In this document: piece after piece, positions 1-64,000 of the stretch
How positions within the stretch are numbered: the stretch's first letter is position 1
How the letters are laid out: the number at the start of each line of letters is the position of its first letter
Source: Catonella massiliensis
GTDB lineage: Bacteria > Bacillota > Clostridia > Lachnospirales > Lachnospiraceae
Assembly: GCF_016651435.1 (NCBI RefSeq)
Contig: NZ_JAEPRJ010000001.1
Span: 3,055,401-3,119,400, forward strand
Direction of reading: 5' to 3'
DNA length: 64,000 bases
Notes under the pieces: model-generated
The model's input: only the letters and a program-made list of their open reading frames with translations
Told to the model about the DNA's origin: nothing
Database searches by the model: none
Position numbers and translations under genes: made by a program

Positions 1-230
1 TTACCCTAAGAGCAGATTATCCACACGATAATTACTGGATAAGCGCAACAGTAACCTTTGATGACGGAAGCAAAGAGGTATTAAAGCTTGAAAAGTCAGA
101 GAAGCCACAGTGCTTTAAGATAAAGGAAAAGAAGGTTAAAAGCTTTGTCCTTGACAAGCTTATAAAAGCTGAAGGAGAATCACCTTTCCCAGCCCTCACT
201 CAGATAGAGGCCTGGGGAGTGGAAGCGTAG
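1..230 (+). CDS. C-terminal fragment of an unidentified protein, carbohydrate-binding-like end
   Basis: An open frame runs from base 3 to the TAG at 228-230 (75 residues); its start lies outside the window. The fragment alternates short beta-strand-like stretches (ISATVTFDDGS, KSFVLDKL) and ends FPALTQIEAWGVEA. That ending resembles the last strands of galactose-binding/discoidin-like jelly-roll modules attached to carbohydrate-active enzymes. It lies about 115 bases upstream of kduI on the same strand, so it may belong to the same uronate-degradation locus. The catalytic part is not visible and the enzyme cannot be named. Confidence 0.6.
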   Translation, partial: TLRADYPHDNYWISATVTFDDGSKEVLKLEKSEKPQCFKIKEKKVKSFVLDKLIKAEGESPFPALTQIEAWGVEA

Positions 231-344
231 AAACATAGGCTAAATATGAGTAGGAAACAGCCCTTTAAGAAATGGACAAATTACAAGTATTACTAAAATG
301 GCTAAGGAGTAGAAATACTCTATAAATTATAATAGGAGGATGAA

Positions 345-1187
345 ATGGATATTAGATATTCGGTTAATCAGAGAGATTTTAAGCGTTATACCACAGAGGA
401 AGTAAGGGGAGAATTCCTTATTGAGAATCTGTATAAAAAGGATGAGGTAGTTGCAGTATATTCTCACGTTGACAGAATGGTGACACTTGGCTGTATGCCT
501 GTAAATGAGGCAGTTTCCATCAGCAAGGGCATAGATGTATGGGCAAACTTCGGTACAGACTATTTTCTTGAAAGACGTGAAATAGGTATTTTCAATATAG
601 GCGGGGCAGGTAAGATAAAGGCGGATGGAGAAGTTTTTGAAATGGGCTACAAGGACTGCCTTTATATTACAAAGGGTACAAAGGAAGTGACATTTGAAAG
701 CAATTCTCCTGAAAATCCTGCTAAATTTTATATGGTAAGTGCACCTGCCCATACCTCATACAAGACCACTTTCATATCTATTGAAAAGGCTGCAAAAAAG
801 CCTCTTGGAAGTATGGAGACATCTAATAAAAGAGTAATTAATCAGTTCATTCATCCTGATGTACTTAAGACCTGCCAGCTTTCAATGGGAATGACAGTAC
901 TTGAGCCGGGAAGTGTATGGAATACCATGCCTGCGCATACACACGAGAGAAGAATGGAAATCTACATGTACTTTGAAGTACCTGAGAATCAGGTTGTCTT
1001 TCATATGATGGGTGAGGGACAGGAGACAAGACATATTGTAATGCAGAATGAACAGGCTGTGATATCACCATCCTGGAGCATACATTCAGGTGCAGGAACA
1101 TCTAATTATACCTTTATATGGGCTATGGGTGGAGAAAACCAGGCATTTGATGATATGGACAATATAGCAACTACTGATTTGAGATAG
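345..1187 (+). CDS. kduI: 5-dehydro-4-deoxy-D-glucuronate isomerase KduI
   Basis: Converts 4-deoxy-L-threo-5-hexosulose uronate, released from unsaturated uronic acids, to 3-deoxy-D-glycero-2,5-hexodiulosonate in the cytoplasm. The 280-residue length fits the KduI cupin family. The metal-binding cluster is visible as PAHTHERRMEIY near residue 195, with a second histidine in SWSIHSGAGTSNY near 245. An AGGAGG ribosome site lies just before the ATG. The stop is 9 bases from the kduD start, so the two are surely co-transcribed. The polysaccharide lyase that follows would supply the substrate. A GNRA-loop hairpin (306-321) sits in the leader; its role is unknown. Confidence 0.93.
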   Translation: MDIRYSVNQRDFKRYTTEEVRGEFLIENLYKKDEVVAVYSHVDRMVTLGCMPVNEAVSISKGIDVWANFGTDYFLERREIGIFNIGGAGKIKADGEVFEMGYKDCLYITKGTKEVTFESNSPENPAKFYMVSAPAHTSYKTTFISIEKAAKKPLGSMETSNKRVINQFIHPDVLKTCQLSMGMTVLEPGSVWNTMPAHTHERRMEIYMYFEVPENQVVFHMMGEGQETRHIVMQNEQAVISPSWSIHSGAGTSNYTFIWAMGGENQAFDDMDNIATTDLR

Positions 1188-1196
1188 GAGAAGAGT

Positions 1197-2000
1197 ATGG
1201 AAAACATAATGAAACAGTACGATTTGACAGGAAAGGTGGCACTTGTTACAGGTGCTTCATACGGAATAGGCTTTGCCATAGCTAAGGGACTTGCTTCTGC
1301 AGGTGCGACCATAGTGTTTAACGACAGAAGAGAAGAACTTGTGGAAAAGGGAATTGAGGCTTACAAGGAAGAGGGAATAAAGGCCTACGGCTATGTATGC
1401 GATGTAACAGATGAGGATGCAGTGGAAGAGCTGGTAGCAAAGGTTGAAAAAGAGGTTGGAATCATCGACATTCTTGTCAACAATGCAGGTATCATCAAGC
1501 GCATACCTATGTGTGAGATGAAGGCTTCAGAGTTCAGAGAGGTAATAGACATTGACTTAAACGGACCTTTCATCATGTCAAAGGCTGTAATACCAAGCAT
1601 GATTAAAAAGGGACATGGAAAGATAATCAATATCTGCTCAATGATGAGCGAACTTGGAAGAGAGACTGTAAGTGCTTATGCAGCAGCAAAGGGTGGCCTT
1701 AAGATGCTTACCAAGAATATCGCATCTGAATTCGGCGAGCATAACATCCAGTGTAATGGAATAGGACCGGGCTACATTGCTACGCCTCAGACAGCTCCTC
1801 TTAGAGAGAAGCAGGCAGACGGCTCAAGACATCCTTTTGATTCATTTATAATTGCCAAGACTCCTGCCGCACGCTGGGGTGAGCCTGAAGATTTGGCAGG
1901 CCCTGCAGTATTTTTAGCATCTGATGCGTCAAACTTTGTAAATGGACACATCCTATATGTGGATGGAGGAATACTTGCGTACATCGGAAAGCAGCCTTAA
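1197..2000 (+). CDS. kduD: 2-dehydro-3-deoxy-D-gluconate 5-dehydrogenase KduD
   Basis: Short-chain dehydrogenase/reductase that reduces the KduI product to 2-keto-3-deoxygluconate with NAD(P)H. Classical SDR motifs are all present: TGASYGIG for the cofactor near residue 19, NNAG near 95, the catalytic serine in ICSMMSE, and YAAAK as the catalytic Tyr-Lys. The length (267 aa) is normal. A second in-frame ATG at 1209 (MKQYDLTGK) is closer to the usual family start; the GGAG-like site before 1197 makes either possible. It lies directly behind kduI and 57 bases before the lyase gene, forming one uronate operon. Confidence 0.92.
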   Translation: MENIMKQYDLTGKVALVTGASYGIGFAIAKGLASAGATIVFNDRREELVEKGIEAYKEEGIKAYGYVCDVTDEDAVEELVAKVEKEVGIIDILVNNAGIIKRIPMCEMKASEFREVIDIDLNGPFIMSKAVIPSMIKKGHGKIINICSMMSELGRETVSAYAAAKGGLKMLTKNIASEFGEHNIQCNGIGPGYIATPQTAPLREKQADGSRHPFDSFIIAKTPAARWGEPEDLAGPAVFLASDASNFVNGHILYVDGGILAYIGKQP

Positions 2001-2057
2001 CAAAGGAATCCTGTGTAAAGATTCACTGTAAATAAAACATTCTTAATGGAGGTTGTT

Positions 2058-5000
2058 ATGAAACTTAGTGGGGTAAGAAAAAAAGTCAGTTGGATTTTAG
2101 CACTTGTTTTATGTACACAAATACTTATGCCTTCTACACCTGTAGTTGCAAAGGCTTCTTTGGCGGAGGATACAACCATGTCGGATAAAAGTAGCGCTAC
2201 AGAAAGTGAAGTAAACAGTATTGAGGTTGTAAAAGGAAGTACAGCCTTAATTAAGACTCCTGAGGGATTTAAGGAGCCAATCACCTGGACTACTATTTTC
2301 AAGGATTCAAATGGCAATCCTATTAAAAACGTAGGAAGCAAGAAAAAGAAGGATGAATTAAAGAACGGTGAAAAAGATGGGGACCGCTCTGAGGGTATAG
2401 CTAAGACAGACCATATAGCAAAGATAGAAAGCACAGATGACGGTGGACTTATAACGGCTTTTGAAAAGGGAGTGGTATATGCAAAGGCTGTTGACAGCGA
2501 GGGTAAGAGCAAAGAGTGGAAGGTAAATGTATTATATACAGCAAAAGAAAATCTTCCGGCAGTAACTTCTGAAGATTATAAGAGGCTTATAGGGAAGTGG
2601 ACTGCTCAACTGGTAGGAGAAAATCCTGATACGAATGATGCCGCTATTATGGAGACAATTAATAGTCTAAACACACAGGCTCAGGCATTGTGGGATAGTT
2701 ACAGATATAAGGGACAGTCTGCCTGCGCAGATGTTCCTTGGCCTGATGAAATCGGCAAGAAGGGTAATAAGAACATAGAGTTTGCAAGGGATGCAGTTGA
2801 ATTCAGACAGACCTTTAAGAATGTACTTTTGATGGCAAAAGCATATCGTTTGGAGCATGGTGCGCTGTATAACAACAAAGCCTTGCTTAATGACATGATA
2901 AACATACTTGATTGGCTGACAGATAACTGCTATCGTCCACAGTCTCAGACTGACAACTGGTGGACCTGGGAGATAGGTATTCCTAAGGATATAGTTCCTA
3001 CCCTCATACTTTTAGCGGATGATTTAACCAAGGAGCAGAAAGAAAAGTTCACTGAGGGAGTTAGATTCTTCCAGCCTGACCCTTATCATGGTGGCTCTAT
3101 TGGCACAGGCTCTACTCATGTACTAGGATATCGCATGCAGTATGCGGCAAATAGAGTGGATAACTCGATGACTGCACTTGGAATAGGTTTATTGCTTGAA
3201 GACAATGAGTCTGTGTATCTTGCAAGTGAAGCCTCATCCTCTGTGCTTGAATTTGTTTCAGTTGAGGATAGTACAAAACTTGCTGAAAAAGGCTACCCAA
3301 ACGGATATTATAAGGACGGTTCCTATATAGACCACTCACGTACTCCTTATGCAGGTTCTTACGGAATAGTAGTACTTGAGGGTATAGTGAATATATCAGC
3401 AATTTTAAGCAATTCTCCTTGGCAGTTCAGCTCTGACAAGGCAAATATATTGGAGAATATCTTTGTAAAAACCTATGGTATGGGTGTTTACAATGGTTTA
3501 ATGTTAGATAACTTAAGAGGCAGAGCTGTCTCAAGAGAAATGGTTACTGACAAATCAATTGGACGCCAGGTAATGACATATATTATCAAGTCACTAGACA
3601 CTGTTAGTGAAACCGGACGACAGACATTATTGAACTATCTTAAGAACTGGCTGGCTGCAGACTCTGAGTTTGTTGGAACCCTAAAAGAACTTAATGAAAT
3701 CGTTGTAAAGCAAAAGGCTCAGGAAATAATCGGAAATGCAGGTATTTCAGGAGTTGTTGAAAGAGCTCATAAGAACTATCCTCTGATGGATAGGGCAGTT
3801 CACAGAACTGACAATTGGCTCTTTGCCCTCAGTATGTATTCTGAAAGAATCTTAAATACTGAGATTATGAACGGCGAGAATCTCTATGGATGGCATCAGA
3901 GTGATGGTATGACCTATCTTTATGGCAAGGATACCAGTTACTACAATGATAATTACTGGAATACCATCAATCCTTTCCGCTTACCGGGAACTACAACTGT
4001 GTCAAAGAATATAGGAAATGGCGTAAAGGATAGCAGCGGCTTCTATCAGGACGGAGATTATACATCTAAAGAGGCCTGGGTTGGCGGAAGTGAGCTTGGT
4101 GGCTATGGTATAAACGGTATGTCACTTTCAGGAGAAAATGACTCAAAGACACCTTATGAGCCTAATCTTAGAGCGTTAAAGTCATACTTTATGTTTGGTG
4201 ATGAAATAGTATGCTTAGGTTCAGGAATAAATGATAAAGACAGCAATTTTATCACAGAAACAACTGTTGAAAATAGGAAGCTAAATGATACTGCATCAAA
4301 TCAGATTACATTGAACGGGAATAAGCTTGAACTCACACCTGTTAATGTAAATGTGGCTGAGATTGTAAAGGGTGAAGGCCTTGGAACAGGAGTGGCTTCC
4401 ATGGAAGGAAAGGCGCTTGAGAATGTTAAGTGGGTTCACCTTGAGGGCAATGTAGAGGGAGATAAGGTTGGATTCTATTTCCCTAAGGAAGCGGGAGAGT
4501 TAAAGGCAAGGATAGCAGCCAGCACAGGTAACTGGGGCAATATCAACCTTACAGCTACTGCGGATGTAGTTAAAAACTACTTTGAACTGTGGTTTGACCA
4601 TGGCAAGAATCCTCAGAATGCCGAGTATTCATATGTAATTCTTCCGGGTAGAACTGAGGAAGAGATGAAGGAATATGAGAAGAATCCTTCTGTAGAAATC
4701 CTTGCAAATACCGATGAAGTACAGGCTGTAGGCTACAAGAACAAGAGCGTAATCGGTGCAAACTTCTGGCAGGACAAGGTGGCAAGTGTAAGTGGCATAA
4801 GTTCTGATAAGAAGGCATCAATCATTGTGAAGCAAAGTGGTGATGTGGTTGAAATCGGGGTATCCGATCCTACCATGAAAAATCTTGGTACAATTGAAGT
4901 AGACATCGACAAGGAATTTGGTGAGGTTATCAGTGCAGATCCTAATGTTACTGTAGCCGCAAATAACGGAAAGGTTCATCTTGTTGTAAATACTGCAGGT

Positions 5001-5735
5001 AAAAACGGTGATACCTCTTATGCTGTGGTAAGATTAAAAACAAATAAGTCTTCTGAGACTACAGGTATTCCTGTAATCCCTGTAATTCCTGCCAAGAAAC
5101 ATTCTACACCTGAAGTTCAGGTTGCCGATGATAAGACACCTGAGGGTAAGGTGATAGATGGAAGTAGCAATAACGCTGCCAGAGAAAAGAAGAATACTGC
5201 ACTTAAAAAGATAAGGCTTAACTTTAACCTTACAAAGGCTGAGGTAAAGAAAGGTATTAAGAAACTTTCCAAGATATTGGTTAAAAAGATCACACTGAAG
5301 AAGGCTGCGAAGGAGCCGGCTGATTTGAGCCTTTCTGTAAGAGATGAGAAAAAGAAGGTGATTTACTCATGGTTTATAAGCGGAAAGGAACTTGCGGCTT
5401 CTAAGAGTAAGTTTAAGGACCTTGGCTTAGGCTTAAAGGTTATTCCATCAGCCAAGATAAAGCCTTTAAAATCATTGCTTAAAGGTAAGAATGGAACTGT
5501 GGTTTCATTCACATATAGGGGTAAATTCCCTGCTACTGCTACCATTAAGCTACACGATAAGCTCTTTAAATATCCAAGGAATACAAAGCTCTATGTATAT
5601 AAATACAATGAGAAGAAAAACAGGATAGAAAAAGCTAGCGGAAGTGAAGTAAATGCTGTGAGCAAGGGAGTGATAACTCTTAAAATATCAAAGGGTTCAG
5701 ACTACCTGATTTTACCTAATAAACTTGGTAAGTAG
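2058..5735 (+). CDS. Secreted polysaccharide lyase family 8 (hyaluronate/chondroitin lyase type)
   Basis: Cleaves uronic-acid polysaccharides by beta-elimination outside the cell, leaving unsaturated ends. The start at 2058 is preferred over the in-frame ATG at 2046 because GGAGG (2048-2052) lies between them; the protein is then 1225 aa. A signal peptide spans about residues 1-32. PL8 landmarks follow: the aromatic patch NWWTWEIG at 300-307, a likely catalytic Asn365 in AANRVDN, and His426 and Tyr435 in DHSRTPYAGSYG, close to pneumococcal hyaluronate lyase. The last ~180 residues are very lysine-rich and beta-like, ending KGSDYLILPNK, an extra module perhaps for surface retention. No LPxTG anchor is seen. 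The kduI-kduD context supports a glycosaminoglycan substrate; xanthan or chondroitin cannot be excluded. Confidence 0.9.
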   Translation: MKLSGVRKKVSWILALVLCTQILMPSTPVVAKASLAEDTTMSDKSSATESEVNSIEVVKGSTALIKTPEGFKEPITWTTIFKDSNGNPIKNVGSKKKKDELKNGEKDGDRSEGIAKTDHIAKIESTDDGGLITAFEKGVVYAKAVDSEGKSKEWKVNVLYTAKENLPAVTSEDYKRLIGKWTAQLVGENPDTNDAAIMETINSLNTQAQALWDSYRYKGQSACADVPWPDEIGKKGNKNIEFARDAVEFRQTFKNVLLMAKAYRLEHGALYNNKALLNDMINILDWLTDNCYRPQSQTDNWWTWEIGIPKDIVPTLILLADDLTKEQKEKFTEGVRFFQPDPYHGGSIGTGSTHVLGYRMQYAANRVDNSMTALGIGLLLEDNESVYLASEASSSVLEFVSVEDSTKLAEKGYPNGYYKDGSYIDHSRTPYAGSYGIVVLEGIVNISAILSNSPWQFSSDKANILENIFVKTYGMGVYNGLMLDNLRGRAVSREMVTDKSIGRQVMTYIIKSLDTVSETGRQTLLNYLKNWLAADSEFVGTLKELNEIVVKQKAQEIIGNAGISGVVERAHKNYPLMDRAVHRTDNWLFALSMYSERILNTEIMNGENLYGWHQSDGMTYLYGKDTSYYNDNYWNTINPFRLPGTTTVSKNIGNGVKDSSGFYQDGDYTSKEAWVGGSELGGYGINGMSLSGENDSKTPYEPNLRALKSYFMFGDEIVCLGSGINDKDSNFITETTVENRKLNDTASNQITLNGNKLELTPVNVNVAEIVKGEGLGTGVASMEGKALENVKWVHLEGNVEGDKVGFYFPKEAGELKARIAASTGNWGNINLTATADVVKNYFELWFDHGKNPQNAEYSYVILPGRTEEEMKEYEKNPSVEILANTDEVQAVGYKNKSVIGANFWQDKVASVSGISSDKKASIIVKQSGDVVEIGVSDPTMKNLGTIEVDIDKEFGEVISADPNVTVAANNGKVHLVVNTAGKNGDTSYAVVRLKTNKSSETTGIPVIPVIPAKKHSTPEVQVADDKTPEGKVIDGSSNNAAREKKNTALKKIRLNFNLTKAEVKKGIKKLSKILVKKITLKKAAKEPADLSLSVRDEKKKVIYSWFISGKELAASKSKFKDLGLGLKVIPSAKIKPLKSLLKGKNGTVVSFTYRGKFPATATIKLHDKLFKYPRNTKLYVYKYNEKKNRIEKASGSEVNAVSKGVITLKISKGSDYLILPNKLGK

Positions 5736-5787
5736 AAGTACTTTTATGAAGTACGTTTTACTTAAATAAATCCTGTTGTTAATAAAT

Positions 5788-5820
5788 AAAGCCGGTCCAT
5801 CTGCCAAATGGGCCGGCTTT
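5788..5820. terminator. Bidirectional Rho-independent terminator
   Basis: An 11-bp stem, AAAGCCGGTCC against GGGCCGGCTTT with one G-T wobble, encloses an 11-base loop. It has A residues on one side and T residues on the other, so it works in both directions. It sits between the convergent lyase and transglutaminase-like genes. Confidence 0.9.
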
Positions 5821-5842
5821 ACAACGCCTATACGTAATCAAA

Positions 5843-7024
5843 TTATTTCTTTACAAAGCTATAGGTATAAATGAACTGATCAGGAGTATAATTATCAACC
5901 TTTTTTCCGTCAACCTCAGCATAAGGATAACCGAAGTCATTAAGTGGCTCACCATCCTGTGCTGGAGTTAGGGTGAGGTCTCTACCGTCAGCAAGTATGA
6001 TTCTTTCTGCATCGCAGTTGCCCCAGTAGTATTCCTGCTTCTCCTTTGTTTCCTTCTGGTCTTTAGTCCAGCCATTCTTAAGGACTGCCTTTAATACGTC
6101 TGCAGGATCTGCAGATACCCAGCCTGTACCCTTTAAGTAGAACTCTGCCCAACAATGCTGATTCTTTGTGATGTCATCAGCGTTTATACGGATACCGAAA
6201 TGCTCTCTTGCAGGGATGCCTGATGCACGGCAAAGTGCTACAAACATAGAGTTGATATCTGTACATTTTCCTGACATTGTTGTATCTAAGAGAGCGCAGA
6301 CATCGCCTTCTCCACAGCCCTTTACATCCTCGTTACGGTTCATATTGGCAATAACCCAGTCATAGATGGCTCTTGCCTTTTCAAGGTCAGTAGTCTTTCC
6401 TTCGGTAACTTCTTTAGCCTTATTCTTTACCTGGTCATTAAGAGGAAGGTTCTTAGAAGGCTCAAGATATTTCTTTATTTCAGCTGTAAGTTCTTCTTTA
6501 TCATCTTCTTTAAGTTCAGGACGAAGGACTTCATCTCTTTTTACATCAAACATAAGTTTAATTACTCTGTGATGAGGCACTATATCTTTATCCCATTCAA
6601 CATAGAGTATCTGGTTGCCGTTTGAATCTGTATTCATCTGAGCCTTTACCATACCTGCTTCATACACTACATTTTCAACTGTCTGATATTCACTGTTATG
6701 CGGAACAGGAAGCCAAACACGAACCTTCTTGCCCTTCTCGTATTTGGTCATATTAATTACGTTAGTTACCATACCTGCAACAGACTGTTTCTCGTCAGTC
6801 TTTGCAGAGCTTACAGAGCTTGTCGCTGTACTTGCTGTTGAACTGGCTGAGGTTGTGGTAGAGGCAGTAGATGCAGCGCTCTTAGTCTCACTTACTGTAC
6901 TCTTTGCAGAACTTGCAGCACTCTTTGCAGAGCTGGCAGCATTATTACTTGCCTTACTTCCACAGCCCACAGTAATACAGGCTACCATGCCTAATGCTAA
7001 CAACATTTTCAGATTCTTTTTCAT
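5843..7024 (-). CDS. Lipoprotein with transglutaminase-like (cysteine protease fold) domain
   Basis: Predicted surface lipoprotein. The start at 7024 is chosen because GGGAGG (7031-7036) precedes it and a lipobox follows (ITVGC, Cys21). A Ser/Ala/Thr-rich low-complexity linker covers about residues 25-75. The C-terminal half carries a transglutaminase-like core with Cys254 in GKCTD, His290 in QHCWAEFY and Asp306 in SADPAD, in the correct order and spacing. Such bacterial domains are usually proteases or amidases, sometimes cross-linking enzymes; the substrate is unknown. It stands alone on the minus strand between a shared terminator and a long divergent intergenic region. Confidence 0.85.
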   Translation of the reverse strand: MKKNLKMLLALGMVACITVGCGSKASNNAASSAKSAASSAKSTVSETKSAASTASTTTSASSTASTATSSVSSAKTDEKQSVAGMVTNVINMTKYEKGKKVRVWLPVPHNSEYQTVENVVYEAGMVKAQMNTDSNGNQILYVEWDKDIVPHHRVIKLMFDVKRDEVLRPELKEDDKEELTAEIKKYLEPSKNLPLNDQVKNKAKEVTEGKTTDLEKARAIYDWVIANMNRNEDVKGCGEGDVCALLDTTMSGKCTDINSMFVALCRASGIPAREHFGIRINADDITKNQHCWAEFYLKGTGWVSADPADVLKAVLKNGWTKDQKETKEKQEYYWGNCDAERIILADGRDLTLTPAQDGEPLNDFGYPYAEVDGKKVDNYTPDQFIYTYSFVKK

Positions 7025-7313
7025 TTTTTTCCTCCCGGATTTGTAATAGTTATACCTTAAAAGGATTGTCACTCATAGTTTTGCATGGTGCAATCTCCGA
7101 ATATATAACGTTTTAAGGATAACGATTGTGTGGCGTTTAGTAAAATTGTTTTTAGATATAAATGAGGGTGTTTATTGAAGAATATAATAATTGGTGTGGG
7201 TTAATCAATTGATGGTTAATTATGGTTGTAACGGAATGATTTAAAATGATAAAGGCAGAAATATATTATCAAGCAAAAACACTGCAAAAATTTCTAAAAA
7301 GTAAAATTAATAT

Positions 7314-7342
7314 TTGCAAAAAAATTATTAATGTGCTAGAAT
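7314..7342 (+). promoter_or_regulatory. Sigma-A promoter of gldA, extended -10
   Basis: TTGCAA (7314-7319) and TAGAAT (7337-7342) are exactly 17 bases apart, with TGC directly before the -10 (extended -10). The start codon of gldA lies 81 bases downstream. The rest of the 399-base divergent gap (7025-7423) is AT-rich; apart from the operator below no other gene-like feature is seen. Confidence 0.75.
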
Positions 7343-7357
7343 AACCTCCAGATATAA

Positions 7358-7375
7358 ATGTTAAATATTTAACAT
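7358..7375. promoter_or_regulatory. Rex-like operator palindrome in the gldA leader
   Basis: ATGTTAAATATTTAACAT is a perfect palindrome whose core TGTTAA-N4-TTAACA equals the inner part of the Rex (NADH/NAD+ sensor) consensus TTGTTAANNNNTTAACAA. It starts about 9 bases after the expected transcription start, a place where a repressor would block the promoter. A second inverted repeat, ATACTTTA-C-TAAAGTAT, follows at 7374-7390. Rex control of an NAD-dependent dehydrogenase is plausible but inferred. Confidence 0.5.
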
Positions 7376-7423
7376 ACTTTACTAAAGTATTATGTTAACA
7401 ATTAAATTAAATGGAGGTTTGTT

Positions 7424-8518
7424 ATGGAACGTTTAAGAATGATGCGTGCACCACTCAAGTATGTACAGGGAAAAGGAGCCCTTCTTCACTTTCACAAAGA
7501 AATGGAATACATGGGCAAGAGATGGTTATTTGTCTGTTCCAACAGCGGTTACAAATGCTGCCACGATGAGTTAGAAAAGAGCTTTGAGGGTAAGGATGAT
7601 TACCGCAGATATGAGGTATTCGGAGGAATATCCAGTATCAGCGAGATAAAGAAGATGCAGGATATAATTGTGGCTGATAAAATAGATGTAGTAGTTGCAG
7701 TAGGTGGTGGCTCAGCAGTTGATGCAGCCAAGGCAGCAGCTTACTATGAGAATAAGAGAATAGTTATTATCCCGACAGTTGCCGCTACAGATGCACCTTG
7801 TACCGGACTTTCAGTTATTTATAATGATGATGGAAGCTTTAATAAATACCTTTTCTATCCACAGAATCCTGATGCGGTTTTAGTGGACAGTGACGTAATA
7901 GCAAAGGCTCCTGTTAAGTTTTTGATTGCAGGAATGGGAGATGCTTTGGGTACCTACTTCGAGGGAAGAGCTTCACTTCGTACTGAGTCTCCTAGCCTTG
8001 AGGGTGGCGGTATCACAAGGGCTGGTATGGCTATTGCAAAGACCTGCTATGAGACTTTAAGAACTCATGGAAAGGCAGCAGTTGTTGCCTGTGAGAATAA
8101 TGTTGTTACCCCTGCTCTTGATGCTGTTATAGAGGCAGCTGTTTATCTATCAGGCGTAGGTGCTGATAATGTAAACTGTGCAGCGCCACATTCATTCTAC
8201 AATGGTCTTACATCTTTGGGTGGACATGATGCCTACCATGGTAACTGCGTAGCATTTGGTACCCTAGTGCAGCTTACTCTTGAGGGAGCTGACAAAGCAG
8301 AGTTTGAGGATATTCAGGACTTCTGCCTTGAGGTAGGACTTCCTATCACACTTTCAGAACTTGGTGATTTCACAGATGAAGAGATTCATACTATGTCTAA
8401 AAATGCCTGTGTAGAAGGTGAAACCATTCATAACCTTGCAGGAGATGTAACACCTGAAGAACTCTACTGCGCTATCATTGCAACAGATGCTTTAGGAAAA
8501 AAGAGACTTGGAAAGTAA
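7424..8518 (+). CDS. gldA: Glycerol dehydrogenase
   Basis: Zinc/iron-dependent alcohol dehydrogenase of the GldA type, oxidising glycerol to dihydroxyacetone with NAD+ or the reverse, in the cytoplasm. The 364-residue length is normal. The NAD-binding GGGSAVDAAKAAA lies near residue 95, followed by IPTVAATDAPCTGLS. Metal ligands are recognisable as Asp in GMGDALGTYFE, His in APHSFYNGL and His in HDAYHGNCVAFG. A GGAGG site precedes the ATG. It is monocistronic: it has its own promoter, a Rex-like operator and a strong terminator. Redox regulation would suit a role in NADH balance. Confidence 0.9.
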   Translation: MERLRMMRAPLKYVQGKGALLHFHKEMEYMGKRWLFVCSNSGYKCCHDELEKSFEGKDDYRRYEVFGGISSISEIKKMQDIIVADKIDVVVAVGGGSAVDAAKAAAYYENKRIVIIPTVAATDAPCTGLSVIYNDDGSFNKYLFYPQNPDAVLVDSDVIAKAPVKFLIAGMGDALGTYFEGRASLRTESPSLEGGGITRAGMAIAKTCYETLRTHGKAAVVACENNVVTPALDAVIEAAVYLSGVGADNVNCAAPHSFYNGLTSLGGHDAYHGNCVAFGTLVQLTLEGADKAEFEDIQDFCLEVGLPITLSELGDFTDEEIHTMSKNACVEGETIHNLAGDVTPEELYCAIIATDALGKKRLGK

Positions 8519-8531
8519 TTAGGTATATTGT

Positions 8532-8590
8532 AAGCACGGCTTTATGGCATTTACAGTTAGTGTATCCATAAAGGCGTGCTTTATTTTTTT
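8532..8590 (+). terminator. Rho-independent terminator after gldA
   Basis: A 16-bp stem (AAGCACGGCTTTATGG against CCATAAAGGCGTGCTT, one mismatch) is followed by a T-rich tract. It separates gldA from the Mg2+ ATPase gene. Confidence 0.9.
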
Positions 8591-8694
8591 ATGTAGATAA
8601 GCGAAGATACAGCTGTTAGCTTAAAGATTTAGATAAATGAGCTAATATTTTTATTGATTATTCCCCCAAAGAGGTATATACTCCAAAGGTAGAA

Positions 8695-11439
8695 ATGAAT
8701 AACAAAACAGATAGTTTTGATACTACCTGCCAAAGGAAAGGGATTCAAACTATGGGCTTAATGGATGAAAAGATAACGAGCTCTGTGTCAAAATCAGAGG
8801 GGGTTGAGGCAGAGTTTAGGGGTATTGCCGCGAAAGAGAAGGGAGAGCTTCTTAAAGAGCTTAGCTGCAGTGATAAGGGAATAAGTGATGATGAAAGGGA
8901 AGAAAGACTTGAAAAATACGGATACAATGACCTATCCGCAAATCAAAAGCACAGCTGGCTGTATTTTATAGTTCACAGCTTCACTGATGCGTTTATTTTG
9001 GTGTTGCTTGTATTGTCGTTAGTTACCTTCGTTGTTGAGAAGGATGTTGTTTCCGGAGTAATTATACTTGCTCTTGCCTGCATGAGTGCAGTCATAAGGT
9101 TTGTGCAGGACTACGGTTCTTACCTTGACATGCAAAAGCTTAAGGAAATGGAACATGATACAGTCAGGATACAGGTTCCGGGTGAAAATGGTCCTGAAGT
9201 AAGAGAAGTGCCTGTTGAAGAGGTTGTGCCGGGAGACATACAGTTAATTGGATCAGGAGACATTGTATGCGGTGACTTATATCTTCTTGAAAGCAGGGAC
9301 TTGTTTGTATCCGTTTCAGCATTTACAGGGGAATCAATTCCTGTAGAAAAGACTGTTGGTGCAGATTTACGAAATGTAAATGCTGCTGAATTAAACAATA
9401 TATGCCTTGGTGGCTCTACTGTTAACTCAGGAACAGGCCTTGGTGTTGTGGTACGCACAGGGAAGAGCTCATATCTTGGCAAAATTTCTTCCACAATACA
9501 TACAAAGAAGAAAGAGACTGACTTTGACCGCAGTCTTGCAAAGATAACAAGGATACTTATTACCTACATGGTAGTTGTAGTTTTATTTGTGCTCCTAATC
9601 AATGGACTGGTTAAGAAGAACTGGCTTGAGGCCTTCCTCTTTGCAATTTCAGTTGCAGTAGGCATTACGCCCGGTATGCTCCCAATGATTGTAAATGGTA
9701 CTCTGGCAAAGGGTGCAAAGTTTCTTGCAAAGAAGAAAACGATTGTTAAAAACATGTCAGCCATTCAGAATCTTGGCGCGATTGACGTTCTTTGTACAGA
9801 CAAGACTGGAACATTGACAATGGACAATGTAATTTTGCAGAATTATTATGATATTAACGGTGAAGAATCACATCTGGTACTTAATTATGCGTGGATGAAC
9901 GCATATTACTCAACAGGAGTTAAGAACCTGATTGATAGGGCTATTTTAGCCTATGGGCAAGAAAATGATGTAAATAAGTATGCGGGAGGATATGTAAAGA
10001 CTGACGAGATTCCTTATGACTTTGAGCGCCGTAGAATGAGCGTGCTTGTATCTAATCCTGGAGGAATGCACTTAGACGGAGGCGTTGAGGAATTGCTTCC
10101 TAAGCCAAATGAAGAGGTGCTTATTACAAAGGGAGCCCTAGAGTCTGTACTTGAGTGCTGCAGCCGTATTAGAGTGAAGGGGGAGTATAACAATATCAGT
10201 GAGGCTGATTTGGATAGGATAAAAGCCCTGGCTGACAGGCTAAATCAAGAAGGTATGCACGTAATTGGGGTTGCAGCAAAGAAAAGAAGTATTGACGCTC
10301 CAACAGTCTTTCATGCAGAGGATGAAAATGATTTGACATTCTTAGGAATTGTCGCATTTCTTGACCCTCCTAAGCCTGATGCAAAGGAAGCAATACACGG
10401 TCTCTACGATGCAGGAGTTCACGTAAAGGTAATCTCGGGAGACGCACCTGTAGTTGTAGAACACGTATGTAAGCTGGTTGGAATGAGGACAGATGGACAG
10501 AAGGCCATAACAGGCTCTGACATTGAAAATATGAGTGATGAGGCTCTGTCATCCGTTGTTGAGAACAATGACATATTTGCACGTCTATCTCCAATGCAGA
10601 AGAAGCGTGTGGTAGATGCCATAAGGAAGAACGGCCACGTTGTAGGATATATGGGAGATGGTGTAAATGATGCGCCAAGCCTTCACGATGCGGATGTAGG
10701 TATATCAGTAGATAATGCAACAGACGTAGCAAAGGCAAGTGCAGATATCATTCTCTTAGAGAAGAGTCTGACTGTCATATTAAACGGTATTTATGAGGGA
10801 AGACGAATCTATGGCAATATACTTAAGTATATGAAAATGGCTCTCTCAGGCAATTTCGGAAATGTATTTTCAGTGCTTATTGCCTCCATTTTCCTGCCAT
10901 TTTTACCAATACTGCCTCTGCAGATTCTGATTCAGAACCTAATATACGATTTCACTCAGATTGCGATACCTTGGGACAATGTTGATGATGAGTTCCTACA
11001 GGGACCACACAAGTGGAACAGTGCCTCACTTGTGTCATTTATGAATGTTATGGGCGGTGTGTCATCAGTATTTGATGTAATGACCTTCTTAGTTCTCTGG
11101 TTCGTTCTGGGCTACAATACACTTGGAATGCAGAACTATTTCCAGACGGGATGGTTTGTTGAAGGACTCATCTCGCAGATACTGATAGTTCAGTTTATAC
11201 GTACTGCCAAGAGGCCGATTATTGAATCAAGATGTGATGCAAGGCTTGGACTGGCATCTGCACTTGGCATACTGGCAGCTATTTCAATTCCTTTCATATT
11301 CGACAGGACTTCAAATGCTGTATTTACCAAGATGCCGGCAGAATTCTTTGTGTTCTTGATACTAATTTTAGTGCTATACAGCGTCACAATTGAGATTGTA
11401 AAGAAGTTTTATACCAGAAAATACGGAGCTTGGCTGTAA
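8695..11439 (+). CDS. mgtA: Magnesium-translocating P-type ATPase (MgtA/MgtB type)
   Basis: Membrane pump of the P3B group that brings Mg2+ into the cell using ATP. The actuator motif FTGES is present, followed by the phosphorylated Asp369 in DKTGTLT, the hinge motif GDGVNDAP, and about ten membrane segments. The length (914 aa) fits MgtA. Two starts are possible: 8695 with AAAGG upstream, or 8752 (MGLMDEK) with a similar site. The 104 bases upstream hold a weak inverted repeat (TTAGCT near 8608, AGCTAA near 8640) followed by a T-rich run, possibly a leader attenuator. A full M-box Mg2+ riboswitch could not be recognised there. Confidence 0.92.
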   Translation: MNNKTDSFDTTCQRKGIQTMGLMDEKITSSVSKSEGVEAEFRGIAAKEKGELLKELSCSDKGISDDEREERLEKYGYNDLSANQKHSWLYFIVHSFTDAFILVLLVLSLVTFVVEKDVVSGVIILALACMSAVIRFVQDYGSYLDMQKLKEMEHDTVRIQVPGENGPEVREVPVEEVVPGDIQLIGSGDIVCGDLYLLESRDLFVSVSAFTGESIPVEKTVGADLRNVNAAELNNICLGGSTVNSGTGLGVVVRTGKSSYLGKISSTIHTKKKETDFDRSLAKITRILITYMVVVVLFVLLINGLVKKNWLEAFLFAISVAVGITPGMLPMIVNGTLAKGAKFLAKKKTIVKNMSAIQNLGAIDVLCTDKTGTLTMDNVILQNYYDINGEESHLVLNYAWMNAYYSTGVKNLIDRAILAYGQENDVNKYAGGYVKTDEIPYDFERRRMSVLVSNPGGMHLDGGVEELLPKPNEEVLITKGALESVLECCSRIRVKGEYNNISEADLDRIKALADRLNQEGMHVIGVAAKKRSIDAPTVFHAEDENDLTFLGIVAFLDPPKPDAKEAIHGLYDAGVHVKVISGDAPVVVEHVCKLVGMRTDGQKAITGSDIENMSDEALSSVVENNDIFARLSPMQKKRVVDAIRKNGHVVGYMGDGVNDAPSLHDADVGISVDNATDVAKASADIILLEKSLTVILNGIYEGRRIYGNILKYMKMALSGNFGNVFSVLIASIFLPFLPILPLQILIQNLIYDFTQIAIPWDNVDDEFLQGPHKWNSASLVSFMNVMGGVSSVFDVMTFLVLWFVLGYNTLGMQNYFQTGWFVEGLISQILIVQFIRTAKRPIIESRCDARLGLASALGILAAISIPFIFDRTSNAVFTKMPAEFFVFLILILVLYSVTIEIVKKFYTRKYGAWL

Positions 11440-11462
11440 TTTTGTACTAAGGGGGTGTAGCA

Positions 11463-12065
11463 ATGTTTTGGGATAAGATAGCGGGATTTTATGATTTTTT
11501 TGAAAAATGCTTCAATGGGGAAGTGAACAAAAAGCTTGTGACGGAAGTTGCAGGCCTGATTGATAAAAATGATACAGTTTTAGAGTGTGCCTGTGGAACA
11601 GGGATGATAACAAGGGGTATTGCACCTAGATGTAGAGAGGTTGTGGCAACAGATTTTTCTGAAGGCATGTTAGGGCAGGCGCGAAAGAACTGCGTTCACT
11701 TAAAGAATGTGAAGATAGAAAAAGCTGATATTATGCACCTTGGGTATGAGGATGAAGCATTTGATAAGGTTGTAGCAGGAAATGTTATACATTTGCTTGA
11801 TGAACCCTATAAAGCCCTTGAGGAGCTTATGCGGGTATGTAAAAATGGTGGATATGTCATCGTTCCAACATATATCAATAATAAGACTGAGGGTAAGCCA
11901 AAACTTGTTGTTAAATGCTTAGAAAAACTAGGGGCAGATTTTAAGAAGGAGTTTACCTTTGACTCTTACAAGCAGTTCTTTGCTAAAGCAGGCTTTGAAG
12001 AGGTTCAATATAAGCTTATAAAGGGGAAGCTGCCATGTGCGATAGCGGTGATTGGGAAGAACTAG
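11463..12065 (+). CDS. Class I SAM-dependent methyltransferase
   Basis: Cytoplasmic methyltransferase of the Methyltransf_11/UbiE type, 200 aa. The SAM-binding motif I is VLECACGTG near residue 36, the acidic motif II is VVATDFSEGML, and the post-motifs GNVIHLLDEP and LMRVCKNGGYVIVP follow. It begins 23 bases after mgtA behind a GGGGGTG ribosome site, so it probably shares its transcript. The substrate is not evident; menaquinone biosynthesis neighbours are absent, so UbiE itself is unlikely. Confidence 0.8.
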   Translation: MFWDKIAGFYDFFEKCFNGEVNKKLVTEVAGLIDKNDTVLECACGTGMITRGIAPRCREVVATDFSEGMLGQARKNCVHLKNVKIEKADIMHLGYEDEAFDKVVAGNVIHLLDEPYKALEELMRVCKNGGYVIVPTYINNKTEGKPKLVVKCLEKLGADFKKEFTFDSYKQFFAKAGFEEVQYKLIKGKLPCAIAVIGKN

Positions 12066-12153
12066 AATTCTAATTTATAGTGAGTGGCAAAGCAAAATGT
12101 CATATCTTTGTTTGAAAAAAGTGAGAAGACTGCAAGAAATGAACAAGAAACTT

Positions 12154-12195
12154 AGGACTTTATCAGTTGTGAAAACAATTGGTAAAGTCCTTTTT
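12154..12195 (+). terminator. Rho-independent terminator after the methyltransferase
   Basis: A long stem formed by AGGACTTTATCAGTTGT and ACAATTGGTAAAGTCCT around a GAAA tetraloop, followed by TTTTT. It ends the mgtA-methyltransferase transcript. Confidence 0.88.
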
Positions 12196-12233
12196 GTATA
12201 AAGCTAAATGGAATGAAAATGTCTAAATGGACT

Positions 12234-12262
12234 TTGATTTTTTGTTCTAAAGGAAGTAATAT
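12234..12262 (+). promoter_or_regulatory. Probable promoter of the AraC-ECF-ABC operon
   Basis: TTGATT (12234-12239), 17 bases, TAATAT (12257-12262), about 50 bases before the regulator start. Elements are moderate matches to the sigma-A consensus. Confidence 0.45.
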
Positions 12263-12313
12263 AAACATAGATTAGTTACTTCTAACCAACAATTTATGAC
12301 CGGAGGTGCTGGA

Positions 12314-13297
12314 ATGAATTCAATCAGGACTTTGGGAGATAACGTAAAGGTTCTGGCACGGGACGAGAGCCATGCTATTCTTGAAGTTAAAGATGATACC
12401 GGAGAGGGTGTCATGACGATATATATGCCATTTGCAGGAGTATATATAAATATTTGTGATATGCATATGCAACGTTGTAGTTCAGGCTTTCTTCTGGAAG
12501 AAAATGCAAATGTCATCTGTTTCGACTATTGCAAGGAGGGTAGGATTGAGCTGGGGACTTCGAATGGCAGTTACAGCGTACTCCAGGAAAAACAGCTTAG
12601 GATTGATGACCGCAGGCATCATAGTGGGCAGGTATTTATGCCGCTCAACCATTTCCATGGGATTAGTATTTATTTGAATGTTGATATTGCACCACAGGGG
12701 GTTGCTGCGTTTATACCACAATTCTCTGCCGATATTCATAAACTAAAAAGTAAGTTCTGTAAAGAAGGCGTTCCAAGTATTCTAAAAGACGATATGGTAG
12801 TAAATGGCATTATGGCTTGCTTATATAACCCTCCTGCCAATATTGGTCCTGATTACTATAGACTTAAAATACTTGAATTGCTTCTATATCTTGATACGGT
12901 GGAGATACAGGAAGATAACCAAAAGGAGATTTGCTTTTTCTTAAGCCATGCCGATAAGCTTCGGGAAATTCATAAGCAGATTACGGAAAATCTATCCGTA
13001 CATTTTACAATCAGGGAGTTATCTGAAGAATATGACATCCCACAGACAGAACTCAAAATAAGCTTTAAGGAGATGTATGGGGATTCTATATATTCTTATT
13101 TAAAAAGGTGCCGTATGAATACTGCAGCTTCTCTGCTGATAAAAAATCCTGACCTTAGCGTATCAGAGATTGCATACCTTGTAGGATATGAGACTACAGG
13201 CAAATTTGCTGCAGCATTTCGGCAAATCATCGGCACTACACCTTTGGACTACCGCAAGTACCGTACAAAGCCTACAGACAATTTGATCAATATATAG
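12314..13297 (+). CDS. AraC family transcriptional regulator
   Basis: DNA-binding regulator of 327 aa. The start at 12314 follows a good GGAGG (12302-12306); the upstream ATG at 12296 would place that site inside the gene. The C-terminal ~100 residues form the double helix-turn-helix of AraC/XylS proteins (FTIRELSEEYDIPQ, then LSVSEIAYLVGYETTGKF and TTPLDYRKY). The N-terminal part is an unassigned sensory domain. It leads a run of five transport genes spaced 1-12 bases apart or overlapping, so it most likely controls them. In yersiniabactin systems an AraC regulator (YbtA) likewise accompanies the ABC pair YbtPQ. Confidence 0.88.
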   Translation: MNSIRTLGDNVKVLARDESHAILEVKDDTGEGVMTIYMPFAGVYINICDMHMQRCSSGFLLEENANVICFDYCKEGRIELGTSNGSYSVLQEKQLRIDDRRHHSGQVFMPLNHFHGISIYLNVDIAPQGVAAFIPQFSADIHKLKSKFCKEGVPSILKDDMVVNGIMACLYNPPANIGPDYYRLKILELLLYLDTVEIQEDNQKEICFFLSHADKLREIHKQITENLSVHFTIRELSEEYDIPQTELKISFKEMYGDSIYSYLKRCRMNTAASLLIKNPDLSVSEIAYLVGYETTGKFAAAFRQIIGTTPLDYRKYRTKPTDNLINI

Positions 13298-13309
13298 GAG
13301 GCCAATGAA

Positions 13310-13906
13310 ATGATGAACCAAAATCGAAAACTGACAGGAAAAGATGTAATCGCAATCGGTATCTATTCTGCAATCTACTTTGTACTGAATTTTATGGCAA
13401 TGATGACAGGATTAATTCCCCTACTCTGGATTTTACTTCCCGGAACGGTGGCAATACTCACCGGCATTCCCTTTTTGCTGATGGAGGTAAAAGTTCCTAA
13501 GCCGGGAGCTGTTATAATCATGGGTCTAATCACTGCTTTTTTGTATTTTGTTACAGGGCAGTTTACCGTCCTCATTCTGCTCACGATGCTAATTGCCTGT
13601 GCTGTTTCAGAAGCCTATAGGTACATAACAAAATATAATCTCAAATTCAGTAATCTTATGGTCGCTTTCATCTTGTTTAGCTACGGTATGGCAGGATCGC
13701 CGCTTGCTTTATTTGTGTATCGTGAGAGCTTTCTGGCACAAATTGGCGAGACTATGAGTCAGGAATATGTTGCAGCAATTTCTTCCTATATCACCACCCC
13801 TATGCTGATACTTTTGCTGGTTTCCCCGATTGCCGGCGGGTTCTTTGGTGCATTGATTGCAGGAGGGATATTCAAAAAACATTTCAAGAAAGCAGGTATC
13901 GTCTAA
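13310..13906 (+). CDS. Substrate-binding (S) component of an ECF-type transporter, MptD/Trep_Strep family
   Basis: Integral membrane protein of 198 aa with five to six hydrophobic segments. Its N-terminus (LTGKDVIAIGIYSAIYFVLN) and the pattern LWILLPGTVAILTGIPF match what is known as the Trep_Strep/MptD family, thought to be S components of energy-coupling-factor importers. The EcfT-like gene starts one base after its stop and a double ATPase follows. The substrate is not known; the two exporter-fold ABC proteins downstream hint at a chelated metal or haem. AGGAGG precedes the start. Confidence 0.75.
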   Translation: MMNQNRKLTGKDVIAIGIYSAIYFVLNFMAMMTGLIPLLWILLPGTVAILTGIPFLLMEVKVPKPGAVIIMGLITAFLYFVTGQFTVLILLTMLIACAVSEAYRYITKYNLKFSNLMVAFILFSYGMAGSPLALFVYRESFLAQIGETMSQEYVAAISSYITTPMLILLLVSPIAGGFFGALIAGGIFKKHFKKAGIV

Positions 13907-14578
13907 ATGCGTTATAGGAAGCCTGACCCTCGTGCAGGCCTCTTCATTCTTTTGCTTGCCAACATAGGGATGTTCTTAGAAAGAACCGGAAGACAGGGAA
14001 ATGCTTTGACGGGGGTAATTATCGTAGTTCTCATTATGTATGGCTGCTCTAAAATTGCGGTAGGCGGAGCAGGATTTCTGCTAATCTTATATTGTCTGCA
14101 GACCTTTGTGCTTCCTGCATCGCCTATAGCTTTTACTGCCCTGTTTTCAGTATTTGTGAATATGACAAGACGGATGTTGCCCTGCCTCCTGACAGGGGCA
14201 TTGTTAGTTAAGAAGTGCAGCGTCCATCAGTTTGTTGCCGCCTTGAGGAAAATGCATCTCCCTCAAAATCTTATTACTGCCATGGCTGTTACGGTTCGTT
14301 ACTTCCCTGCCATTTCAGAAGAGGTTCGTCACATTAAGGATGCAATGAAGCTCCAGAGGATACCCATGGGGAGGAAAGTAGAGTGTTATCTGGTGCCAAT
14401 AATGCTGTCTGCAACAAAAACCGCAGAAGAACTTTCTGCGGCGGCAACAGTCAGGGGGATTGACAATCCAAAAAAAAAGACTTGTGCGTTAGAAATTAGT
14501 TTCAGCTTTACAGATATTTTCTGTATGTTGTTTACTGCCATAGCAGTTGTTCTTATTTTGGTATTTGTGAAAGGATAA
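13907..14578 (+). CDS. ECF transporter transmembrane (T) component, CbiQ/EcfT type
   Basis: Membrane scaffold of 223 aa linking the S component to the ATPase. It has hydrophobic segments at both ends and a cytoplasmic middle with coupling-helix-like features (MHLPQNLITAMAVTVRYFP, and AAATVRGID, equivalent to the Ala-Arg-Gly coupling motif of EcfT). It begins immediately after the S-component stop and ends one base before the ATPase start, showing translational coupling. Confidence 0.82.
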   Translation: MRYRKPDPRAGLFILLLANIGMFLERTGRQGNALTGVIIVVLIMYGCSKIAVGGAGFLLILYCLQTFVLPASPIAFTALFSVFVNMTRRMLPCLLTGALLVKKCSVHQFVAALRKMHLPQNLITAMAVTVRYFPAISEEVRHIKDAMKLQRIPMGRKVECYLVPIMLSATKTAEELSAAATVRGIDNPKKKTCALEISFSFTDIFCMLFTAIAVVLILVFVKG

Positions 14579-14579
14579 A

Positions 14580-15986
14580 ATGATTGAGTTTATTGATGTG
14601 AATTATAGAGTGGGCGAATATGCGATTTTGACGGGAATAAACCTGAAGATACGCGGAGGTGAATGTGTCCTGCTTGCAGGAGAAAGCGGCAGTGGAAAGA
14701 CGACTTTAACGAAACTTATCAATGGGCTGATTCCTCATTTTTATTCCAGTGGGCAGCTTGATGGAGAGGTAAATGTTAATGGAGAACCAGTGGCGGAAAC
14801 AAGTATGTATAAGCTTGCGGAAATGATAGGAAGTGTATTTCAAAACCCTAAATCGCAATTTTTTTATACGGATTCATCTGCTGAGATTGCATTCGGACTG
14901 GAAAACCGCTGTGTTCCACCGGAAAAGATTAGACAGAGGATTGTGGCAGCAGCGAATGAGCTGGGAATTGAAAATTTGCTTAGCAGGAACATTTTAAAAC
15001 TCTCAGGTGGTGAAAAACAGATTATCGCATTTGCTTCTGTATATGCAGCAGAGCCGGAAATTTATGTGCTCGATGAACCCTCCTCCAATCTGGATAACAC
15101 ATCCGTTGAGCGATTGAAGGAACTGCTTCACTATATTAAGGCACAGGGGAAAACTGTGATTATTGCGGAGCATCGGCTGAATTATCTTAGCTCTGTAATA
15201 GACAGGGCCGTATATCTAAAAGGCGGACGGATTATGCAGGAATTTACTGCAGCACAGTTTCGTACGCTTACTGAAAGGGAACGGATTTCGATGGGTCTTC
15301 GAACCTTAAAAGAGACACAGATTACAATTCCTAAATGTACAGACCTAAAGGGTGAACTTTGTGTTGAAAGGATTATTAGCCGTTATAAGGAAGAGGAAAT
15401 CAGTTTTGGGGCTAATTCAGGAGATGTTATTGGAATAGTGGGAAAGAATGGGGCAGGAAAAACAACTCTATGCAAGATAATCTGCGGATTGCTTAAGGAG
15501 CAATCAGGTACAGTCAGCTACCGAGGGAAAAAGCTTACAAGGAGGCAAAGACAGAGGCTCTGTGCCATGGTCATGCAGGATGTAAACCATCAATTATTTA
15601 CAGACAGTGTTGTGGATGAATGTGAGCTGGCGGCACCGAAAGCATCGAAAGAAAAGATTGATAAACTTCTGCAAGGATTTGATTTGCTTTCCTATAAGGA
15701 GGTGCATCCTGCCGTACTGTCAGGGGGTCAGCGCCAAAGGCTGGCAGTATGCCAGGCAGTGCTGTCGGAGAAAAAGGTAGTGATATTTGACGAGCCGACA
15801 AGTGGTTTAGACTATACGCACATGATACAGACAGGAGAGATCATTCAGAAACTGTCCCGCGAGGGATATATAGTTCTCGTAATTACACATGATTATGAAT
15901 TCCTGAACCTGGTTTGTCACAGTGTGATTCAGTTAGGTGAGCAAATTGCTGTGAAAGGGGGAAGGCAGAGTGCAGAAGAAATATAA
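14580..15986 (+). CDS. ECF-type ABC ATPase with two fused nucleotide-binding domains
   Basis: Energises the ECF importer. Two complete ATPase halves are fused in 468 aa. The first has Walker A GESGSGKTT, signature LSGGEKQ and Walker B IYVLDEPSS. The second has GKNGAGKTT, LSGGQRQR and VVIFDEPTSGLD. In ECF systems the two halves are often separate EcfA1/EcfA2 proteins; a fused form is typical for dedicated (group I-like) clusters. The 3' end overlaps the next gene by 17 bases. Confidence 0.88.
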   Translation: MIEFIDVNYRVGEYAILTGINLKIRGGECVLLAGESGSGKTTLTKLINGLIPHFYSSGQLDGEVNVNGEPVAETSMYKLAEMIGSVFQNPKSQFFYTDSSAEIAFGLENRCVPPEKIRQRIVAAANELGIENLLSRNILKLSGGEKQIIAFASVYAAEPEIYVLDEPSSNLDNTSVERLKELLHYIKAQGKTVIIAEHRLNYLSSVIDRAVYLKGGRIMQEFTAAQFRTLTERERISMGLRTLKETQITIPKCTDLKGELCVERIISRYKEEEISFGANSGDVIGIVGKNGAGKTTLCKIICGLLKEQSGTVSYRGKKLTRRQRQRLCAMVMQDVNHQLFTDSVVDECELAAPKASKEKIDKLLQGFDLLSYKEVHPAVLSGGQRQRLAVCQAVLSEKKVVIFDEPTSGLDYTHMIQTGEIIQKLSREGYIVLVITHDYEFLNLVCHSVIQLGEQIAVKGGRQSAEEI

Positions 15987-17757
15987 GAAAAAGAGAAAAA
16001 ATTGGTTTAGTACGCTGCTATCTTACGCAGATGGAAGAGAGCATAGGCTGTGGCTTTCAGTTATCCTTTCGATTGTCAGCATTGTGAGTGGACTTATTCC
16101 TTTTTACTGTGTTTACAGAATGGTTGATGCATATATGGTGGGGGCGCTTGGGAACGCAGTCATTATCTTTTGGGGAGCAATAGGTGTTCTTGCCTATACA
16201 GTCAAAATAGTTTGTTTTGGCTTTTCAACAGGCCTTTCACACTATGTTGCGTACTATGTCTTGGAGGGCTTGCGGCTTAAAATAGCAGAGACTTTTTTGA
16301 AAGCTCCTCTTGGAGAGGTGCAGGCACATTCAATTGGAGAGATCAAAAATGTGATTGTAGACAGAATAGAGGAGATTGAGCCGCCTTTAGCCCATATGAT
16401 CCCGGAGGGAAGCGGACATCTTGTATTTCCTGCAGTGAGTCTGATTGCGTTGTTCTTACTTGATTTCAGAGTGGCATTTGGTTCCCTTCTATCTCTTCCA
16501 ATTGGATTTGCGTTTATGTTGATTACATTTGCAATCAGTGGAAAGAGCATGGAAAAGTATATGGAATCAAATGTGCGTTTGAATAGTGTAATTGTTGAAT
16601 ACATTGAGGGGATTGAGGTAATCAGGGCTTTTGGGAAGGCAGGAAGCAGTTACAAAAAATATGCCGACACTGTCCTTGAATATAAAGAATTTGTAATCAA
16701 TTGGATGAGGAACACCTGGGTAACAATGAAGCTCGCGTTTGCATTTATGCCAGCCACACTTCTTGGCGTAGTTCCTGTAAGCCTCTATCTGGTTTCCTGT
16801 GGAAGTCTTTCAGTATCTGAGATGACACTTGCGGTTATGTTAGCCTTGTCTATGGTTGTGAGCTTTGCAAAACTGGAAATTTTTGCCAATAGTATACAGC
16901 AGATGAAATATACTGTAGATCAGACGGAGGCTTTTCTTAACATGACAAGATTGTCAGAACCGGAAGCTGAAGCGATACTAAATGGCAGGGATGTCCACTT
17001 GAAAAACGTCCACTTTTTCTATTCAGAAAAAAGCGGAGAAATCCTACACGGAATTGATCTCACACTTCCTGAGGGAAGCTATACCGCTCTGGTTGGCCCA
17101 AGCGGAGGAGGGAAATCTACCTTGGCAAGGCTGATTGCCAGGTTCTGGGATGTTTGTGACGGAAGCATCGAAATAGGAGGAGTTGACATACGAAATATTC
17201 CTATCGCACAGCTATCAGAACTGGTGAGCTTTGTTACGCAGGATAATTTTCTATTTCAGGCTTCAATCAAAGAGAACATCCGTATCGGTAAACCTTCAGC
17301 AACGGATGAAGAGGTGATAGCCGCTGCAAAGAGAGCACGCTGTGATGAGTTTATTTCAAAGCTGCCTTACGGATATGATACATCTGCTGGTGAAGCAGGA
17401 AAAAAACTTTCAGGCGGAGAAAAGCAACGTATAGCCATTGCACGTATAATGCTGAAAAATGCACCGATTGTTATTTTGGATGAGGCCACCGCTTTTACCG
17501 ATCCGGAAAATGAGCATCTGATTCAGCAGTCAATTTCGGAGCTCACAAAAGGCAAGACCCTTCTTGTCATTGCACACCGGCTGTCTACGGTGAAAGATGC
17601 AGATAAGATTGTTGTTTTAAATGGGGGCAGGGTAGAAGCAGTGGGTACCCATGAGGAACTTTTGAAAGGCTCGCCGCTCTATAAGAAAATGTGGAGTGCA
17701 CACATTGGGGCAAAGAGATGGACATTGCAAGGAAAGGAGGATAAAGTCAATGTTTAG
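15970..17757 (+). CDS. ABC transporter half, exporter fold (IrtA/YbtP-like)
   Basis: Membrane-ATPase fusion of 595 aa: six-helix membrane domain (about 20-320) then a nucleotide-binding domain with Walker A GPSGGGKST, signature LSGGEKQR, Walker B IVILDEATAF and H-loop IAHRLSTV. The start is a GTG inside the preceding gene, supported by GGGGGAAGG just upstream. It pairs with the next gene as a heterodimer. Proteins of this fold next to an AraC regulator and metal-uptake genes (YbtPQ, IrtAB) import metal-chelator complexes; that role is inferred here, and ordinary drug or peptide export is an alternative. Confidence 0.82.
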   Translation: MQKKYKKKRKNWFSTLLSYADGREHRLWLSVILSIVSIVSGLIPFYCVYRMVDAYMVGALGNAVIIFWGAIGVLAYTVKIVCFGFSTGLSHYVAYYVLEGLRLKIAETFLKAPLGEVQAHSIGEIKNVIVDRIEEIEPPLAHMIPEGSGHLVFPAVSLIALFLLDFRVAFGSLLSLPIGFAFMLITFAISGKSMEKYMESNVRLNSVIVEYIEGIEVIRAFGKAGSSYKKYADTVLEYKEFVINWMRNTWVTMKLAFAFMPATLLGVVPVSLYLVSCGSLSVSEMTLAVMLALSMVVSFAKLEIFANSIQQMKYTVDQTEAFLNMTRLSEPEAEAILNGRDVHLKNVHFFYSEKSGEILHGIDLTLPEGSYTALVGPSGGGKSTLARLIARFWDVCDGSIEIGGVDIRNIPIAQLSELVSFVTQDNFLFQASIKENIRIGKPSATDEEVIAAAKRARCDEFISKLPYGYDTSAGEAGKKLSGGEKQRIAIARIMLKNAPIVILDEATAFTDPENEHLIQQSISELTKGKTLLVIAHRLSTVKDADKIVVLNGGRVEAVGTHEELLKGSPLYKKMWSAHIGAKRWTLQGKEDKVNV

Positions 17758-19510
17758 AACGATAAGGCGCATCATCCACTGGTGTGGGGATTTCAGAAAG
17801 AGGCTCTATATAGGCTTCTTCTTTTCATTCCTTTCTGGCCTAGCGGCCGCAGCACCTATCATATATGCCGGTTATATCATTGGAAATGTTGTGCAGTGGA
17901 GAGCCAGAGGTCTCAGTGTTCCATCAGGGCTTTGGCTGCAGAGTCTGGGTGTGATTTTTACAACGATTCTATTTAGGTTCCTTCTCGACTATATAAAAGC
18001 AAGATTTCAGGAAACTATAAGTTATGAGTTGGTTGCAAGAGATCGTCTGGCAATAGGGACGGCATTGAAGAGGGTGTCTCTGGGGTATTTTCAGGAGAAA
18101 GACACAGGCACTATACTCAATTCAATTACCACAGGACTTTATACCCTGGAAAATATGGGAATGAGGATGATAGATACCTTTGTCGGAGGATATCTTAGCT
18201 TTTTTTGTATTTTTATCCTGCTTTTTGTCATACACCCCTTAGGTGCATTAATTTGCCTGGTAGGTGTTCTGCTGTCCTTTATCTGCTTAAATCTCATTTC
18301 AAGGTACAGCAAAAGAAATACACTTATCCAGACCGAAGTGAATGAAAAACTGACAAGAGCGGCCGTCGAATATACCAGAGGACTGCCCGTGGTGAAATCA
18401 TTCGGTATGGAGGGTGCGTCTTTTTCCGCATTTCGAAAGGCCTGTGCAGAAGCAAGAAAGATTGCCCTGAGAATTGAATGGGGATTTATTCCATTTAACT
18501 GCTTACACCTGCTTGCGTTAAAGTCGGCCAGTATCGTTATGATTATTTCTGTCATGGGAGCAGGACTCTCTAGTCATCTTTCCCTGCCAATGGTTTTTGT
18601 ATTCTCCCTGCTTTCACTGACGGTATTTAATTCTCTTGAGCCGATTGCAGACAGTGCACATATCCTTTCCGTTATCAATAATGCTATGGATCATATAGAA
18701 GCCCTGTCTCCAGACAACTATATTGATGAGGACGGAAAGGACATTTCACTTTCTAGTTATGACATTCATTTTGAACAGGTGCGATTTTCCTACGACAAAG
18801 GGAATGAAAAAAGGAATGTAATTGAAGACGTGAGCTTTACAGCCTTGGAAGGCACGACAACAGCAATTATCGGACCATCCGGAAGCGGAAAGACAACGCT
18901 TTGCAGGCTTCTGGCACGCTTCTACGACGTGAGCGGAGGAAGGATTACTCTCGGTGGGCATAATCTAAAGGAATTTACCTGTGACAGCCTGTTGTCTAAT
19001 ATTTCCATGGTGTTCCAGAACGTTTACCTGTTTCACGACACTGTCAGGGCGAATATCTGCTTTGGGAAAGAGCAGGCATCAGAGGAAGAGATGATTAGTG
19101 CTGCAAAACAGGCACGTTGCCACGACTTTATCATGGCTCTTCCAGAGGGGTATGATACCGTAATTGGGGAGGGAGGCTCCACGCTTTCCGGTGGCGAAAA
19201 ACAACGCATCTCTATCGCCCGTGCCATCTTGAAGAATGCCCCTGTTATTATACTTGATGAGGCCACTGCTAGCCTTGATCCTGAAAATGAGCATCTGATA
19301 CAGGAGGCATTGACTGAACTGACAGTTGGAAAGACGGTGATTGTGATCGCCCACAGGATGGCAACAATTGAAAATGCCAATCAGATCCTTGTAATTGACG
19401 ATGGGCACATCGTTCAGAAAGGTACGCATCAGCAATTGGTAGGGCAGGAGGGGCTTTATAAACGTTTTGTCAAGATACGCGAATTGGCCGAGGGCTGGTC
19501 TATAGTCTGA
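17750..19510 (+). CDS. ABC transporter half, exporter fold (IrtB/YbtQ-like)
   Basis: Second half-transporter, 586 aa. The start at 17750 is chosen because AAAGGAGG (17733-17740) precedes it by the right distance; it overlaps the previous stop by 8 bases. The order is a six-helix membrane domain, then Walker A GPSGSGKTT, signature LSGGEKQR, Walker B VIILDEATASLD and H-loop IAHRMATI. Both halves have canonical catalytic glutamates, so a symmetric heterodimer is likely. It is the last gene of the operon that begins with the AraC regulator. Confidence 0.84.
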   Translation: MFRTIRRIIHWCGDFRKRLYIGFFFSFLSGLAAAAPIIYAGYIIGNVVQWRARGLSVPSGLWLQSLGVIFTTILFRFLLDYIKARFQETISYELVARDRLAIGTALKRVSLGYFQEKDTGTILNSITTGLYTLENMGMRMIDTFVGGYLSFFCIFILLFVIHPLGALICLVGVLLSFICLNLISRYSKRNTLIQTEVNEKLTRAAVEYTRGLPVVKSFGMEGASFSAFRKACAEARKIALRIEWGFIPFNCLHLLALKSASIVMIISVMGAGLSSHLSLPMVFVFSLLSLTVFNSLEPIADSAHILSVINNAMDHIEALSPDNYIDEDGKDISLSSYDIHFEQVRFSYDKGNEKRNVIEDVSFTALEGTTTAIIGPSGSGKTTLCRLLARFYDVSGGRITLGGHNLKEFTCDSLLSNISMVFQNVYLFHDTVRANICFGKEQASEEEMISAAKQARCHDFIMALPEGYDTVIGEGGSTLSGGEKQRISIARAILKNAPVIILDEATASLDPENEHLIQEALTELTVGKTVIVIAHRMATIENANQILVIDDGHIVQKGTHQQLVGQEGLYKRFVKIRELAEGWSIV

Positions 19511-19554
19511 AAATGAGGTATCCTACAACTCCCATCTTGTATACCCACATGGTA

Positions 19555-19583
19555 TTGCTTTACCAAAAGTGTTGTAATATAAT
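19555..19583 (+). promoter_or_regulatory. Promoter of the 19617 membrane protein gene
   Basis: TTGCTT (19555-19560), 17 bases, perfect TATAAT (19578-19583), 34 bases before the ATG; TAGGAGG follows as ribosome site. Confidence 0.7.
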
Positions 19584-19616
19584 ATCCAATATCATTTTAA
19601 TAGGAGGTTTAAGGGA

Positions 19617-20156
19617 ATGTTAGGATATGTAAAAAATGAAAAATTAGAGTTTAATTATAAAAAATCCTGTGGTTTATGGTTAATTGCGGTTGCCTTAGTT
19701 ATCGCAGTTGCCACCTTAATAGGGGGAAAACAAATAATAAATATGCAAGTATTTAGCATAGGTTACATGATTAGCTTTTTTTCAATTAATATGAATAAAA
19801 ACTTACTTCATAAATTGTCCACTGGTTCATCGACTAAATTTCAAAAAAATGTTTCTAAGTATTCGATAATATTACTTTTTATATTAATGATATTTTTAGG
19901 TGGACCATTTTTTGCCACTGAGAATTGGAGATTGATATGGTTAGGAGCACTATTAGCCACAGCATTGCATTTTTTCCCATTCTATTTTGTACATGGAAAA
20001 TCAATGATTTTATTAGGGATTATGTGTACCGTTAATATTATTATGGGGTATATTTTTTCAGATGTTTCTTTGGTACTGTTTGCCTATATTGATGCAATTA
20101 TTAAATTCATATTTGGAGTTTATTTGTTGTTCTTTTCGAAAGCAACGAAGCAATAA
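19617..20156 (+). CDS. Small integral membrane protein of unknown function
   Basis: A 179-residue protein with about six hydrophobic segments (for example LWLIAVALVIAVATLIGG, SIILLFILMIFLGG and MILLGIMCTVNIIMGYIF) and almost no soluble part. It has its own promoter and a strong ribosome site (TAGGAGG). Base composition is visibly more AT-rich than the transporter operon before it, marking the start of the accessory stretch. It resembles uncharacterised DUF-type membrane proteins of Firmicutes, but no family is claimed. Confidence 0.65.
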   Translation: MLGYVKNEKLEFNYKKSCGLWLIAVALVIAVATLIGGKQIINMQVFSIGYMISFFSINMNKNLLHKLSTGSSTKFQKNVSKYSIILLFILMIFLGGPFFATENWRLIWLGALLATALHFFPFYFVHGKSMILLGIMCTVNIIMGYIFSDVSLVLFAYIDAIIKFIFGVYLLFFSKATKQ

Positions 20157-20201
20157 ACTGTAGTTTGCAAATCCACGCAAAATAAGGTGTTTAATGAGGG
20201 A

Positions 20202-20300
20202 ATGTTTTTCTTTGTGCCAGCCATTGCAGATATTAGAATGTCCATCAATACCTATGCTTCATTGTACAAGACACTATGTGAGATTTATGATTGGCTCTGA
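20202..20300 (+). pseudogene. Possible gene remnant, 32 codons
   Basis: A short frame from ATG 20202 to TGA 20298-20300 with GAGGGA just before it, ending SLYKTLCEIYDWL. It could be the tail of a decayed gene rather than a real small protein. No family recognised. Confidence 0.2.
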
Positions 20301-20365
20301 AGTTTATTTATAAAAAACAACACAAAGAATAGAGAAGGTTATATTTTCTTAGAAAGGATATTAAA

Positions 20366-20758
20366 ATGCAATACATATTCGCAGAAAGTTTAAAAGAACT
20401 TGAAACAAGATATAAAACACGGCAAAAGGTTGAAATCTTTGCAAATTTAGATTCTGAGCTTGAATATGTAATTTTCAAAAATAAGCATTTATTTGAAAAT
20501 GAAGAAATAGATTTTTGGATAAGCATAGATCCTTACGATGATACTTTAATTAAAACCGAAAATATTAAATATTTGCTCAAATTTGGGAAAAAATTGCAAA
20601 ATAAAGATGTCGTGAATAAAATAAAAAATAATGATTGGTTTAAGAACATTGAATCCTCCTATTCGATAAACGAAATTGAAAATTTCGCAAATGATTTAGT
20701 AAAAGGTTGCGAGTTTGCAATTTCTAATAAAAAAAACATTGTAAGTTCTGGGGACTAA
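20366..20758 (+). CDS. Hypothetical protein, 130 aa
   Basis: An AT-rich frame with a plausible AGAAAGGA ribosome site 7 bases before the ATG. The product is charged and soluble, rich in Lys, Asn, Ile and Glu, with predicted helices (SLKELETRYKTRQKVEIF; INEIENFANDLVKGCEF). There is no signal peptide or membrane segment. No family is recognised. It stands alone between a membrane protein and the toxin-antitoxin block, in DNA of foreign-looking composition. Confidence 0.5.
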   Translation: MQYIFAESLKELETRYKTRQKVEIFANLDSELEYVIFKNKHLFENEEIDFWISIDPYDDTLIKTENIKYLLKFGKKLQNKDVVNKIKNNDWFKNIESSYSINEIENFANDLVKGCEFAISNKKNIVSSGD

Positions 20759-20942
20759 AATATTGAAGGTAGCACAAAAATAATTATATAGATAACTAAA
20801 TAAAGATAGGGGATACATACAATATCATCTATCTTTTTCTCTATAAATCTTAATTAAGCTGTTCTTCTCTTTTCATAAAAACTATAAAGGCAAGTATGGT
20901 TATCATTAGATAATTTATTATAGTATTTGCAAGTTCATTATT

Positions 20943-21103
20943 TAGCAGTGGAAAACAAAATGCCGCTTGTTTTTTCTGCATTAAAGCTTACAAAATTTGA
21001 AGTTATTTGGTAGAATAAAAGCATTGGTTCATACCTTATAACGATAACCCTAGATTTGAAACCCCTTTAACGATACTACCGTTAAAAAGTGAGTAGTCAA
21101 ACC
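20943..21103 (+). repeat. Terminator-linked ~160-bp direct repeat, copy A
   Basis: This stretch is repeated with roughly 80-85% identity (by eye) at 26264-26427. It starts with a weak hairpin plus TTTTTT (20948-20979), followed by a conserved segment containing TTATAACGATAACCC and the inverted repeat TTTAACG-N7-CGTTAAA (21066-21087). The two copies bracket the toxin-antitoxin/integrase-remnant block. It occupies much of the 468-base gene-free stretch 20759-21226. Confidence 0.7.
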
Positions 21104-21175
21104 GTAAAAGTTGACTAAGATTTGACTATTATATTTTAGGGTAACTACATATTGACCATTGAAATCGACCACAAC

Positions 21176-21204
21176 TTGACGTACGCTAAAAAGTACGCTA
21201 TATT
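21176..21204 (+). promoter_or_regulatory. yefM-yoeB promoter with direct-repeat operator
   Basis: TTGACG (21176-21181), 17 bases, TATATT (21199-21204). Within the spacer lie two copies of GTACGCTA (21181-21188 and 21193-21200), a likely autoregulatory operator for the antitoxin complex. The promoter lies only 22 bases before ATG 21227, which rules out the longer frame starting at 21152. Confidence 0.65.
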
Positions 21205-21226
21205 TAAGGCGAAAGGAGATGATGTC

Positions 21227-21481
21227 ATGACTTCAATTAGTATAACAAAGGCAAGAGCAAACTTATATAAGACAGTTTCAGATGTAAATGAATACTCTGA
21301 GCCTATAACCATAACAAATAATAGAGGGAAAAATGCAGTATTAGTATCAGAAGATGATTGGCTGGCGATTCAGGAAACCTTGTATCTTAATCCCATACCA
21401 GGTATGACGCAAAGTATTTTAGATTCCAGAGCAGAAGATGTTTCTGAGTGTACATCTTATAATCCGGAGGAGGAGTGGTAG
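21227..21481 (+). CDS. yefM: Antitoxin of the Phd/YefM family
   Basis: 84-residue antitoxin. MTSISITKARANLYKTVSDV and PITITNNRGKNAVLVSEDDW are the standard Phd/YefM N-terminal DNA-binding and dimerisation elements. The acidic C-terminus (NPEEEW) would wrap the toxin. AAAGGAG precedes the ATG. The toxin start follows its stop directly. The direct-repeat operator upstream suggests autoregulation. Confidence 0.88.
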   Translation: MTSISITKARANLYKTVSDVNEYSEPITITNNRGKNAVLVSEDDWLAIQETLYLNPIPGMTQSILDSRAEDVSECTSYNPEEEW

Positions 21482-21778
21482 ATGTATTTAATTAAATTCA
21501 GTAAACAGGCTGATAAGGACAAAAAGCTATTAAAGGGTGCAAGGCTTGATGGAAAAGCAAAAGAACTTCTAAATATCATAGCAGATTATCCATTCAAAGA
21601 ACCACCACCATATGAGAGGCTGGTTGGGAATCTAAGTGGTTTCTATTCAAGAAGAATAAATATACAGCACAGGATAGTTTACGAAGTCTATGTTCAGGAG
21701 ACTTATGAAGACGGCGAAGCGTATGAAGGATTTGTAAAGGTGGCACGTATGTGGACACCTTATGGTGGAATGAGGTAA
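21482..21778 (+). CDS. yoeB: Toxin of the YoeB/Txe family, possibly altered at the active site
   Basis: Ribosome-dependent mRNA interferase family, 98 aa. The core PYERLVGNLSGFYSRRINIQHRIVYEV matches YoeB, including the glutamate and arginine positions. Compared with E. coli YoeB (84 aa) there is an insertion before the last strand (ETYEDGEAYEG), and the C-terminal RMWT-H-Y seen in many relatives reads RMWTPYGGMR. The expected catalytic histidine therefore appears to be proline, and the protein may be weak or inactive; this rests on memory of the family, not on an alignment. Confidence 0.82.
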   Translation: MYLIKFSKQADKDKKLLKGARLDGKAKELLNIIADYPFKEPPPYERLVGNLSGFYSRRINIQHRIVYEVYVQETYEDGEAYEGFVKVARMWTPYGGMR

Positions 21779-21804
21779 ATTACTACAAAAACAATACAAA
21801 TGCA

Positions 21805-21833
21805 TTGAAATAGAAATGATTTAGCGTTATACT
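21805..21833 (+). promoter_or_regulatory. Promoter of toxin-antitoxin pair 1
   Basis: TTGAAA (21805-21810), 17 bases, TATACT (21828-21833); the same elements are conserved in copy 2. Confidence 0.75.
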
Positions 21834-21864
21834 AAAATAAAAAGATGGAAGTGAGGTGCAAGAC

Positions 21865-22152
21865 ATGGCGAGCACAATTCAGATAAGAGTAGAAGATGAG
21901 TTAAAGAGTAAATCAGATGCTTTATTTAAGGACTTGGGTACAGACACAACAACTGCAATCAGAATGTTTTTAACACAGGCTATTGCAGCAAATGGATTCC
22001 CCTTTGAAATAAAAAGACAGGTAGAATCGAATCCGTATGCACCGATGACCGAGAAAGAGATACTTGCAAAACTGAAAAAGTCCAGAGAAGAGAAAATGTT
22101 TAGGGATGCAGATGATGTGATTTCTGATATGAGGTCAAAGTATGGATTATAA
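21865..22152 (+). CDS. RelB/DinJ-type antitoxin, copy 1
   Basis: 95-residue ribbon-helix-helix antitoxin: the N-terminal strand STIQIRVEDELKSKSDALF is followed by the DinJ helix LGTDTTTAIRMFLTQAI and a basic/acidic C-terminal arm. A GTG at 21856 is in frame, but the matching codon in copy 2 is a TAA two codons before the ATG, so ATG 21865 is the true start. It overlaps the toxin by 11 bases. Confidence 0.9.
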   Translation: MASTIQIRVEDELKSKSDALFKDLGTDTTTAIRMFLTQAIAANGFPFEIKRQVESNPYAPMTEKEILAKLKKSREEKMFRDADDVISDMRSKYGL

Positions 22153-22456
22153 GATTGTTTTAATGAGGGATGCAGAGGAGGATCTTGATAGATTTGTCAC
22201 ATATCTTATGTTTGAAAAGAAAAGTGATCAGGCTGCAAGAAATTTATTAAATGATTTTGAAGCAACAAAAACAAGTCTGTCAAATGTTGCTGGGAGTCTG
22301 AAACTTTGTGATAATCCAAAACTAAGGGAATTAGGATACCGAAGAATCAATTTTCTATCTCATCGATATTTTATGTTATATCGTATTGAAAACGATACAG
22401 TATATGTGGATAATATTTTTCATGAGTTGCAAGACTATGAAAATAAAATGAATTAA
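22142..22456 (+). CDS. RelE/ParE superfamily toxin, copy 1
   Basis: 104-residue toxin with the RelE/ParE fold pattern: MDYKIVLMRDAEEDLDRF, a helical middle, then LGYRRINFLSHRYFMLYRI and a terminal VYVDNIFHELQDYE. Start overlaps the antitoxin end, giving translational coupling. Whether it cuts mRNA or poisons gyrase cannot be told from the sequence. Confidence 0.87.
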   Translation: MDYKIVLMRDAEEDLDRFVTYLMFEKKSDQAARNLLNDFEATKTSLSNVAGSLKLCDNPKLRELGYRRINFLSHRYFMLYRIENDTVYVDNIFHELQDYENKMN

Positions 22457-22520
22457 AGACTGGAATATAACTTTCTGAGTATATAATAGCAACAAATTTA
22501 TATTTGTGGAGGCGTTGTAT

Positions 22521-22676
22521 ATGAAGCAGTGGTATATTGCAATAGCAGTGGCAATCGTATATCTGGCTATTAGCCTTACACTTCATACATGGTCGTGGTC
22601 TTGGTTTATTTGGGTTATCTATGCTGTATATAGACTGTGGGATAATAAAAAGAGCAAAGAAAATTTTCAAATTTAA
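22521..22676 (+). CDS. Small membrane protein, 51 aa
   Basis: A short frame with a strong ribosome site (GGAGG, 22508-22512). The product is one or two hydrophobic helices (YIAIAVAIVYLAISLTLH, then WSWFIWVIYAVYRLW) ending in a charged tail KKSKENFQI. It lies directly after toxin-antitoxin copy 1 and 10 bases before the nucleotidyltransferase gene. No family is recognised; it could be a phage- or element-type small membrane protein. Confidence 0.55.
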   Translation: MKQWYIAIAVAIVYLAISLTLHTWSWSWFIWVIYAVYRLWDNKKSKENFQI

Positions 22677-22686
22677 GGAGTAGTCA

Positions 22687-23304
22687 ATGAAGAAGATAAT
22701 TGATTATCTGAAAGAAAAATATAACCCATTGGCAATTGTCACCTATGGCTCGTTTAGTTGTGGTATGAATGATTCATACAGTGATTATGATTGCATAATC
22801 ATTGTTAACAAAAAAGACAATAGTCATGACGATACCGTTATTGATGGAATTCTGTTGGATTGCTTTATTTTCACAAAAGACGAAGTAATCAGCGAGAATC
22901 CGGATACTTTTCTTACCGTATATGACGGTAATATTGTTATGGACACAGATGAAATCGCGGCAGAGTTAAAAACACGAGTAAGAAAATATGTGGAAGAACA
23001 TTCTGTTATTTCTTACGATGAGAAAAAATTCATTATAAGTTGGATCAAAAAAACAATGCACAGGGTTGAGAAGAATGACGATGAAGGAAACTACAGAGCT
23101 TTAGCGTTTCTATGGGAGAGTATAACAGATTATTTTCTGCTTAGAGATTTGTTCTATTTTGGTAGCAAAAAAGCAGTGGCATATCTGAAAGAAAGTGATG
23201 CAGAGGGATATCGTCTTTACCATGATGCTATCACAGATCGCACGAACGCAGTTATAAGAGAATGGGCGAATCATGTGATTAACATTGGCGAGATTTCAGC
23301 ATAA
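22687..23304 (+). CDS. Nucleotidyltransferase-fold protein
   Basis: 205 residues with the polymerase-beta-like active-site signature GSFSCGMNDSYSDYDC (glycine-serine then two aspartates) near residue 22, and a helical C-terminal half. This is the fold of aminoglycoside nucleotidyltransferases and MNT-type antitoxins/AMPylases. No HEPN partner gene is seen beside it, so a resistance enzyme or an orphan regulator are equally possible. AAGGAG precedes the ATG. It may share a transcript with the small membrane protein. Confidence 0.7.
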   Translation: MKKIIDYLKEKYNPLAIVTYGSFSCGMNDSYSDYDCIIIVNKKDNSHDDTVIDGILLDCFIFTKDEVISENPDTFLTVYDGNIVMDTDEIAAELKTRVRKYVEEHSVISYDEKKFIISWIKKTMHRVEKNDDEGNYRALAFLWESITDYFLLRDLFYFGSKKAVAYLKESDAEGYRLYHDAITDRTNAVIREWANHVINIGEISA

Positions 23305-23476
23305 TCGCTCTGCCAAATCCCGGATTGTAAACCTACTCAGAATTGCTTTACCAAAAATTTAAGGAAAGTAAGAAATTAGAAAGCATTATATTTGATAACT
23401 AGCAAATCTTAACCAAAGATAAGTATATTCTTATTATATATATAGGTTTAACCAATTTTTCTAAAGCCAAAATGGA

Positions 23477-23505
23477 TTGAAAGTATAATTACTAAGTACT
23501 ATAAT
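23477..23505 (+). promoter_or_regulatory. Promoter of the YhcG-type nuclease gene
   Basis: TTGAAA (23477-23482), 17 bases, perfect TATAAT (23500-23505). It lies in the 324-base gap 23305-23628, which otherwise is AT-rich and holds a stretch near 23393-23432 (TGATAACTAGCAAATC, then AACCAAAGATAA) similar to 26210-26242. Confidence 0.7.
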
Positions 23506-23628
23506 TAAATTAAGTGGCTGAAAAGATAGGAAGAATTTTTGAGTATATGTGGAGTTGAGATTGTGCATAAGAAGTATATTAAATAATTGTATTTATGTTA
23601 CTGGTGGTGACACAAAATGGAGTGATTT

Positions 23629-24687
23629 ATGACAAACGAATTATTGAAATATGTAAAAACAGGCAGTGTTTTTGAAGATGCTTGTAATATTATTGAAACT
23701 GCTCAGAAAGTTGCATACTCTGCGGTTGATTTAACGCTTGTTCACAGAAATTGGCTTCTGGGTAAGAGAATTGTTGAAGAAGAACTGGAAGGAAAGCGCA
23801 CGGAGCGATATGGAAAAGAGATAATTATATCACTTTCAGAAGAATTGACTAAGGAATATGGAAAAGGATTTGATAAGAGTTCACTGTATAAATTTGCACG
23901 ATTCTATCAGATGTACCCGAAGATTGTGGACTCAGTGAGTCCACAATCTGGATTGTTATCATGGACACACTATAGAGTATTGCTGCAAGTAGAAGATCCT
24001 GAAGCAAGGAAATGGTATGAGAAAGAAGCATTTGGACAGGTTTGGAGTGTACGTACATTACAAAGGAATATATCTTCGCAATACTACTATAGAATTCTTA
24101 AAACACAGGATAAATCAGCAGTAGAAACTGAAATGAAGGAATTGACTTCCGAATATCAGACAAAGCTTGAATTCATTAAGAACCCTGTTATTGCTGAATT
24201 TCTGGGTATGAAAGAGGATACGTCTTATCTGGAGTCTGACCTGGAGCAATGTATTATAGATAATCTTCAAAAGTTTCTGATGGAGCTTGGAAAAGGCTAT
24301 GCTTTTGTAGCAAGACAGCAGCACATTCATACAGAGAAGGAAGATTATTATATTGATCTTGTTTTCTACAATTATATTTTGAAATGCTTTGTACTTATTG
24401 ATTTGAAGACAAATAAAATAACGCATCAGGATATAGGACAGATGGATATGTATATTCGAATGTATGATGATCTCAAACGTGGGGAAGGAGATAATCCCAC
24501 TCTTGGAATTGTGCTATGTGCGGATACAGATGAAGATATAGCCAAGTATTCAATTCTTAATGGAAATGAGCAGCTATTTGCATCGAAATATAAGTTATAT
24601 CTTCCAACGGAAGAAGAATTACGCGCTGAGATTGAAACACAGAAGGAAATGTTTAATCTTCAGGTAGAAAATAAGAAAAACGAATAA
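23629..24687 (+). CDS. PDDEXK nuclease family protein (DUF1016/YhcG)
   Basis: 352 aa. The N-terminal DUF1016 domain (VHRNWLLGKRIVEEE, DKSSLYKFARFYQMYP, LSWTHYRVLLQV) is followed by a PDDEXK-type nuclease domain with YYIDLVFYN and CFVLIDLKTN as the Asp and D-x-K catalytic elements. Members occur widely on mobile elements and in defence islands; the exact target is not established. It has its own promoter and no partner genes. A perfect 13-bp inverted repeat sits inside the coding sequence. Confidence 0.88.
   Translation: MTNELLKYVKTGSVFEDACNIIETAQKVAYSAVDLTLVHRNWLLGKRIVEEELEGKRTERYGKEIIISLSEELTKEYGKGFDKSSLYKFARFYQMYPKIVDSVSPQSGLLSWTHYRVLLQVEDPEARKWYEKEAFGQVWSVRTLQRNISSQYYYRILKTQDKSAVETEMKELTSEYQTKLEFIKNPVIAEFLGMKEDTSYLESDLEQCIIDNLQKFLMELGKGYAFVARQQHIHTEKEDYYIDLVFYNYILKCFVLIDLKTNKITHQDIGQMDMYIRMYDDLKRGEGDNPTLGIVLCADTDEDIAKYSILNGNEQLFASKYKLYLPTEEELRAEIETQKEMFNLQVENKKNE
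23921..23949. repeat. Perfect inverted repeat inside the YhcG-type gene
   Basis: Arms AGATTGTGGACTC and GAGTCCACAATCT (13 bp each) around AGT. It encodes the residues KIVDSVSPQSG. Could be an RNA hairpin or a DNA target site. Confidence 0.9.
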
Positions 24688-24693
24688 TTTGCA

Positions 24694-25002
24694 ATGAACA
24701 AGGCACTTTCTGTTATAAGGTATAACGACATCCGCAGAGTGAAGATGTCAAACATTACGCCTCATGCATTTAGACATACCTACTGCTCGAATCAAGCAAA
24801 AGCTGGGATGAATCCTAAAACACTCCAGTACCTTATGGGACATTCAGACATCTCCGTCACAATGAATGTTTAAACCCACCTTGGATTTGACGATACAAAG
24901 GATGAGATGGTAAGACTTGAGGAACTTAATGCAGCAAAGAAAGAAGTTGAAAAGGTAGCAGGGGAAAGACCTATAAGTCAGAAAATGTTCAAGGTAATTT
25001 AA
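24694..25002 (+). pseudogene. Remnant of a Tn916-like tyrosine integrase, catalytic Tyr codon now a stop
   Basis: The frame from ATG 24694 to TAA 25000-25002 encodes the C-terminal end of a Tn916-type integrase: ITPHAFRHTYCSNQAKAGMN (H-x-x-R box), LQYLMGHSDISVT, then MNV-stop-THLGF. The stop TAA at 24871-24873 is exactly where the nucleophilic tyrosine (N-x-Y-TH) is expected. The N-terminal ~270 residues are missing. It lies 6 bases after the YhcG-type gene, so it marks the edge of a decayed integrative element. It fills most of the gap 24688-25161. Confidence 0.9.
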
Positions 25003-25018
25003 TAAAAAAGGATGATGC

Positions 25019-25051
25019 CCCCGGTGGTAATGTGCTGGCGGGGTTATTTTT
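25019..25051 (+). terminator. Weak terminator-like hairpin after the integrase remnant
   Basis: CCCCG and CGGGG form a short stem with a 15-base loop, followed by TTATTTTT. Modest evidence. Confidence 0.4.
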
Positions 25052-25101
25052 GTGATAGAAAAAGTATGGGTGTTATGCTATGATAAAATAATACAAATGC
25101 A

Positions 25102-25130
25102 TTGAAATAGAAATGATTTAGCGTTATACT
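25102..25130 (+). promoter_or_regulatory. Promoter of toxin-antitoxin pair 2
   Basis: TTGAAA (25102-25107), 17 bases, TATACT (25125-25130), identical to the copy 1 elements. Confidence 0.75.
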
Positions 25131-25161
25131 TAAATAAAAAGGTGGAAGTGAGGTGTAAGAC

Positions 25162-25449
25162 ATGGCGAGTACAATTCAGATAAGAGTAGAAGATGAGTTA
25201 AAGAGTAAATCAGATGCTTTATTTAAGGACTTGGGTACAGATACAACAACTGCAATCAGAATGTTTTTAACACAGGCTATTGCAGCAAACGGCTTCCCCT
25301 TTGAAATAAAAAGACAGCTAGAATCAAAACCATATGCTCCGATGACCGAGAAAGAGATAATTGAAAAACTGAAAAAGTCCAGAGAAAAGGAGATGTTCAG
25401 GGATGCAGACGATGTAATCTCAGACATGAGGTCAAAGTATGGATTATAA
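25162..25449 (+). CDS. RelB/DinJ-type antitoxin, copy 2
   Basis: 95 residues, near-identical to the protein at 21865. The six substitutions all lie after residue 52 (RQLESKP, EIIEKL, REKEM), in the arm expected to bind toxin. An in-frame TAA lies directly upstream, fixing the ATG. Overlaps the toxin gene by 11 bases. Confidence 0.9.
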   Translation: MASTIQIRVEDELKSKSDALFKDLGTDTTTAIRMFLTQAIAANGFPFEIKRQLESKPYAPMTEKEIIEKLKKSREKEMFRDADDVISDMRSKYGL

Positions 25450-25753
25450 GATTGTTTTGATGAGTGGTGCGGAGGAAGATCTTGATAGCTTCATCACATA
25501 TCTTTTGTTTGAAAAGAAAAGTGATCAGGCTGCAAGAAATTTATTAAATGATTTTGAGGCAACAAAAACAAGTCTGTCAAATGTTGCTGGGAGTCTGAAA
25601 CTTTGTGATAATCCCAAACTTAGAAAACTAGGATATCGAAGAATCAATTTTCTATCTCATCGATATTTTATGTTATATCGTATTGAAAACGATACAGTAT
25701 ATGTGGATAATATTTTTCATGAGTTGCAAGACTACGAAAATATAATGAATTAA
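25439..25753 (+). CDS. RelE/ParE superfamily toxin, copy 2
   Basis: 104 residues, seven substitutions from copy 1. Five of these are in the first 23 residues (MSGAEEDLDSFITYLLFE instead of MRDAEEDLDRFVTYLMFE). The catalytic-end strands are unchanged. Probably still active; whether the two pairs cross-neutralise is an open question. Confidence 0.87.
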   Translation: MDYKIVLMSGAEEDLDSFITYLLFEKKSDQAARNLLNDFEATKTSLSNVAGSLKLCDNPKLRKLGYRRINFLSHRYFMLYRIENDTVYVDNIFHELQDYENIMN

Positions 25754-25819
25754 ATATTGAAATATAACTTTCTGAGTATATAATAGCAACAAATTTTAAG
25801 TTGATGGGGGATAATCAAG

Positions 25820-26134
25820 GTGAATGAATTTAATGAATATGTTCGTAATAGTTTTTCTGAATCTGGCGATATTGTCATAAAAGCTATGATGGGCGGATAC
25901 CTTGTATATTTTAATGGTAAGCTGATAGGTGACATTTGCAATAATGAACTGTTTTTAAAGAGAACGCTGACATCGGACAGACTGCTTGCAGATTCCGAGC
26001 TGCGTTATCCGTATGAAGGTTCAAAGACCTTGATGCATGTATTTGATAATTTTGATGATAAGGCTCTAATTCTGGAACTTCTGGATGGTATGTATGCTGA
26101 ACTTCCGGAAAAGAAACCCAAGAAAGCTAAATGA
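25820..26134 (+). CDS. TfoX/Sxy N-terminal domain protein
   Basis: 104 aa starting at GTG, with GGGGG upstream. FNEYVRNSFSESGDIVIKAMMGGYLVYFNGKLIG and the later ICNNELFLKRT resemble the N-terminal TfoX domain, found alone in many Firmicutes. In Proteobacteria the full-length Sxy regulates competence; for stand-alone domains the role is unknown. The lysine-rich tail KKPKKAK may bind nucleic acid. Follows toxin-antitoxin copy 2 by about 65 bases. Confidence 0.75.
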   Translation: MNEFNEYVRNSFSESGDIVIKAMMGGYLVYFNGKLIGDICNNELFLKRTLTSDRLLADSELRYPYEGSKTLMHVFDNFDDKALILELLDGMYAELPEKKPKKAK

Positions 26135-26263
26135 GCCTGATAACTCCCAGTTTATCATCTTACTCAATCCCACTTTATCCGGAACTTAAGGACTTAGATA
26201 GTATGATATCTGATAACTCGCAAGTTACTCAACCAAAGATAACCACATTTTCATATAACTTTA

Positions 26264-26427
26264 TAGCAGGTGGCAAAGCAAAATGCCGCCTGTTTTTTCT
26301 GTATTAAGCCTTATCAAACGTATCTTTATTTGGTAAAATAAAAGCATTAGTTCATACCTTATAACGATAACCCTAAATTTGAAACCCCTTTAACGATACT
26401 ACCGTTAAAAGGTGAGTAGGCAAAACC
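26264..26427 (+). repeat. Terminator-linked ~160-bp direct repeat, copy B
   Basis: Second copy of 20943-21103. It begins with a good terminator and shares TTCATACCTTATAACGATAA and TTTAACGATACTACCGTTAA with copy A. Here it leads directly into the phosphatase gene. The 337-base gap 26135-26471 contains this repeat and, before it, AT-rich DNA partly similar to 23393-23432. Confidence 0.7.
26267..26298 (+). terminator. Rho-independent terminator at the head of repeat B
   Basis: CAGGTGGCA pairs with TGCCGCCTG (one wobble) around an 8-base A-rich loop, followed by TTTTTT. Confidence 0.8.
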
Positions 26428-26471
26428 TTGCAAATTAAGGCAATTCACTGCATTTTAGGAGGAAAAATTTA

Positions 26472-26930
26472 ATGACAAAAATACTTTTTATCTGCCATGG
26501 CAACATCTGCCGCAGCACCATGGCGCACTTTGTATTCCAAGATATGATTAACAAAGCAGGCCTTGCAGACGAGTTCCTCATTGATTCCAAGGCCACCAGT
26601 ACGGAGGCACTTGGAGAATCCACTCACTATGGGACAGTGAAAAAGCTTAGAGAAGTGGGGGTGCCTGTTCTGCCACATACCTCTACCCAGATAACCAAGA
26701 AAGATTACAGGGATTTTGACTACATTATCGCTATGGATACAAACAACCTTAGAAATCTGGATAGAATTCTAAGTGGTGATCCGAAAAAGAAGATAAGAAA
26801 GCTTCTCTCTTTTGCAGGAAAAGATGGTGATATAGCAGATCCTTGGTATACCGGAGACTTTGACGCTACGTATAGAGACGTACTTGAAGGCTGTGAAGGA
26901 CTATTAAAAGAATTAACAACAAAGCATTAG
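26472..26930 (+). CDS. Low-molecular-weight protein-tyrosine phosphatase
   Basis: 152-residue cytoplasmic phosphatase. The P-loop ICHGNICRS (Cys8, Arg14) sits at the N-terminus as usual, and the general-acid loop IADPWYTGDF near residue 120 completes the active site. Removes phosphate from tyrosine, often in capsule/exopolysaccharide control or stress response; no cognate kinase gene is nearby. GGAGG precedes the ATG. The sequence returns to chromosome-like composition from here. Confidence 0.93.
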   Translation: MTKILFICHGNICRSTMAHFVFQDMINKAGLADEFLIDSKATSTEALGESTHYGTVKKLREVGVPVLPHTSTQITKKDYRDFDYIIAMDTNNLRNLDRILSGDPKKKIRKLLSFAGKDGDIADPWYTGDFDATYRDVLEGCEGLLKELTTKH

Positions 26931-27010
26931 TAAAATAATTCCTGCTCAAAACTACAAGACCAGCCTCAGCTCTTTGCTTACTGACATTATTTTAAATCCG
27001 GAGGAAATTC

Positions 27011-28177
27011 ATGTCTTCACTACTTTTAGCAGTCATCTATCTCATTTTCATAAGCCTGGGGCTGCCTGACTCTCTCCTTGGTTCAGGCTGGCCTAAGATG
27101 CAGGCTGTGTTTTCGGTGCCATCATCTTATGCGGGTTATGTGTCGATGACTATATCATTTATGACAATCATCTCAGCACTTCTAAGTCCTCGTATGATAA
27201 AGCACTTCCATACAAAATGGATTACGATAGTGTCAATAGGGCTTACTATAGCCGGGCTTTTAGGATTTTCAATGTGTAGCCGGTACTGGATGCTGTTTAT
27301 ATTTGCTGTTCCTTATGGACTTGGAGCAGGAGCTATAGATGCTTCGGTAAACCACTATGTGGCAAATAATTATTCAGGCTCGGTTATGAACTTTCTGCAC
27401 TGCTTTTACGGTGTAGGAGCGGTGATAAGCCCGTATATTATGGCACTCGCACTTAAATACGCAAGATGGAATGAGGGCTACAGTTGGACATCCTATATCC
27501 AGATGTTTATTCTTTTCGTGTGCATTATTTCCCTTCCTTTGTGGAAAACTAATGGAAAAGAAGAGGAAGAAGACCACAGTGACAGTGTTGGAATTAAAGA
27601 AGCGCTTAAGGTGCCTGCGGTTATTTTCACTTTGATTGCTTTCTACGCTTACTGCGCGGGAGAGACCACCTGTTTCCTTTGGACTCCGAGCTATTTTGCA
27701 GGTACAAAGAGTGGGCTTAGTGCTGAAACCATCGCTTCGTTTGGCTCGCTTGTCTTTGGCGGACTTATGCTTGGAAGGCTGATTTCAGGATTTATTTCAA
27801 ATAAACTGGGAGACAGAAGGCTTATACGCATAGGCATTTTCGTGGAATTATTAGGAATAATAATGGTATTTTTACCTGTGGAAAGTTATATGGTGGCAGC
27901 AGCAGGCTTTGTTGTCATTGGAACCGGTATGGGGCCTGTCTATCCTGCCATCCAGCACATGGCACCTGCCAATTTTGGGAAGAAATACAGTGCAGCTGTT
28001 ATAGGGCTTCAGATGGCAGCAGCCTATGTCGGAAGTACCTTTATGCCTATGATATTCGGACTTCTTCAGCAGAAAATCGGCATAGCCATTATGCCTACAT
28101 ATCTCTTGATTTTTGCCATTATCAACTTCGGAATGCTTGAGTTAACCTATAGTAAAATAAAGGTAAAACCAGCCTAA
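27011..28177 (+). CDS. Major facilitator superfamily transporter
   Basis: 388 aa with about twelve membrane helices split by a charged cytoplasmic loop (KTNGKEEEEDHSDSV near residue 185). PYGLGAGAIDASVNHYVA and NFLHCFYGVGAVISPYI are reminiscent of the sugar-type (FucP/YfkF-like) MFS branch. GGAGG precedes the ATG. Neighbouring sulfatase and glycosidase genes make a sugar substrate reasonable, but nothing in the sequence proves it. Confidence 0.85.
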   Translation: MSSLLLAVIYLIFISLGLPDSLLGSGWPKMQAVFSVPSSYAGYVSMTISFMTIISALLSPRMIKHFHTKWITIVSIGLTIAGLLGFSMCSRYWMLFIFAVPYGLGAGAIDASVNHYVANNYSGSVMNFLHCFYGVGAVISPYIMALALKYARWNEGYSWTSYIQMFILFVCIISLPLWKTNGKEEEEDHSDSVGIKEALKVPAVIFTLIAFYAYCAGETTCFLWTPSYFAGTKSGLSAETIASFGSLVFGGLMLGRLISGFISNKLGDRRLIRIGIFVELLGIIMVFLPVESYMVAAAGFVVIGTGMGPVYPAIQHMAPANFGKKYSAAVIGLQMAAAYVGSTFMPMIFGLLQQKIGIAIMPTYLLIFAIINFGMLELTYSKIKVKPA

Positions 28178-28201
28178 ACCCACACCATTTAACATAATCT
28201 C

Positions 28202-28230
28202 TTGACAGTCACATGGCTTAATAATACAAT
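28202..28230 (+). promoter_or_regulatory. Strong sigma-A promoter of the sulfatase gene
   Basis: Perfect TTGACA (28202-28207), 17 bases, TACAAT (28225-28230). Confidence 0.8.
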
Positions 28231-28353
28231 GTCTGAAGATAAATAATTTGACGAAAGTTAAAGTTTAGCAAAAGTATTTAATGCTAAATCTAACCGGGCA
28301 TAGTTATTATTAAAGACATGCGTCATAGAGATTTTTATTTTTCGGAGGTAATT

Positions 28354-29715
28354 ATGGAAAAGCCAAATATAATATTCATGTTTTCAGACCAGCAGAGAGC
28401 TGATACTATGGGCTGTTATGGACAGGAGCTTGATATAAGCCCTAACCTTGACAGGCTTGCGGATGAGGGAGTACTTTTTAGAGATGCATTTACGGCACAG
28501 CCGGTATGCGGGCCTTGCAGAGCAATATTTCAAAGTGGCAAATATCCTACGGAAATAGGCTGCTACAGAAACGGACAGTCCCTCCCAAGAGACATCAAAA
28601 CTCTCGCTAACTATATGGAAGAGGCAGGATATGAAAATGCTTATGTAGGAAAATGGCACCTGGCAAGTGATAGGGCAAGCTACAGCGTGCCTGCAAATCC
28701 TGACTATGAGACACATGCGATACCTAAGGAGAGAAGAGGCGGATATAACGGCTTCTGGAGGGTGTCTGATGTGCTTGAAGCGACCTCCCATGGCTATGAC
28801 GGCTATGTATTTGATGAAAATATGAATAGGATTGACTTTAAGGGCTATCGAGTTGACAGGATTAATGATTTTGCACTTGAATTTCTTGATAAATATGATG
28901 GTAAAAAGCCGTTTTTCCTTACTGTTTCACACATTGAGCCACATCATCAAAATGACAGGGCTGACTATGAGGGGCCAGACGGCTCTAAGGAGAGGTTTAA
29001 GGATTGTAAGCTGCCTAAGGACTTAGAGGTGCTTGGCGGTGATGCAAAGCAGATGTATCCTGATTATTTGGGTTGCTGCAAGAGCTTAGACGATAATTTT
29101 GGAAAATTAGTTGATAAGCTAAAAGAAAAAGGCTTATATGACAACACGATAATAATATATTCCTCAGACCACGGCTCTCATTTTAAGACAAGAAACAGAG
29201 AGACTTACTTAAAGGGCTCTGATGACTACAAGAGAACCTGCCACAGCTCTGCACTTAAGGTACCTCTAATAATCGCAGGCGGCGCATTTAAGGGGGGGAA
29301 GGTAGTCCGGGAGGTTGTTTCTACCTGCTCTCTACCAAAGACAATCCTGGCTATGGCTGGAGTTGATGTGGGAGATAATATGATAGGTGAAAACCTTGAA
29401 ACCCTTATAGATAAGCCAATAGACGAGGACAAGTTCGTATATGCACAGATTAGTGAAAGCAGACTTGGAAGATGTATAAGAAGCAAAGACTATCTTTACA
29501 GCGCATTTGCACCTGAAAGTAACGGCTGGGATGAGGATAGGAGCGATGTCTACGAGGAAGAGTTCTTCTACGATTTACGTAAGGACCCTTATGAATTAAA
29601 CAACCTCGTAAATGACAAATCTACTCTGGAGATAAGAAAGAAGCTTGCGAAAAAGCTGATAGAGAAGATAGAGGCAGCAGGCGAGGGAAAGGTAGAGATA
29701 ATAATTAAAGAATAA
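28354..29715 (+). CDS. Sulfatase (formylglycine-dependent, Cys type)
   Basis: Hydrolyses sulfate esters, probably on sugars. The start 28354 follows GGAGG (28344-28348), giving 453 aa. PNIIFMFSDQQRADTMGCYG supplies the first metal-binding aspartate. The sulfatase signature reads C52-G-P-C-R with Cys52 as the residue converted to formylglycine, followed by GKYPTEIG; later KWHLA and SDHGSH add metal and substrate ligands. There is no signal peptide, so it acts inside the cell, on imported oligosaccharides. The matching maturase follows 210 bases downstream. Confidence 0.92.
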   Translation: MEKPNIIFMFSDQQRADTMGCYGQELDISPNLDRLADEGVLFRDAFTAQPVCGPCRAIFQSGKYPTEIGCYRNGQSLPRDIKTLANYMEEAGYENAYVGKWHLASDRASYSVPANPDYETHAIPKERRGGYNGFWRVSDVLEATSHGYDGYVFDENMNRIDFKGYRVDRINDFALEFLDKYDGKKPFFLTVSHIEPHHQNDRADYEGPDGSKERFKDCKLPKDLEVLGGDAKQMYPDYLGCCKSLDDNFGKLVDKLKEKGLYDNTIIIYSSDHGSHFKTRNRETYLKGSDDYKRTCHSSALKVPLIIAGGAFKGGKVVREVVSTCSLPKTILAMAGVDVGDNMIGENLETLIDKPIDEDKFVYAQISESRLGRCIRSKDYLYSAFAPESNGWDEDRSDVYEEEFFYDLRKDPYELNNLVNDKSTLEIRKKLAKKLIEKIEAAGEGKVEIIIKE

Positions 29716-29719
29716 TTTT

Positions 29720-29768
29720 AAGGACTAGTATTCTAAAGTGTAAGGCATAGGATATTAGTCCTTTTTTT
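29720..29768 (+). terminator. Rho-independent terminator after the sulfatase
   Basis: AAGGACTA and TAGTCCTT form the stem, followed by a run of T. The loop is long (28 bases). Confidence 0.7.
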
Positions 29769-29924
29769 CTACGAGGATATTATGCGTCAAAAGATAATTG
29801 AAATAATGGATGTAAATACTTATAATGGGAATGGAATAAATCATAAAGGTGTCAAAAGATGATAAATTCATTTGACATTTATATTGATAGATAGTTTTTT
29901 AAGAGATATAGACAGGAGAATTAA

Positions 29925-31022
29925 ATGCCCGCTATCAGTGTACTTATAAAACCCGCTTCGGGGCTTTGCAATATGCATTGTGACTACTGCTTTTACAAGG
30001 ATGAGATGGAGAACCGCACCGATGCCTCCTTTGGCTTTATGACTGAGGAAACACTTAAAAATGTGATAAGGAAGACATTACTTAGAGCTGAAGGGGTGGC
30101 AAGCTATGCATTTCAAGGTGGTGAGCCCTCTCTTCGTGGGCTTGATTTTTTTAAGAAGGCAGTAGAGTTTCAAAAACAGTACAATAAAAACAATGTGAGG
30201 GTGAACAATGCATTTCAGACAAATGGCACCCTCATTGATGAGGCTTGGTGTGCTTTCTTTAAGGAAAACAATTTTCTTGTCGGACTTTCCATTGACGGAA
30301 ATAGATGTACCCACGACAAATACAGGCATTTGAATGGGAAATCAGCCTATGATAAGGCTTATGAAACTGCCAAACTATTTGATAAATTTGGAGTGGAATA
30401 CAACATATTAACTGTTGTTACTGCAGATGTGGCAAAGAACATTGAAGAAATATACAGGGATTATGCCGAAAAAGGCTTTAAGTACCAGCAGTATATTCCC
30501 TGCCTTGAGGCATTTACAGAGGACAAAAAAGAAGGAGAATTCGCACTTACCCCTGAAGTTTACGGCGAATTTCTCATAAAACTCTTTGATCTTTGGTTTG
30601 AGGACTGGAAAAAGGGAAGACAGCCCTACATAAGAAGCTTTGAAAACTATGTAGGGATATTGATGGGCTACATGCCTGAGGCCTGCGAACAGCGTGGAGT
30701 CTGCGGCATTCAAAATACGGTTGAGGCTGATGGAAGTGTTTATCCGTGCGACTTCTATGCCCTTGATGAGTACAAATTGGGCAATTTTAATACGGATAAC
30801 CTCGATGTAATAAATGAAAACAGGCTTAAGAGTAAATTCATAGAACGCTCCATCCCTCTTCCTGAGTCCTGTAAAGTCTGTCCATACATCCAAGTTTGCA
30901 GAGGAGGATGTATGAGAAACAGGGTGAAGAACGAATTTACAGGGGATTATGAAAACAGGTTTTGCTTAAGCTATAAGATGTTTTTTGATAAATGTCTTGA
31001 TAGGATGTGGGAGATAGTGTAG
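29925..31022 (+). CDS. Anaerobic sulfatase-maturating enzyme (radical SAM)
   Basis: Converts the active-site Cys of sulfatases to formylglycine without oxygen. 365 aa. The radical-SAM cluster is CNMHCDYC (Cys15, 19, 22), preceded by SVLIKPASGL typical of anSME. FQGGEP binds SAM. The C-terminal SPASM domain shows the auxiliary-cluster cysteines (RGVCGIQNTVEADGSVYPCD; CKVCPYIQVCRGGC). Start has GGAGA. The Cys-type sulfatase next door is the obvious client. Expected to be cytoplasmic. Confidence 0.94.
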   Translation: MPAISVLIKPASGLCNMHCDYCFYKDEMENRTDASFGFMTEETLKNVIRKTLLRAEGVASYAFQGGEPSLRGLDFFKKAVEFQKQYNKNNVRVNNAFQTNGTLIDEAWCAFFKENNFLVGLSIDGNRCTHDKYRHLNGKSAYDKAYETAKLFDKFGVEYNILTVVTADVAKNIEEIYRDYAEKGFKYQQYIPCLEAFTEDKKEGEFALTPEVYGEFLIKLFDLWFEDWKKGRQPYIRSFENYVGILMGYMPEACEQRGVCGIQNTVEADGSVYPCDFYALDEYKLGNFNTDNLDVINENRLKSKFIERSIPLPESCKVCPYIQVCRGGCMRNRVKNEFTGDYENRFCLSYKMFFDKCLDRMWEIV

Positions 31023-31053
31023 AGGTTATAAACAATCACCTAAGGAGGTCATA

Positions 31054-33588
31054 ATGCAAAAAAGAACAAGAAAGTACAGTGGTGTAAGGAGTGCAGAAGT
31101 AACAAGCCGTGAAATAAAGCATAGAGAAATAGCCAGATATGCTGCTACACAAGGGTTTGTGCTTCTAAAAAATGATGGGTTACTGCCACTAACAAGTGAT
31201 GCAAGGGTATTTTTAGCCGGTACGGGAGCGGTTCACGCCATAAAGGGTGGAACAGGCTCAGGTGACGTTAATGAAAGAGAAGTAGTAAGTATTCTGACAG
31301 GATTTAAGAATGCGGGACTCACAGTTGTAAATGAAGAGGCTATCCTCTCTTCTACCACGGATTATGAGGATGCACAGGCTGAATATGTAGAAAAAATATT
31401 TAACAATATGTCAAATATATCAAGCCAGGATTTCTTTGAACTTTTTATGCGTGAGAAAAGACGTGATTTTAAGAGGGTTCCTATAGATGAAGAAGCAGTA
31501 AAGGCTTCTGATGCCGCCTTCTATGTAGTTAGCAGGGTTGCGGGTGAAGGAAAGGACAGAGTCTTAGAGAAAGGCGATTATTACCTAAGCGACATAGAAA
31601 AAGAAGAGCTTAACAAACTGGGAAAATACACTGATAACATAGTGGTTCTAATCAATGCAGGAGGCCCTGTTGACCTAAGTGATATATTAAGCAACAAGAG
31701 CGTAAAGGCTATAATGAATATATCACAGCCGGGTATGGAGCTAGGCAATGCTGTGGCTGATGTAGTAATAGGCAAGGAAACTCCTTGTGGAAAGCTGTCT
31801 GCTACCTGGGCTCTTCTTTATGGGGATTATCCAAATGCATCGACATTTAGCCATAATAATGGAGATGTTGAAAATGAGAGATATACTGAAGGCATCTATG
31901 TTGGCTACAGATATTTTGACAGCTTTAACGTAAAACCTGCATTTCCTTTTGGTTTCGGTCTTTCTTATACAGACTTTGAGATTTCTGATGTGAAGATATC
32001 AGCAAGCAGCGGAGAAATCACAGTAGAGTCTAAAGTCACCAATATCGGTAACAAATATAGTGGACGTGAGGTGGTACAGGTCTACGCTGCCTGCCCTCAG
32101 ACAGGTATTAAAAAAGAATTTAAGAGGCTTGTCGGATTTAAGAAAACGAGAGAGCTTAAGCCCGGTGAAAGCGAAGCCTTAAAGGTGACTATATCCTCTA
32201 AAGCGCTTGCTTCCTTTGATGAAGAGAAGAGCCACTGGATGCTTGAAAATGGGGAATACGGTATATTTGTGGGCAATTCTTCTGACAAAGCAGAAATAGC
32301 GGGAATGGTATCAGTTAAAGAAGATTATGTAATAGAAAAGGTTGAGCATATTCTTCCGCTTCAGGAGAAACTTGAAGAAATAGTAAGGCCTGATAGTGTG
32401 ATAAGTGAGCTTACAAAGAAATGGAAGGAAGAAGCAGAAAATAAGGGGATTAAAGCCATCACCTTTGTTCCCGTTACAGAAGAAAGAGCAAAGAAGGGGC
32501 GTAGTGACCTTGACCTTATTTCTAAGGATTTGGCAGCAAAGCTCTCAGATGAGGAGCTTACAGCTCTTTTAATGGGAGAAATAAGCAAGGGACAGGACAA
32601 CATAAAGGATAATGAGCTGATTGAAACAGGTATCTGTGTTCCTGGAGCAGCAGGGGAGACAACCTGTGCGCTTGAAGAAAAGTATGGTATTCCAGGAATA
32701 TCGATGGCAGATGGTCCTGCCGGCTTAAGAGTGCTTAGAAGCTACGATGTGGACAGAAAGACCGGGAAAATATATGGAGTGGGGCTTATAGGAAGCCTTG
32801 AAGGCGGCCTTTTTAGGAGGGACTATAAGAATGAGGATGTAGACAAGTACTATATGTACGCGACTGCTATTCCTATAGGCACTCATCTTGCACAGACCTT
32901 TGACCTTGAATTGGTTAGAAATCTCGGCAAGCTTGTAGCGGATGAAATGACTGAGTTTGGTATTGCCTGGTGGCTGGCTCCGGGACTTAATATTCACAGA
33001 AATCCTCTTTGTGGAAGAAACTTTGAGTATTATTCAGAAGATCCGCTGCTTTCAGGGGAGATGGCAGCTGCCATTACACTTGGAGTACAGTCCATTCCGG
33101 GTGTGGGTACTACTATCAAGCATTTTGCCTGCAACAATCAAGAAGACAATAGAATGAGCTCGAACAGCATAGTATCTGAAAGAGCTTTAAGAGAGATATA
33201 TCTCCGAGGGTTTGAAATAGCCATTAAAACAGCCCAGCCAATGTGCATTATGACCTCCTATAACCTCATCAACAGCATACATACAGCAAACAGCTATGAC
33301 CTTTGTACGATAGTAGCAAGAAATGAGTGGGGATTTGAAGGAATAATAATGACAGACTGGACTACGACAACTGCGGGCGGAAGCAAGTCATCTGCTTGCG
33401 CTATAGCAGGAAATGATCTTATAATGCCTGCAAATCAGATAGACATTGACAACATAATGGCTGCACTTAAGGACGGTTCTCTTCCAAGAAGCATAGCAAG
33501 AGCCTGTGCAGCAAGACTTATAAAGGTTATCTTCCAGACTATAGGAATGGAGGATATAGAGGCTTATAATAAACAGTTTGGATTTTAG
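31054..33588 (+). CDS. Glycoside hydrolase family 3 with permuted domain order
   Basis: 844 aa, probably a cytoplasmic beta-glucosidase or related exo-enzyme. The domain order is swapped relative to the common form. The GH3 C-domain comes first (about 25-260, with GQ-like FVLLKNDGLLPL and GKLSATWA), then a fibronectin III-like module (about 300-405). The TIM-barrel domain comes last (about 530-830) with GPAGLR, KHFACNNQE and the nucleophile Asp768 in IIMTDW. Permuted GH3 enzymes are known from rumen clostridia. No signal peptide. AAGGAGG precedes the start; only 12 bases separate it from the regulator gene. Confidence 0.92.
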   Translation: MQKRTRKYSGVRSAEVTSREIKHREIARYAATQGFVLLKNDGLLPLTSDARVFLAGTGAVHAIKGGTGSGDVNEREVVSILTGFKNAGLTVVNEEAILSSTTDYEDAQAEYVEKIFNNMSNISSQDFFELFMREKRRDFKRVPIDEEAVKASDAAFYVVSRVAGEGKDRVLEKGDYYLSDIEKEELNKLGKYTDNIVVLINAGGPVDLSDILSNKSVKAIMNISQPGMELGNAVADVVIGKETPCGKLSATWALLYGDYPNASTFSHNNGDVENERYTEGIYVGYRYFDSFNVKPAFPFGFGLSYTDFEISDVKISASSGEITVESKVTNIGNKYSGREVVQVYAACPQTGIKKEFKRLVGFKKTRELKPGESEALKVTISSKALASFDEEKSHWMLENGEYGIFVGNSSDKAEIAGMVSVKEDYVIEKVEHILPLQEKLEEIVRPDSVISELTKKWKEEAENKGIKAITFVPVTEERAKKGRSDLDLISKDLAAKLSDEELTALLMGEISKGQDNIKDNELIETGICVPGAAGETTCALEEKYGIPGISMADGPAGLRVLRSYDVDRKTGKIYGVGLIGSLEGGLFRRDYKNEDVDKYYMYATAIPIGTHLAQTFDLELVRNLGKLVADEMTEFGIAWWLAPGLNIHRNPLCGRNFEYYSEDPLLSGEMAAAITLGVQSIPGVGTTIKHFACNNQEDNRMSSNSIVSERALREIYLRGFEIAIKTAQPMCIMTSYNLINSIHTANSYDLCTIVARNEWGFEGIIMTDWTTTTAGGSKSSACAIAGNDLIMPANQIDIDNIMAALKDGSLPRSIARACAARLIKVIFQTIGMEDIEAYNKQFGF

Positions 33589-33600
33589 AATGGATAAAAG

Positions 33601-35100
33601 ATGATTAGACTACAGGTTGTTGAAGACGAAGCTCCGATAAGGAACGGAATCATAAGACATGTTCCCTTTGCGGAGCTTGGTGTAGATGAAGTAAGAAGTG
33701 CCTCCAGTGCTGAAGAAGCACTGGAGATTATGAGCGAATATAAGCCTGATATCATTATTTCAGACATAAGAATGCCTGGGATGGGAGGTATTGAGCTTTG
33801 CAAGACTTATAAAAATAAGGCAAAGGACTGCCAAATCATTTTTATAAGCGGATTTTCGGATAAGGAATATCTGACTACCGCAATCTCTTTGGGTGCAGTT
33901 AACTATATTGAAAAGCCTATTGACATTGAAGAGTTAAAAAAGTCGATTAAAAAGGCTGTAGATGCTGTAGTTAAGATAAACAGACAGCATAAGAACCTTT
34001 TACATAGTGTGCTTACACTTCCGGAAGAAGCCATAAAGGATTCTTTGCATCAAAACGGGGAGGCGGAAGGCATTTTTACTCCAATTTTATTTACAGCTAA
34101 GGAAGGTATTGTAAGCCTTAGCTCAGTAGCTAAAGGCCTTACAGAGCTGTTATCAGAAGGAACAGCTAAGGAGTACACTTCCCTCACGGACTCTCTTGGA
34201 GGCAATATTTACCTCATTCTTCTTAAGAGCAATGAGAGTTTAGATGATATTAACGCCAAGATGATTGGTGAAAAGTTACTCTCGGTCAGAAAAAATGATG
34301 AGCAATGGTTTGTTGCTCTTGGCAGTGAGATGAAAGGCTTTGCCTGCCCTGAACCTGAAGAATTAAAAAAAGAAATTGCGAGATTAAAGAAGCAGCTTAA
34401 TTCACTTTCATATCTTGGCTGGAATAAAATATCCACAAAGAAAGATGAGGCTGTTGATAAATATGTGAGTTTATCAGATGTGGAGCTTGCAGACTTTCAA
34501 AAGATGATAAATGCTGGTGAGACTGAGAGTATGCTAAAGCAGGTAAACTACTGGTGTAACAAGCTGATACAGGACAGGGCCGCCATGAATCTGTCGGTAA
34601 AGAATAGCTTTTATACCCTGCATAATATGATTGAAAAGCATTATGGAAGCAAAACGGAAGATACTATTTATGAAGGCAGTTATGTATTTATAGAAGAAGC
34701 AAAGTCGGTAGAGGAAATCTGTGATTATATATGCAGTTACATTAAGGAAATTAAGACAGTAAAGCAAAATGTCTCAAGTAATTATATTATTAAAGAAGTT
34801 TGCAACTATATAAACAGCCACATATCAAAAACTGACTTATCAATAGTTGAGCTTTCTGAGGTTGCCTGCCTTGCGCCTACCTATCTGAGCGCACTCTTTC
34901 GCAAAAAGACAGGTAACACAATAAGCTCTTATATCCAGGAAATGAGACTAAATAAGGCATGTGAGTTGTTAAAGAATCCTGCTTATAAGCAGTATGAGGT
35001 TGCTGAAATGGTAGGCTATGATGATGCCAAGTATTTTGCCAAAGCATTTAAGAAGAAGATGGGACTAACACCATCAGAATATAGGGATAATATGCCATGA
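33601..35100 (+). CDS. Response regulator, YesN-type (REC + AraC DNA-binding)
   Basis: 499 aa. The receiver domain (1-120) has acidic VVEDE, phosphorylated Asp55 in IIISDIRMPG and the conserved lysine in NYIEKP. A long middle region of unknown role follows. The C-terminal AraC helix-turn-helix pair spans about 395-495 (LSIVELSEVACLAPTYLSAL; YEVAEMVGYDDAKYFAKAFK). Its last four bases overlap the kinase start. It presumably switches on the sugar transporter and hydrolase genes downstream when the kinase senses sugar outside. Confidence 0.93.
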   Translation: MIRLQVVEDEAPIRNGIIRHVPFAELGVDEVRSASSAEEALEIMSEYKPDIIISDIRMPGMGGIELCKTYKNKAKDCQIIFISGFSDKEYLTTAISLGAVNYIEKPIDIEELKKSIKKAVDAVVKINRQHKNLLHSVLTLPEEAIKDSLHQNGEAEGIFTPILFTAKEGIVSLSSVAKGLTELLSEGTAKEYTSLTDSLGGNIYLILLKSNESLDDINAKMIGEKLLSVRKNDEQWFVALGSEMKGFACPEPEELKKEIARLKKQLNSLSYLGWNKISTKKDEAVDKYVSLSDVELADFQKMINAGETESMLKQVNYWCNKLIQDRAAMNLSVKNSFYTLHNMIEKHYGSKTEDTIYEGSYVFIEEAKSVEEICDYICSYIKEIKTVKQNVSSNYIIKEVCNYINSHISKTDLSIVELSEVACLAPTYLSALFRKKTGNTISSYIQEMRLNKACELLKNPAYKQYEVAEMVGYDDAKYFAKAFKKKMGLTPSEYRDNMP

Positions 35101-36878
35101 AACTTTTAGTCAAATTAAAAAATAAGTTTAATGCTCTCCCAATGAATAAGAAGATGCATATCTCGTTTGTGCTTCCGATAGTTCTACTTTTGGGAGTACT
35201 GCTTTTAGGTATGGGTTCTCTTTTTGAAAGTTTATATAAAAAACAAATAAATTACAGCATAGAAAGAGCAAATACACAGGCGGATGCATTTATTAGCAAT
35301 TACCTTAGTAATCTAAGATTTATAGCAGACCAGATTAAGTCTGACAGAGATATAAGAAGTGTCCTTGCAGATAAGAACTTCGGCAATAAGAAGGACTTGG
35401 GAGATAATTATAGGGAGTTCCTTAAGCTTAACTCTGCATTTGGCTCCATTGAGGTTGCTCATCCTAATTTTAAGATAGGAATGTTTTTAAAAGATACGAT
35501 ACTATATTCAAACAATAAACATTTCTTTTATCCGGAATCTGATTTATTTGCACATCCAGGGCCTATAGGTAAAAATTATTATGCCATATTTAAGGTAAAA
35601 GAAAAAAATAATAACTATGAATATCTAAGCTTCATAACTAAATATAACGTACAAAAGACTGACGGAGAGTTAGAAACTTATTCTGTCATGTCGCAGGTTG
35701 ACATTGAGAAGCTAAAAAAGGTGCTTGAAAGTGCAAAGAGCGTGGAAGGTGCCCTTCTCTATCTTGTCGATGAAAAAGGTACTGTACTTGTTCATCCAAA
35801 TAACAGGGCTAATATGGAACTTCCAAATGTAAAGAATTACAAAGCGATGAGTCTGGTTAAGCTTGAGGATGGGGAGTTCTATTATACCAGGAGAATCATG
35901 GATAATGACTGGAAGATAGTAAGCCTTATACCTAAAGTGAAAATAAAGAAACAGAGCAGTATAGTGACTACTATCTATATAGCAGCAACGGTAATTATGA
36001 TTGCAATAGTTTTCACTATTTCTTTTGTGTTTTCTAAGTATTATTCAGGTAAGATATTTGCTCTAAAAAAGAGAGTAAATGATATAACCGAAGGTAATTT
36101 ATCGGTTATAAATGAAGAAGTGGATTCAAGTACAAAGGATGAAATGGATGAGCTTTACAATAACTTTGAATTCATGGTATCGGAAGTTAAGAGGCTTATG
36201 AAAGAGCAGTACAGACTTGGTAAAGATGTGACAAGAGCAGAAATGAGGGCATTACAGGCACAGATTAATCCACATTTCCTATATAACACACTCGACTTAA
36301 TCAACTGGGGAGCACTTGACTACGGGGCTGAATCAGTTGCCAAAATTGCAAGAGATTTGGGGCAGTTTTACAGGCTTAGCTTAAACCATGGAAGTGCCGT
36401 TATAAGTATAGCAGAGGAATTTTTACATGTAGAGTGCTTTATAAGAATTGAAAATGTACATTATGAAGGTGCTATTCATCTTGAGACAGAGGTAGATGAG
36501 GATATAAAAAATTTCGCCTGTCTAAACATACTTCTACAACCATTTGTAGAAAATGCAATAGTACATGGAATAGCTGAGCATTCTGACATCAAAGAGGTAA
36601 ATATAAAGATAACCGCTAACAAGTTAGAGGATGATATAGAGTTTCATATAATTGATGACGGATTGGGAGTAGACAAGGATGAGATAGAAAAGCTTCTTAA
36701 CGAGCGGCCTGTTGGAGGATTTAGAGGCTTTGGCATAAATAACGTAAACTTCAGACTTAAGCTCTGTTATGGAGAAGATTACGGTATACATTATGACAAT
36801 GTAAAGCCTCATGGAACTGACGTAACCATAAGGATAAAAGCACTTACAATAAATGAGCTCGAAGAAGCATTGATGTAG
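35097..36878 (+). CDS. Sensor histidine kinase, YesM type
   Basis: 593 aa. One membrane helix lies near residue 20-45 and another near 300-320, flanking a ~250-residue extracellular Cache-like sensor. A HAMP linker (LKKRVNDITEGNLSVI) and the His_kinase domain with phosphorylated His393 in QINPHFLYNTLD follow. The ATPase domain shows LQPFVENAIVHG and DDGLGVD, and GFGINNVNFRL as the G2 box. ATGA overlap with the regulator gene shows coupled translation. The sensor may contact the neighbouring solute-binding lipoprotein. Confidence 0.93.
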   Translation: MKLLVKLKNKFNALPMNKKMHISFVLPIVLLLGVLLLGMGSLFESLYKKQINYSIERANTQADAFISNYLSNLRFIADQIKSDRDIRSVLADKNFGNKKDLGDNYREFLKLNSAFGSIEVAHPNFKIGMFLKDTILYSNNKHFFYPESDLFAHPGPIGKNYYAIFKVKEKNNNYEYLSFITKYNVQKTDGELETYSVMSQVDIEKLKKVLESAKSVEGALLYLVDEKGTVLVHPNNRANMELPNVKNYKAMSLVKLEDGEFYYTRRIMDNDWKIVSLIPKVKIKKQSSIVTTIYIAATVIMIAIVFTISFVFSKYYSGKIFALKKRVNDITEGNLSVINEEVDSSTKDEMDELYNNFEFMVSEVKRLMKEQYRLGKDVTRAEMRALQAQINPHFLYNTLDLINWGALDYGAESVAKIARDLGQFYRLSLNHGSAVISIAEEFLHVECFIRIENVHYEGAIHLETEVDEDIKNFACLNILLQPFVENAIVHGIAEHSDIKEVNIKITANKLEDDIEFHIIDDGLGVDKDEIEKLLNERPVGGFRGFGINNVNFRLKLCYGEDYGIHYDNVKPHGTDVTIRIKALTINELEEALM

Positions 36879-36884
36879 ATACAC

Positions 36885-36921
36885 AAAAATTTCCCCCTTT
36901 TCTTAAAATCGTCTGTGTAAA
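36885..36921 (+). promoter_or_regulatory. Candidate YesN-type regulator site upstream of the solute-binding gene
   Basis: AAAAATTTCCCCC, then TTTTC, TTAAAAT and GTGTAAAA. A similar arrangement (AAATTTTTCCCC, TATTTC, ATAATTAT, GTGTAAA) occurs before the permease genes at 38620-38657. Shared motif in two promoter-position regions of one regulon suggests a common regulator; inference only. Confidence 0.4.
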
Positions 36922-36999
36922 ATGCGGTAAAAATAAATTAAAATTATACCAACAGTAATCCGCATGAATAACTTTAAGGCGGTAAAAAGGAGGAAAAAA

Positions 37000-38526
37000 A
37001 TGAAAAAAAGATTATTATCTGCTTTTGTTGCATCTTGTCTCATAGCCTGCAGTTTGACGGGCTGTGGAAGTAAGGGTAGTACAGAAAAAGCTTCAACTGC
37101 TGCAAGCACAGCAAAATCAGGGAGTGCTGCAAACCAGTTTGCAGATGAAGTAAACCTTACAATGTATGTTGTAAGTGACAGACCGGCAGGACAGGATTTA
37201 ATAGATGAGAATTTCAACAAGCTTCTAAAGGAGAAGATGAATACAACTCTTACTATTAACTGGATACCTTGGTCTGACTTTGCAAACAAGTATCCGCTTT
37301 TATTCTCCTCAGGAGAAGAGTTTGACATGGCTTATACATCAAACTGGCTTAACTGGACACAGCTTGCAAGAAAAGGTGCTTTTATGAACCTTGATGACCT
37401 CTGGGAGAAGTATGCACCTGATAACTTTAAGGCAACCACTGACAATGCTAAGAAACAGGCAAAGGTAGATGGCCACTACTATGTAATCCCTACCCAGCTC
37501 GCTACTTATAAGGGATATGGACCTATCTACCGTACAAAGTTTGACGATGGCAAGGAATACAAAGAAGAAGTTAAAGACTTTGAAAGCTATGAGAAATACT
37601 TAGACTGGGTAAAAGAGAATGAACCTGGAATACAGCCTTTTGAAGTATATGCAGAAGGAACAGCAGCTGATGATAACTGGATGTACATCAATGGTTTCTG
37701 CAACTCAAAGGGTGCTACAAACGACTTCCTTTTCTTCGACCCTAAGGAAGCAAATCCTAAGCTTTTCACATATTATGAGTACCCTCAGGTAAAGGATTAT
37801 CTTTCCATGATGAAGCGTTGGAATGAAAAAGGCTTCTTCTCAAAGTCAGCCCTGTCTGATACAGACGCAACAAAGACACAGAATGGTGTAGCTGCTACAA
37901 GGCTTCACAACATAGATACTTATGGAGGGTATTATTCAATGCATCCTGAGTGGAATTTTAAATTTGCTGACTTTGTTAAGTATGAGGCACATCTTCCTTA
38001 TACACAGGATGCCCTTGCTATATCCCATACCTCAAAGAACCCTGAGAGAGCCCTGGCATTCTGGAATCTTGTAACTACTGATAGAGAAGTTTACGATGCT
38101 TTCTACTTTGGTGTACTTGGAACAAGCTACGAGCTTGACGACAAGGGACGTTTCACATTGCTTGATACTAACAATTACAATACATCAGCTATGTGGGCTG
38201 TAAGAACCAATGAGCTTCACCGTATGGATGCTAAATACCCTGACTCCTACGAGACACTTCGTAAGGAATGGGAAGAGAAGATAAAGGCTGATGATACAGC
38301 AGAGAAGTTCTCATCTTTTATTATAGATACATCTAAGATTGAGACAGAATATGCAGCCTGCAACAGCGTACATCAGCAGTACTGGTGGCCACTAGAGCTT
38401 GGTTATACCGATATTGACAAGGGTCTTGCTGAGTATGAAGCAAAGATGAAGGCAGCAGGTGTTGACAAGGTTAGAGCTGAAATACAGAGACAGCTTGATG
38501 AATATGTAGCAGGTCTTGGTAAATAA
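37000..38526 (+). CDS. ABC sugar transporter solute-binding lipoprotein (LplA type)
   Basis: 508-residue extracellular binding protein. The start at 37000 follows AAGGAGG; the in-frame ATG at 36964 would put that site inside the gene. A lipobox SLTGC anchors Cys22, followed by a Ser/Ala/Thr linker. DUF3502-like C-terminal pattern and the overall length match LplA-type carbohydrate-binding proteins that work with LplB/LplC permeases. A hairpin separates it from the permeases, so the binding protein can be made in excess. Confidence 0.9.
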   Translation: MKKRLLSAFVASCLIACSLTGCGSKGSTEKASTAASTAKSGSAANQFADEVNLTMYVVSDRPAGQDLIDENFNKLLKEKMNTTLTINWIPWSDFANKYPLLFSSGEEFDMAYTSNWLNWTQLARKGAFMNLDDLWEKYAPDNFKATTDNAKKQAKVDGHYYVIPTQLATYKGYGPIYRTKFDDGKEYKEEVKDFESYEKYLDWVKENEPGIQPFEVYAEGTAADDNWMYINGFCNSKGATNDFLFFDPKEANPKLFTYYEYPQVKDYLSMMKRWNEKGFFSKSALSDTDATKTQNGVAATRLHNIDTYGGYYSMHPEWNFKFADFVKYEAHLPYTQDALAISHTSKNPERALAFWNLVTTDREVYDAFYFGVLGTSYELDDKGRFTLLDTNNYNTSAMWAVRTNELHRMDAKYPDSYETLRKEWEEKIKADDTAEKFSSFIIDTSKIETEYAACNSVHQQYWWPLELGYTDIDKGLAEYEAKMKAAGVDKVRAEIQRQLDEYVAGLGK

Positions 38527-38542
38527 AAATTTATAAAATGAC

Positions 38543-38582
38543 AGGAAAAGTGCAGTCCATTATGGGCTGTGCTTTTTCCTTT
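38543..38582 (+). terminator. Intra-operon terminator/attenuator after the solute-binding gene
   Basis: AGGAAAAGTGCAGTCC pairs with GGGCTGTGCTTTTTCCT (several wobbles) and T-rich DNA follows. It would lower expression of the permeases relative to the binding protein or stabilise the upstream mRNA. Confidence 0.7.
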
Positions 38583-38619
38583 AATAAAGGCACTGATTTT
38601 TAGATGTAATTTAAAACTT

Positions 38620-38657
38620 AAATTTTTCCCCTATTTCATAATTATATAAGTGTAAAC
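38620..38657 (+). promoter_or_regulatory. Candidate YesN-type regulator site upstream of the permease genes
   Basis: Contains AAATTTTTCCCC, TATTTC, ATAATTAT and GTGTAAA, similar in order and spacing to 36885-36921. It sits between the attenuator hairpin and the first permease. Confidence 0.4.
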
Positions 38658-38710
38658 TCATTTGATAAAAAGCTACAATTAAGAAAATGAAATATTATGA
38701 GGAGGCAGCA

Positions 38711-39631
38711 ATGAAAACTAACGGTTTTTTAGCGGAATTTAAGAAGAATAAACCGCTGTTTGTGATGATTTGTCCCGCAGTTATTCTTACTATTGTTATG
38801 GCGTATCTTCCTATGTCAGGACTTGTCTTGGCTTTCAAGAACTATAGGTTTGACCTTGGAGTATTTGGAAGTGATTGGAACGGTATAGAGAACTTTAGAT
38901 ATCTCTTTGAATCAGGCACGGGATGGCTGATTACAAAGAATACCATAGTATATAATCTGGTTAATCTTATAACCTCGCAGCTGCTTGCGATAGCTATAGC
39001 AATCTTCATCTCTGAGATAAACAAAAAGGTATTTAAGAAAGTGTCTCAGTCATTGATTTTCCTGCCTTACTTTATATCCTGGGTAATCGTAGGAACCTTT
39101 GTGTTTGCAATATTTAACTATGAAACAGGCCTGTTAAACAGCATCATAAAAGCCTTTGGAGGAGATCCGGTAAATGTCTATGAAATGCCCGGTATCTGGC
39201 CTGTAATCATAGCCTGCTTTAACTCCTGGAAATGGTGTGGTTACAACTCAGTTATATATATAGCCGCAATAGTTGGTGTAGATGCTGAGATATATGAGGC
39301 TGCATCAGTTGATGGAGCAAATATTTTCCAGAGGATAAGAAATATCACCCTACCATCGATAAGAGCAACAGTTATCACAATGCTTCTTCTAAACGTAGGC
39401 CGTATTCTTCGTGGAGACTTTGAAATGTTTTACCAGATAGTTGGACAAAACGGTCAATTGTTTAATGCAACCGATGTTATTGATACTTATGTATTTCGCT
39501 CCCTCTTACAGAATTCGAACCTGGGGATGAGTGCGGCGGCATCGCTGTATCAGTCAGTACTTTGTTTTGTAATAATTATAATCGTCAATAAGATAGTTAA
39601 AAAGGTTGATGAATCAAATGCTTTATTCTAA
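38711..39631 (+). CDS. ABC sugar transporter permease (LplB type)
   Basis: 306 aa, six membrane helices. Start 38711 follows GAGGAGG; an upstream in-frame ATG (38687) overlaps that site. The coupling EAA loop reads YEAASVDGANIFQRIRNITLP. FKNYRFDLGVFGSDW near the N-terminus is typical of LplB-type permeases for complex oligosaccharides. No ATPase gene is present in the cluster; such systems use a shared MsmX-like ATPase. Confidence 0.92.
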   Translation: MKTNGFLAEFKKNKPLFVMICPAVILTIVMAYLPMSGLVLAFKNYRFDLGVFGSDWNGIENFRYLFESGTGWLITKNTIVYNLVNLITSQLLAIAIAIFISEINKKVFKKVSQSLIFLPYFISWVIVGTFVFAIFNYETGLLNSIIKAFGGDPVNVYEMPGIWPVIIACFNSWKWCGYNSVIYIAAIVGVDAEIYEAASVDGANIFQRIRNITLPSIRATVITMLLLNVGRILRGDFEMFYQIVGQNGQLFNATDVIDTYVFRSLLQNSNLGMSAAASLYQSVLCFVIIIIVNKIVKKVDESNALF

Positions 39632-39642
39632 AGGAGGAAAAT

Positions 39643-40572
39643 ATGGCAGCTAAAAATAAAGACATAGAAAGCAGCGGCTTAGGCTCTAAGGTTAAGCTTA
39701 GCACTTCTTCAAAGTTATTTTATATATTAGCCTATGTATGTGTTGGACTTATGGCTCTCATATGTATAATACCGTTTATAGTGCTGATATCAGGCTCATT
39801 TACATCCGAGAACTATATCAGGACACAGGGATACAGCCTTTTTATCAATGATTTTTCAACCAAGGCCTATGGTCTCATATTCAGGAATCCGGTTACAGTG
39901 TTTCGTGCCTATGGTATATCTATCTTAATAACAGGTGTTGGTACTATCTTAGGTACTTTACTAATCACTATGACAGCCTATGTAATTTGTAGAAAAGATT
40001 TTAAGTACAGAAACCACTTTTCATTTTTCTTTTACTTTACCACCCTTTTTAACGGTGGAATGGTTTCAACCTATATCTTCTACATTCAGTATTTGAAATT
40101 AAAGGACAGTCTTTGGGCTCTCATATTGCCTGGATTATTCAACGTATTTTATCTGCTCATAATGAGGAGCTTTGTAAACACAATACCGCCATCACTTATA
40201 GAAGCATCAAAGATAGATGGTGCAGGGGAGTACAGGATTTTTTTCCAGGTAGTCTTCCCGCTTCTTAAGCCGGGCCTTGCTACTGTAGGACTGTTTATGG
40301 CACTCGGATATTGGAATGACTGGTACAATGCAATGCTTTATATAAACAGCAATACTAAGTTCCCTCTACAGTATATGCTATACAATCTCTTACAGCAGAC
40401 GCAGGCGCTCGCAAGAATAGCCTCGCAGTCCGGCATCAGTGTGGCTGATTTGCCGTCTAACAGTCTTAAGATGGCAATGGCAATAGTTGCAACCGGCCCT
40501 ATACTCCTTGTATATCCTTTTGTACAAAAGTACTTTGTAAAAGGTATTACAGTGGGTTCTGTAAAGGGTTGA
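39643..40572 (+). CDS. ABC sugar transporter permease (LplC type)
   Basis: 309 aa, six membrane helices, partner of the preceding permease (11-base gap, AAAGGAGG). The EAA loop reads IEASKIDGAGEYRIFFQVVFPLLKP. The C-terminal QKYFVKGITVGSVKG is characteristic of the LplC/YtcP branch. Together with the lipoprotein it forms an importer for an unknown beta-linked oligosaccharide. Confidence 0.92.
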   Translation: MAAKNKDIESSGLGSKVKLSTSSKLFYILAYVCVGLMALICIIPFIVLISGSFTSENYIRTQGYSLFINDFSTKAYGLIFRNPVTVFRAYGISILITGVGTILGTLLITMTAYVICRKDFKYRNHFSFFFYFTTLFNGGMVSTYIFYIQYLKLKDSLWALILPGLFNVFYLLIMRSFVNTIPPSLIEASKIDGAGEYRIFFQVVFPLLKPGLATVGLFMALGYWNDWYNAMLYINSNTKFPLQYMLYNLLQQTQALARIASQSGISVADLPSNSLKMAMAIVATGPILLVYPFVQKYFVKGITVGSVKG

Positions 40573-40633
40573 TATTTATAAAGTAAAGATCGTGATACAT
40601 TTAACAAACTAGCAAATATTAGAAAGGTAAAAA

Positions 40634-41809
40634 ATGAATACAAGAATTGATAAAGTAAAAGGTGTAAATTTAGGGAACTGGCTGGTTCTAGAGAAATGGA
40701 TGAGTCCGGAGCTCTTTGCAGGGACTACAGCGGAAGATGAATATTATCTTCCTACACAGCTTCCAAAAGAAGTATATGAAGCAAGAATACGCCAGCACAG
40801 GGCTGAGTATATTTCTGAGAGAGATTTTGTATACATAAAGTCTCTTGGCTTAAATTCAGTAAGGATACCCGTTCCATACTTCATATTTGGTGACAGAGAA
40901 CCATTTATAGGCTGTATTGAAGAGCTTGACAAGGCATTCAACTGGGCAGAGCGATATGGGCTCAGTATTCTTATAGACCTACATACTGCACCTGATAGTC
41001 AGAACGGCTTTGACAATGGCGGAATAAGTGGAGTATGCAAGTGGTCTAGCGAACCCGAAGAGGTTGAATTTGTGCTGACTGTACTTGAAAGGCTTGCACA
41101 CCGCTATGGAGAGAGAAAGGGACTTTGGGGCATCCAGATAATAAATGAACCTGTATCTGAGGATTTGTGGGACATGGTTCAAAAGAGATATCCGCCTGTT
41201 GATAGTAAAAAGGCTGAGGGCTCAGGTCCTGTTACAAGTAAATTTTTACGTGAGTTTTATGTAAAAGCTTATGACAGGCTAAGAAAATACCTCCCTAAGG
41301 AAAAATACGTTGTATTTCACGATGGCTTCCGCCTCAAAGAGTGGAAGGACTTTATGAGGGAGGATAGGTTTGAAAATGTTGTCCTTGATACCCATCAGTA
41401 TCTGATGGTGGCTGAGATGCAGGGAACCGCACAAACTCTTGATTCTTATGTAAAGTATATAAAAGATGTGTATGAAGAGGACGTAAAGGAAATGCAGGAG
41501 TATTTTCCTGTAATCTGCGGAGAGTGGTGCCTTTTTAACTCTCTCGCTTGTGGAAGGGATACAAAGGGCGGTCGGTCTGTATTAAATGGTGAGATGGAAG
41601 ATATAACTAAAGTGCTTAGTGATGAAGAAAAAAAGCATATTTACAAAACTCTTTGTAAGGCACAGCTTGAGGCGTGGAATGGGGGAAGCGGCTATTATTA
41701 CTGGAGCTACAAGTTACTTACAGATACTGTAAATACCAAAGGCTGGGAAGGCTGGGATCCTTGGGATCTTGGCAGAAGTGCAGCCTTTGGGTGGTTTGAA
41801 ACGGAGTAG
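40634..41809 (+). CDS. Glycoside hydrolase family 5, exo-beta-1,3-glucanase-like
   Basis: 391-residue intracellular enzyme (no signal peptide). KGVNLGNWLVLEKWM at the N-terminus resembles fungal and bacterial exo-1,3-beta-glucanases. The acid/base glutamate is in IIQ-like QIINEPVS near residue 178 and the nucleophile in VICGEWCLF near residue 297. LDLHTAPDSQNG-like IDLHTAPDSQNGFDN confirms clan A. Follows the permeases by 60 bases and precedes the GH43 gene by 3 bases. Probable substrate is an imported beta-glucan fragment. Confidence 0.87.
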   Translation: MNTRIDKVKGVNLGNWLVLEKWMSPELFAGTTAEDEYYLPTQLPKEVYEARIRQHRAEYISERDFVYIKSLGLNSVRIPVPYFIFGDREPFIGCIEELDKAFNWAERYGLSILIDLHTAPDSQNGFDNGGISGVCKWSSEPEEVEFVLTVLERLAHRYGERKGLWGIQIINEPVSEDLWDMVQKRYPPVDSKKAEGSGPVTSKFLREFYVKAYDRLRKYLPKEKYVVFHDGFRLKEWKDFMREDRFENVVLDTHQYLMVAEMQGTAQTLDSYVKYIKDVYEEDVKEMQEYFPVICGEWCLFNSLACGRDTKGGRSVLNGEMEDITKVLSDEEKKHIYKTLCKAQLEAWNGGSGYYYWSYKLLTDTVNTKGWEGWDPWDLGRSAAFGWFETE

Positions 41810-41812
41810 ACT

Positions 41813-43447
41813 ATGATAAAGAATCCAATACTTACAGGATTTAACCCGGATCCTTGCATTTGCAGAAAGGGAGATGATTTTTACATAGCAGTATCTTCTT
41901 TTGAATGGTTACCCGGAATCCCCATATATCATTCCAAAGACTTGAAACACTGGGAGTTATACACACATGTATTAACTCTTAATTCGCAGGTTGAACTTAG
42001 GAAGCTTCCATCTGCAAAAGGAGTGTGGGCTCCCTGCCTTACCTACTGCGAGGAAGAGGATAGCTTTTATGTTATCTATGGTGTGATGAACTCTATGAAT
42101 GCCAGATACTTTGATGTAGATAACTACCTTATAAAAGCAAAGGATATAAGAGGTCCTTGGACAGAACCTGTATATCTGCATTCTGCGGGATTTGACGCGT
42201 CTATACTACACGATGATGATGGAAGAAAATACATAGTTTCTCTGGAGTGGGAGACTAGAGACGGTTATGAAAAGCCAGGTGTAATCTGTGTTGCAGAGTA
42301 TGATACTAAGAACAAATGCCTGAAGGAATATCCTAAGCGGGTATACAACGGTGGTACTGATAGAGGCTGTATTGAAGCACCTCACCTTACTAAAAGGGGA
42401 GAGTATTACTATCTAATGTGTGCAGAAGGCGGAACGGGATACAATCACTGTGTTACTATGGCAAGGTCAAAGTCTCCATATGGGCCGTTTGAAAAGGACC
42501 CTATGAATCCCATACTGACCTCATCGCCAAATAATTCAAATGAAAGGGCAGATTGGGATCACCTAAAGCCAAGATACTATAATCCTGAGTCGGCTTTGCA
42601 AAAGTCAGGACATGGTAGTTATGTTAATCTGGATGAAAAAACTGCTTATCTGGTTCATCTATGTGCAAGACCGTTTGTGCCGGAGCTTAGATGTACTCTG
42701 GGGAGAGAAAGTGCGATTCAGAAAATGGTATGGACTGATGATGGCTGGCTTAGAATGGCAGATGGCACTAATCTGGCTAAGATTGAAACAGAGGAAGCAG
42801 ATTTGCCTGCTTTTGATGCAGAGATACTACCGGACAGAGATGATTTTGATGAGACGGTATTAAGAAAGGACTATTATTCCCCAAGAATATTCCCCAGTGA
42901 ATTTACAGACTGCAAAAGCAGGGAAGGCTTTATCAGACTTAGGGGGCAGGAATCTCTATCTTCACTTAATAGAGTGAGCCTCCTTTGCAGAAAACTACCA
43001 TCAGTAGAAGTTGAGGCTTCTGTATGCTTAGATTTTAACCCTGAGATATATCAACATAGTGCCGGCCTGGTGCTTTATTATGACAATATGAATTATATAG
43101 CGCTTAGGAAGTATTATTCAGATACTCTTAAGCAGCCTGCGGTTGCAATTATATCCCTTGAAAATGGTGAAAAGAAAGAACATCTGGACACAAGAACAGC
43201 TGTTGATTGCCGTATGCTTAGATTTGAACTAATCGTATCGGGCAGAGAAAGCTATTTCAAATGGGGATATGAGGGCGAGGATACCAAGCCTATTGGACCT
43301 GTTTTTGCTACGGATAAGCTTTCGGATGAATATTGCAAATACGGTGAGTTTACGGGCACGATGGTAGGTATATTCGCAGTAGACAGTATGTTTCACAAGA
43401 AGGAAGCTGATTTTGATTATTTTAGTGTAACTAATAAAGAAGAATAA
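41813..43447 (+). CDS. Glycoside hydrolase family 43 (beta-xylosidase/arabinosidase type)
   Basis: 544 aa, intracellular. The five-bladed propeller carries the three acidic residues: Asp in FNPDPC (near 14), Asp in GFDASI (near 127) and Glu in GCIEAPH (near 187). The C-terminal ~200 residues (SSLNRVSLLCRKLPSVEVEA onwards) form the beta-sandwich found in GH43 beta-xylosidases. Almost no gap from the GH5 gene, so it is co-translated. Suggests arabinoxylan-like or mixed substrates. Confidence 0.9.
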   Translation: MIKNPILTGFNPDPCICRKGDDFYIAVSSFEWLPGIPIYHSKDLKHWELYTHVLTLNSQVELRKLPSAKGVWAPCLTYCEEEDSFYVIYGVMNSMNARYFDVDNYLIKAKDIRGPWTEPVYLHSAGFDASILHDDDGRKYIVSLEWETRDGYEKPGVICVAEYDTKNKCLKEYPKRVYNGGTDRGCIEAPHLTKRGEYYYLMCAEGGTGYNHCVTMARSKSPYGPFEKDPMNPILTSSPNNSNERADWDHLKPRYYNPESALQKSGHGSYVNLDEKTAYLVHLCARPFVPELRCTLGRESAIQKMVWTDDGWLRMADGTNLAKIETEEADLPAFDAEILPDRDDFDETVLRKDYYSPRIFPSEFTDCKSREGFIRLRGQESLSSLNRVSLLCRKLPSVEVEASVCLDFNPEIYQHSAGLVLYYDNMNYIALRKYYSDTLKQPAVAIISLENGEKKEHLDTRTAVDCRMLRFELIVSGRESYFKWGYEGEDTKPIGPVFATDKLSDEYCKYGEFTGTMVGIFAVDSMFHKKEADFDYFSVTNKEE

Positions 43448-43481
43448 AGCTATGGTTTAAGTCCAACCTGAACCTCAAAAG

Positions 43482-43540
43482 CATCTGTAGCAGTGTAATT
43501 TCATACATTTTGAGTTATACTGTCTACAGATGTTTTGTTT
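43482..43540 (+). terminator. Terminator-like hairpin before the GH42 gene
   Basis: A 17-bp stem (CATCTGTAG-CAGTGTAA with TTATACTG-T-CTACAGATG, one bulge) is followed by TTTTGTTT. Only 21 bases separate it from the GH42 start, so GH42 expression may depend on read-through. Confidence 0.7.
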
Positions 43541-43561
43541 AACCTGATAAGGAGAACGATA

Positions 43562-45574
43562 ATGGAAAATGAATTCTTGTATGGCTGTGCGTACTATCCT
43601 GAATATATGCCTTATGAGAGGATAGACGAAGATTTTGCCCTTATGCAAAAGGCTGGGATGAATGTAGTAAGAATAGCGGAATCTACCTGGAGTACCCTAG
43701 AGCCAAAAGAGGGAGAGTATGATTTTTACCATATTGATGAAGTTCTAAAAAGAGCTGGAAAGTATGGTCTCAAGGTAATAATTGGCACTCCTACATATGC
43801 TATACCATCTTGGCTTGCAAAGCTTGATAAAAACGTACTTGTCCATACCAAAAACGGCGATGTAAAATATGGTAAAAGGCAGATATTCAACCTTTTATCA
43901 GATACATATATATTCTACGGTGGTAGAATAATCAGAAAACTCTTAGAGCATACAGCGAATCATCCACAGGTTATAGGATTTCAGATAGACAATGAAACCA
44001 AGCATTATGACAACTTCGGAGCAGGGATTCAGGAAGCGTTTATACGTCTGCTTAAAAGCAGATATACAGACATAGAGGAGTTTAACAAAGATTTTGGACT
44101 TGCTTACTGGAGTAACAGTATCCACTCGTGGGAGGATTTTCCTGACATATCGGGGACAATAAATGCAAGCCTTGCCTGTGAATTTGAAGAATTTCAGAGA
44201 GATATGGCAGTTAACTTCCTTAAAATGCAGGCTGAGATTGTAAATGAATATAAAAAACCGGAGCAGTTTATTACACACAACTTTGACTTTGAATGGAGAA
44301 AGTTTGGAGCTGATATAGCTCAGGATGGCTATTCTTATGGGATACAGGATGGTATCCATCACCTAAGAGCTTCTGATGCCCTTACCCACGTGGGAACTGA
44401 CATCTATCATCCTACTGGATTTCAGCTGACAGGTGCAGAGATAGCGTTTTGCGGAGATGAAATAAGAAGTCTTAAAAATGACAACTACTTTGTGCTTGAA
44501 TGCCAGTCACAGGCATTTAAGTACTGGTGCCCATTCCCAAAACAGCTCAGGCTTCACGCTTTCAGCCATATTGCATCTGGTGCAGATGGAGTAATGTACT
44601 GGAACTGGCACTCCATCCATCAAAGCTTTGAGACTTACTGGAAGGGCATTTTAAGCCATGACTTAAAGCCATCCAGAATATACAATGAGATTTCCGAGAT
44701 TGGCAATGAAATCAAGACACTTACAAAGGAAAAGCTTTGCATAAAGAAGAAAAACAGGATTGCCCTTTTGGTTGATACCCTGTCTTTAAGTGCGCTTAAG
44801 TGGTTTCCTATAGATAAAAAACTTAGTTATAATGATGTTGTAAGATATATGTATGACAGCCTCTATGAGGAAAACCTCGAATGTGACATCGTTTTCTCCG
44901 AGTACGCAAATCCTAATGAGTATGAAGCCATCATCTGCCCTGCACTTTACTGTGTATCTAAAGAGCTTACTAAAAAGCTTGACAAGTTTGTGAAAAACGG
45001 TGGTATCCTCATAGGGAGCTTTCGCTCATTTGTAGCAGACAGAAGAGTTAGCGTATATACTAAAACCCTTCCTGCGGGGCTTACTGACTGCTTTGGAGTG
45101 CATTATGATGAATTTACTCATACTCTTAATATGGGAGCAGGCGGAAAAGAAGTAAAGTATGTGGCAGAGCTTGTGACCGCCGATACAGCTAAAGAAATCC
45201 ATCCTTATGAGCATATTTACTGGAGTAATTATTCTGCCGTAACCTGCAATGAGTACGGAAGCGGAAAGGCTTATTATATAGCTTCATATCTGGATAAGGC
45301 TGTGCTAAAGGAGGTCTTAAGAGAGGCGTTAAAGGAAGTGTATAAGGAGCAAAATCTCCCTGTACAGACCGCTTTTCCGGTGATAACCAGAAGAGGTGTA
45401 AACGAACTAAACGAGGAGCTAAACTATGTATTTAATTACTCCTGTAAGCCTGTTGAAGTAGAGATATGCGTGGAGGCTGAGAAGGGCTATACAGATGCCA
45501 TTACCGGAAAAAGCTATGTAAAAGGGGATAAGCTAAGGCTAGAAGACTGGGGAGTGGCAGTGCTTGTGGGGTAG
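43562..45574 (+). CDS. Glycoside hydrolase family 42 beta-galactosidase
   Basis: 670 aa; start 43562 follows AAGGAG. FLYGCAYYPEYMPYERIDED is the GH42 opening. The acid/base Glu is in QIDNETKH (near 145) and the nucleophile in YFVLECQSQAFKYW (near 315). A trimerisation-like domain and a short beta domain end the protein. No signal peptide: cleaves imported beta-galactosides. It is the last hydrolase of the locus; its stop abuts a toxin-antitoxin remnant. Confidence 0.92.
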   Translation: MENEFLYGCAYYPEYMPYERIDEDFALMQKAGMNVVRIAESTWSTLEPKEGEYDFYHIDEVLKRAGKYGLKVIIGTPTYAIPSWLAKLDKNVLVHTKNGDVKYGKRQIFNLLSDTYIFYGGRIIRKLLEHTANHPQVIGFQIDNETKHYDNFGAGIQEAFIRLLKSRYTDIEEFNKDFGLAYWSNSIHSWEDFPDISGTINASLACEFEEFQRDMAVNFLKMQAEIVNEYKKPEQFITHNFDFEWRKFGADIAQDGYSYGIQDGIHHLRASDALTHVGTDIYHPTGFQLTGAEIAFCGDEIRSLKNDNYFVLECQSQAFKYWCPFPKQLRLHAFSHIASGADGVMYWNWHSIHQSFETYWKGILSHDLKPSRIYNEISEIGNEIKTLTKEKLCIKKKNRIALLVDTLSLSALKWFPIDKKLSYNDVVRYMYDSLYEENLECDIVFSEYANPNEYEAIICPALYCVSKELTKKLDKFVKNGGILIGSFRSFVADRRVSVYTKTLPAGLTDCFGVHYDEFTHTLNMGAGGKEVKYVAELVTADTAKEIHPYEHIYWSNYSAVTCNEYGSGKAYYIASYLDKAVLKEVLREALKEVYKEQNLPVQTAFPVITRRGVNELNEELNYVFNYSCKPVEVEICVEAEKGYTDAITGKSYVKGDKLRLEDWGVAVLVG

Positions 45575-45578
45575 AATT

Positions 45579-45641
45579 ATGCCACAAATAATACCAATTA
45601 AAGACCTGAAAAATACTTCTGAAATCTCTGATATGTATTAA
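45579..45641 (+). pseudogene. Truncated antitoxin remnant (20 codons)
   Basis: MPQIIPIKDLKNTSEISDMY-stop, nearly identical over 18 residues to the frame starting at 47314. Begins 5 bases after the GH42 stop. It is a broken copy of the start of a Phd-type antitoxin. Confidence 0.8.
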
Positions 45642-45646
45642 AAATA

Positions 45647-45675
45647 TTTACATTGAACATAAACTGTGCTATAAT
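45647..45675 (+). promoter_or_regulatory. Promoter of the higBA-like module, extended -10
   Basis: TTTACA (45647-45652), 17 bases, perfect TATAAT (45670-45675) preceded by TGC. It begins exactly where similarity of the antitoxin remnant ends. Confidence 0.75.
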
Positions 45676-45723
45676 TTTTATTACCAAAATAGTAATGAAA
45701 TTAAAGGGGGACAAAAATTAAAA

Positions 45724-46077
45724 TTGGGGATGAAGATACTGTATAAGAATGAAACTGCAAAGAAACAGTTTTGTTCTGAGTATAAGAAAAAATGGCGATA
45801 TCCTGAGCAGGTAAAAAAGAAACTTGAGTCTACAGAAAACTTTATATTAAATGCAGAATCTTTATTGGATATTGCTAATTATCCTCCTTTTCATTTTGAA
45901 CACTTAAAAGGTGACAGAAAAGATGAATGGAGCATACGTTTAGGGAATACAGGATATAGAGTTACAATGATTCCTTGTGATGTCAGTGGAAACGAAATCA
46001 CAGAAGGAGATATTTTAGCACAGTGTAAAATGATTAAAATTGTAAAGGTGACGGAGGTGTCAAACCATTATGAGTAA
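45724..46077 (+). CDS. HigB/RelE-type toxin
   Basis: 117 aa (115 if started at ATG 45730). The TTG at 45724 is better placed after AGGGGG (45705-45710), so the start is uncertain. The C-terminal half HFEHLKGDRKDEWSIRLGNTGYRVTMIPC matches HigB-like ribosome-dependent nucleases (conserved Lys/Arg and Tyr). Overlaps the antitoxin gene by 8 bases, toxin first, as is usual for HigBA. Confidence 0.82.
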   Translation: MGMKILYKNETAKKQFCSEYKKKWRYPEQVKKKLESTENFILNAESLLDIANYPPFHFEHLKGDRKDEWSIRLGNTGYRVTMIPCDVSGNEITEGDILAQCKMIKIVKVTEVSNHYE

Positions 46078-47176
46078 TGTAAATGAATACAAAGATATAG
46101 TGGCCTTTCACCCTGGGTATTATATTGCAGATGTTATTGAAGACATGGAAATTAGTCAGGCTGAGTTTGCAACAAGAATGGGAACAACGGCAAAGACATT
46201 AAGCCAGTTGATAAATGGGCAGGCTAATATATCTAATGACTTAGCGAAGAAGCTTTCTGTAATGCTTGGCACCAGTCTGGATGTTTGGCAGAACTTACAG
46301 AATACTTATGATCAGAAGCTTATTGAGATACAACTGGCTAAGGATATTGATGCACAGGCAGAACTTGTGAAAGAGATAGATTATAAGTATTTTATTGATG
46401 TAGTTGGTTTGCCAACGACAAGAAGTATCAAGGATAAAGTGGCAAACTTATGTAAGTTTTTCAGAGTTGCAGATTTAAGAATTATGTTGAAAGAGGATTT
46501 TTTAGTGAACTTTAGAACAAGTTCATCTTGCAATAAAATGAAACACATTATTAATTCCAGAGCTTGGATTCAAACAGCTATGAATCTTTCAAAAAGCATT
46601 GAGACTAAGCCTTATAATGCTGCAAAATTAAAAGGATATTTACCGGAGCTTAGAGGGATGACTCTAAAGGAACCTGAAGAGTTCTTGCCAAGAATGAATG
46701 AAATTTTTGCCGAATGTGGCATCGCATTTGTTCTATTACCGCATTTGAAGAATTCAGGAGTGAATGGAGCAGTTAAGTGGGTGACAGAGGATAGAGTAGT
46801 GCTTGCGATGAATAATAGAGGACTTAATGCAGATAAGTTTTGGTTTTCATTATTTCATGAAATAAAGCATGTGCTGCAGCAGAAAATTAAAATGGTATTT
46901 ATTAGTACTACAGTTGAGGAGATGATGGATATTAATAATAATCTTGAAATAGAAGCAGATAAATTTGCAACAAATTATCTGATTTCTCCTGCGGACTATA
47001 AAAGGTTTGCTCCATCAAAATATACTTCTGATGATGAAATAGTTGAATTTGCAAATACAATTGGAATTCACCCAGGCATTGTAGCCGGAAGATTACAGCA
47101 CGAAGGAATAATCGCCCAGAACAGATGCTCAAAACTAAAAGAAAAGTATGTGATTGAAATAAAACATACTGCTTAA
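46070..47176 (+). CDS. HigA-like antitoxin fused to an ImmA/IrrE (M78) metallopeptidase
   Basis: 368 aa. The N-terminal ~90 residues form an XRE-type helix-turn-helix (ISQAEFATRMGTTAKTLSQLINGQANIS), the HigA DNA-binding part. The C-terminal ~150 residues carry HEIKH in LFHEIKHVLQQK plus EIEADKFATNYL, the zinc site of ImmA/IrrE peptidases. Such fusions occur in regulators that cleave repressors in mobile elements. Paired with the toxin upstream, it may act as both antitoxin and protease. AT-rich and flanked by broken antitoxin copies. Confidence 0.88.
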   Translation: MSNVNEYKDIVAFHPGYYIADVIEDMEISQAEFATRMGTTAKTLSQLINGQANISNDLAKKLSVMLGTSLDVWQNLQNTYDQKLIEIQLAKDIDAQAELVKEIDYKYFIDVVGLPTTRSIKDKVANLCKFFRVADLRIMLKEDFLVNFRTSSSCNKMKHIINSRAWIQTAMNLSKSIETKPYNAAKLKGYLPELRGMTLKEPEEFLPRMNEIFAECGIAFVLLPHLKNSGVNGAVKWVTEDRVVLAMNNRGLNADKFWFSLFHEIKHVLQQKIKMVFISTTVEEMMDINNNLEIEADKFATNYLISPADYKRFAPSKYTSDDEIVEFANTIGIHPGIVAGRLQHEGIIAQNRCSKLKEKYVIEIKHTA

Positions 47177-47313
47177 AGCAAATGCTATATTTTCAAGGTA
47201 ATTACATCGCTCTTTTTAGATTCATTTTATCTAAATTAAGTGCTTTGGAGATGTTTTAACAATAAAAAACAGATGGTTTTTTACACTACCAATACCTACA
47301 CGGAGATAGAATT

Positions 47314-47499
47314 ATGCCGCAAATTATATCAATTAAAGATCTGAAAAACACTTCTGAAATCTCTGATACGTTTCGAAAGACGATGAAACAGTTATCTATG
47401 TACAGAGATATAGAAATATCAGAACAACAGATAGAAAAAGGCCAGATAAAGGATGCAAGGCAAGCATTAGGGGAGCTGAGGACAAAGTATGGGCTATAA
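47314..47499 (+). pseudogene. Internally deleted Phd-type antitoxin
   Basis: 61 residues: the start PQIISIKDLKNTSEISDTF and the end EKGQIKDARQALGELRTKYGL fit full-length clostridial Phd-family antitoxins. The middle, which normally holds the ITKNGYGDLVVMS-like strands, is missing (about 25 residues). The frame is still open, so a short protein may be made, but it is unlikely to fold normally. Confidence 0.7.
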
Positions 47500-47548
47500 A
47501 ATACAAGTTACAAAACAAGTAATAATTTCATCAACTGGAAAATTATAA
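47489..47548 (+). pseudogene. Remnant of the cognate toxin start
   Basis: MGYKIQVT opens like a RelE/ParE toxin, overlapping the antitoxin end by 11 bases, but the frame drifts to a TAA after 19 codons. The toxin is lost. Confidence 0.6.
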
Positions 47549-47752
47549 AAGATAATTTTAGTTTTTCGCTTGCATTTGATAACCCTTCAAATATCCACAG
47601 GTTAGAGCTTTTATCATGGTACATACCCAATTAATCTGGTTGACTACAATCATATAATATGTTAACATTTATCAGTTAGCTATAACTAACAAATTTTGTA
47701 ACCACATATCTGTTTAATTATGGGGGATACTATTATATTATGGGAGGTAGTT

Positions 47753-50734
47753 ATGTCAAAACGTGTTTTATTGTTCTTTTTTATTGCTGTTTTTATATTG
47801 TTTGGTAAACTGACAATTGCAAAAGCAGAGGGTACTTGGGGCTATGAAGATTTTGTAATTGAAAAAGGGGTTGTTTATGGTTTTTCTAAGGCAGGTATAG
47901 AAAAACTTGCCTCAAATCATTCCGTTGAACTTCCGTCTAAGGATGCAGAGGGAAAGCCTGTTACATAGGTAGGAAGCTTTGCCTTTGCCTATAATAAACA
48001 TACTGCAATTGAGGAGTATGGTGAAGAAAATGATGTTGATGGAAACAAAATAGAAGATATAGGTGAGGAATTTGCAAAGACCGATATAACTTCATTGACT
48101 ATACCGGACGGTTATACTTATGTAGGTCAGGATGCCTTCATTTACAATGTAAAATTAAGTTCTATAAAATTCGCAGATACAATAACCTACATTAGTGAAT
48201 ATGCATTTGGTCATTGCAATATAGCCAATTTGACATTGCCTAAAAGACTTGAGCGCATAGGTGATACAGGATTTTTTGATTCAAATATACAGGGCACATT
48301 GATATTACCTGAGAACCTTGCATCACTTGGAGAGCGTGCTTTTAAGGGGAATAGGCTTACAGATGTTATATTTAAGGGAAATAAGATAGAGTGTATAAGC
48401 GAGCAGGCATTTGAGGATAATAACCTAAAGACCGTAAATATCCCTGACAGTATAAACATGATAGAAGAGGCGGCGTTTAACGGTAACGATGGAGAGGCGG
48501 AGTATGCTTATTTTGTCGTCTTAAAGACGCCAGATGGTGAAAATACCAATAATCTACCTGACAAGGAAAATTATTTTATAAATCCCTCTGCCGACAAAAG
48601 GGTTTCTAAGATAGAATTAAACTACAAGAAGTGGGATAACAGAGATTTTAAGTTTGAAGGGACAGCGGTTACCGGATTTTCTGGAACGGGACTTCTAAAA
48701 GTAAAGGTAAACAAGAAGGTAGTTATTCCGGGATTTAACAACAATAATGAGCCTATAACTGAGATTTCAGATTCAGCATTTCGAAATGTTGACTTTGAGG
48801 GACAAAGCCTAAATAAGCTTGATATAGAGGCTGTAACACTGCCAAAATCACTTAAAACTATTGGAGATTTTGCATTTCAGTAAAATAATATAACGGATGT
48901 GGTACTTGGAGAGTGTGAAGAACTGGTAAAAATAGGCCAGGGTGCTTTTATGAACAATAAAATAGACACTCTCGAGTTAAACAATGGTCTGAAAGTTATA
49001 GACAATGCCGCATTTCATATCAATAAGTTAAATGCAATAATAATCCCGCAGAGCGTTGAAAAGATAGGTTCTTCAGCTTTTAGAGAATGTGAAGCAACAA
49101 CTGTTATATTTGAGGAAGTGTCAAATCTTTCCTCTCTTGGAGAAATGGCATTTTTGTCAAATGCCTTAGAAAGCGTTACGATTCCGGATGGAATAACATT
49201 TATACCTGTACAAGCATTTGCAGATAATAAACTAACAGAAGTTAACTTACCAAGAAACTTGAAAACAATTAAAGAAGAAGCTTTTTCAAAAAACAGATTA
49301 AATGAAATAAACTTGCCTGAAACAGTTGCCGATATTGCTTTCAACAGTTTTACAGGAAATCCTGATAAGGTAGTTATACAAACGATAAATGGCAAAAATC
49401 CAAACAATCTTCCTGACGGTGATGGACACATATTGGATCCTTATAATTATACCGATGAAAGTGAAGATTTAATAAAGGTTAACAATGAAATCAAGGAACT
49501 TGATAAGACAGCACTAAGGGAAAGCACCGTGAAGCAGTATGAGGATATGCTCAAAGAAGGTGAAACCCTGATTGATATCTTAAATCAGGGGAAACTTACA
49601 GTGTCTAAGAAGCTTAAATTTATAAATGATGTCCGCTGGTTCTTTACAAGAATACCGCTTGATAAGGCATTAAAATATGCAACTAACACTTTACAATCAC
49701 CCAAGACAGCCAACAAGTCAGATCTAAAAAAGTTAGAGGCTAAGATTAAATATGGAGAAACCGTTTATAATAATTCTGCAGTTGTCGGTAATAAATTAAA
49801 GAGAATAGAGAAAGAGCTATATTACTTAGGTGATTTGTGCAACAACATTGGAGAAATATCAAAGGGATACTTGGCTGAAGGCGTATATTTACTGCATACT
49901 CCACTTCCTATACCGGAATATTATATTGGTGTAAACCTATATTATGACAGGCAGGGGAAAATTATATATGTATTTGATATGAGTTACACCATAGGTGAGG
50001 GGCAGAAAAATGAATATGGTAAGGAAATTGAAAATGTAGATGAGGACAATCAAGGTTACCATGAAGGAGCATTAGCAACCTTAGCGATGTACGAAGGCTT
50101 AAATGTTAATGATATTGTTACCAAAAATATAGGTGATTTCAGTCAGATACAGTATGAAGATATATATAAATATCACGCAGAAGGCATATTTAATGCAGTA
50201 AAGGATGCAGCAAAAGATGCGGCAGATAATTTGAAGTACAAATCAAATCCTGCTGCCCCACTCGTACCTATCATAACTACTGCTGTTAGTGATAATTCAT
50301 CAAGAAAAGAAAGTAATGATACATTACAGGATAAAAAGGTAGATAGAGAAAACGATAAAAAACTTGATATTGCTACTGAAAAGATACCGCTTTCATCTAA
50401 AGCAGCTATAAATGGTGTAAACAAGAGTATAAAAACTATCAGGCTTTCAGGCTTTAACGGCATTATAAATTTAAAGAATCTAAGTATTAATGATGTCGGT
50501 GTATTAAAGATACATTCAAAGGTTTTGAAAAGAGCTACAATCAATAAAGCCAAGTATATAGTATTGCAATTTAAGGATTATAAGGTAAAACTTGCAGTAA
50601 GAGGATTAAGTAAGCTGACTAAAAATGATAAGGTAATTATATTTAGGTTTAAGAAGAATCCTAAAAATAAAAAAATCAGACTAAGCATATCAAGTAAAAA
50701 AGACAGGATAATAAAAGATATAAAGGTTAAGTAA
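47753..50734 (+). pseudogene. BspA-like leucine-rich-repeat surface protein gene with two in-frame stops
   Basis: One continuous 994-codon frame broken only by TAG (47966-47968) and TAA (48881-48883). A signal peptide (MSKRVLLFFFIAVFILFGKL) follows a GGGAGG site. LRR_5/BspA repeats run from about residue 70 to 560 (for example SSIKFADTITYISEYAFGHC and LPKSLKTIGDFAFQ). A helical stretch and a basic C-terminal module end the protein. The stop positions fall at lysine/glutamine sites of repeat-like motifs (PVT-stop-VGSFAFAYN, AFQ-stop-NNITDV), so single base changes explain them. BspA-like proteins mediate surface adhesion. No frameshift is present, so decay is recent or the stops are read through. 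Confidence 0.85.
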
Positions 50735-50752
50735 TTGTGCACATGATAAAAG

Positions 50753-50785
50753 GAGCTGTTTAATTGATAACAGCTCTTTTTCTTT
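50753..50785 (+). terminator. Rho-independent terminator, target site of intron 1
   Basis: GAGCTGTT and AACAGCTC enclose an 8-base loop, followed by TTTTTCTTT. The group II intron begins 3 bases later. Confidence 0.9.
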
Positions 50786-50787
50786 GT

Positions 50788-52692
50788 GTGCGTCTAGTAG
50801 CGCACGTTTCTAACGGGTACAGTCCCAAATCCGGTCGATAGTGGGAAGGATGCGCCGAAAGCAAGGGTGTAGAGGGTGCTCTCGAATCTGAAGGAAGCTG
50901 GATATGAGGAAGATACTAACTCATGGGCAAATCTCTGGTCTGACGAACAGAAATCTCATATGAGGTTATGCATGAGGATAAGACTGCATTACAAGCCAAA
51001 GTCCAATAACTACACGCAATCTGACATGATAAATGAGGCAGATAGATGGAGAGGAAGAAACGTGTGGTACCTAGGGAGGTCTGTGTGATAAGCCTTGAAA
51101 GAGGTAACCATTGCTGGGAGCAATGCTGAACACACAGAAGTGGACAGAGGTCATAGTAGTCGAGAGACAAAGGACCGAATCAATAGGAGTCTCAAGTATA
51201 ACTGAGAAAGGAGGAATGACTAGTCATGGCAGAAAACACTGAAAACAGTGGCTGTTTGCAGAGAGATAGTGCGGAACATGAAGGGTATGCAAAAGCGCGC
51301 AGGTCATTTAATCTGATATGGAAAGAAAGAGACAGTGCACAGCCGAAGCTCTTGGAAGCGATACTGTATAAGGATAACTTTAACAGAGCGTATAAGAGGG
51401 TTAAGGCAAACAAGGGAGCATCTGGAGTTGATGGAATGACTATCGAAGAGGCGCTTCCATACCTTCAGGAACATCAACAAGAGTTAACGGCACGTATTTA
51501 TCGTGGAAAGTATACTCCGTCTCCAGTAAGACGAGTTGAGATTCCCAAACTAGATGGTGGTGTGCGGAAGCTTGGCATACCAACAGTGATAGACCGTACA
51601 CTTCAACAGGCGATAACACAGCAGTTAGTGCCAATCTATGAGCCACTTTTTGTAGACGGCAGTTACGGCTACCGCCCAAACAGAGACGCAAAAGGAGCAA
51701 TACTAAAGGTTAAGGAGTACGCCGAACAGGGCTACACATATGCAGTAGTTCTAGACCTATCGAAATATTTCGATACAATCAACCACGAGATTCTTATCAA
51801 CCTTCTGAGGAAAAACGTAAAAGATGAACGTGTGGTGCAACTTATCAAGAGGTATCTGAAAAGTGGCGTAATGGAAAATGGAGTGGTTATCGAAACAGAG
51901 GAAGGGTCGCCACAAGGAGGGAATCTATCCCCTTTGCTTGCGAACATCTACCTCAATGAATTCGACTGGGAGTTCTTGAAAAGAGGTGTCCCATGCATAA
52001 GATATGCAGATGACATAGTGCTTCTTGCGAAAAGTAGGAAGGCATCAGAGAGACTCTTAGAGAGCAGTACGAGGTATCTCGAGGAGAAGCTGAAACTTAC
52101 AGTGAACAGAGAGAAAAGCCGTACTGTCAGCGTATTTGCAATCCGAAATTTTAAATTCCTTGGCTTTGCATTGGGAAGGAACAAAAGTGGCATATATGTC
52201 AGAGTTCATGCAAAGTCATGGGAGAAGTTTAAGTCGAAACTGAAAGAGCTTTCTTCCCGTAAGCACTGTCAGTCAATCAAGCCGAGCCTAGAAAGAATTA
52301 AGGTATATGCAAGAGGGTGGCTTAACTACTATGGAATAGCAAGTATGAAGAGCAACATGAGTGATGTAAATGGATGGCTCTATCACAGAATACGTATGTG
52401 TATATGGAAACAATGGAAACGTGTGCGAACCAGATACAGAAATCTCAGGGTAATGGGCGTTCCTAAAGACCTAGCATGGAAAGCAGCAAACAGCAGACGT
52501 GGCTATTGGTTTACAACACATACAGTTGCCATAAATATGGCAATGACAAAAGAAAGACTTATAAACAGTGGCTTTTATGATTTAGCCACAGCCTATCAGT
52601 CTGTGCACATCAACTATTGAAAGCGCTGTATACGAGAACCGTACGTACAGTGCTGTGAGAGGACGGCGGTTAGTCACCGCCTCCTACTCGAT
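50788..52692 (+). mobile_element. Group II intron, bacterial class C, complete
   Basis: The RNA starts GTGCG and ends CTACTCGAT; both ends are set by comparison with the second copy (56499-57046), where flanking similarity stops. Domain V is the hairpin beginning AGCGCTGTATACG and ending CGTACAGTGCT near 52622-52655. Domain VI is the following GGCGG/CCGCC hairpin with a bulged A. The reverse transcriptase lies in domain IV. Insertion directly after a Rho-independent terminator and an RT without an endonuclease domain are hallmarks of class C introns. It explains the gene-free stretch 50735-51225. Confidence 0.93.
51226..52620 (+). CDS. ltrA: Group II intron reverse transcriptase/maturase
   Basis: 464 aa. 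RT blocks are clear: KANKGASGVDGMTIEE, GGVRKLGIPTVIDRTLQQAI, YGYRPNRDAKGAI, LDLSKYFDTINHEIL, SPQGGNLSPLLANIYLNEFD and the catalytic RYADDIVLLAKS. The thumb/maturase domain X covers about 310-430 (ARGWLNYYG). The protein ends shortly after AMTKERLINSGFYDLATAY, with no H-N-H endonuclease, as in class C introns that prime on the lagging strand. GAGG precedes the ATG. Confidence 0.95.
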   Translation: MAENTENSGCLQRDSAEHEGYAKARRSFNLIWKERDSAQPKLLEAILYKDNFNRAYKRVKANKGASGVDGMTIEEALPYLQEHQQELTARIYRGKYTPSPVRRVEIPKLDGGVRKLGIPTVIDRTLQQAITQQLVPIYEPLFVDGSYGYRPNRDAKGAILKVKEYAEQGYTYAVVLDLSKYFDTINHEILINLLRKNVKDERVVQLIKRYLKSGVMENGVVIETEEGSPQGGNLSPLLANIYLNEFDWEFLKRGVPCIRYADDIVLLAKSRKASERLLESSTRYLEEKLKLTVNREKSRTVSVFAIRNFKFLGFALGRNKSGIYVRVHAKSWEKFKSKLKELSSRKHCQSIKPSLERIKVYARGWLNYYGIASMKSNMSDVNGWLYHRIRMCIWKQWKRVRTRYRNLRVMGVPKDLAWKAANSRRGYWFTTHTVAINMAMTKERLINSGFYDLATAYQSVHINY

Positions 52693-52721
52693 AATTATCT
52701 AATAAATATTTATGAGGATAT

Positions 52722-52752
52722 GTTACTTATAATCCGTTGGCTTATAAGTAAC
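52722..52752. promoter_or_regulatory. C-box operator of the restriction-modification system
   Basis: Perfect 11-bp inverted repeat GTTACTTATAA / TTATAAGTAAC with a 9-base centre TCCGTTGGC. Arrangement and the central CCGT resemble known C-protein boxes. It begins 30 bases after the intron end. Confidence 0.8.
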
Positions 52753-52765
52753 TAAGATTTATAAT
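52737..52765 (+). promoter_or_regulatory. Promoter of the C gene, overlapping the C-box
   Basis: TTGGCT (52737-52742), 17 bases, perfect TATAAT (52760-52765). The -35 lies between the operator half-sites, which fits activation and repression by the C protein. Confidence 0.65.
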
Positions 52766-52786
52766 CTTATGCAGAGGAGGATTGCA

Positions 52787-52993
52787 ATGATTACAGATAA
52801 AATTGGATTAAGAGTAAAGGAGCTAAGGACTGAACTTGGACTAAGCCAGGAGAAGTTAGCCCTAAAAGCAGAAATTGATAGGACATATTTAGCAGGAGTT
52901 GAACAAGGGAAAAGGAATCCTTCTGTTAAAAGTTTAGAAAAAATAATTTATGCTCTTGGTGTAAAATTTAGTGAGTTTTTTAAAGATATGTAA
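52787..52993 (+). CDS. Controller (C) protein, XRE-type helix-turn-helix
   Basis: 68 aa from ATG 52787; AGGAGG (52775-52780) rules out the upstream ATG at 52769. The whole protein is one XRE domain: IGLRVKELRTELGLSQEKLA, AEIDRTYLAGVEQGKRNPSV, LEKIIYALGVKFSEFF. Size and position in front of an endonuclease gene are typical for C proteins, which delay endonuclease synthesis until methylation is complete. The palindrome upstream is its likely site. Confidence 0.9.
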   Translation: MITDKIGLRVKELRTELGLSQEKLALKAEIDRTYLAGVEQGKRNPSVKSLEKIIYALGVKFSEFFKDM

Positions 52994-52997
52994 TGTT

Positions 52998-53010
52998 GAC
53001 TATAAGTAAC
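52998..53010 (+). promoter_or_regulatory. C-box half-site before the endonuclease gene
   Basis: GACTATAAGTAAC repeats the right arm of the C-box (TATAAGTAAC, 10 of 10 bases apart from the first). A TTGACT-17-TATTAT promoter-like pair (52996-53024) overlaps it, but the ribosome site would lie upstream of its start point, so this promoter is doubtful. Confidence 0.5.
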
Positions 53011-53036
53011 AATTGATGTATTATGGAGGTTGTAGA

Positions 53037-53942
53037 ATGCCAAGCAAAAATTATGGTTTATTAGAAGAACATATTATTAATACTTTTGAAAATGACAGAT
53101 TGTTCCAGTATCATGAAAAACTATGTGAAGTAATATATGCTGGAAAACCAAGACCAAAGGGTGGAGGAGAGTGTAAAACAGATGTTTTTGTTAAAGCAAG
53201 AGACAAAAATACTGGTGAAGAGTTTGAAATAAAAATTTCTGTAAAAAATGAGAATAAGGAGTTTATGGGAAATAAGCTGAAAAAAGAGGATGTTGAAGCT
53301 TATTTGGGTCCAGACTGGGAGAATATTCTTATTAATGCAAGCACTTCACTAAGAAGTTCTTTTGAGACAAGAGTACTTATGTATGCATCGGGACATTATC
53401 CAATAAAGCAAAACTCAGTTACAGTTGGGTGGAAGTTGGAAATTGCAGACAGACCAAGAGCCTTATCTGTACCGATTCCGTTGAGTGATAGAGAAATTAG
53501 AGACTATGTTTATAAAGGAACTAATTTAACCAAGGATAAGAAGGATTCAATAGTGAATGGACAGGAAGTCTCAAATTCAGGTGTAGCAGACTACTTACTG
53601 GTTACTTGTATTGAAAAAATTCATGCTTCAAATGATGTGATTAACCAAATGGAATTAATTGATAATGCAAATATAGGTGATACATATTTTATTTTTACAG
53701 CTAATAACTATAGAACGGATGAAGAAAGTGCAGATGGACAAAGAGCTTTAGCGGTTAGGATTGAATGGGAAGTGATTGATGGAAAAATGACTCCATCTTT
53801 TCATTATGATAATCCGTTAAAGTATACTGGAGAAAAAGATATGGCACCACTTGTTAGAAGAGCATTAGCTTATCTTGGAAAAAGAAATATATCTGATATA
53901 AGACCAGGAATTGATGTTGATGAAGATTTATTAAAAGAATAA
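53037..53942 (+). CDS. Type II restriction endonuclease (PD-(D/E)XK type)
   Basis: 301 aa from ATG 53037, preceded by GGAGG (the in-frame start at 53013 includes that site). GGECKTDVFVKARDKN with Asp49 followed by FEIKISVK (Glu64-x-Lys66) gives the PD-(D/E)XK metal site. It lies between the C protein and a 5-methylcytosine methylase, so it should cut the same unmethylated site, inferred to be GGCC. The protein family itself is not recognised. Confidence 0.8.
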   Translation: MPSKNYGLLEEHIINTFENDRLFQYHEKLCEVIYAGKPRPKGGGECKTDVFVKARDKNTGEEFEIKISVKNENKEFMGNKLKKEDVEAYLGPDWENILINASTSLRSSFETRVLMYASGHYPIKQNSVTVGWKLEIADRPRALSVPIPLSDREIRDYVYKGTNLTKDKKDSIVNGQEVSNSGVADYLLVTCIEKIHASNDVINQMELIDNANIGDTYFIFTANNYRTDEESADGQRALAVRIEWEVIDGKMTPSFHYDNPLKYTGEKDMAPLVRRALAYLGKRNISDIRPGIDVDEDLLKE

Positions 53943-53962
53943 ATTTAGGAGATTATTGATAT

Positions 53963-55045
53963 ATGAATGTTATTAGTTTGTTTTCCGGATGTGGTGGGCT
54001 TGATCTTGGATTTGAGCGTGCTGAATTTAACATACCGGTAGCTAATGAGTATGATAAAACTATATGGGAAACATTTAAGGTAAATCACCCTAAAACCCAT
54101 CTTATAGAAGGAGATGTAAGACAAATTACAAAGGAAGATATTTTACCATATTTGTCAGAAGAGGTGGATGGAATCATTGGAGGGCCTCCTTGTCAATCTT
54201 GGTCAGAAGCTGGAGCTTTGAAAGGGATTGAGGATGCGAGAGGACAATTATTCTTTGATTATATTCGTATTCTTAAGGAATTTCAGCCTAAGTTTTTTTT
54301 AGCAGAAAATGTAAGCGGAATGCTTGCGAACAGGCATTCAGAAGCTGTTAAAAATATATTAAAGATGTTTGAAGAGGCTGGTTATGATGTGTCCTTGACA
54401 TTAGTTAATGCCAAAGACTATGGTGTAGCAGAAGAAAGAAAAAGAGTTTTTTACATTGGATTTAGGAAAGATTTGAAAATAAATTTTAGATTTCCTGCTG
54501 GTTCAACAAAAGATGATGATAAAAAAATCACTTTAAGGGATACTATATGGGATTTGCAGGAAACAGCAGTGCCATCTGCAAAAAAGAATCGTCGTAATCC
54601 TAATGCAATAAATAACAACGAATACTTTACAGGAGCCTATTCACCAATATTTATGAGTCGCAATAGAGTAAAAGGATGGGATGAACAAGCCTTTACTGTA
54701 CAAGCATCAGGCAGGCAATGCCAGCTACACCCTCAGGCACCTAAAATGGTTAAGCATGGACTTAATGATTGCAGGTTTGTCACAGGAAAAGAAGAACTTT
54801 ACAGGAGAATGACAATTAGAGAAGTGGCAAGAGTACAGGGATTCCCGGATGATTTTAAATTTATATATGAAGACACTAACAATGCATATAAAATGATTGG
54901 AAATGCAGTTCCAGTCAATCTTGCATATGAAATTGCAACAGCTATTAAGCTATACCTCAATGGAGAAGGAGATAAAGTTATTGCGATTGATGATATGAAT
55001 GTTACAAGGAATAGAAAAAATAGTAAAATGATAACCAAAGACTAA
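53963..55045 (+). CDS. DNA (cytosine-5)-methyltransferase, M.HaeIII-like
   Basis: 360 aa. Motif I is [13 protein letters not shown], motif [16 protein letters not shown] with catalytic Cys77, motif VI ENV, motif VIII near [10 protein letters not shown], motifs [20 protein letters not shown] and [16 protein letters not shown]. The target-recognition region [10 protein letters not shown] and [17 protein letters not shown] closely recalls M.HaeIII, which methylates GGCC. Specificity is inferred from memory, not tested. Starts 20 bases after the endonuclease gene. Confidence 0.95.
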
Positions 55046-55318
55046 CCAAGAGATAACCGCATGCTAACCAAGATATAATTGTAGGACTTTGAAAAGTGTT
55101 ATATCATTATGGTGGAGAAAGAATAAAAAAGCAAGGCTGGTCTTTGATGATGTTGTTAAGGACATAATGAAAGATTCTAGTGTAGAAAGTGTATATTGAT
55201 GAAATGGATATAGCTTATTATATAAGGATTGATTTGCTAGGAGTTGTTTATACCTATAAATTAGAAATTTGTATACCTTACAAGCATACTATTTATTAAG
55301 GAAGGCGGTTATATACTA

Positions 55319-56185
55319 ATGGATAAAATAGAAAAGGATAAACTCACGATACCGATTTATCTTAATACCAAAATTGTGTTTGATATGTTAGCAACAATTG
55401 AGGATGGTTTTACGGAGGTTAAGAATGTTCAAACATCAAAAAACAAAAATCGTGAAGACGGTATAGAGGCAAATGTCGGTACTAATAATCTGTTTGCCTT
55501 TTTGAATGTAGGAATTCGAGGAAATCATAAAGGTAATTCAAGTAATGGAGAGACTGTTGTTGAAGAAAGAACACATACTCCGGTTTCTTTGTTTCAGCAG
55601 TTAAAGGGTCAACTGGACAATGAGAAGCTAATTAATCGCGATATTACAAAATTGTGTATTGGTGACTTTGTTGAAGTGCAAGGAATTCTAAAAAATAATC
55701 CAGTTATTGAGATGTTGTCTGGCTTGAAGGAATTTATTGATTTGGCGAACTTATTTACAGACAATAAGCCTAAGAGCAATCAGGTTAAAAAAGACAAGTT
55801 TATGGCAGATAACAGATTCAATTCACAAGTGGATGCTTTGATTAAAGGTCTGCAAGCAGATGGAAAGAAAGATATAATTTGCGTAGCGGATAAGATGAGT
55901 ATTGTTCTTCCGACAGATGAGAATTATTTTCTAAACAACAATATGAGTGAAGTTACTGATGGAAACTATAAGATATTAGGTAAAGTTATTCAAATTTCTA
56001 TGGAAGATGGTGAGATAAGTCTGCTTAGAAATACTGTTTTCTCTAAGCTTCAATTAGATAAAATGAAAGAATTTAAGGATTTATTTTCGGATCCATCGTT
56101 AAACCAGTTTTTTGGTGATGGTGGAATTAAGACCGTCATAAGTGCACCGGTTATTATGATTATCCCAATTGCTATTTATATTTAA
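55319..56185 (+). CDS. DUF6414-like protein of unknown function
   Basis: 288 aa. IPIYLNTKIVFDMLATIEDGFTEV, then FAFLNVGIRG, then a hydrophobic end ISAPVIMIIPIAIYI. This pattern fits what I recall of DUF6414, proteins seen near defence genes and mobile elements. There is no catalytic motif I can name. The ribosome site is AAGGAGG-like (AAGGAAGG before the ATG). It lies between the restriction-modification genes and the intron remnant, inside the same foreign-looking segment. The 273 bases upstream (55046-55318) hold no clear gene, only a 37-codon frame without a ribosome site. Confidence 0.65.
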   Translation: MDKIEKDKLTIPIYLNTKIVFDMLATIEDGFTEVKNVQTSKNKNREDGIEANVGTNNLFAFLNVGIRGNHKGNSSNGETVVEERTHTPVSLFQQLKGQLDNEKLINRDITKLCIGDFVEVQGILKNNPVIEMLSGLKEFIDLANLFTDNKPKSNQVKKDKFMADNRFNSQVDALIKGLQADGKKDIICVADKMSIVLPTDENYFLNNNMSEVTDGNYKILGKVIQISMEDGEISLLRNTVFSKLQLDKMKEFKDLFSDPSLNQFFGDGGIKTVISAPVIMIIPIAIYI

Positions 56186-56279
56186 CTTAACCATATTACA
56201 AAGAGCATAAGTGTTTGAGATATTGATTAATAAATCATTATTTGAAAAGTGATAAACACAGAACTTTATACAAGCTCTG

Positions 56280-56494
56280 TAGGTAAAGGCTTAATCAAGT
56301 TTAAGTCCAAAGCCCTTTTAGCAGGTCAAGGGCGCAGCCATTGCCCAGTTAGTGGCGTTTCGCCACTAAGTACTGGGTATTACTTGGCGAGAACGCAAGC
56401 TATTTGCTCTGCAGAATCGAGAATAATCAGCTTTATGAAATATAAAAATTAAATAGTATTAACTTAAAGGAATCGAGAAATCGGTTCCTTTTTT
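56280..56494 (+). ncRNA. Structured RNA-like element ending in a terminator
   Basis: Nested helices: TTAGTGGCG/CGCCACTAA around TTT (56349-56369), enclosed by CCCAG/CTGGG (56344-56348 and 56373-56377), enclosed by GCG...CCA / TGGCG...CGC (56332-56340 and 56385-56396). A terminator follows 70 bases later. The frame 56249-56452 crosses it but looks non-coding (no ribosome site, arginine/serine mix). Could be a small RNA or an inserted palindromic element; no known class is claimed. Confidence 0.4.
56466..56494 (+). terminator. Rho-independent terminator, target site of intron 2
   Basis: AAAGGAATCGA and TCGGTTCCTTT (one wobble) around a GAAA loop, followed by TTT. The second intron begins 5 bases later. 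Confidence 0.88.
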
Positions 56495-56498
56495 AATG

Positions 56499-57046
56499 GT
56501 GCGCCTAGCGGCGCACGTTTCTAACGGGTTAAAGTCCCGAATCCGCCCGGTAGTGGGAAGGATATAGCCGAAAGCAAGGGTGTCGAGGGCGACCTCGAAT
56601 CTGAAGGAAGCTGGATATGAGGAAGATACTAATTCATGGGCAAATCTCTGGTCTGACGAACAGAAATCTCATATGAGGTTATGCATGAGGATAAGACTGC
56701 ATAACAAGCCAAAGTCCGATAACTACACGGAATCATGCATGATAGATGAGGCAGATAGATGGAGAGGAAGAAACGTGTGCGAACTAGATACAGAAATCTT
56801 AGGGGAATGGGTGTTCCTAAAGACCTGGCATGGAAAGCGGCAAACAGCAGACGTGGCTATTGGTTTACAACACATACGGTTGCCATAAATATGGCAATGA
56901 CAAAAGAAAGACTGATAAACAGTGGCTTTTATGATTTAGCCACAGCCTATCAGTCTGTGCACGTCAACTATTGAAAGCGCTGTATACGAGAACCGTACGT
57001 ACAGTGCTGTGAGAGGACGGCGGTTAGTCATCGCCTCCTACCCGAT
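56499..57046 (+). mobile_element. Group II intron remnant, class C, reverse transcriptase deleted
   Basis: Same 5' end (GTGCGCC) and 3' end (CTACCCGAT) as the intron at 50788, but the interior jumps from the early RNA domains straight to the last 65 codons of the RT (ending TGA 56972-56974). Both break points in the full copy carry GAAACGTGTG (51057-51066 and 52416-52425), and the remnant keeps one (56770-56779), so 1359 bp were lost between 10-bp repeats. Domains V and VI are intact and could still act as a ribozyme if an RT is supplied. The 5' stem has two extra base pairs compared with the full copy. Confidence 0.93.
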
Positions 57047-57144
57047 TTATAAAAACGTAATATAAAAGTTATAAAATATTTAAATAAAAAGTAAACTATA
57101 TATGATATAGTATTATCGTCAATATTAGAAATTTGGAGGTAACG

Positions 57145-58380
57145 ATGAAAAAAATCTATTTTAAGTTGTTGTTGTCGATGATGATACTCCTTAGCCTGTC
57201 GTTTTTGCCAACATTTTCTGAGAGTGTTAGTGCAGATACAGGTGGGACTGTAGTTGCTGCAAGAGGCAATGTAGTTGCGTATGGCAGACTTGAAAAGGTA
57301 AACACAAGAAAGCAGCTTAAGAAAGCGGTTGCAAGACGTGTGATTAACCTTGACAGTAGAATCAGACTATTAGTAAACAGAAAGGCAATGAAGTACTCCT
57401 TCAACGAGTATAAGAAATTGCTTTATGAGATATCAGACAATCAGAAATACAACGAAATAATGGAACATACCTCATACTGGGATATCGACAGTTATAATTA
57501 CAATAAAAACTACTATGTATGGGAATTTAGACCTAGGTATACCATCAATAAGGCTCAGGCTAAGAAAATTCTTGCCAAGGTGAAGCCTATCATCAAGACC
57601 AGAAAACAGCTTATCAAGCAGGTAGCAAAGCATGTTAAGAATCTTGACAATGAATACACCTTAAACATTAGCAGTAAGCTTGTAAAGATAGAGAATAAAG
57701 CATCATATACCAAGTTCTGGGATAAGTTATATGCTAATCCTACTATCAGTGATATTAATCATTACAGAATTAACTTTGATGATAAGTATAAGAAATACAA
57801 GAATTATTATAAGTGGAGAATCCGCGTAAAGTACAATATCTCCAAGAAGGAAATCAAAGCCTTGGACAAGTTCGTAAATAACTGGGTAGCAAATAATATA
57901 AACTCAGGGATGACACAGGAACAGAAGGTAAGAGCTATCAATGATTTCATGGTAAGCGAGTACAGATATACCTTCGGCGACAATGTTAAGCCACCTGCTA
58001 AAAATGCGAAAGTATATCCTGACGGAAAGCTTGGCAAATACTCAGTATATACCTGCTTCTCACTGTTATACGGAAAAGGTGGAGTATGTGATGCAAAGGC
58101 GAAGATGTTCTATAGGCTTGCTAAAAAAGCAGGAATAAAGGTGCTTTACATTACAGGTCGTGCAGGAGGAATGCTTCATGCTTGGAACCTGGTAAACATC
58201 GACGGCTACTGGTATCATGTTGATGTTACCTGGAACAGAGGACATTATGAAGGAACCGGAGAGAACGAATACGTTGCAAGGCTTGACTACTACCTTAAGA
58301 GCGATGCAACAATGAGGAAGGATCATAGCTGGAATGCAAAGAACTATCCTGCGGCAAACTATGATTATCCTGTATCGTAG
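57145..58380 (+). CDS. Secreted transglutaminase-like protein A with duplicated N-terminal module
   Basis: 411 aa; start 57145 follows TTGGAGG. Signal peptide about 1-30. A ~90-residue module occurs twice, beginning at about residue 53 (NTRKQLKKAVARRVINLD) and 151 (KTRKQLIKQVAKHVKNLD), each ending in a Tyr-rich strand plus INKAQAKK/ISKKEIK. The transglutaminase-like core follows with Cys315 (GGVCDAKAK), His345 (LHAWNLV) and Asp360 (HVDVTWNRG). No anchor motif, so it is released or bound non-covalently. Likely a wall or matrix protease/cross-linker; the substrate is unknown. A close paralogue follows. Confidence 0.85.
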   Translation: MKKIYFKLLLSMMILLSLSFLPTFSESVSADTGGTVVAARGNVVAYGRLEKVNTRKQLKKAVARRVINLDSRIRLLVNRKAMKYSFNEYKKLLYEISDNQKYNEIMEHTSYWDIDSYNYNKNYYVWEFRPRYTINKAQAKKILAKVKPIIKTRKQLIKQVAKHVKNLDNEYTLNISSKLVKIENKASYTKFWDKLYANPTISDINHYRINFDDKYKKYKNYYKWRIRVKYNISKKEIKALDKFVNNWVANNINSGMTQEQKVRAINDFMVSEYRYTFGDNVKPPAKNAKVYPDGKLGKYSVYTCFSLLYGKGGVCDAKAKMFYRLAKKAGIKVLYITGRAGGMLHAWNLVNIDGYWYHVDVTWNRGHYEGTGENEYVARLDYYLKSDATMRKDHSWNAKNYPAANYDYPVS

Positions 58381-58465
58381 AAGCTCTTTTTATAGCAGTT
58401 TTCATCTTGAAGGTTAACCTGTAAAGAAGTGTTATATTAGAAACTAAATATTAAATAAATGTAAC

Positions 58466-58504
58466 GAGAGAAGAAGTCTAAAATATAAACAGGCTTCTTT
58501 TCTC
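58466..58504 (+). terminator. Probable terminator between the two transglutaminase-like genes
   Basis: GAGAGAAGAAG pairs with CTTCTTTTCTC (one mismatch) and is followed by ATTTATTT. T-tract is imperfect. Confidence 0.55.
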
Positions 58505-58595
58505 ATTTATTTAGCAATTCAAAGCAAACTTATTTAAAATAATACTAATTTATGATAATATATTGTGGTCAAAACTAAATGGTATGGAGGGTAAA

Positions 58596-59894
58596 ATGAA
58601 AAGGATATCATTTATATTCAGCTTCGTGCTGATTTTGTGTATAACAAGCGGTGTATATACTAAAGTGAATAGTGTGAATGCAGGTACATCAAGGATTGTA
58701 ACGGTTGCGGTTAAAAAGAGCAAAAATGTTAAACAAAAGCAGAAGATAATCAATACAAAAAAGCAACTGATAAACTCGATTATAAAGCATGTAATCAACC
58801 TCGATAAGGACATTAGGCTAAAGATATCAAAGAAAGCAGTCAAAAACAATGATAATGAATTTAAAAAAATATTTGATAGACTTTCTGAAAGTGTAGAATA
58901 TAATGAGATAATGTCACATACAAAGGGATATAAAACATCAACACATGACAATGGAGGCAAATACTATTATTTCACACTAAAACCTGATTACAAGATAAAC
59001 AAGGCTGAGGCAAAGACTATTTTAGCCAATATTCAGCCCATTATAAAGACTAAGGAAGAGCTTATTAAGAGTATAGTTGCACATACAGAGAATCTGGATG
59101 AAGAATTTTCTATTAACGTAGATAACAGAGTCTTATCGTATAACAATCAAAAAGAGTATAATGCACTGTGGGATGAACTATACGCAATACCTGAAATTAA
59201 TGACATAGTTCACTACAGTAAGGGAGATGATTCGGATTTTATTCAGTATAAGAACTATTTTAAGTGGAAAACAAAAATAAAGTATGATATCACAAGGAAG
59301 GAAGTCGCTGATCTGAATAATTTTGTGCAATCTTGGGTTGCAGAAAACATAAAGCCCGAAATGACAGAGGAAGAGAAGGCGAGAGCAATTAATGACTTTA
59401 TGGTTAAAGAATACAGATACACCTATGGTGAAAAGAAACTCTCGTCAACGGATACTTTATCGTGTCCGGGAGGAAACCTAGGGAGATATTCTGTGTACAC
59501 AAGCTTCGCCCTGCTTTATGGTAAGGGAGGGGTATGTGATGCAAAGGCTAAGATGTTCTACAGGCTTGCAAAGGCTGCAGGCCTTGATGTCATTTATATA
59601 ACTGGTAATGTTGATGATGGGCTTCATGCCTGGAACTTGGTGAAGATTGACGGCAACTGGTATCATCTCGACAATACATGGAATAGGGGGCAGTATGATG
59701 GAAGCGGAGAATATGACTACTTTGAAACCAGAGCTTATTATTTAAAAGGAGATGCTACAATGAGTAGAGATCATAGTTGGGACAGAACAAAATACCCTGC
59801 CGCTAATGCTGACTATCCGCTGGGACCGGAACAGGCATTACATTATGATACAGAGAACAGTTATGACTCGTTTTCCCTAAAGAAAGCCTCCTAA
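58596..59894 (+). CDS. Secreted transglutaminase-like protein B, paralogue of A
   Basis: 432 aa; start 58596 follows GGAGGG. Signal peptide MKRISFIFSFVLILCITSG. It repeats the layout of protein A: two copies of the NTKKQLINSIIKHVINLD-type module, then Cys314 (GGVCDAKAK), His344 (LHAWNLV) and Asp359 (HLDNTWNRG). It has a slightly longer C-terminus (YDTENSYDSFSLKKAS). Clearly a tandem duplication followed by divergence, especially in the N-terminal modules. Separate terminators suggest independent expression. Confidence 0.85.
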   Translation: MKRISFIFSFVLILCITSGVYTKVNSVNAGTSRIVTVAVKKSKNVKQKQKIINTKKQLINSIIKHVINLDKDIRLKISKKAVKNNDNEFKKIFDRLSESVEYNEIMSHTKGYKTSTHDNGGKYYYFTLKPDYKINKAEAKTILANIQPIIKTKEELIKSIVAHTENLDEEFSINVDNRVLSYNNQKEYNALWDELYAIPEINDIVHYSKGDDSDFIQYKNYFKWKTKIKYDITRKEVADLNNFVQSWVAENIKPEMTEEEKARAINDFMVKEYRYTYGEKKLSSTDTLSCPGGNLGRYSVYTSFALLYGKGGVCDAKAKMFYRLAKAAGLDVIYITGNVDDGLHAWNLVKIDGNWYHLDNTWNRGQYDGSGEYDYFETRAYYLKGDATMSRDHSWDRTKYPAANADYPLGPEQALHYDTENSYDSFSLKKAS

Positions 59895-59908
59895 CTGTCT
59901 ATAGATTA

Positions 59909-59936
59909 TTGGCAGAAATTGTGATATCATTATAAA
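59909..59936 (+). promoter_or_regulatory. Probable promoter of parA-parB
   Basis: TTGGCA (59909-59914), 16 bases, TATAAA (59931-59936), 52 bases before the parA start. Confidence 0.5.
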
Positions 59937-59988
59937 GTTAGGAACGAATTAACTATAAATTAGCATAGATTCAACCTCGGAGGAAGAC

Positions 59989-60762
59989 ATGGGGAGAGTA
60001 ATTGCGGTAGCAAATCAAAAAGGCGGTGTGGGCAAGACGACCACTGTAATCAACCTGTCAGCCTGCCTTGCGGAAAAGGGCAAAAAGGTACTGGTTATAG
60101 ACATTGATCCACAGGGGAATACTTCAAGCGGACTGGGAGTGGATAAGAACAATGCTGAAAACACAGTGTACGAGCTCCTCTTAGGAGAGAGTGAGCTTAG
60201 TGACTGCATCATAGAGAATGTGTATGACGGCCTGTCGGTTGTGCCGGCAAATGTAAACCTTGCAGGGGCTGAGATAGAACTTATAGGAATACCTGACCAG
60301 CATTATATTCTTAAGAAGCATATCGAAGCTGTGAGGGCAGACTATGACTTTATTATACTTGACTGTCCGCCATCCTTAAACACCCTAACCGTAAATGCAA
60401 TGTCAGCAGCAGATTCGGTGCTTGTGCCGATACAGTGCGAATACTATGCACTTGAGGGACTCAGCCAGCTGATACATACAATAGAGCTTGTAAAGGCGAG
60501 GATGAACGAAAAGCTATACATAGAGGGTGTGGTATTTACTATGTATGATGCCCGCACCAACCTCTCACTTCAGGTGGTTGAGAACGTAAAGGATACTTTG
60601 AAGCAGAACATATACAAGACGATAATACCAAGAAACGTTAGACTGGCAGAATCACCAAGCCACGGTGTGCCAATCAATATCTATGATTCCAAGTCGGCTG
60701 GCGCAGAAGGCTATAGGGCGTTGGCTGATGAGGTCATAGAGAGCGATGTAACAGGATATTAG
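59989..60762 (+). CDS. parA: Chromosome partitioning ATPase ParA/Soj
   Basis: 257 aa. The deviant Walker A KGGVGKTTT lies near residue 11, Walker A' VLVIDIDPQGN and Walker B FIILDCPPS follow. VLVPIQCEYYALEGLSQL and IPRNVRLAESPSHG are typical for Soj. Works with ParB and DNA in origin segregation and initiation control. CGGAGGAA precedes the ATG. No parS sequence (TGTTTCACGTGAAACA type) was noticed nearby. Confidence 0.95.
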   Translation: MGRVIAVANQKGGVGKTTTVINLSACLAEKGKKVLVIDIDPQGNTSSGLGVDKNNAENTVYELLLGESELSDCIIENVYDGLSVVPANVNLAGAEIELIGIPDQHYILKKHIEAVRADYDFIILDCPPSLNTLTVNAMSAADSVLVPIQCEYYALEGLSQLIHTIELVKARMNEKLYIEGVVFTMYDARTNLSLQVVENVKDTLKQNIYKTIIPRNVRLAESPSHGVPINIYDSKSAGAEGYRALADEVIESDVTGY

Positions 60763-60778
60763 TAGAAAGAGGATAATA

Positions 60779-61654
60779 ATGGAAATGAAAAAAGGGTTAG
60801 GCAAGGGACTTGATTCGATGATTCCTGAGAAAAAGACTAAGGCAGAGCTAAGTGAGGCGGCTGATAAGTCTTTCTTAGAAATAAAAATATCTGAAATAGA
60901 CCCTAATATGGGGCAGCCAAGAAAAAGATTTGACGAAGATGAGCTCTTAGAGCTTTCGGAATCCATTAAGATACATGGTGTCATTCAGCCCATCATTCTC
61001 ACAAAAAGAGGAAAGCGCTATGAGATAATAGCGGGCGAGAGGCGCTGGAGAGCTTCAAAGCTTGCAGGACTCACGAAGATTCCTGCGGTAATAAGGGAGT
61101 ATACCGACAAAGAAATAATGGAAGTATCACTTATTGAAAATATCCAGCGTCAGGACTTAAACCCTGTGGAAGAGGCCGAAGCATTTAAGAATCTTATAGA
61201 CGAGTATAAAATGAAGCAGGATGACCTTGCTGAAAGAGTGTCTAAAAGCCGTTCTGCAATCACGAACGCACTAAGGCTTCTTAAGCTTGACGATAGAGTT
61301 AAGTCAATGCTTGCGGAAGGGCTTATATCACCGGGACACGCAAGAGCTCTTCTTGCGGTTGAGGATAAAAATAAGCAGCATAACCTCGCAACCAGAATCT
61401 TTGATGAGAAGCTCAGTGTGAGAGAGACTGAAAAGCTGATTAAGCAAATCTTAGAGAATAAAGAGCCTGAGAAAGATAAGGAAACTTCTGAAAGGCTTGC
61501 GTACAAGAAGCTTGAAGAGAGCCTAAAGAGCATTTTGGGCAGTAAGGTAAGCATCAAGGGCAGAAACAATGGCAAGGGAAAGATAGAAATAGACTATTAT
61601 TCAGTTGAAGAACTGGACAGAATAGCAGAATTACTTTCCACAATCAAGAAATAG
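60779..61654 (+). CDS. parB: Chromosome partitioning protein ParB/Spo0J
   Basis: 291 aa. KKGLGKGLDSMIPE opens the protein, followed by the CTPase/ParB domain with IIAGERRWRASKLAG (the GERR motif) and LIENIQRQDLNPVEEAEAF, then the helix-turn-helix DLAERVSKSRSAITNALRLL and GHARALL. The C-terminal dimer domain is rich in Lys and Glu. Sixteen bases after parA, same operon. Confidence 0.95.
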   Translation: MEMKKGLGKGLDSMIPEKKTKAELSEAADKSFLEIKISEIDPNMGQPRKRFDEDELLELSESIKIHGVIQPIILTKRGKRYEIIAGERRWRASKLAGLTKIPAVIREYTDKEIMEVSLIENIQRQDLNPVEEAEAFKNLIDEYKMKQDDLAERVSKSRSAITNALRLLKLDDRVKSMLAEGLISPGHARALLAVEDKNKQHNLATRIFDEKLSVRETEKLIKQILENKEPEKDKETSERLAYKKLEESLKSILGSKVSIKGRNNGKGKIEIDYYSVEELDRIAELLSTIKK

Positions 61655-61674
61655 GGATATAAGAGGTAAGCAAA

Positions 61675-62178
61675 ATGAAGTTGTTTGGTTATGATTTTAT
61701 TGCGGAGTATATAATATGTAGCTTGGCAGGAGTAATACTGCTGCTTTTTATATTTGATATCATTCAGTTTGTTAAGATTTCAGGACTTAAAAAGAGGATA
61801 GAAAGATTAACGGAAGGCAGCAAGGGAAGCCTTGAAGATAAGATAGCAGAGAAATTTGCACAGATTACCGAGATTAAAGAGGTTCAGAATAAGAACAGCA
61901 AAGACATTGAAATGATATTTAGAAGGCTTAAAGCCACATATCAGAAGGCAGCCATATACAGATATGATTCCATGGCTGACATGGGAGGTCAGTTAAGCTC
62001 AGTTATCGTGATGCTCGATGAGAGAGACAATGGTTTTCTCATTAACTCCGTACACAGTACCACAGCAGGTACCTACACATATGTTAAGAAAATAACAGAT
62101 GGTCTTGCTGATGTGGAGCTTGCGGAGGAAGAGGCAGCCGCAATTGCAGAGGCAATTGGAAACAAGAAAACAAGATAG
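61675..62178 (+). CDS. DUF4446 family membrane protein
   Basis: 167 aa: one membrane helix (IICSLAGVILLLFIFDIIQFV), a coiled-coil stretch (LKKRIERLTEGSKGSLEDKI) and the conserved domain RYDSMADMGGQLSSVIVMLDERDNGFLINSVHS, which fits DUF4446. This family commonly follows soj-spo0J in Clostridia; function unknown. Co-transcribed with parB (20-base gap). Confidence 0.85.
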   Translation: MKLFGYDFIAEYIICSLAGVILLLFIFDIIQFVKISGLKKRIERLTEGSKGSLEDKIAEKFAQITEIKEVQNKNSKDIEMIFRRLKATYQKAAIYRYDSMADMGGQLSSVIVMLDERDNGFLINSVHSTTAGTYTYVKKITDGLADVELAEEEAAAIAEAIGNKKTR

Positions 62179-62201
62179 ACACCTACAGATAGGAGAAGCT
62201 C

Positions 62202-63173
62202 ATGCAACCTTTATTTTTAAGGCCTGTATTTAAGGAAATGATATGGGGTGGAACTGCCCTAAGGGATTTATACCACTATGATATACCAAGTGATAAAACG
62301 GGAGAATGTTGGGCGATTAGCGCACATAAGAATGGTGACTGCATAGTAGAAACCAGAGAGAAGTCCGAATATTCAGGAAAGAAGCTTAGTAAGCTGTGGC
62401 AAGATAACAAAGAGCTCTGGGGAAAGTCCGGAAAGGCAGAGGTATTCCCTCTTCTAACCAAGCTGATTTCTGCTGAAACCGACCTTTCCATCCAGGTTCA
62501 TCCTGATGATAACTACGCTAAAGAGCACGAGGGTGGCTCTCTAGGTAAGACAGAGTGCTGGTATGTGGCTGATGCAAAAGAAGGTGCAACCATAGTAATA
62601 GGGCACAACGCTAAGAACAAAGAGGAGCTCCACAAATACATGGATGATAAGAACTTCAGAGGTCTTATCAGAGAAATCCCGGTAAAAAAAGGAGACTTCT
62701 TCTTTATAGAGCCGGGTACTGTACACGCTATAAAGGGAGGCACCGTTATCCTTGAAACGCAGCAAAACAGTGATATAACTTATAGACTGTATGACTATGA
62801 CAGGCTTCAGGACGGCAAGCCTCGTGAGCTCCATATAGACAAGTGCTTTGATGTCATAACCTGTCCATTTGAGGAAAAAGAGCCTGTACATAGGGCTTGC
62901 AAGACTTTAGAGAATGGTTCTGAAGTTAGAAATCTGGTAGTATGTGACCTCTTTGAAGTAAGCTATATCAGGGTTGAAAAAGAGGTAAAACTCACTCAGG
63001 AAACAGACTTCACCTTGGTTAGCGTGCTAGAGGGTGAGGGAGTGATTATAAGTGAAAATGGCGATAAGTATGATATAAAAAAGGGAGAACATTTCATCCT
63101 CCCTTATGGCTTTGGTGCTTATGAACTTAAAGGTAATATGGAGCTTATAATATCTGGCTGCACTAAACGATGA
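62202..63173 (+). CDS. manA: Mannose-6-phosphate isomerase, class I
   Basis: 323 aa. Interconverts mannose-6-phosphate and fructose-6-phosphate. Zinc ligands: Gln and His in SIQVHPDD, Glu in KTECWYV, His in PGTVHAIKGG. LETQQNSDITYRLYDYDR is the family signature. RBS TAGGAG. The last 12 codons form the first unit of a 37-bp tandem repeat that continues past the stop. Confidence 0.94.
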   Translation: MQPLFLRPVFKEMIWGGTALRDLYHYDIPSDKTGECWAISAHKNGDCIVETREKSEYSGKKLSKLWQDNKELWGKSGKAEVFPLLTKLISAETDLSIQVHPDDNYAKEHEGGSLGKTECWYVADAKEGATIVIGHNAKNKEELHKYMDDKNFRGLIREIPVKKGDFFFIEPGTVHAIKGGTVILETQQNSDITYRLYDYDRLQDGKPRELHIDKCFDVITCPFEEKEPVHRACKTLENGSEVRNLVVCDLFEVSYIRVEKEVKLTQETDFTLVSVLEGEGVIISENGDKYDIKKGEHFILPYGFGAYELKGNMELIISGCTKR

Positions 63174-63320
63174 TATGGAGCTCATAATATCTGGCTGCAC
63201 TAAACGATGATATGGAGCTCATAATATCTGGCTGCACTAAACGATGATATGGAGCTCATAATATCTGGCTGCACTAAATGATGATATGAAGCTCATAATA
63301 TCCGGCTTTACTAACGATTA
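63136..63320 (+). repeat. 37-bp tandem repeat, five units, spanning the manA stop
   Basis: Units start at 63136, 63173, 63210, 63247 and 63284. Units 2-4 are nearly identical; unit 5 is shorter by one base and diverged. Unit 1 is the 3' end of manA including its TGA; unit 5 includes the stop codon of the convergent reductase gene. Each unit contains ATATGGAGCTCATAATAT, imperfectly palindromic around GAGCTC. No separate terminator lies between the two genes. Confidence 0.95.
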
Positions 63321-63766
63321 AATATATCCTCAAGAACAGGCTGTAAGAGGAGGATACCCTCCCCATCAGCTTCGCTAAAACGTCCTAAGGTAGGGCTGTC
63401 GATATCAAGTACAGCTACTACTTTACCGGATTTATCGTGTAAAGGAAGGACTATTTCTGAGTTTGATGCAGAGTCGCAGGCTATATGCCCCGGGAATGCG
63501 TGGACATCCTTTACCAGCTGGAGGCTGTCAGTGGACACCGCTGTTCCACATACACCCTTTCCTAAAGATATGGTTACACAGGCAGGCTTACCTTGAAAAG
63601 GTCCGAGGATTAGCTTATCATCTTTAAGCAGATAAAAGCCAACCCAATTTATATCAGTAAGCTCCATATTTAAGAGGGCTGATACATTTGAAAGATTGGC
63701 AATGAGGTCGCTTACATCAGATGTAAGAGCCTCTATTTCTTTTGATATGAGTGAATAGTTTGTCAT
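63311..63766 (-). CDS. Free methionine-(R)-sulfoxide reductase (GAF domain, fRMsr)
   Basis: 151 aa. Reduces free methionine-R-sulfoxide. The GAF fold carries the family cysteines: GKPACVTISLGKGVCGTA and FPGHIACDSASNSEIVLPL, plus NWVGFYLL and VLDIDSP. AAAGGAG lies just upstream of the ATG on the minus strand. Its stop codon lies inside the last unit of the tandem repeat. Confidence 0.92.
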   Translation of the reverse strand: MTNYSLISKEIEALTSDVSDLIANLSNVSALLNMELTDINWVGFYLLKDDKLILGPFQGKPACVTISLGKGVCGTAVSTDSLQLVKDVHAFPGHIACDSASNSEIVLPLHDKSGKVVAVLDIDSPTLGRFSEADGEGILLLQPVLEDIFNR

Positions 63767-63890
63767 ATATTCTCCTTTGGCTGTAATATTTTGTCTCAGA
63801 ATATCACAATTATTTGTTCATAACAAGTAGATAAACAGGTAACAGGAAAAAGTTTCAAAAAATTGTAAGAAAAGATTAAACTTAAGCCAC

Positions 63891-63920
63891 TTGTAATTGA
63901 CACTTATCTTGTTATATAAT
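63891..63920 (+). promoter_or_regulatory. Promoter of the gene at the right edge
   Basis: TTGTAA (63891-63896), 18 bases, perfect TATAAT (63915-63920). A better TTGACA lies at 63897 but is too close to the -10. Confidence 0.55.
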
Positions 63921-63970
63921 GAAATGTATATTTTTTGGATTTAACTTTATGTGGTAAAGGAAGAAACAGG

Positions 63971-64000
63971 ATGAGCAATGAAGATGAATTTTTAAAAGAA
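63971..64000 (+). CDS. Start of a gene running off the window
   Basis: ATG 63971 with GGAAG upstream; MSNEDEFLKE is visible before the window ends. No function can be assigned. Confidence 0.5.
   Translation, partial: MSNEDEFLKE

Follow-up and report, generated by a model that had tools for sequence, protein, structure and literature searches.

Two class C group II introns flank a restriction-modification system and an orphan oriT-like hairpin in Catonella massiliensis

Coordinates are positions in the window, the whole 64,000-nt stretch of Catonella massiliensis DNA that was analysed. Two group II introns in the same orientation flank a C-R-M system, a DUF6414 gene and an oriT-like block, which together occupy 52693-56498 (Table 1). 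These parts and their order are those given by the sequence-only reading, an earlier description made from the letters alone, and sequence relatives bear out the identities it assigned to C, R, M and DUF6414. The site beside parA was not seen in any of four congeners compared (one genome per species), nor was an allele with a single intron or with neither, and the right-flank genes have only a 66% relative, located elsewhere, in one of the four.

Table 1. Features of the intron-flanked segment and its flanks.
Feature	Position	Strand	Evidence
Terminator hairpin behind LRR gene, 5' flank of intron 1	50748..50781	+	fold -16.0 kcal/mol, z -5.0
Intron 1, full-length class C group II	50788..52692	+	RF02001 50870-51066, RF01998 51105-51175, RF00029 52621-52692
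Intron 1 reverse transcriptase/maturase, open frame, 464 aa	51226..52620	+	RVT_1, GIIM, TIGR04416
Inverted repeat before C gene, putative C-protein operator	52722..52752	+	fold of 52693-52768, z -2.8
C protein (controller)	52769..52993	+	PADLOC Control_protein 1.1e-17; solved controllers 3clc, C.AhdI, C.BclI
R, type II restriction endonuclease, BspRI-like	53037..53942	+	PADLOC REase_II 3.5e-74
M, cytosine-5 methyltransferase, HaeIII-like	53963..55045	+	1dct (M.HaeIII) 440 bits, E 6e-131; PF00145
DUF6414 gene	55319..56185	+	PF19952 7e-42
oriT-like block, no relaxase gene behind	56318..56390	+	74-97% identical at 35 other places
Core hairpin of oriT-like block and invariant tail	56344..56383	+	exact pattern match; compensatory changes
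Terminator ahead of intron 2	56466..56492	+	fold z -3.7
Intron 2, ORF-deleted relic	56499..57046	+	deletion joint at 9-nt repeat 56771-56779
Transglutaminase-like gene, right flank	57145..58380	+	PF01841; start is the ATG chosen inside ORF 57133-58380

Both introns begin with GTGCG and end with CGAT, at the edges proposed earlier. Their assignment to class C is upheld by RF02001 (110 and 131 bits, cut-off 32), by RF00029 (45.1 bits for intron 1; 38.2 bits, slightly below the cut-off of 40, for intron 2) and, for the intron 1 reverse transcriptase (RT), by TIGR04416 (395 bits, cut-off 300). In Pfam this RT matches RVT_1 and GIIM alone, so the maturase domain is present and the endonuclease domain absent. 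From intron 2, approximately 1.36 kb has gone between two copies of a 9-nt repeat. With its RT gene deleted and its RF00029 score under the cut-off, intron 2 is a relic and not a working intron. As the sequence-only reading had noted, a terminator precedes each intron, and both terminators fold better than shuffled sequences. Class C group II introns reportedly lie behind terminators (Robart is said to have described this in 2007), and both copies here match that pattern in their ends and in the target they occupy; the domains of intron 1 match as well. Most other copies showing their 5' edge appear similar by eye, with locus L006 not clearly so. Unlike class C introns behind terminators generally, the two introns here form the edges of what is probably mobile-element cargo.

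Intron 1 ends 29 bases before the inverted repeat that is the probable C-protein operator. The C-R-M genes are predicted to encode a GGCC-type (HaeIII/BspRI-like) type II system with the corresponding cutting and methylation. The likeness to such systems with a controller holds for M (M.HaeIII), for R, of which an 86% relative carries the name bspRI in one source, and for C (solved controllers). For R, searches were started at 53034, one codon upstream of the tabulated start, and no relative was found among solved structures at E 1. In contrast to HaeIII/BspRI-type systems, the DUF6414 gene and an orphan oriT, as we read the block, come after the methyltransferase gene. Copies of DUF6414 that are 98-99% identical are present in the protein database. 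Searches of IMG/VR, phages and plasmids with the DUF6414 and R proteins returned nothing useful, the R relatives there being only 36-41% identical. R had no relative above 38% identity outside its own genome in 392 genomes, and DUF6414 relatives in 331 genomes reached at most 32%. No element with the same C-R-M and DUF6414 set was found in the IMG/VR, phage, plasmid and genome collections searched, and a literature search found no publication on DUF6414.

The block after DUF6414 had been described earlier as an RNA-like element. It falls below every Rfam gathering score, so identification as a known RNA was rejected; an ordinary genome repeat was likewise rejected, since the block is single-copy in its own genome. 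What lies here instead is a conserved, oriT-like hairpin that occurs on Kurthia plasmids and in three or more families of the order. A relaxase gene lies behind it on the same strand at 33 of the 35 other places (tblastn, four relaxase queries). At 32 places the alignment covers the relaxase from residue 1 onward, and the gene starts 56-158 bp past the block match; at L041 the relaxase is without its front, and the alignment begins 116-119 bp behind the block. At L080 the block is present and a relaxase is absent from the 1.5 kb behind, so a block can stand alone without any intron. The count of 35 excludes L095, L098 and L100 as repeats of L043, L081 and L070, and takes in only loci with the block (hence not L059, L085-L088 or L091). 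In the hairpin, two-sided changes affect 5 pairs across 21 sequences; the search expression left 7 of the 35 loci unmatched and recovered 29 sequences including that of the window, which deduplication reduced to 21.

In the window, the same four relaxase queries found no relaxase by tblastn. None was found in the genome with a single relaxase query, which is weak evidence. Intron 2 starts 108 bp after the block and so takes the place at which relatives have the start of their relaxase gene. Judged by homology and position, the block most likely serves as an origin of transfer (oriT), and a probable oriT adjoining intron 2 changes what the island means. The block could instead be a regulatory RNA leader of mob, a reading that can be combined with any account of the island's origin. 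It is structured, covarying and just ahead of a same-strand gene, as a leader would be. However, it is retained here without mob and matches no Rfam family, and an invariant stem base and tail beside a variable stem would suit a protein-bound nick region. We regard a leader as improbable. A search of IMG/VR with the oriT pattern led nowhere, and a literature search found no publication on an orphan oriT combined with restriction systems. The hairpin is useful on its own, as it marks one kind of mobilizable element and reveals cargo without a relaxase.

Several relatives indicate what a parent element may have looked like. The genes of Tn4451 are, in order, the serine recombinase TnpX, TnpV and the MobV relaxase TnpZ. 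Similarly, L058 has a large serine recombinase, TnpV (PF14198), cargo, the block and a relaxase that matches Mob_Pre weakly, followed by a CHC2 primase and a VapE-like gene. In L060, the block is present and the cargo is a cytosine methyltransferase; L059 has no block match, and ahead of its relaxase lie an NgoBV-type restriction gene and a methyltransferase. PF01076 (Mob_Pre) matched four relaxases among the relatives at 17.8-23.6 bits, under the cut-off of 25.5, and gave no match in two; one carrier record in PLSDB is typed MOBV. In comparison to Tn4451-type integrative mobilizable elements (IMEs), to which the relatives add a CHC2 primase and a helicase-like gene, the window retains cargo and a probable oriT alone, and three queries for a serine recombinase found no match in it. 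Because the recombinase lies at the opposite end in the Kurthia elements, which left-hand part is missing depends on the type of parent. According to PMC5704250, Tn4451 combines a serine integrase with a MobV relaxase, and type II restriction-modification systems are found in IMEs. The cis-mobilizable elements (CIMEs) described there resemble the present segment in having kept cargo and lost integration and transfer genes. However, CIMEs keep attL and attR, whereas the edges here are introns. IME_Rho_tet (PMC12904643) was set aside as a parent family: as described there it has MobC, and "primase" is absent from the main text.

The terminator ahead of intron 2 is identical over 33 nt to positions 3803-3835 of L059, which lie before a mob gene. 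By itself this identity is weak evidence, since four near-identical contigs from an unrelated phage contain a 29-nt core of the same terminator. The terminator also matches L085, L088 and L091, where there is no mob.

We give middling confidence to the reading that 52693-56498 is an IME fragment, comprising cargo and an orphan oriT from a parent with a MobV-like relaxase, and that its junctions were most likely made by intron recombination. The relaxase, primase, helicase and recombinase genes of the parent would have been lost, leaving the C-R-M and DUF6414 cargo, which presumably arrived together with the hairpin. The incoming, intron-bearing molecule would have recombined with a chromosomal copy of the intron, placing cargo and oriT between two hybrid intron junctions. 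In this way the introns may have contributed to the capture or stranding of the cargo. Ectopic homologous recombination is among the processes that target group II introns in the account given in PMC3522654.

Comparison of the introns bears on this reading. The direct repeat described earlier is present and in the same orientation, but "near-identical" over more than 500 bp overstated it: the introns share a 5' block of 289 nt at 90.7% identity and a 3' block of 277 nt at 96%. In the 3' block the two are mutually closest. In the 5' block, by contrast, intron 2 is 96% identical to copies in genome G213. A one-base marker also separates them. Intron 1 and 6 of 6 copies from its own genome covering that position have the shorter form, while intron 2 shares the longer form with all 15 other-genus copies compared (from 13 genomes, picked among the best matches). 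On these block identities and the marker, a recent duplication of one intron was rejected as the origin of the bracket. The first base 3' of the intron is T in 25 and C in 2 of 28 copies, and A only behind intron 1; the count covers copies extracted as loci, rather than all 144 matching genomes, with one uncertain 3' end dropped. For the 5' block, a sister relationship of introns 1 and 2 was not rejected by an AU test (p 0.059), and in the free tree intron 2 took a weakly supported place (82/69) next to intron 1 and L006. On sequence comparison, then, the differing affinities and the flanking A favour, and do not prove, recombination between intron copies.

Intron copies are abundant. Copies of intron 1 that are 93-94% identical over the whole length occur in two other genera, and 144 of 299 family genomes have intron matches. 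The genome itself holds 19 further matches at 11 other places (our grouping), so that a chance bracket would not be rare; with many other intron relics in the genome, two neighbouring introns can arise by chance. We consider it quite possible, if somewhat short of probable, that a decayed IME fragment lay before parA, in a variable stretch, and that two copies of the abundant intron landed separately behind the terminators flanking it. The mob and recombinase genes would then have been lost through ordinary deletions, and the bracket would be coincidental. This account draws on the abundance of copies, the 4-9% divergence between introns 1 and 2, and another genome in which two direct intron copies surround a zinc-uptake operon. 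It also agrees with insertion of class C introns behind terminators, as passages of PMC3522654 and PMC4424553 describe. However, it requires that mob was removed exactly, by a deletion with one end at the 3' edge of intron 2, and it must accommodate a first base after intron 1 that differs from all 27 other scored copies.

The sequence-only reading had suggested that homologous recombination between the introns could lose or move the island as a unit, with the introns now behaving as the ends of a composite element. They are in direct orientation, and their longest exact shared runs, 69 and 67 nt, are long enough for RecA. Still, the repeat has diverged, and selection would be expected to act against the loss of a type II restriction-modification system through post-segregational killing, which PMC5704250 mentions. 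We consider an active unit very improbable. Recombination of intron by intron is the reading we slightly prefer, for the arrival of the cargo and not as a demonstrated route of loss. If our explanation is true, a deletion of 4.35 or 5.7 kb via recombination between the repeats would be expected, as would transfer only with a relaxase given in trans.

Many defence islands have a patchwork structure in which no integrase is obvious. More generally, class C introns might serve as shared recombination edges, with IME-borne defence cargo captured at resident intron copies, keeping its oriT and remaining re-exchangeable without an integrase of its own; we think this fairly unlikely. If it is true that terminator-sited introns give homology for cargo swaps, they would offer a simple, testable route for the exchange of defence genes. 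It should also be noted that, in the same genome, an AbiL-type defence pair lies between pieces of another intron relic.

The hairpin block between the cargo genes and intron 2, called an RNA-like element in the sequence-only reading, is indeed a conserved hairpin, but its comparative context suggests that it is probably an origin of transfer (oriT). The block is also present in other genera and families; two Kurthia plasmids have 69 nt of it at 97%, and its identity in a Subdoligranulum plasmid record is 91%. A same-strand gene of one relaxase family lies behind the block at 33 of the 35 places compared. At 32 of these 33, the relaxase aligns from residue 1, and its start lies 56-158 bp past the block match; the relaxase at locus L041 lacks its front. 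As for the two exceptions, the contig ends 105 bases past the block at L039, while L080 carries a second orphan oriT-like block, with 1.5 kb behind it and no relaxase. These relaxases gave Mob_Pre matches below cut-off or none. In the hairpin common to 21 distinct sequences, the base of the stem and the tail are invariant and the upper stem varies, with two-sided changes in five pairs. Its consensus energy is -23.0; 200 column shuffles gave -0.65 on average and -5.3 at the lowest.

In the window, which is the final 64 kb of a 3.12-Mb contig, the block is followed by intron 2 and then the leader of a transglutaminase gene, instead of a relaxase gene. No relaxase was found within these 64 kb, and none was found in the rest of the genome with a single relaxase query, which is weak evidence. 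Relatives that retain mob (the relaxase gene) show a fuller arrangement. In L058 a large serine recombinase comes first, then TnpV and cargo, then the block, and behind it the relaxase, a CHC2 primase and a VapE-like gene. L060 is arranged in the same way, and its cargo is a cytosine methyltransferase; the gene next to that methyltransferase could be assigned to no class. The Kurthia plasmids differ from L058 in having the recombinase at the opposite end. In L059 the genes upstream of the relaxase include a cytosine methyltransferase and a restriction gene of NgoBV type; the likeness of L059 to the window is confined to the terminator, and the block has no match there. A cut at intron 2 that removed mob and everything beyond it would leave the layout of the window, cargo and then block.

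The cargo, placed between the two introns, comprises controller (C), R, M and DUF6414 genes. Since M is closely related to M.HaeIII (440 bits), one relative of R bears the name bspRI, and C matches solved controllers, the restriction-modification system is likely of the GGCC type. A literature search found no published account of DUF6414. The DUF6414 gene has relatives (80-86%) no more than a few kb from methyltransferase (L062, L065) or VapE-like (L063, L064) genes; next to those in L063 and L065 is a gene judged by eye to be GMP synthase-like.

Features of the window (plain coordinates) and of loci in the same genome (G000), the closest congener (G003) and another genus (G213)
Feature	Coordinates	Description
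HigB-like and HigA-family genes	45572-47378 (45724-47176)	HigB-like: PF05015, below cut-off
Intron 1	50788-52692	full-length, with open reverse transcriptase/maturase frame
Hairpin block	56318-56390	probable oriT
Intron 2	56499-57046	both ends same as intron 1; minus about 1.36 kb
37-bp tandem repeats	63122-63314	at and beyond end of ORF 62202-63173
Type I restriction genes and PDC-S02 candidate	L144:7756-17406 (G003)	before parA
AbiLi/AbiLii-type pair	L151:1894-4264 (G000:C1, 869893-872263)	between intron pieces
DUF2254 gene / 109-aa ORF	L013 + L008 (G000:C1, 1479470-1481516), L150:2974-3303	intron-flanked
Zinc-uptake operon	L149:1181-8943 (G213)	direct intron copies

Both introns are preceded by a terminator, as had been read from the sequence. 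The direct repeat also stands in that 5' and 3' blocks are shared, but it is not near-identical throughout: identity is 96% in the 3' block and only 90.7% in the 5' block, and the longest exact runs are 69 and 67 nt. The deletion joint of intron 2 falls at a 9-nt repeat, of which intron 1 has two copies and intron 2 one. In the 3' block the two introns are mutually closest among the copies compared. The 5' block of intron 2 matches copies from other genera, with 96% identity in G213 and about 95.5% in G123, and the 5' tree groups intron 1 with the relic L006 of the same genome (88/83). The 5'-block data lean without deciding, since testing whether the two introns are sisters gave p 0.059. A one-base marker has its shorter form in intron 1 and all six other copies of this genome covering the position, and its longer form in intron 2 and all 15 compared copies from other genera. 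The block identities and this marker rule out a recent duplicate pair.

Of 28 scored copies, 25 have T as the first base downstream of the intron and two have C; only intron 1 has A. Recombination that gave each joint one chromosomal and one element side would account for both edges at once. Independent insertion of the introns beside a decaying element is a serious rival, because intron density is high (19 further matches in the same genome and, in G213, a zinc-uptake operon bracketed by two introns); however, it needs more events than recombination for an identical picture. To the right, the flank from parA and parB onward is kept at 79% in the closest congener, which has type I restriction genes upstream of parA; by eye, the genes at that place in another congener are RsmG-like and MnmG-like. 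Because congeners carry different genes before parA, this stretch is variable in the genus. An empty or one-intron site was found in none of the genomes compared.

Two papers already describe ectopic recombination between group II introns (PMC3522654) and restriction-modification systems on integrative and mobilizable elements (PMC5704250). A literature search found no published report of an orphan oriT together with restriction systems.

Other genes also lie between intron sequences. In the same genome, pieces of another intron relic enclose a defence pair of AbiLi/AbiLii type (PADLOC 3.9e-93 and 2.1e-27; Pfam AAA_21 and RloB); intron pieces also surround a DUF2254 membrane gene and an unclassified 109-aa ORF. 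The intron copies around the ZnuA/ABC/ABC-3 operon of G213 are about 4.1 kb apart. Elsewhere in the window, the HigB-like/HigA-family pair is flanked by a 72-nt repeat (88%).
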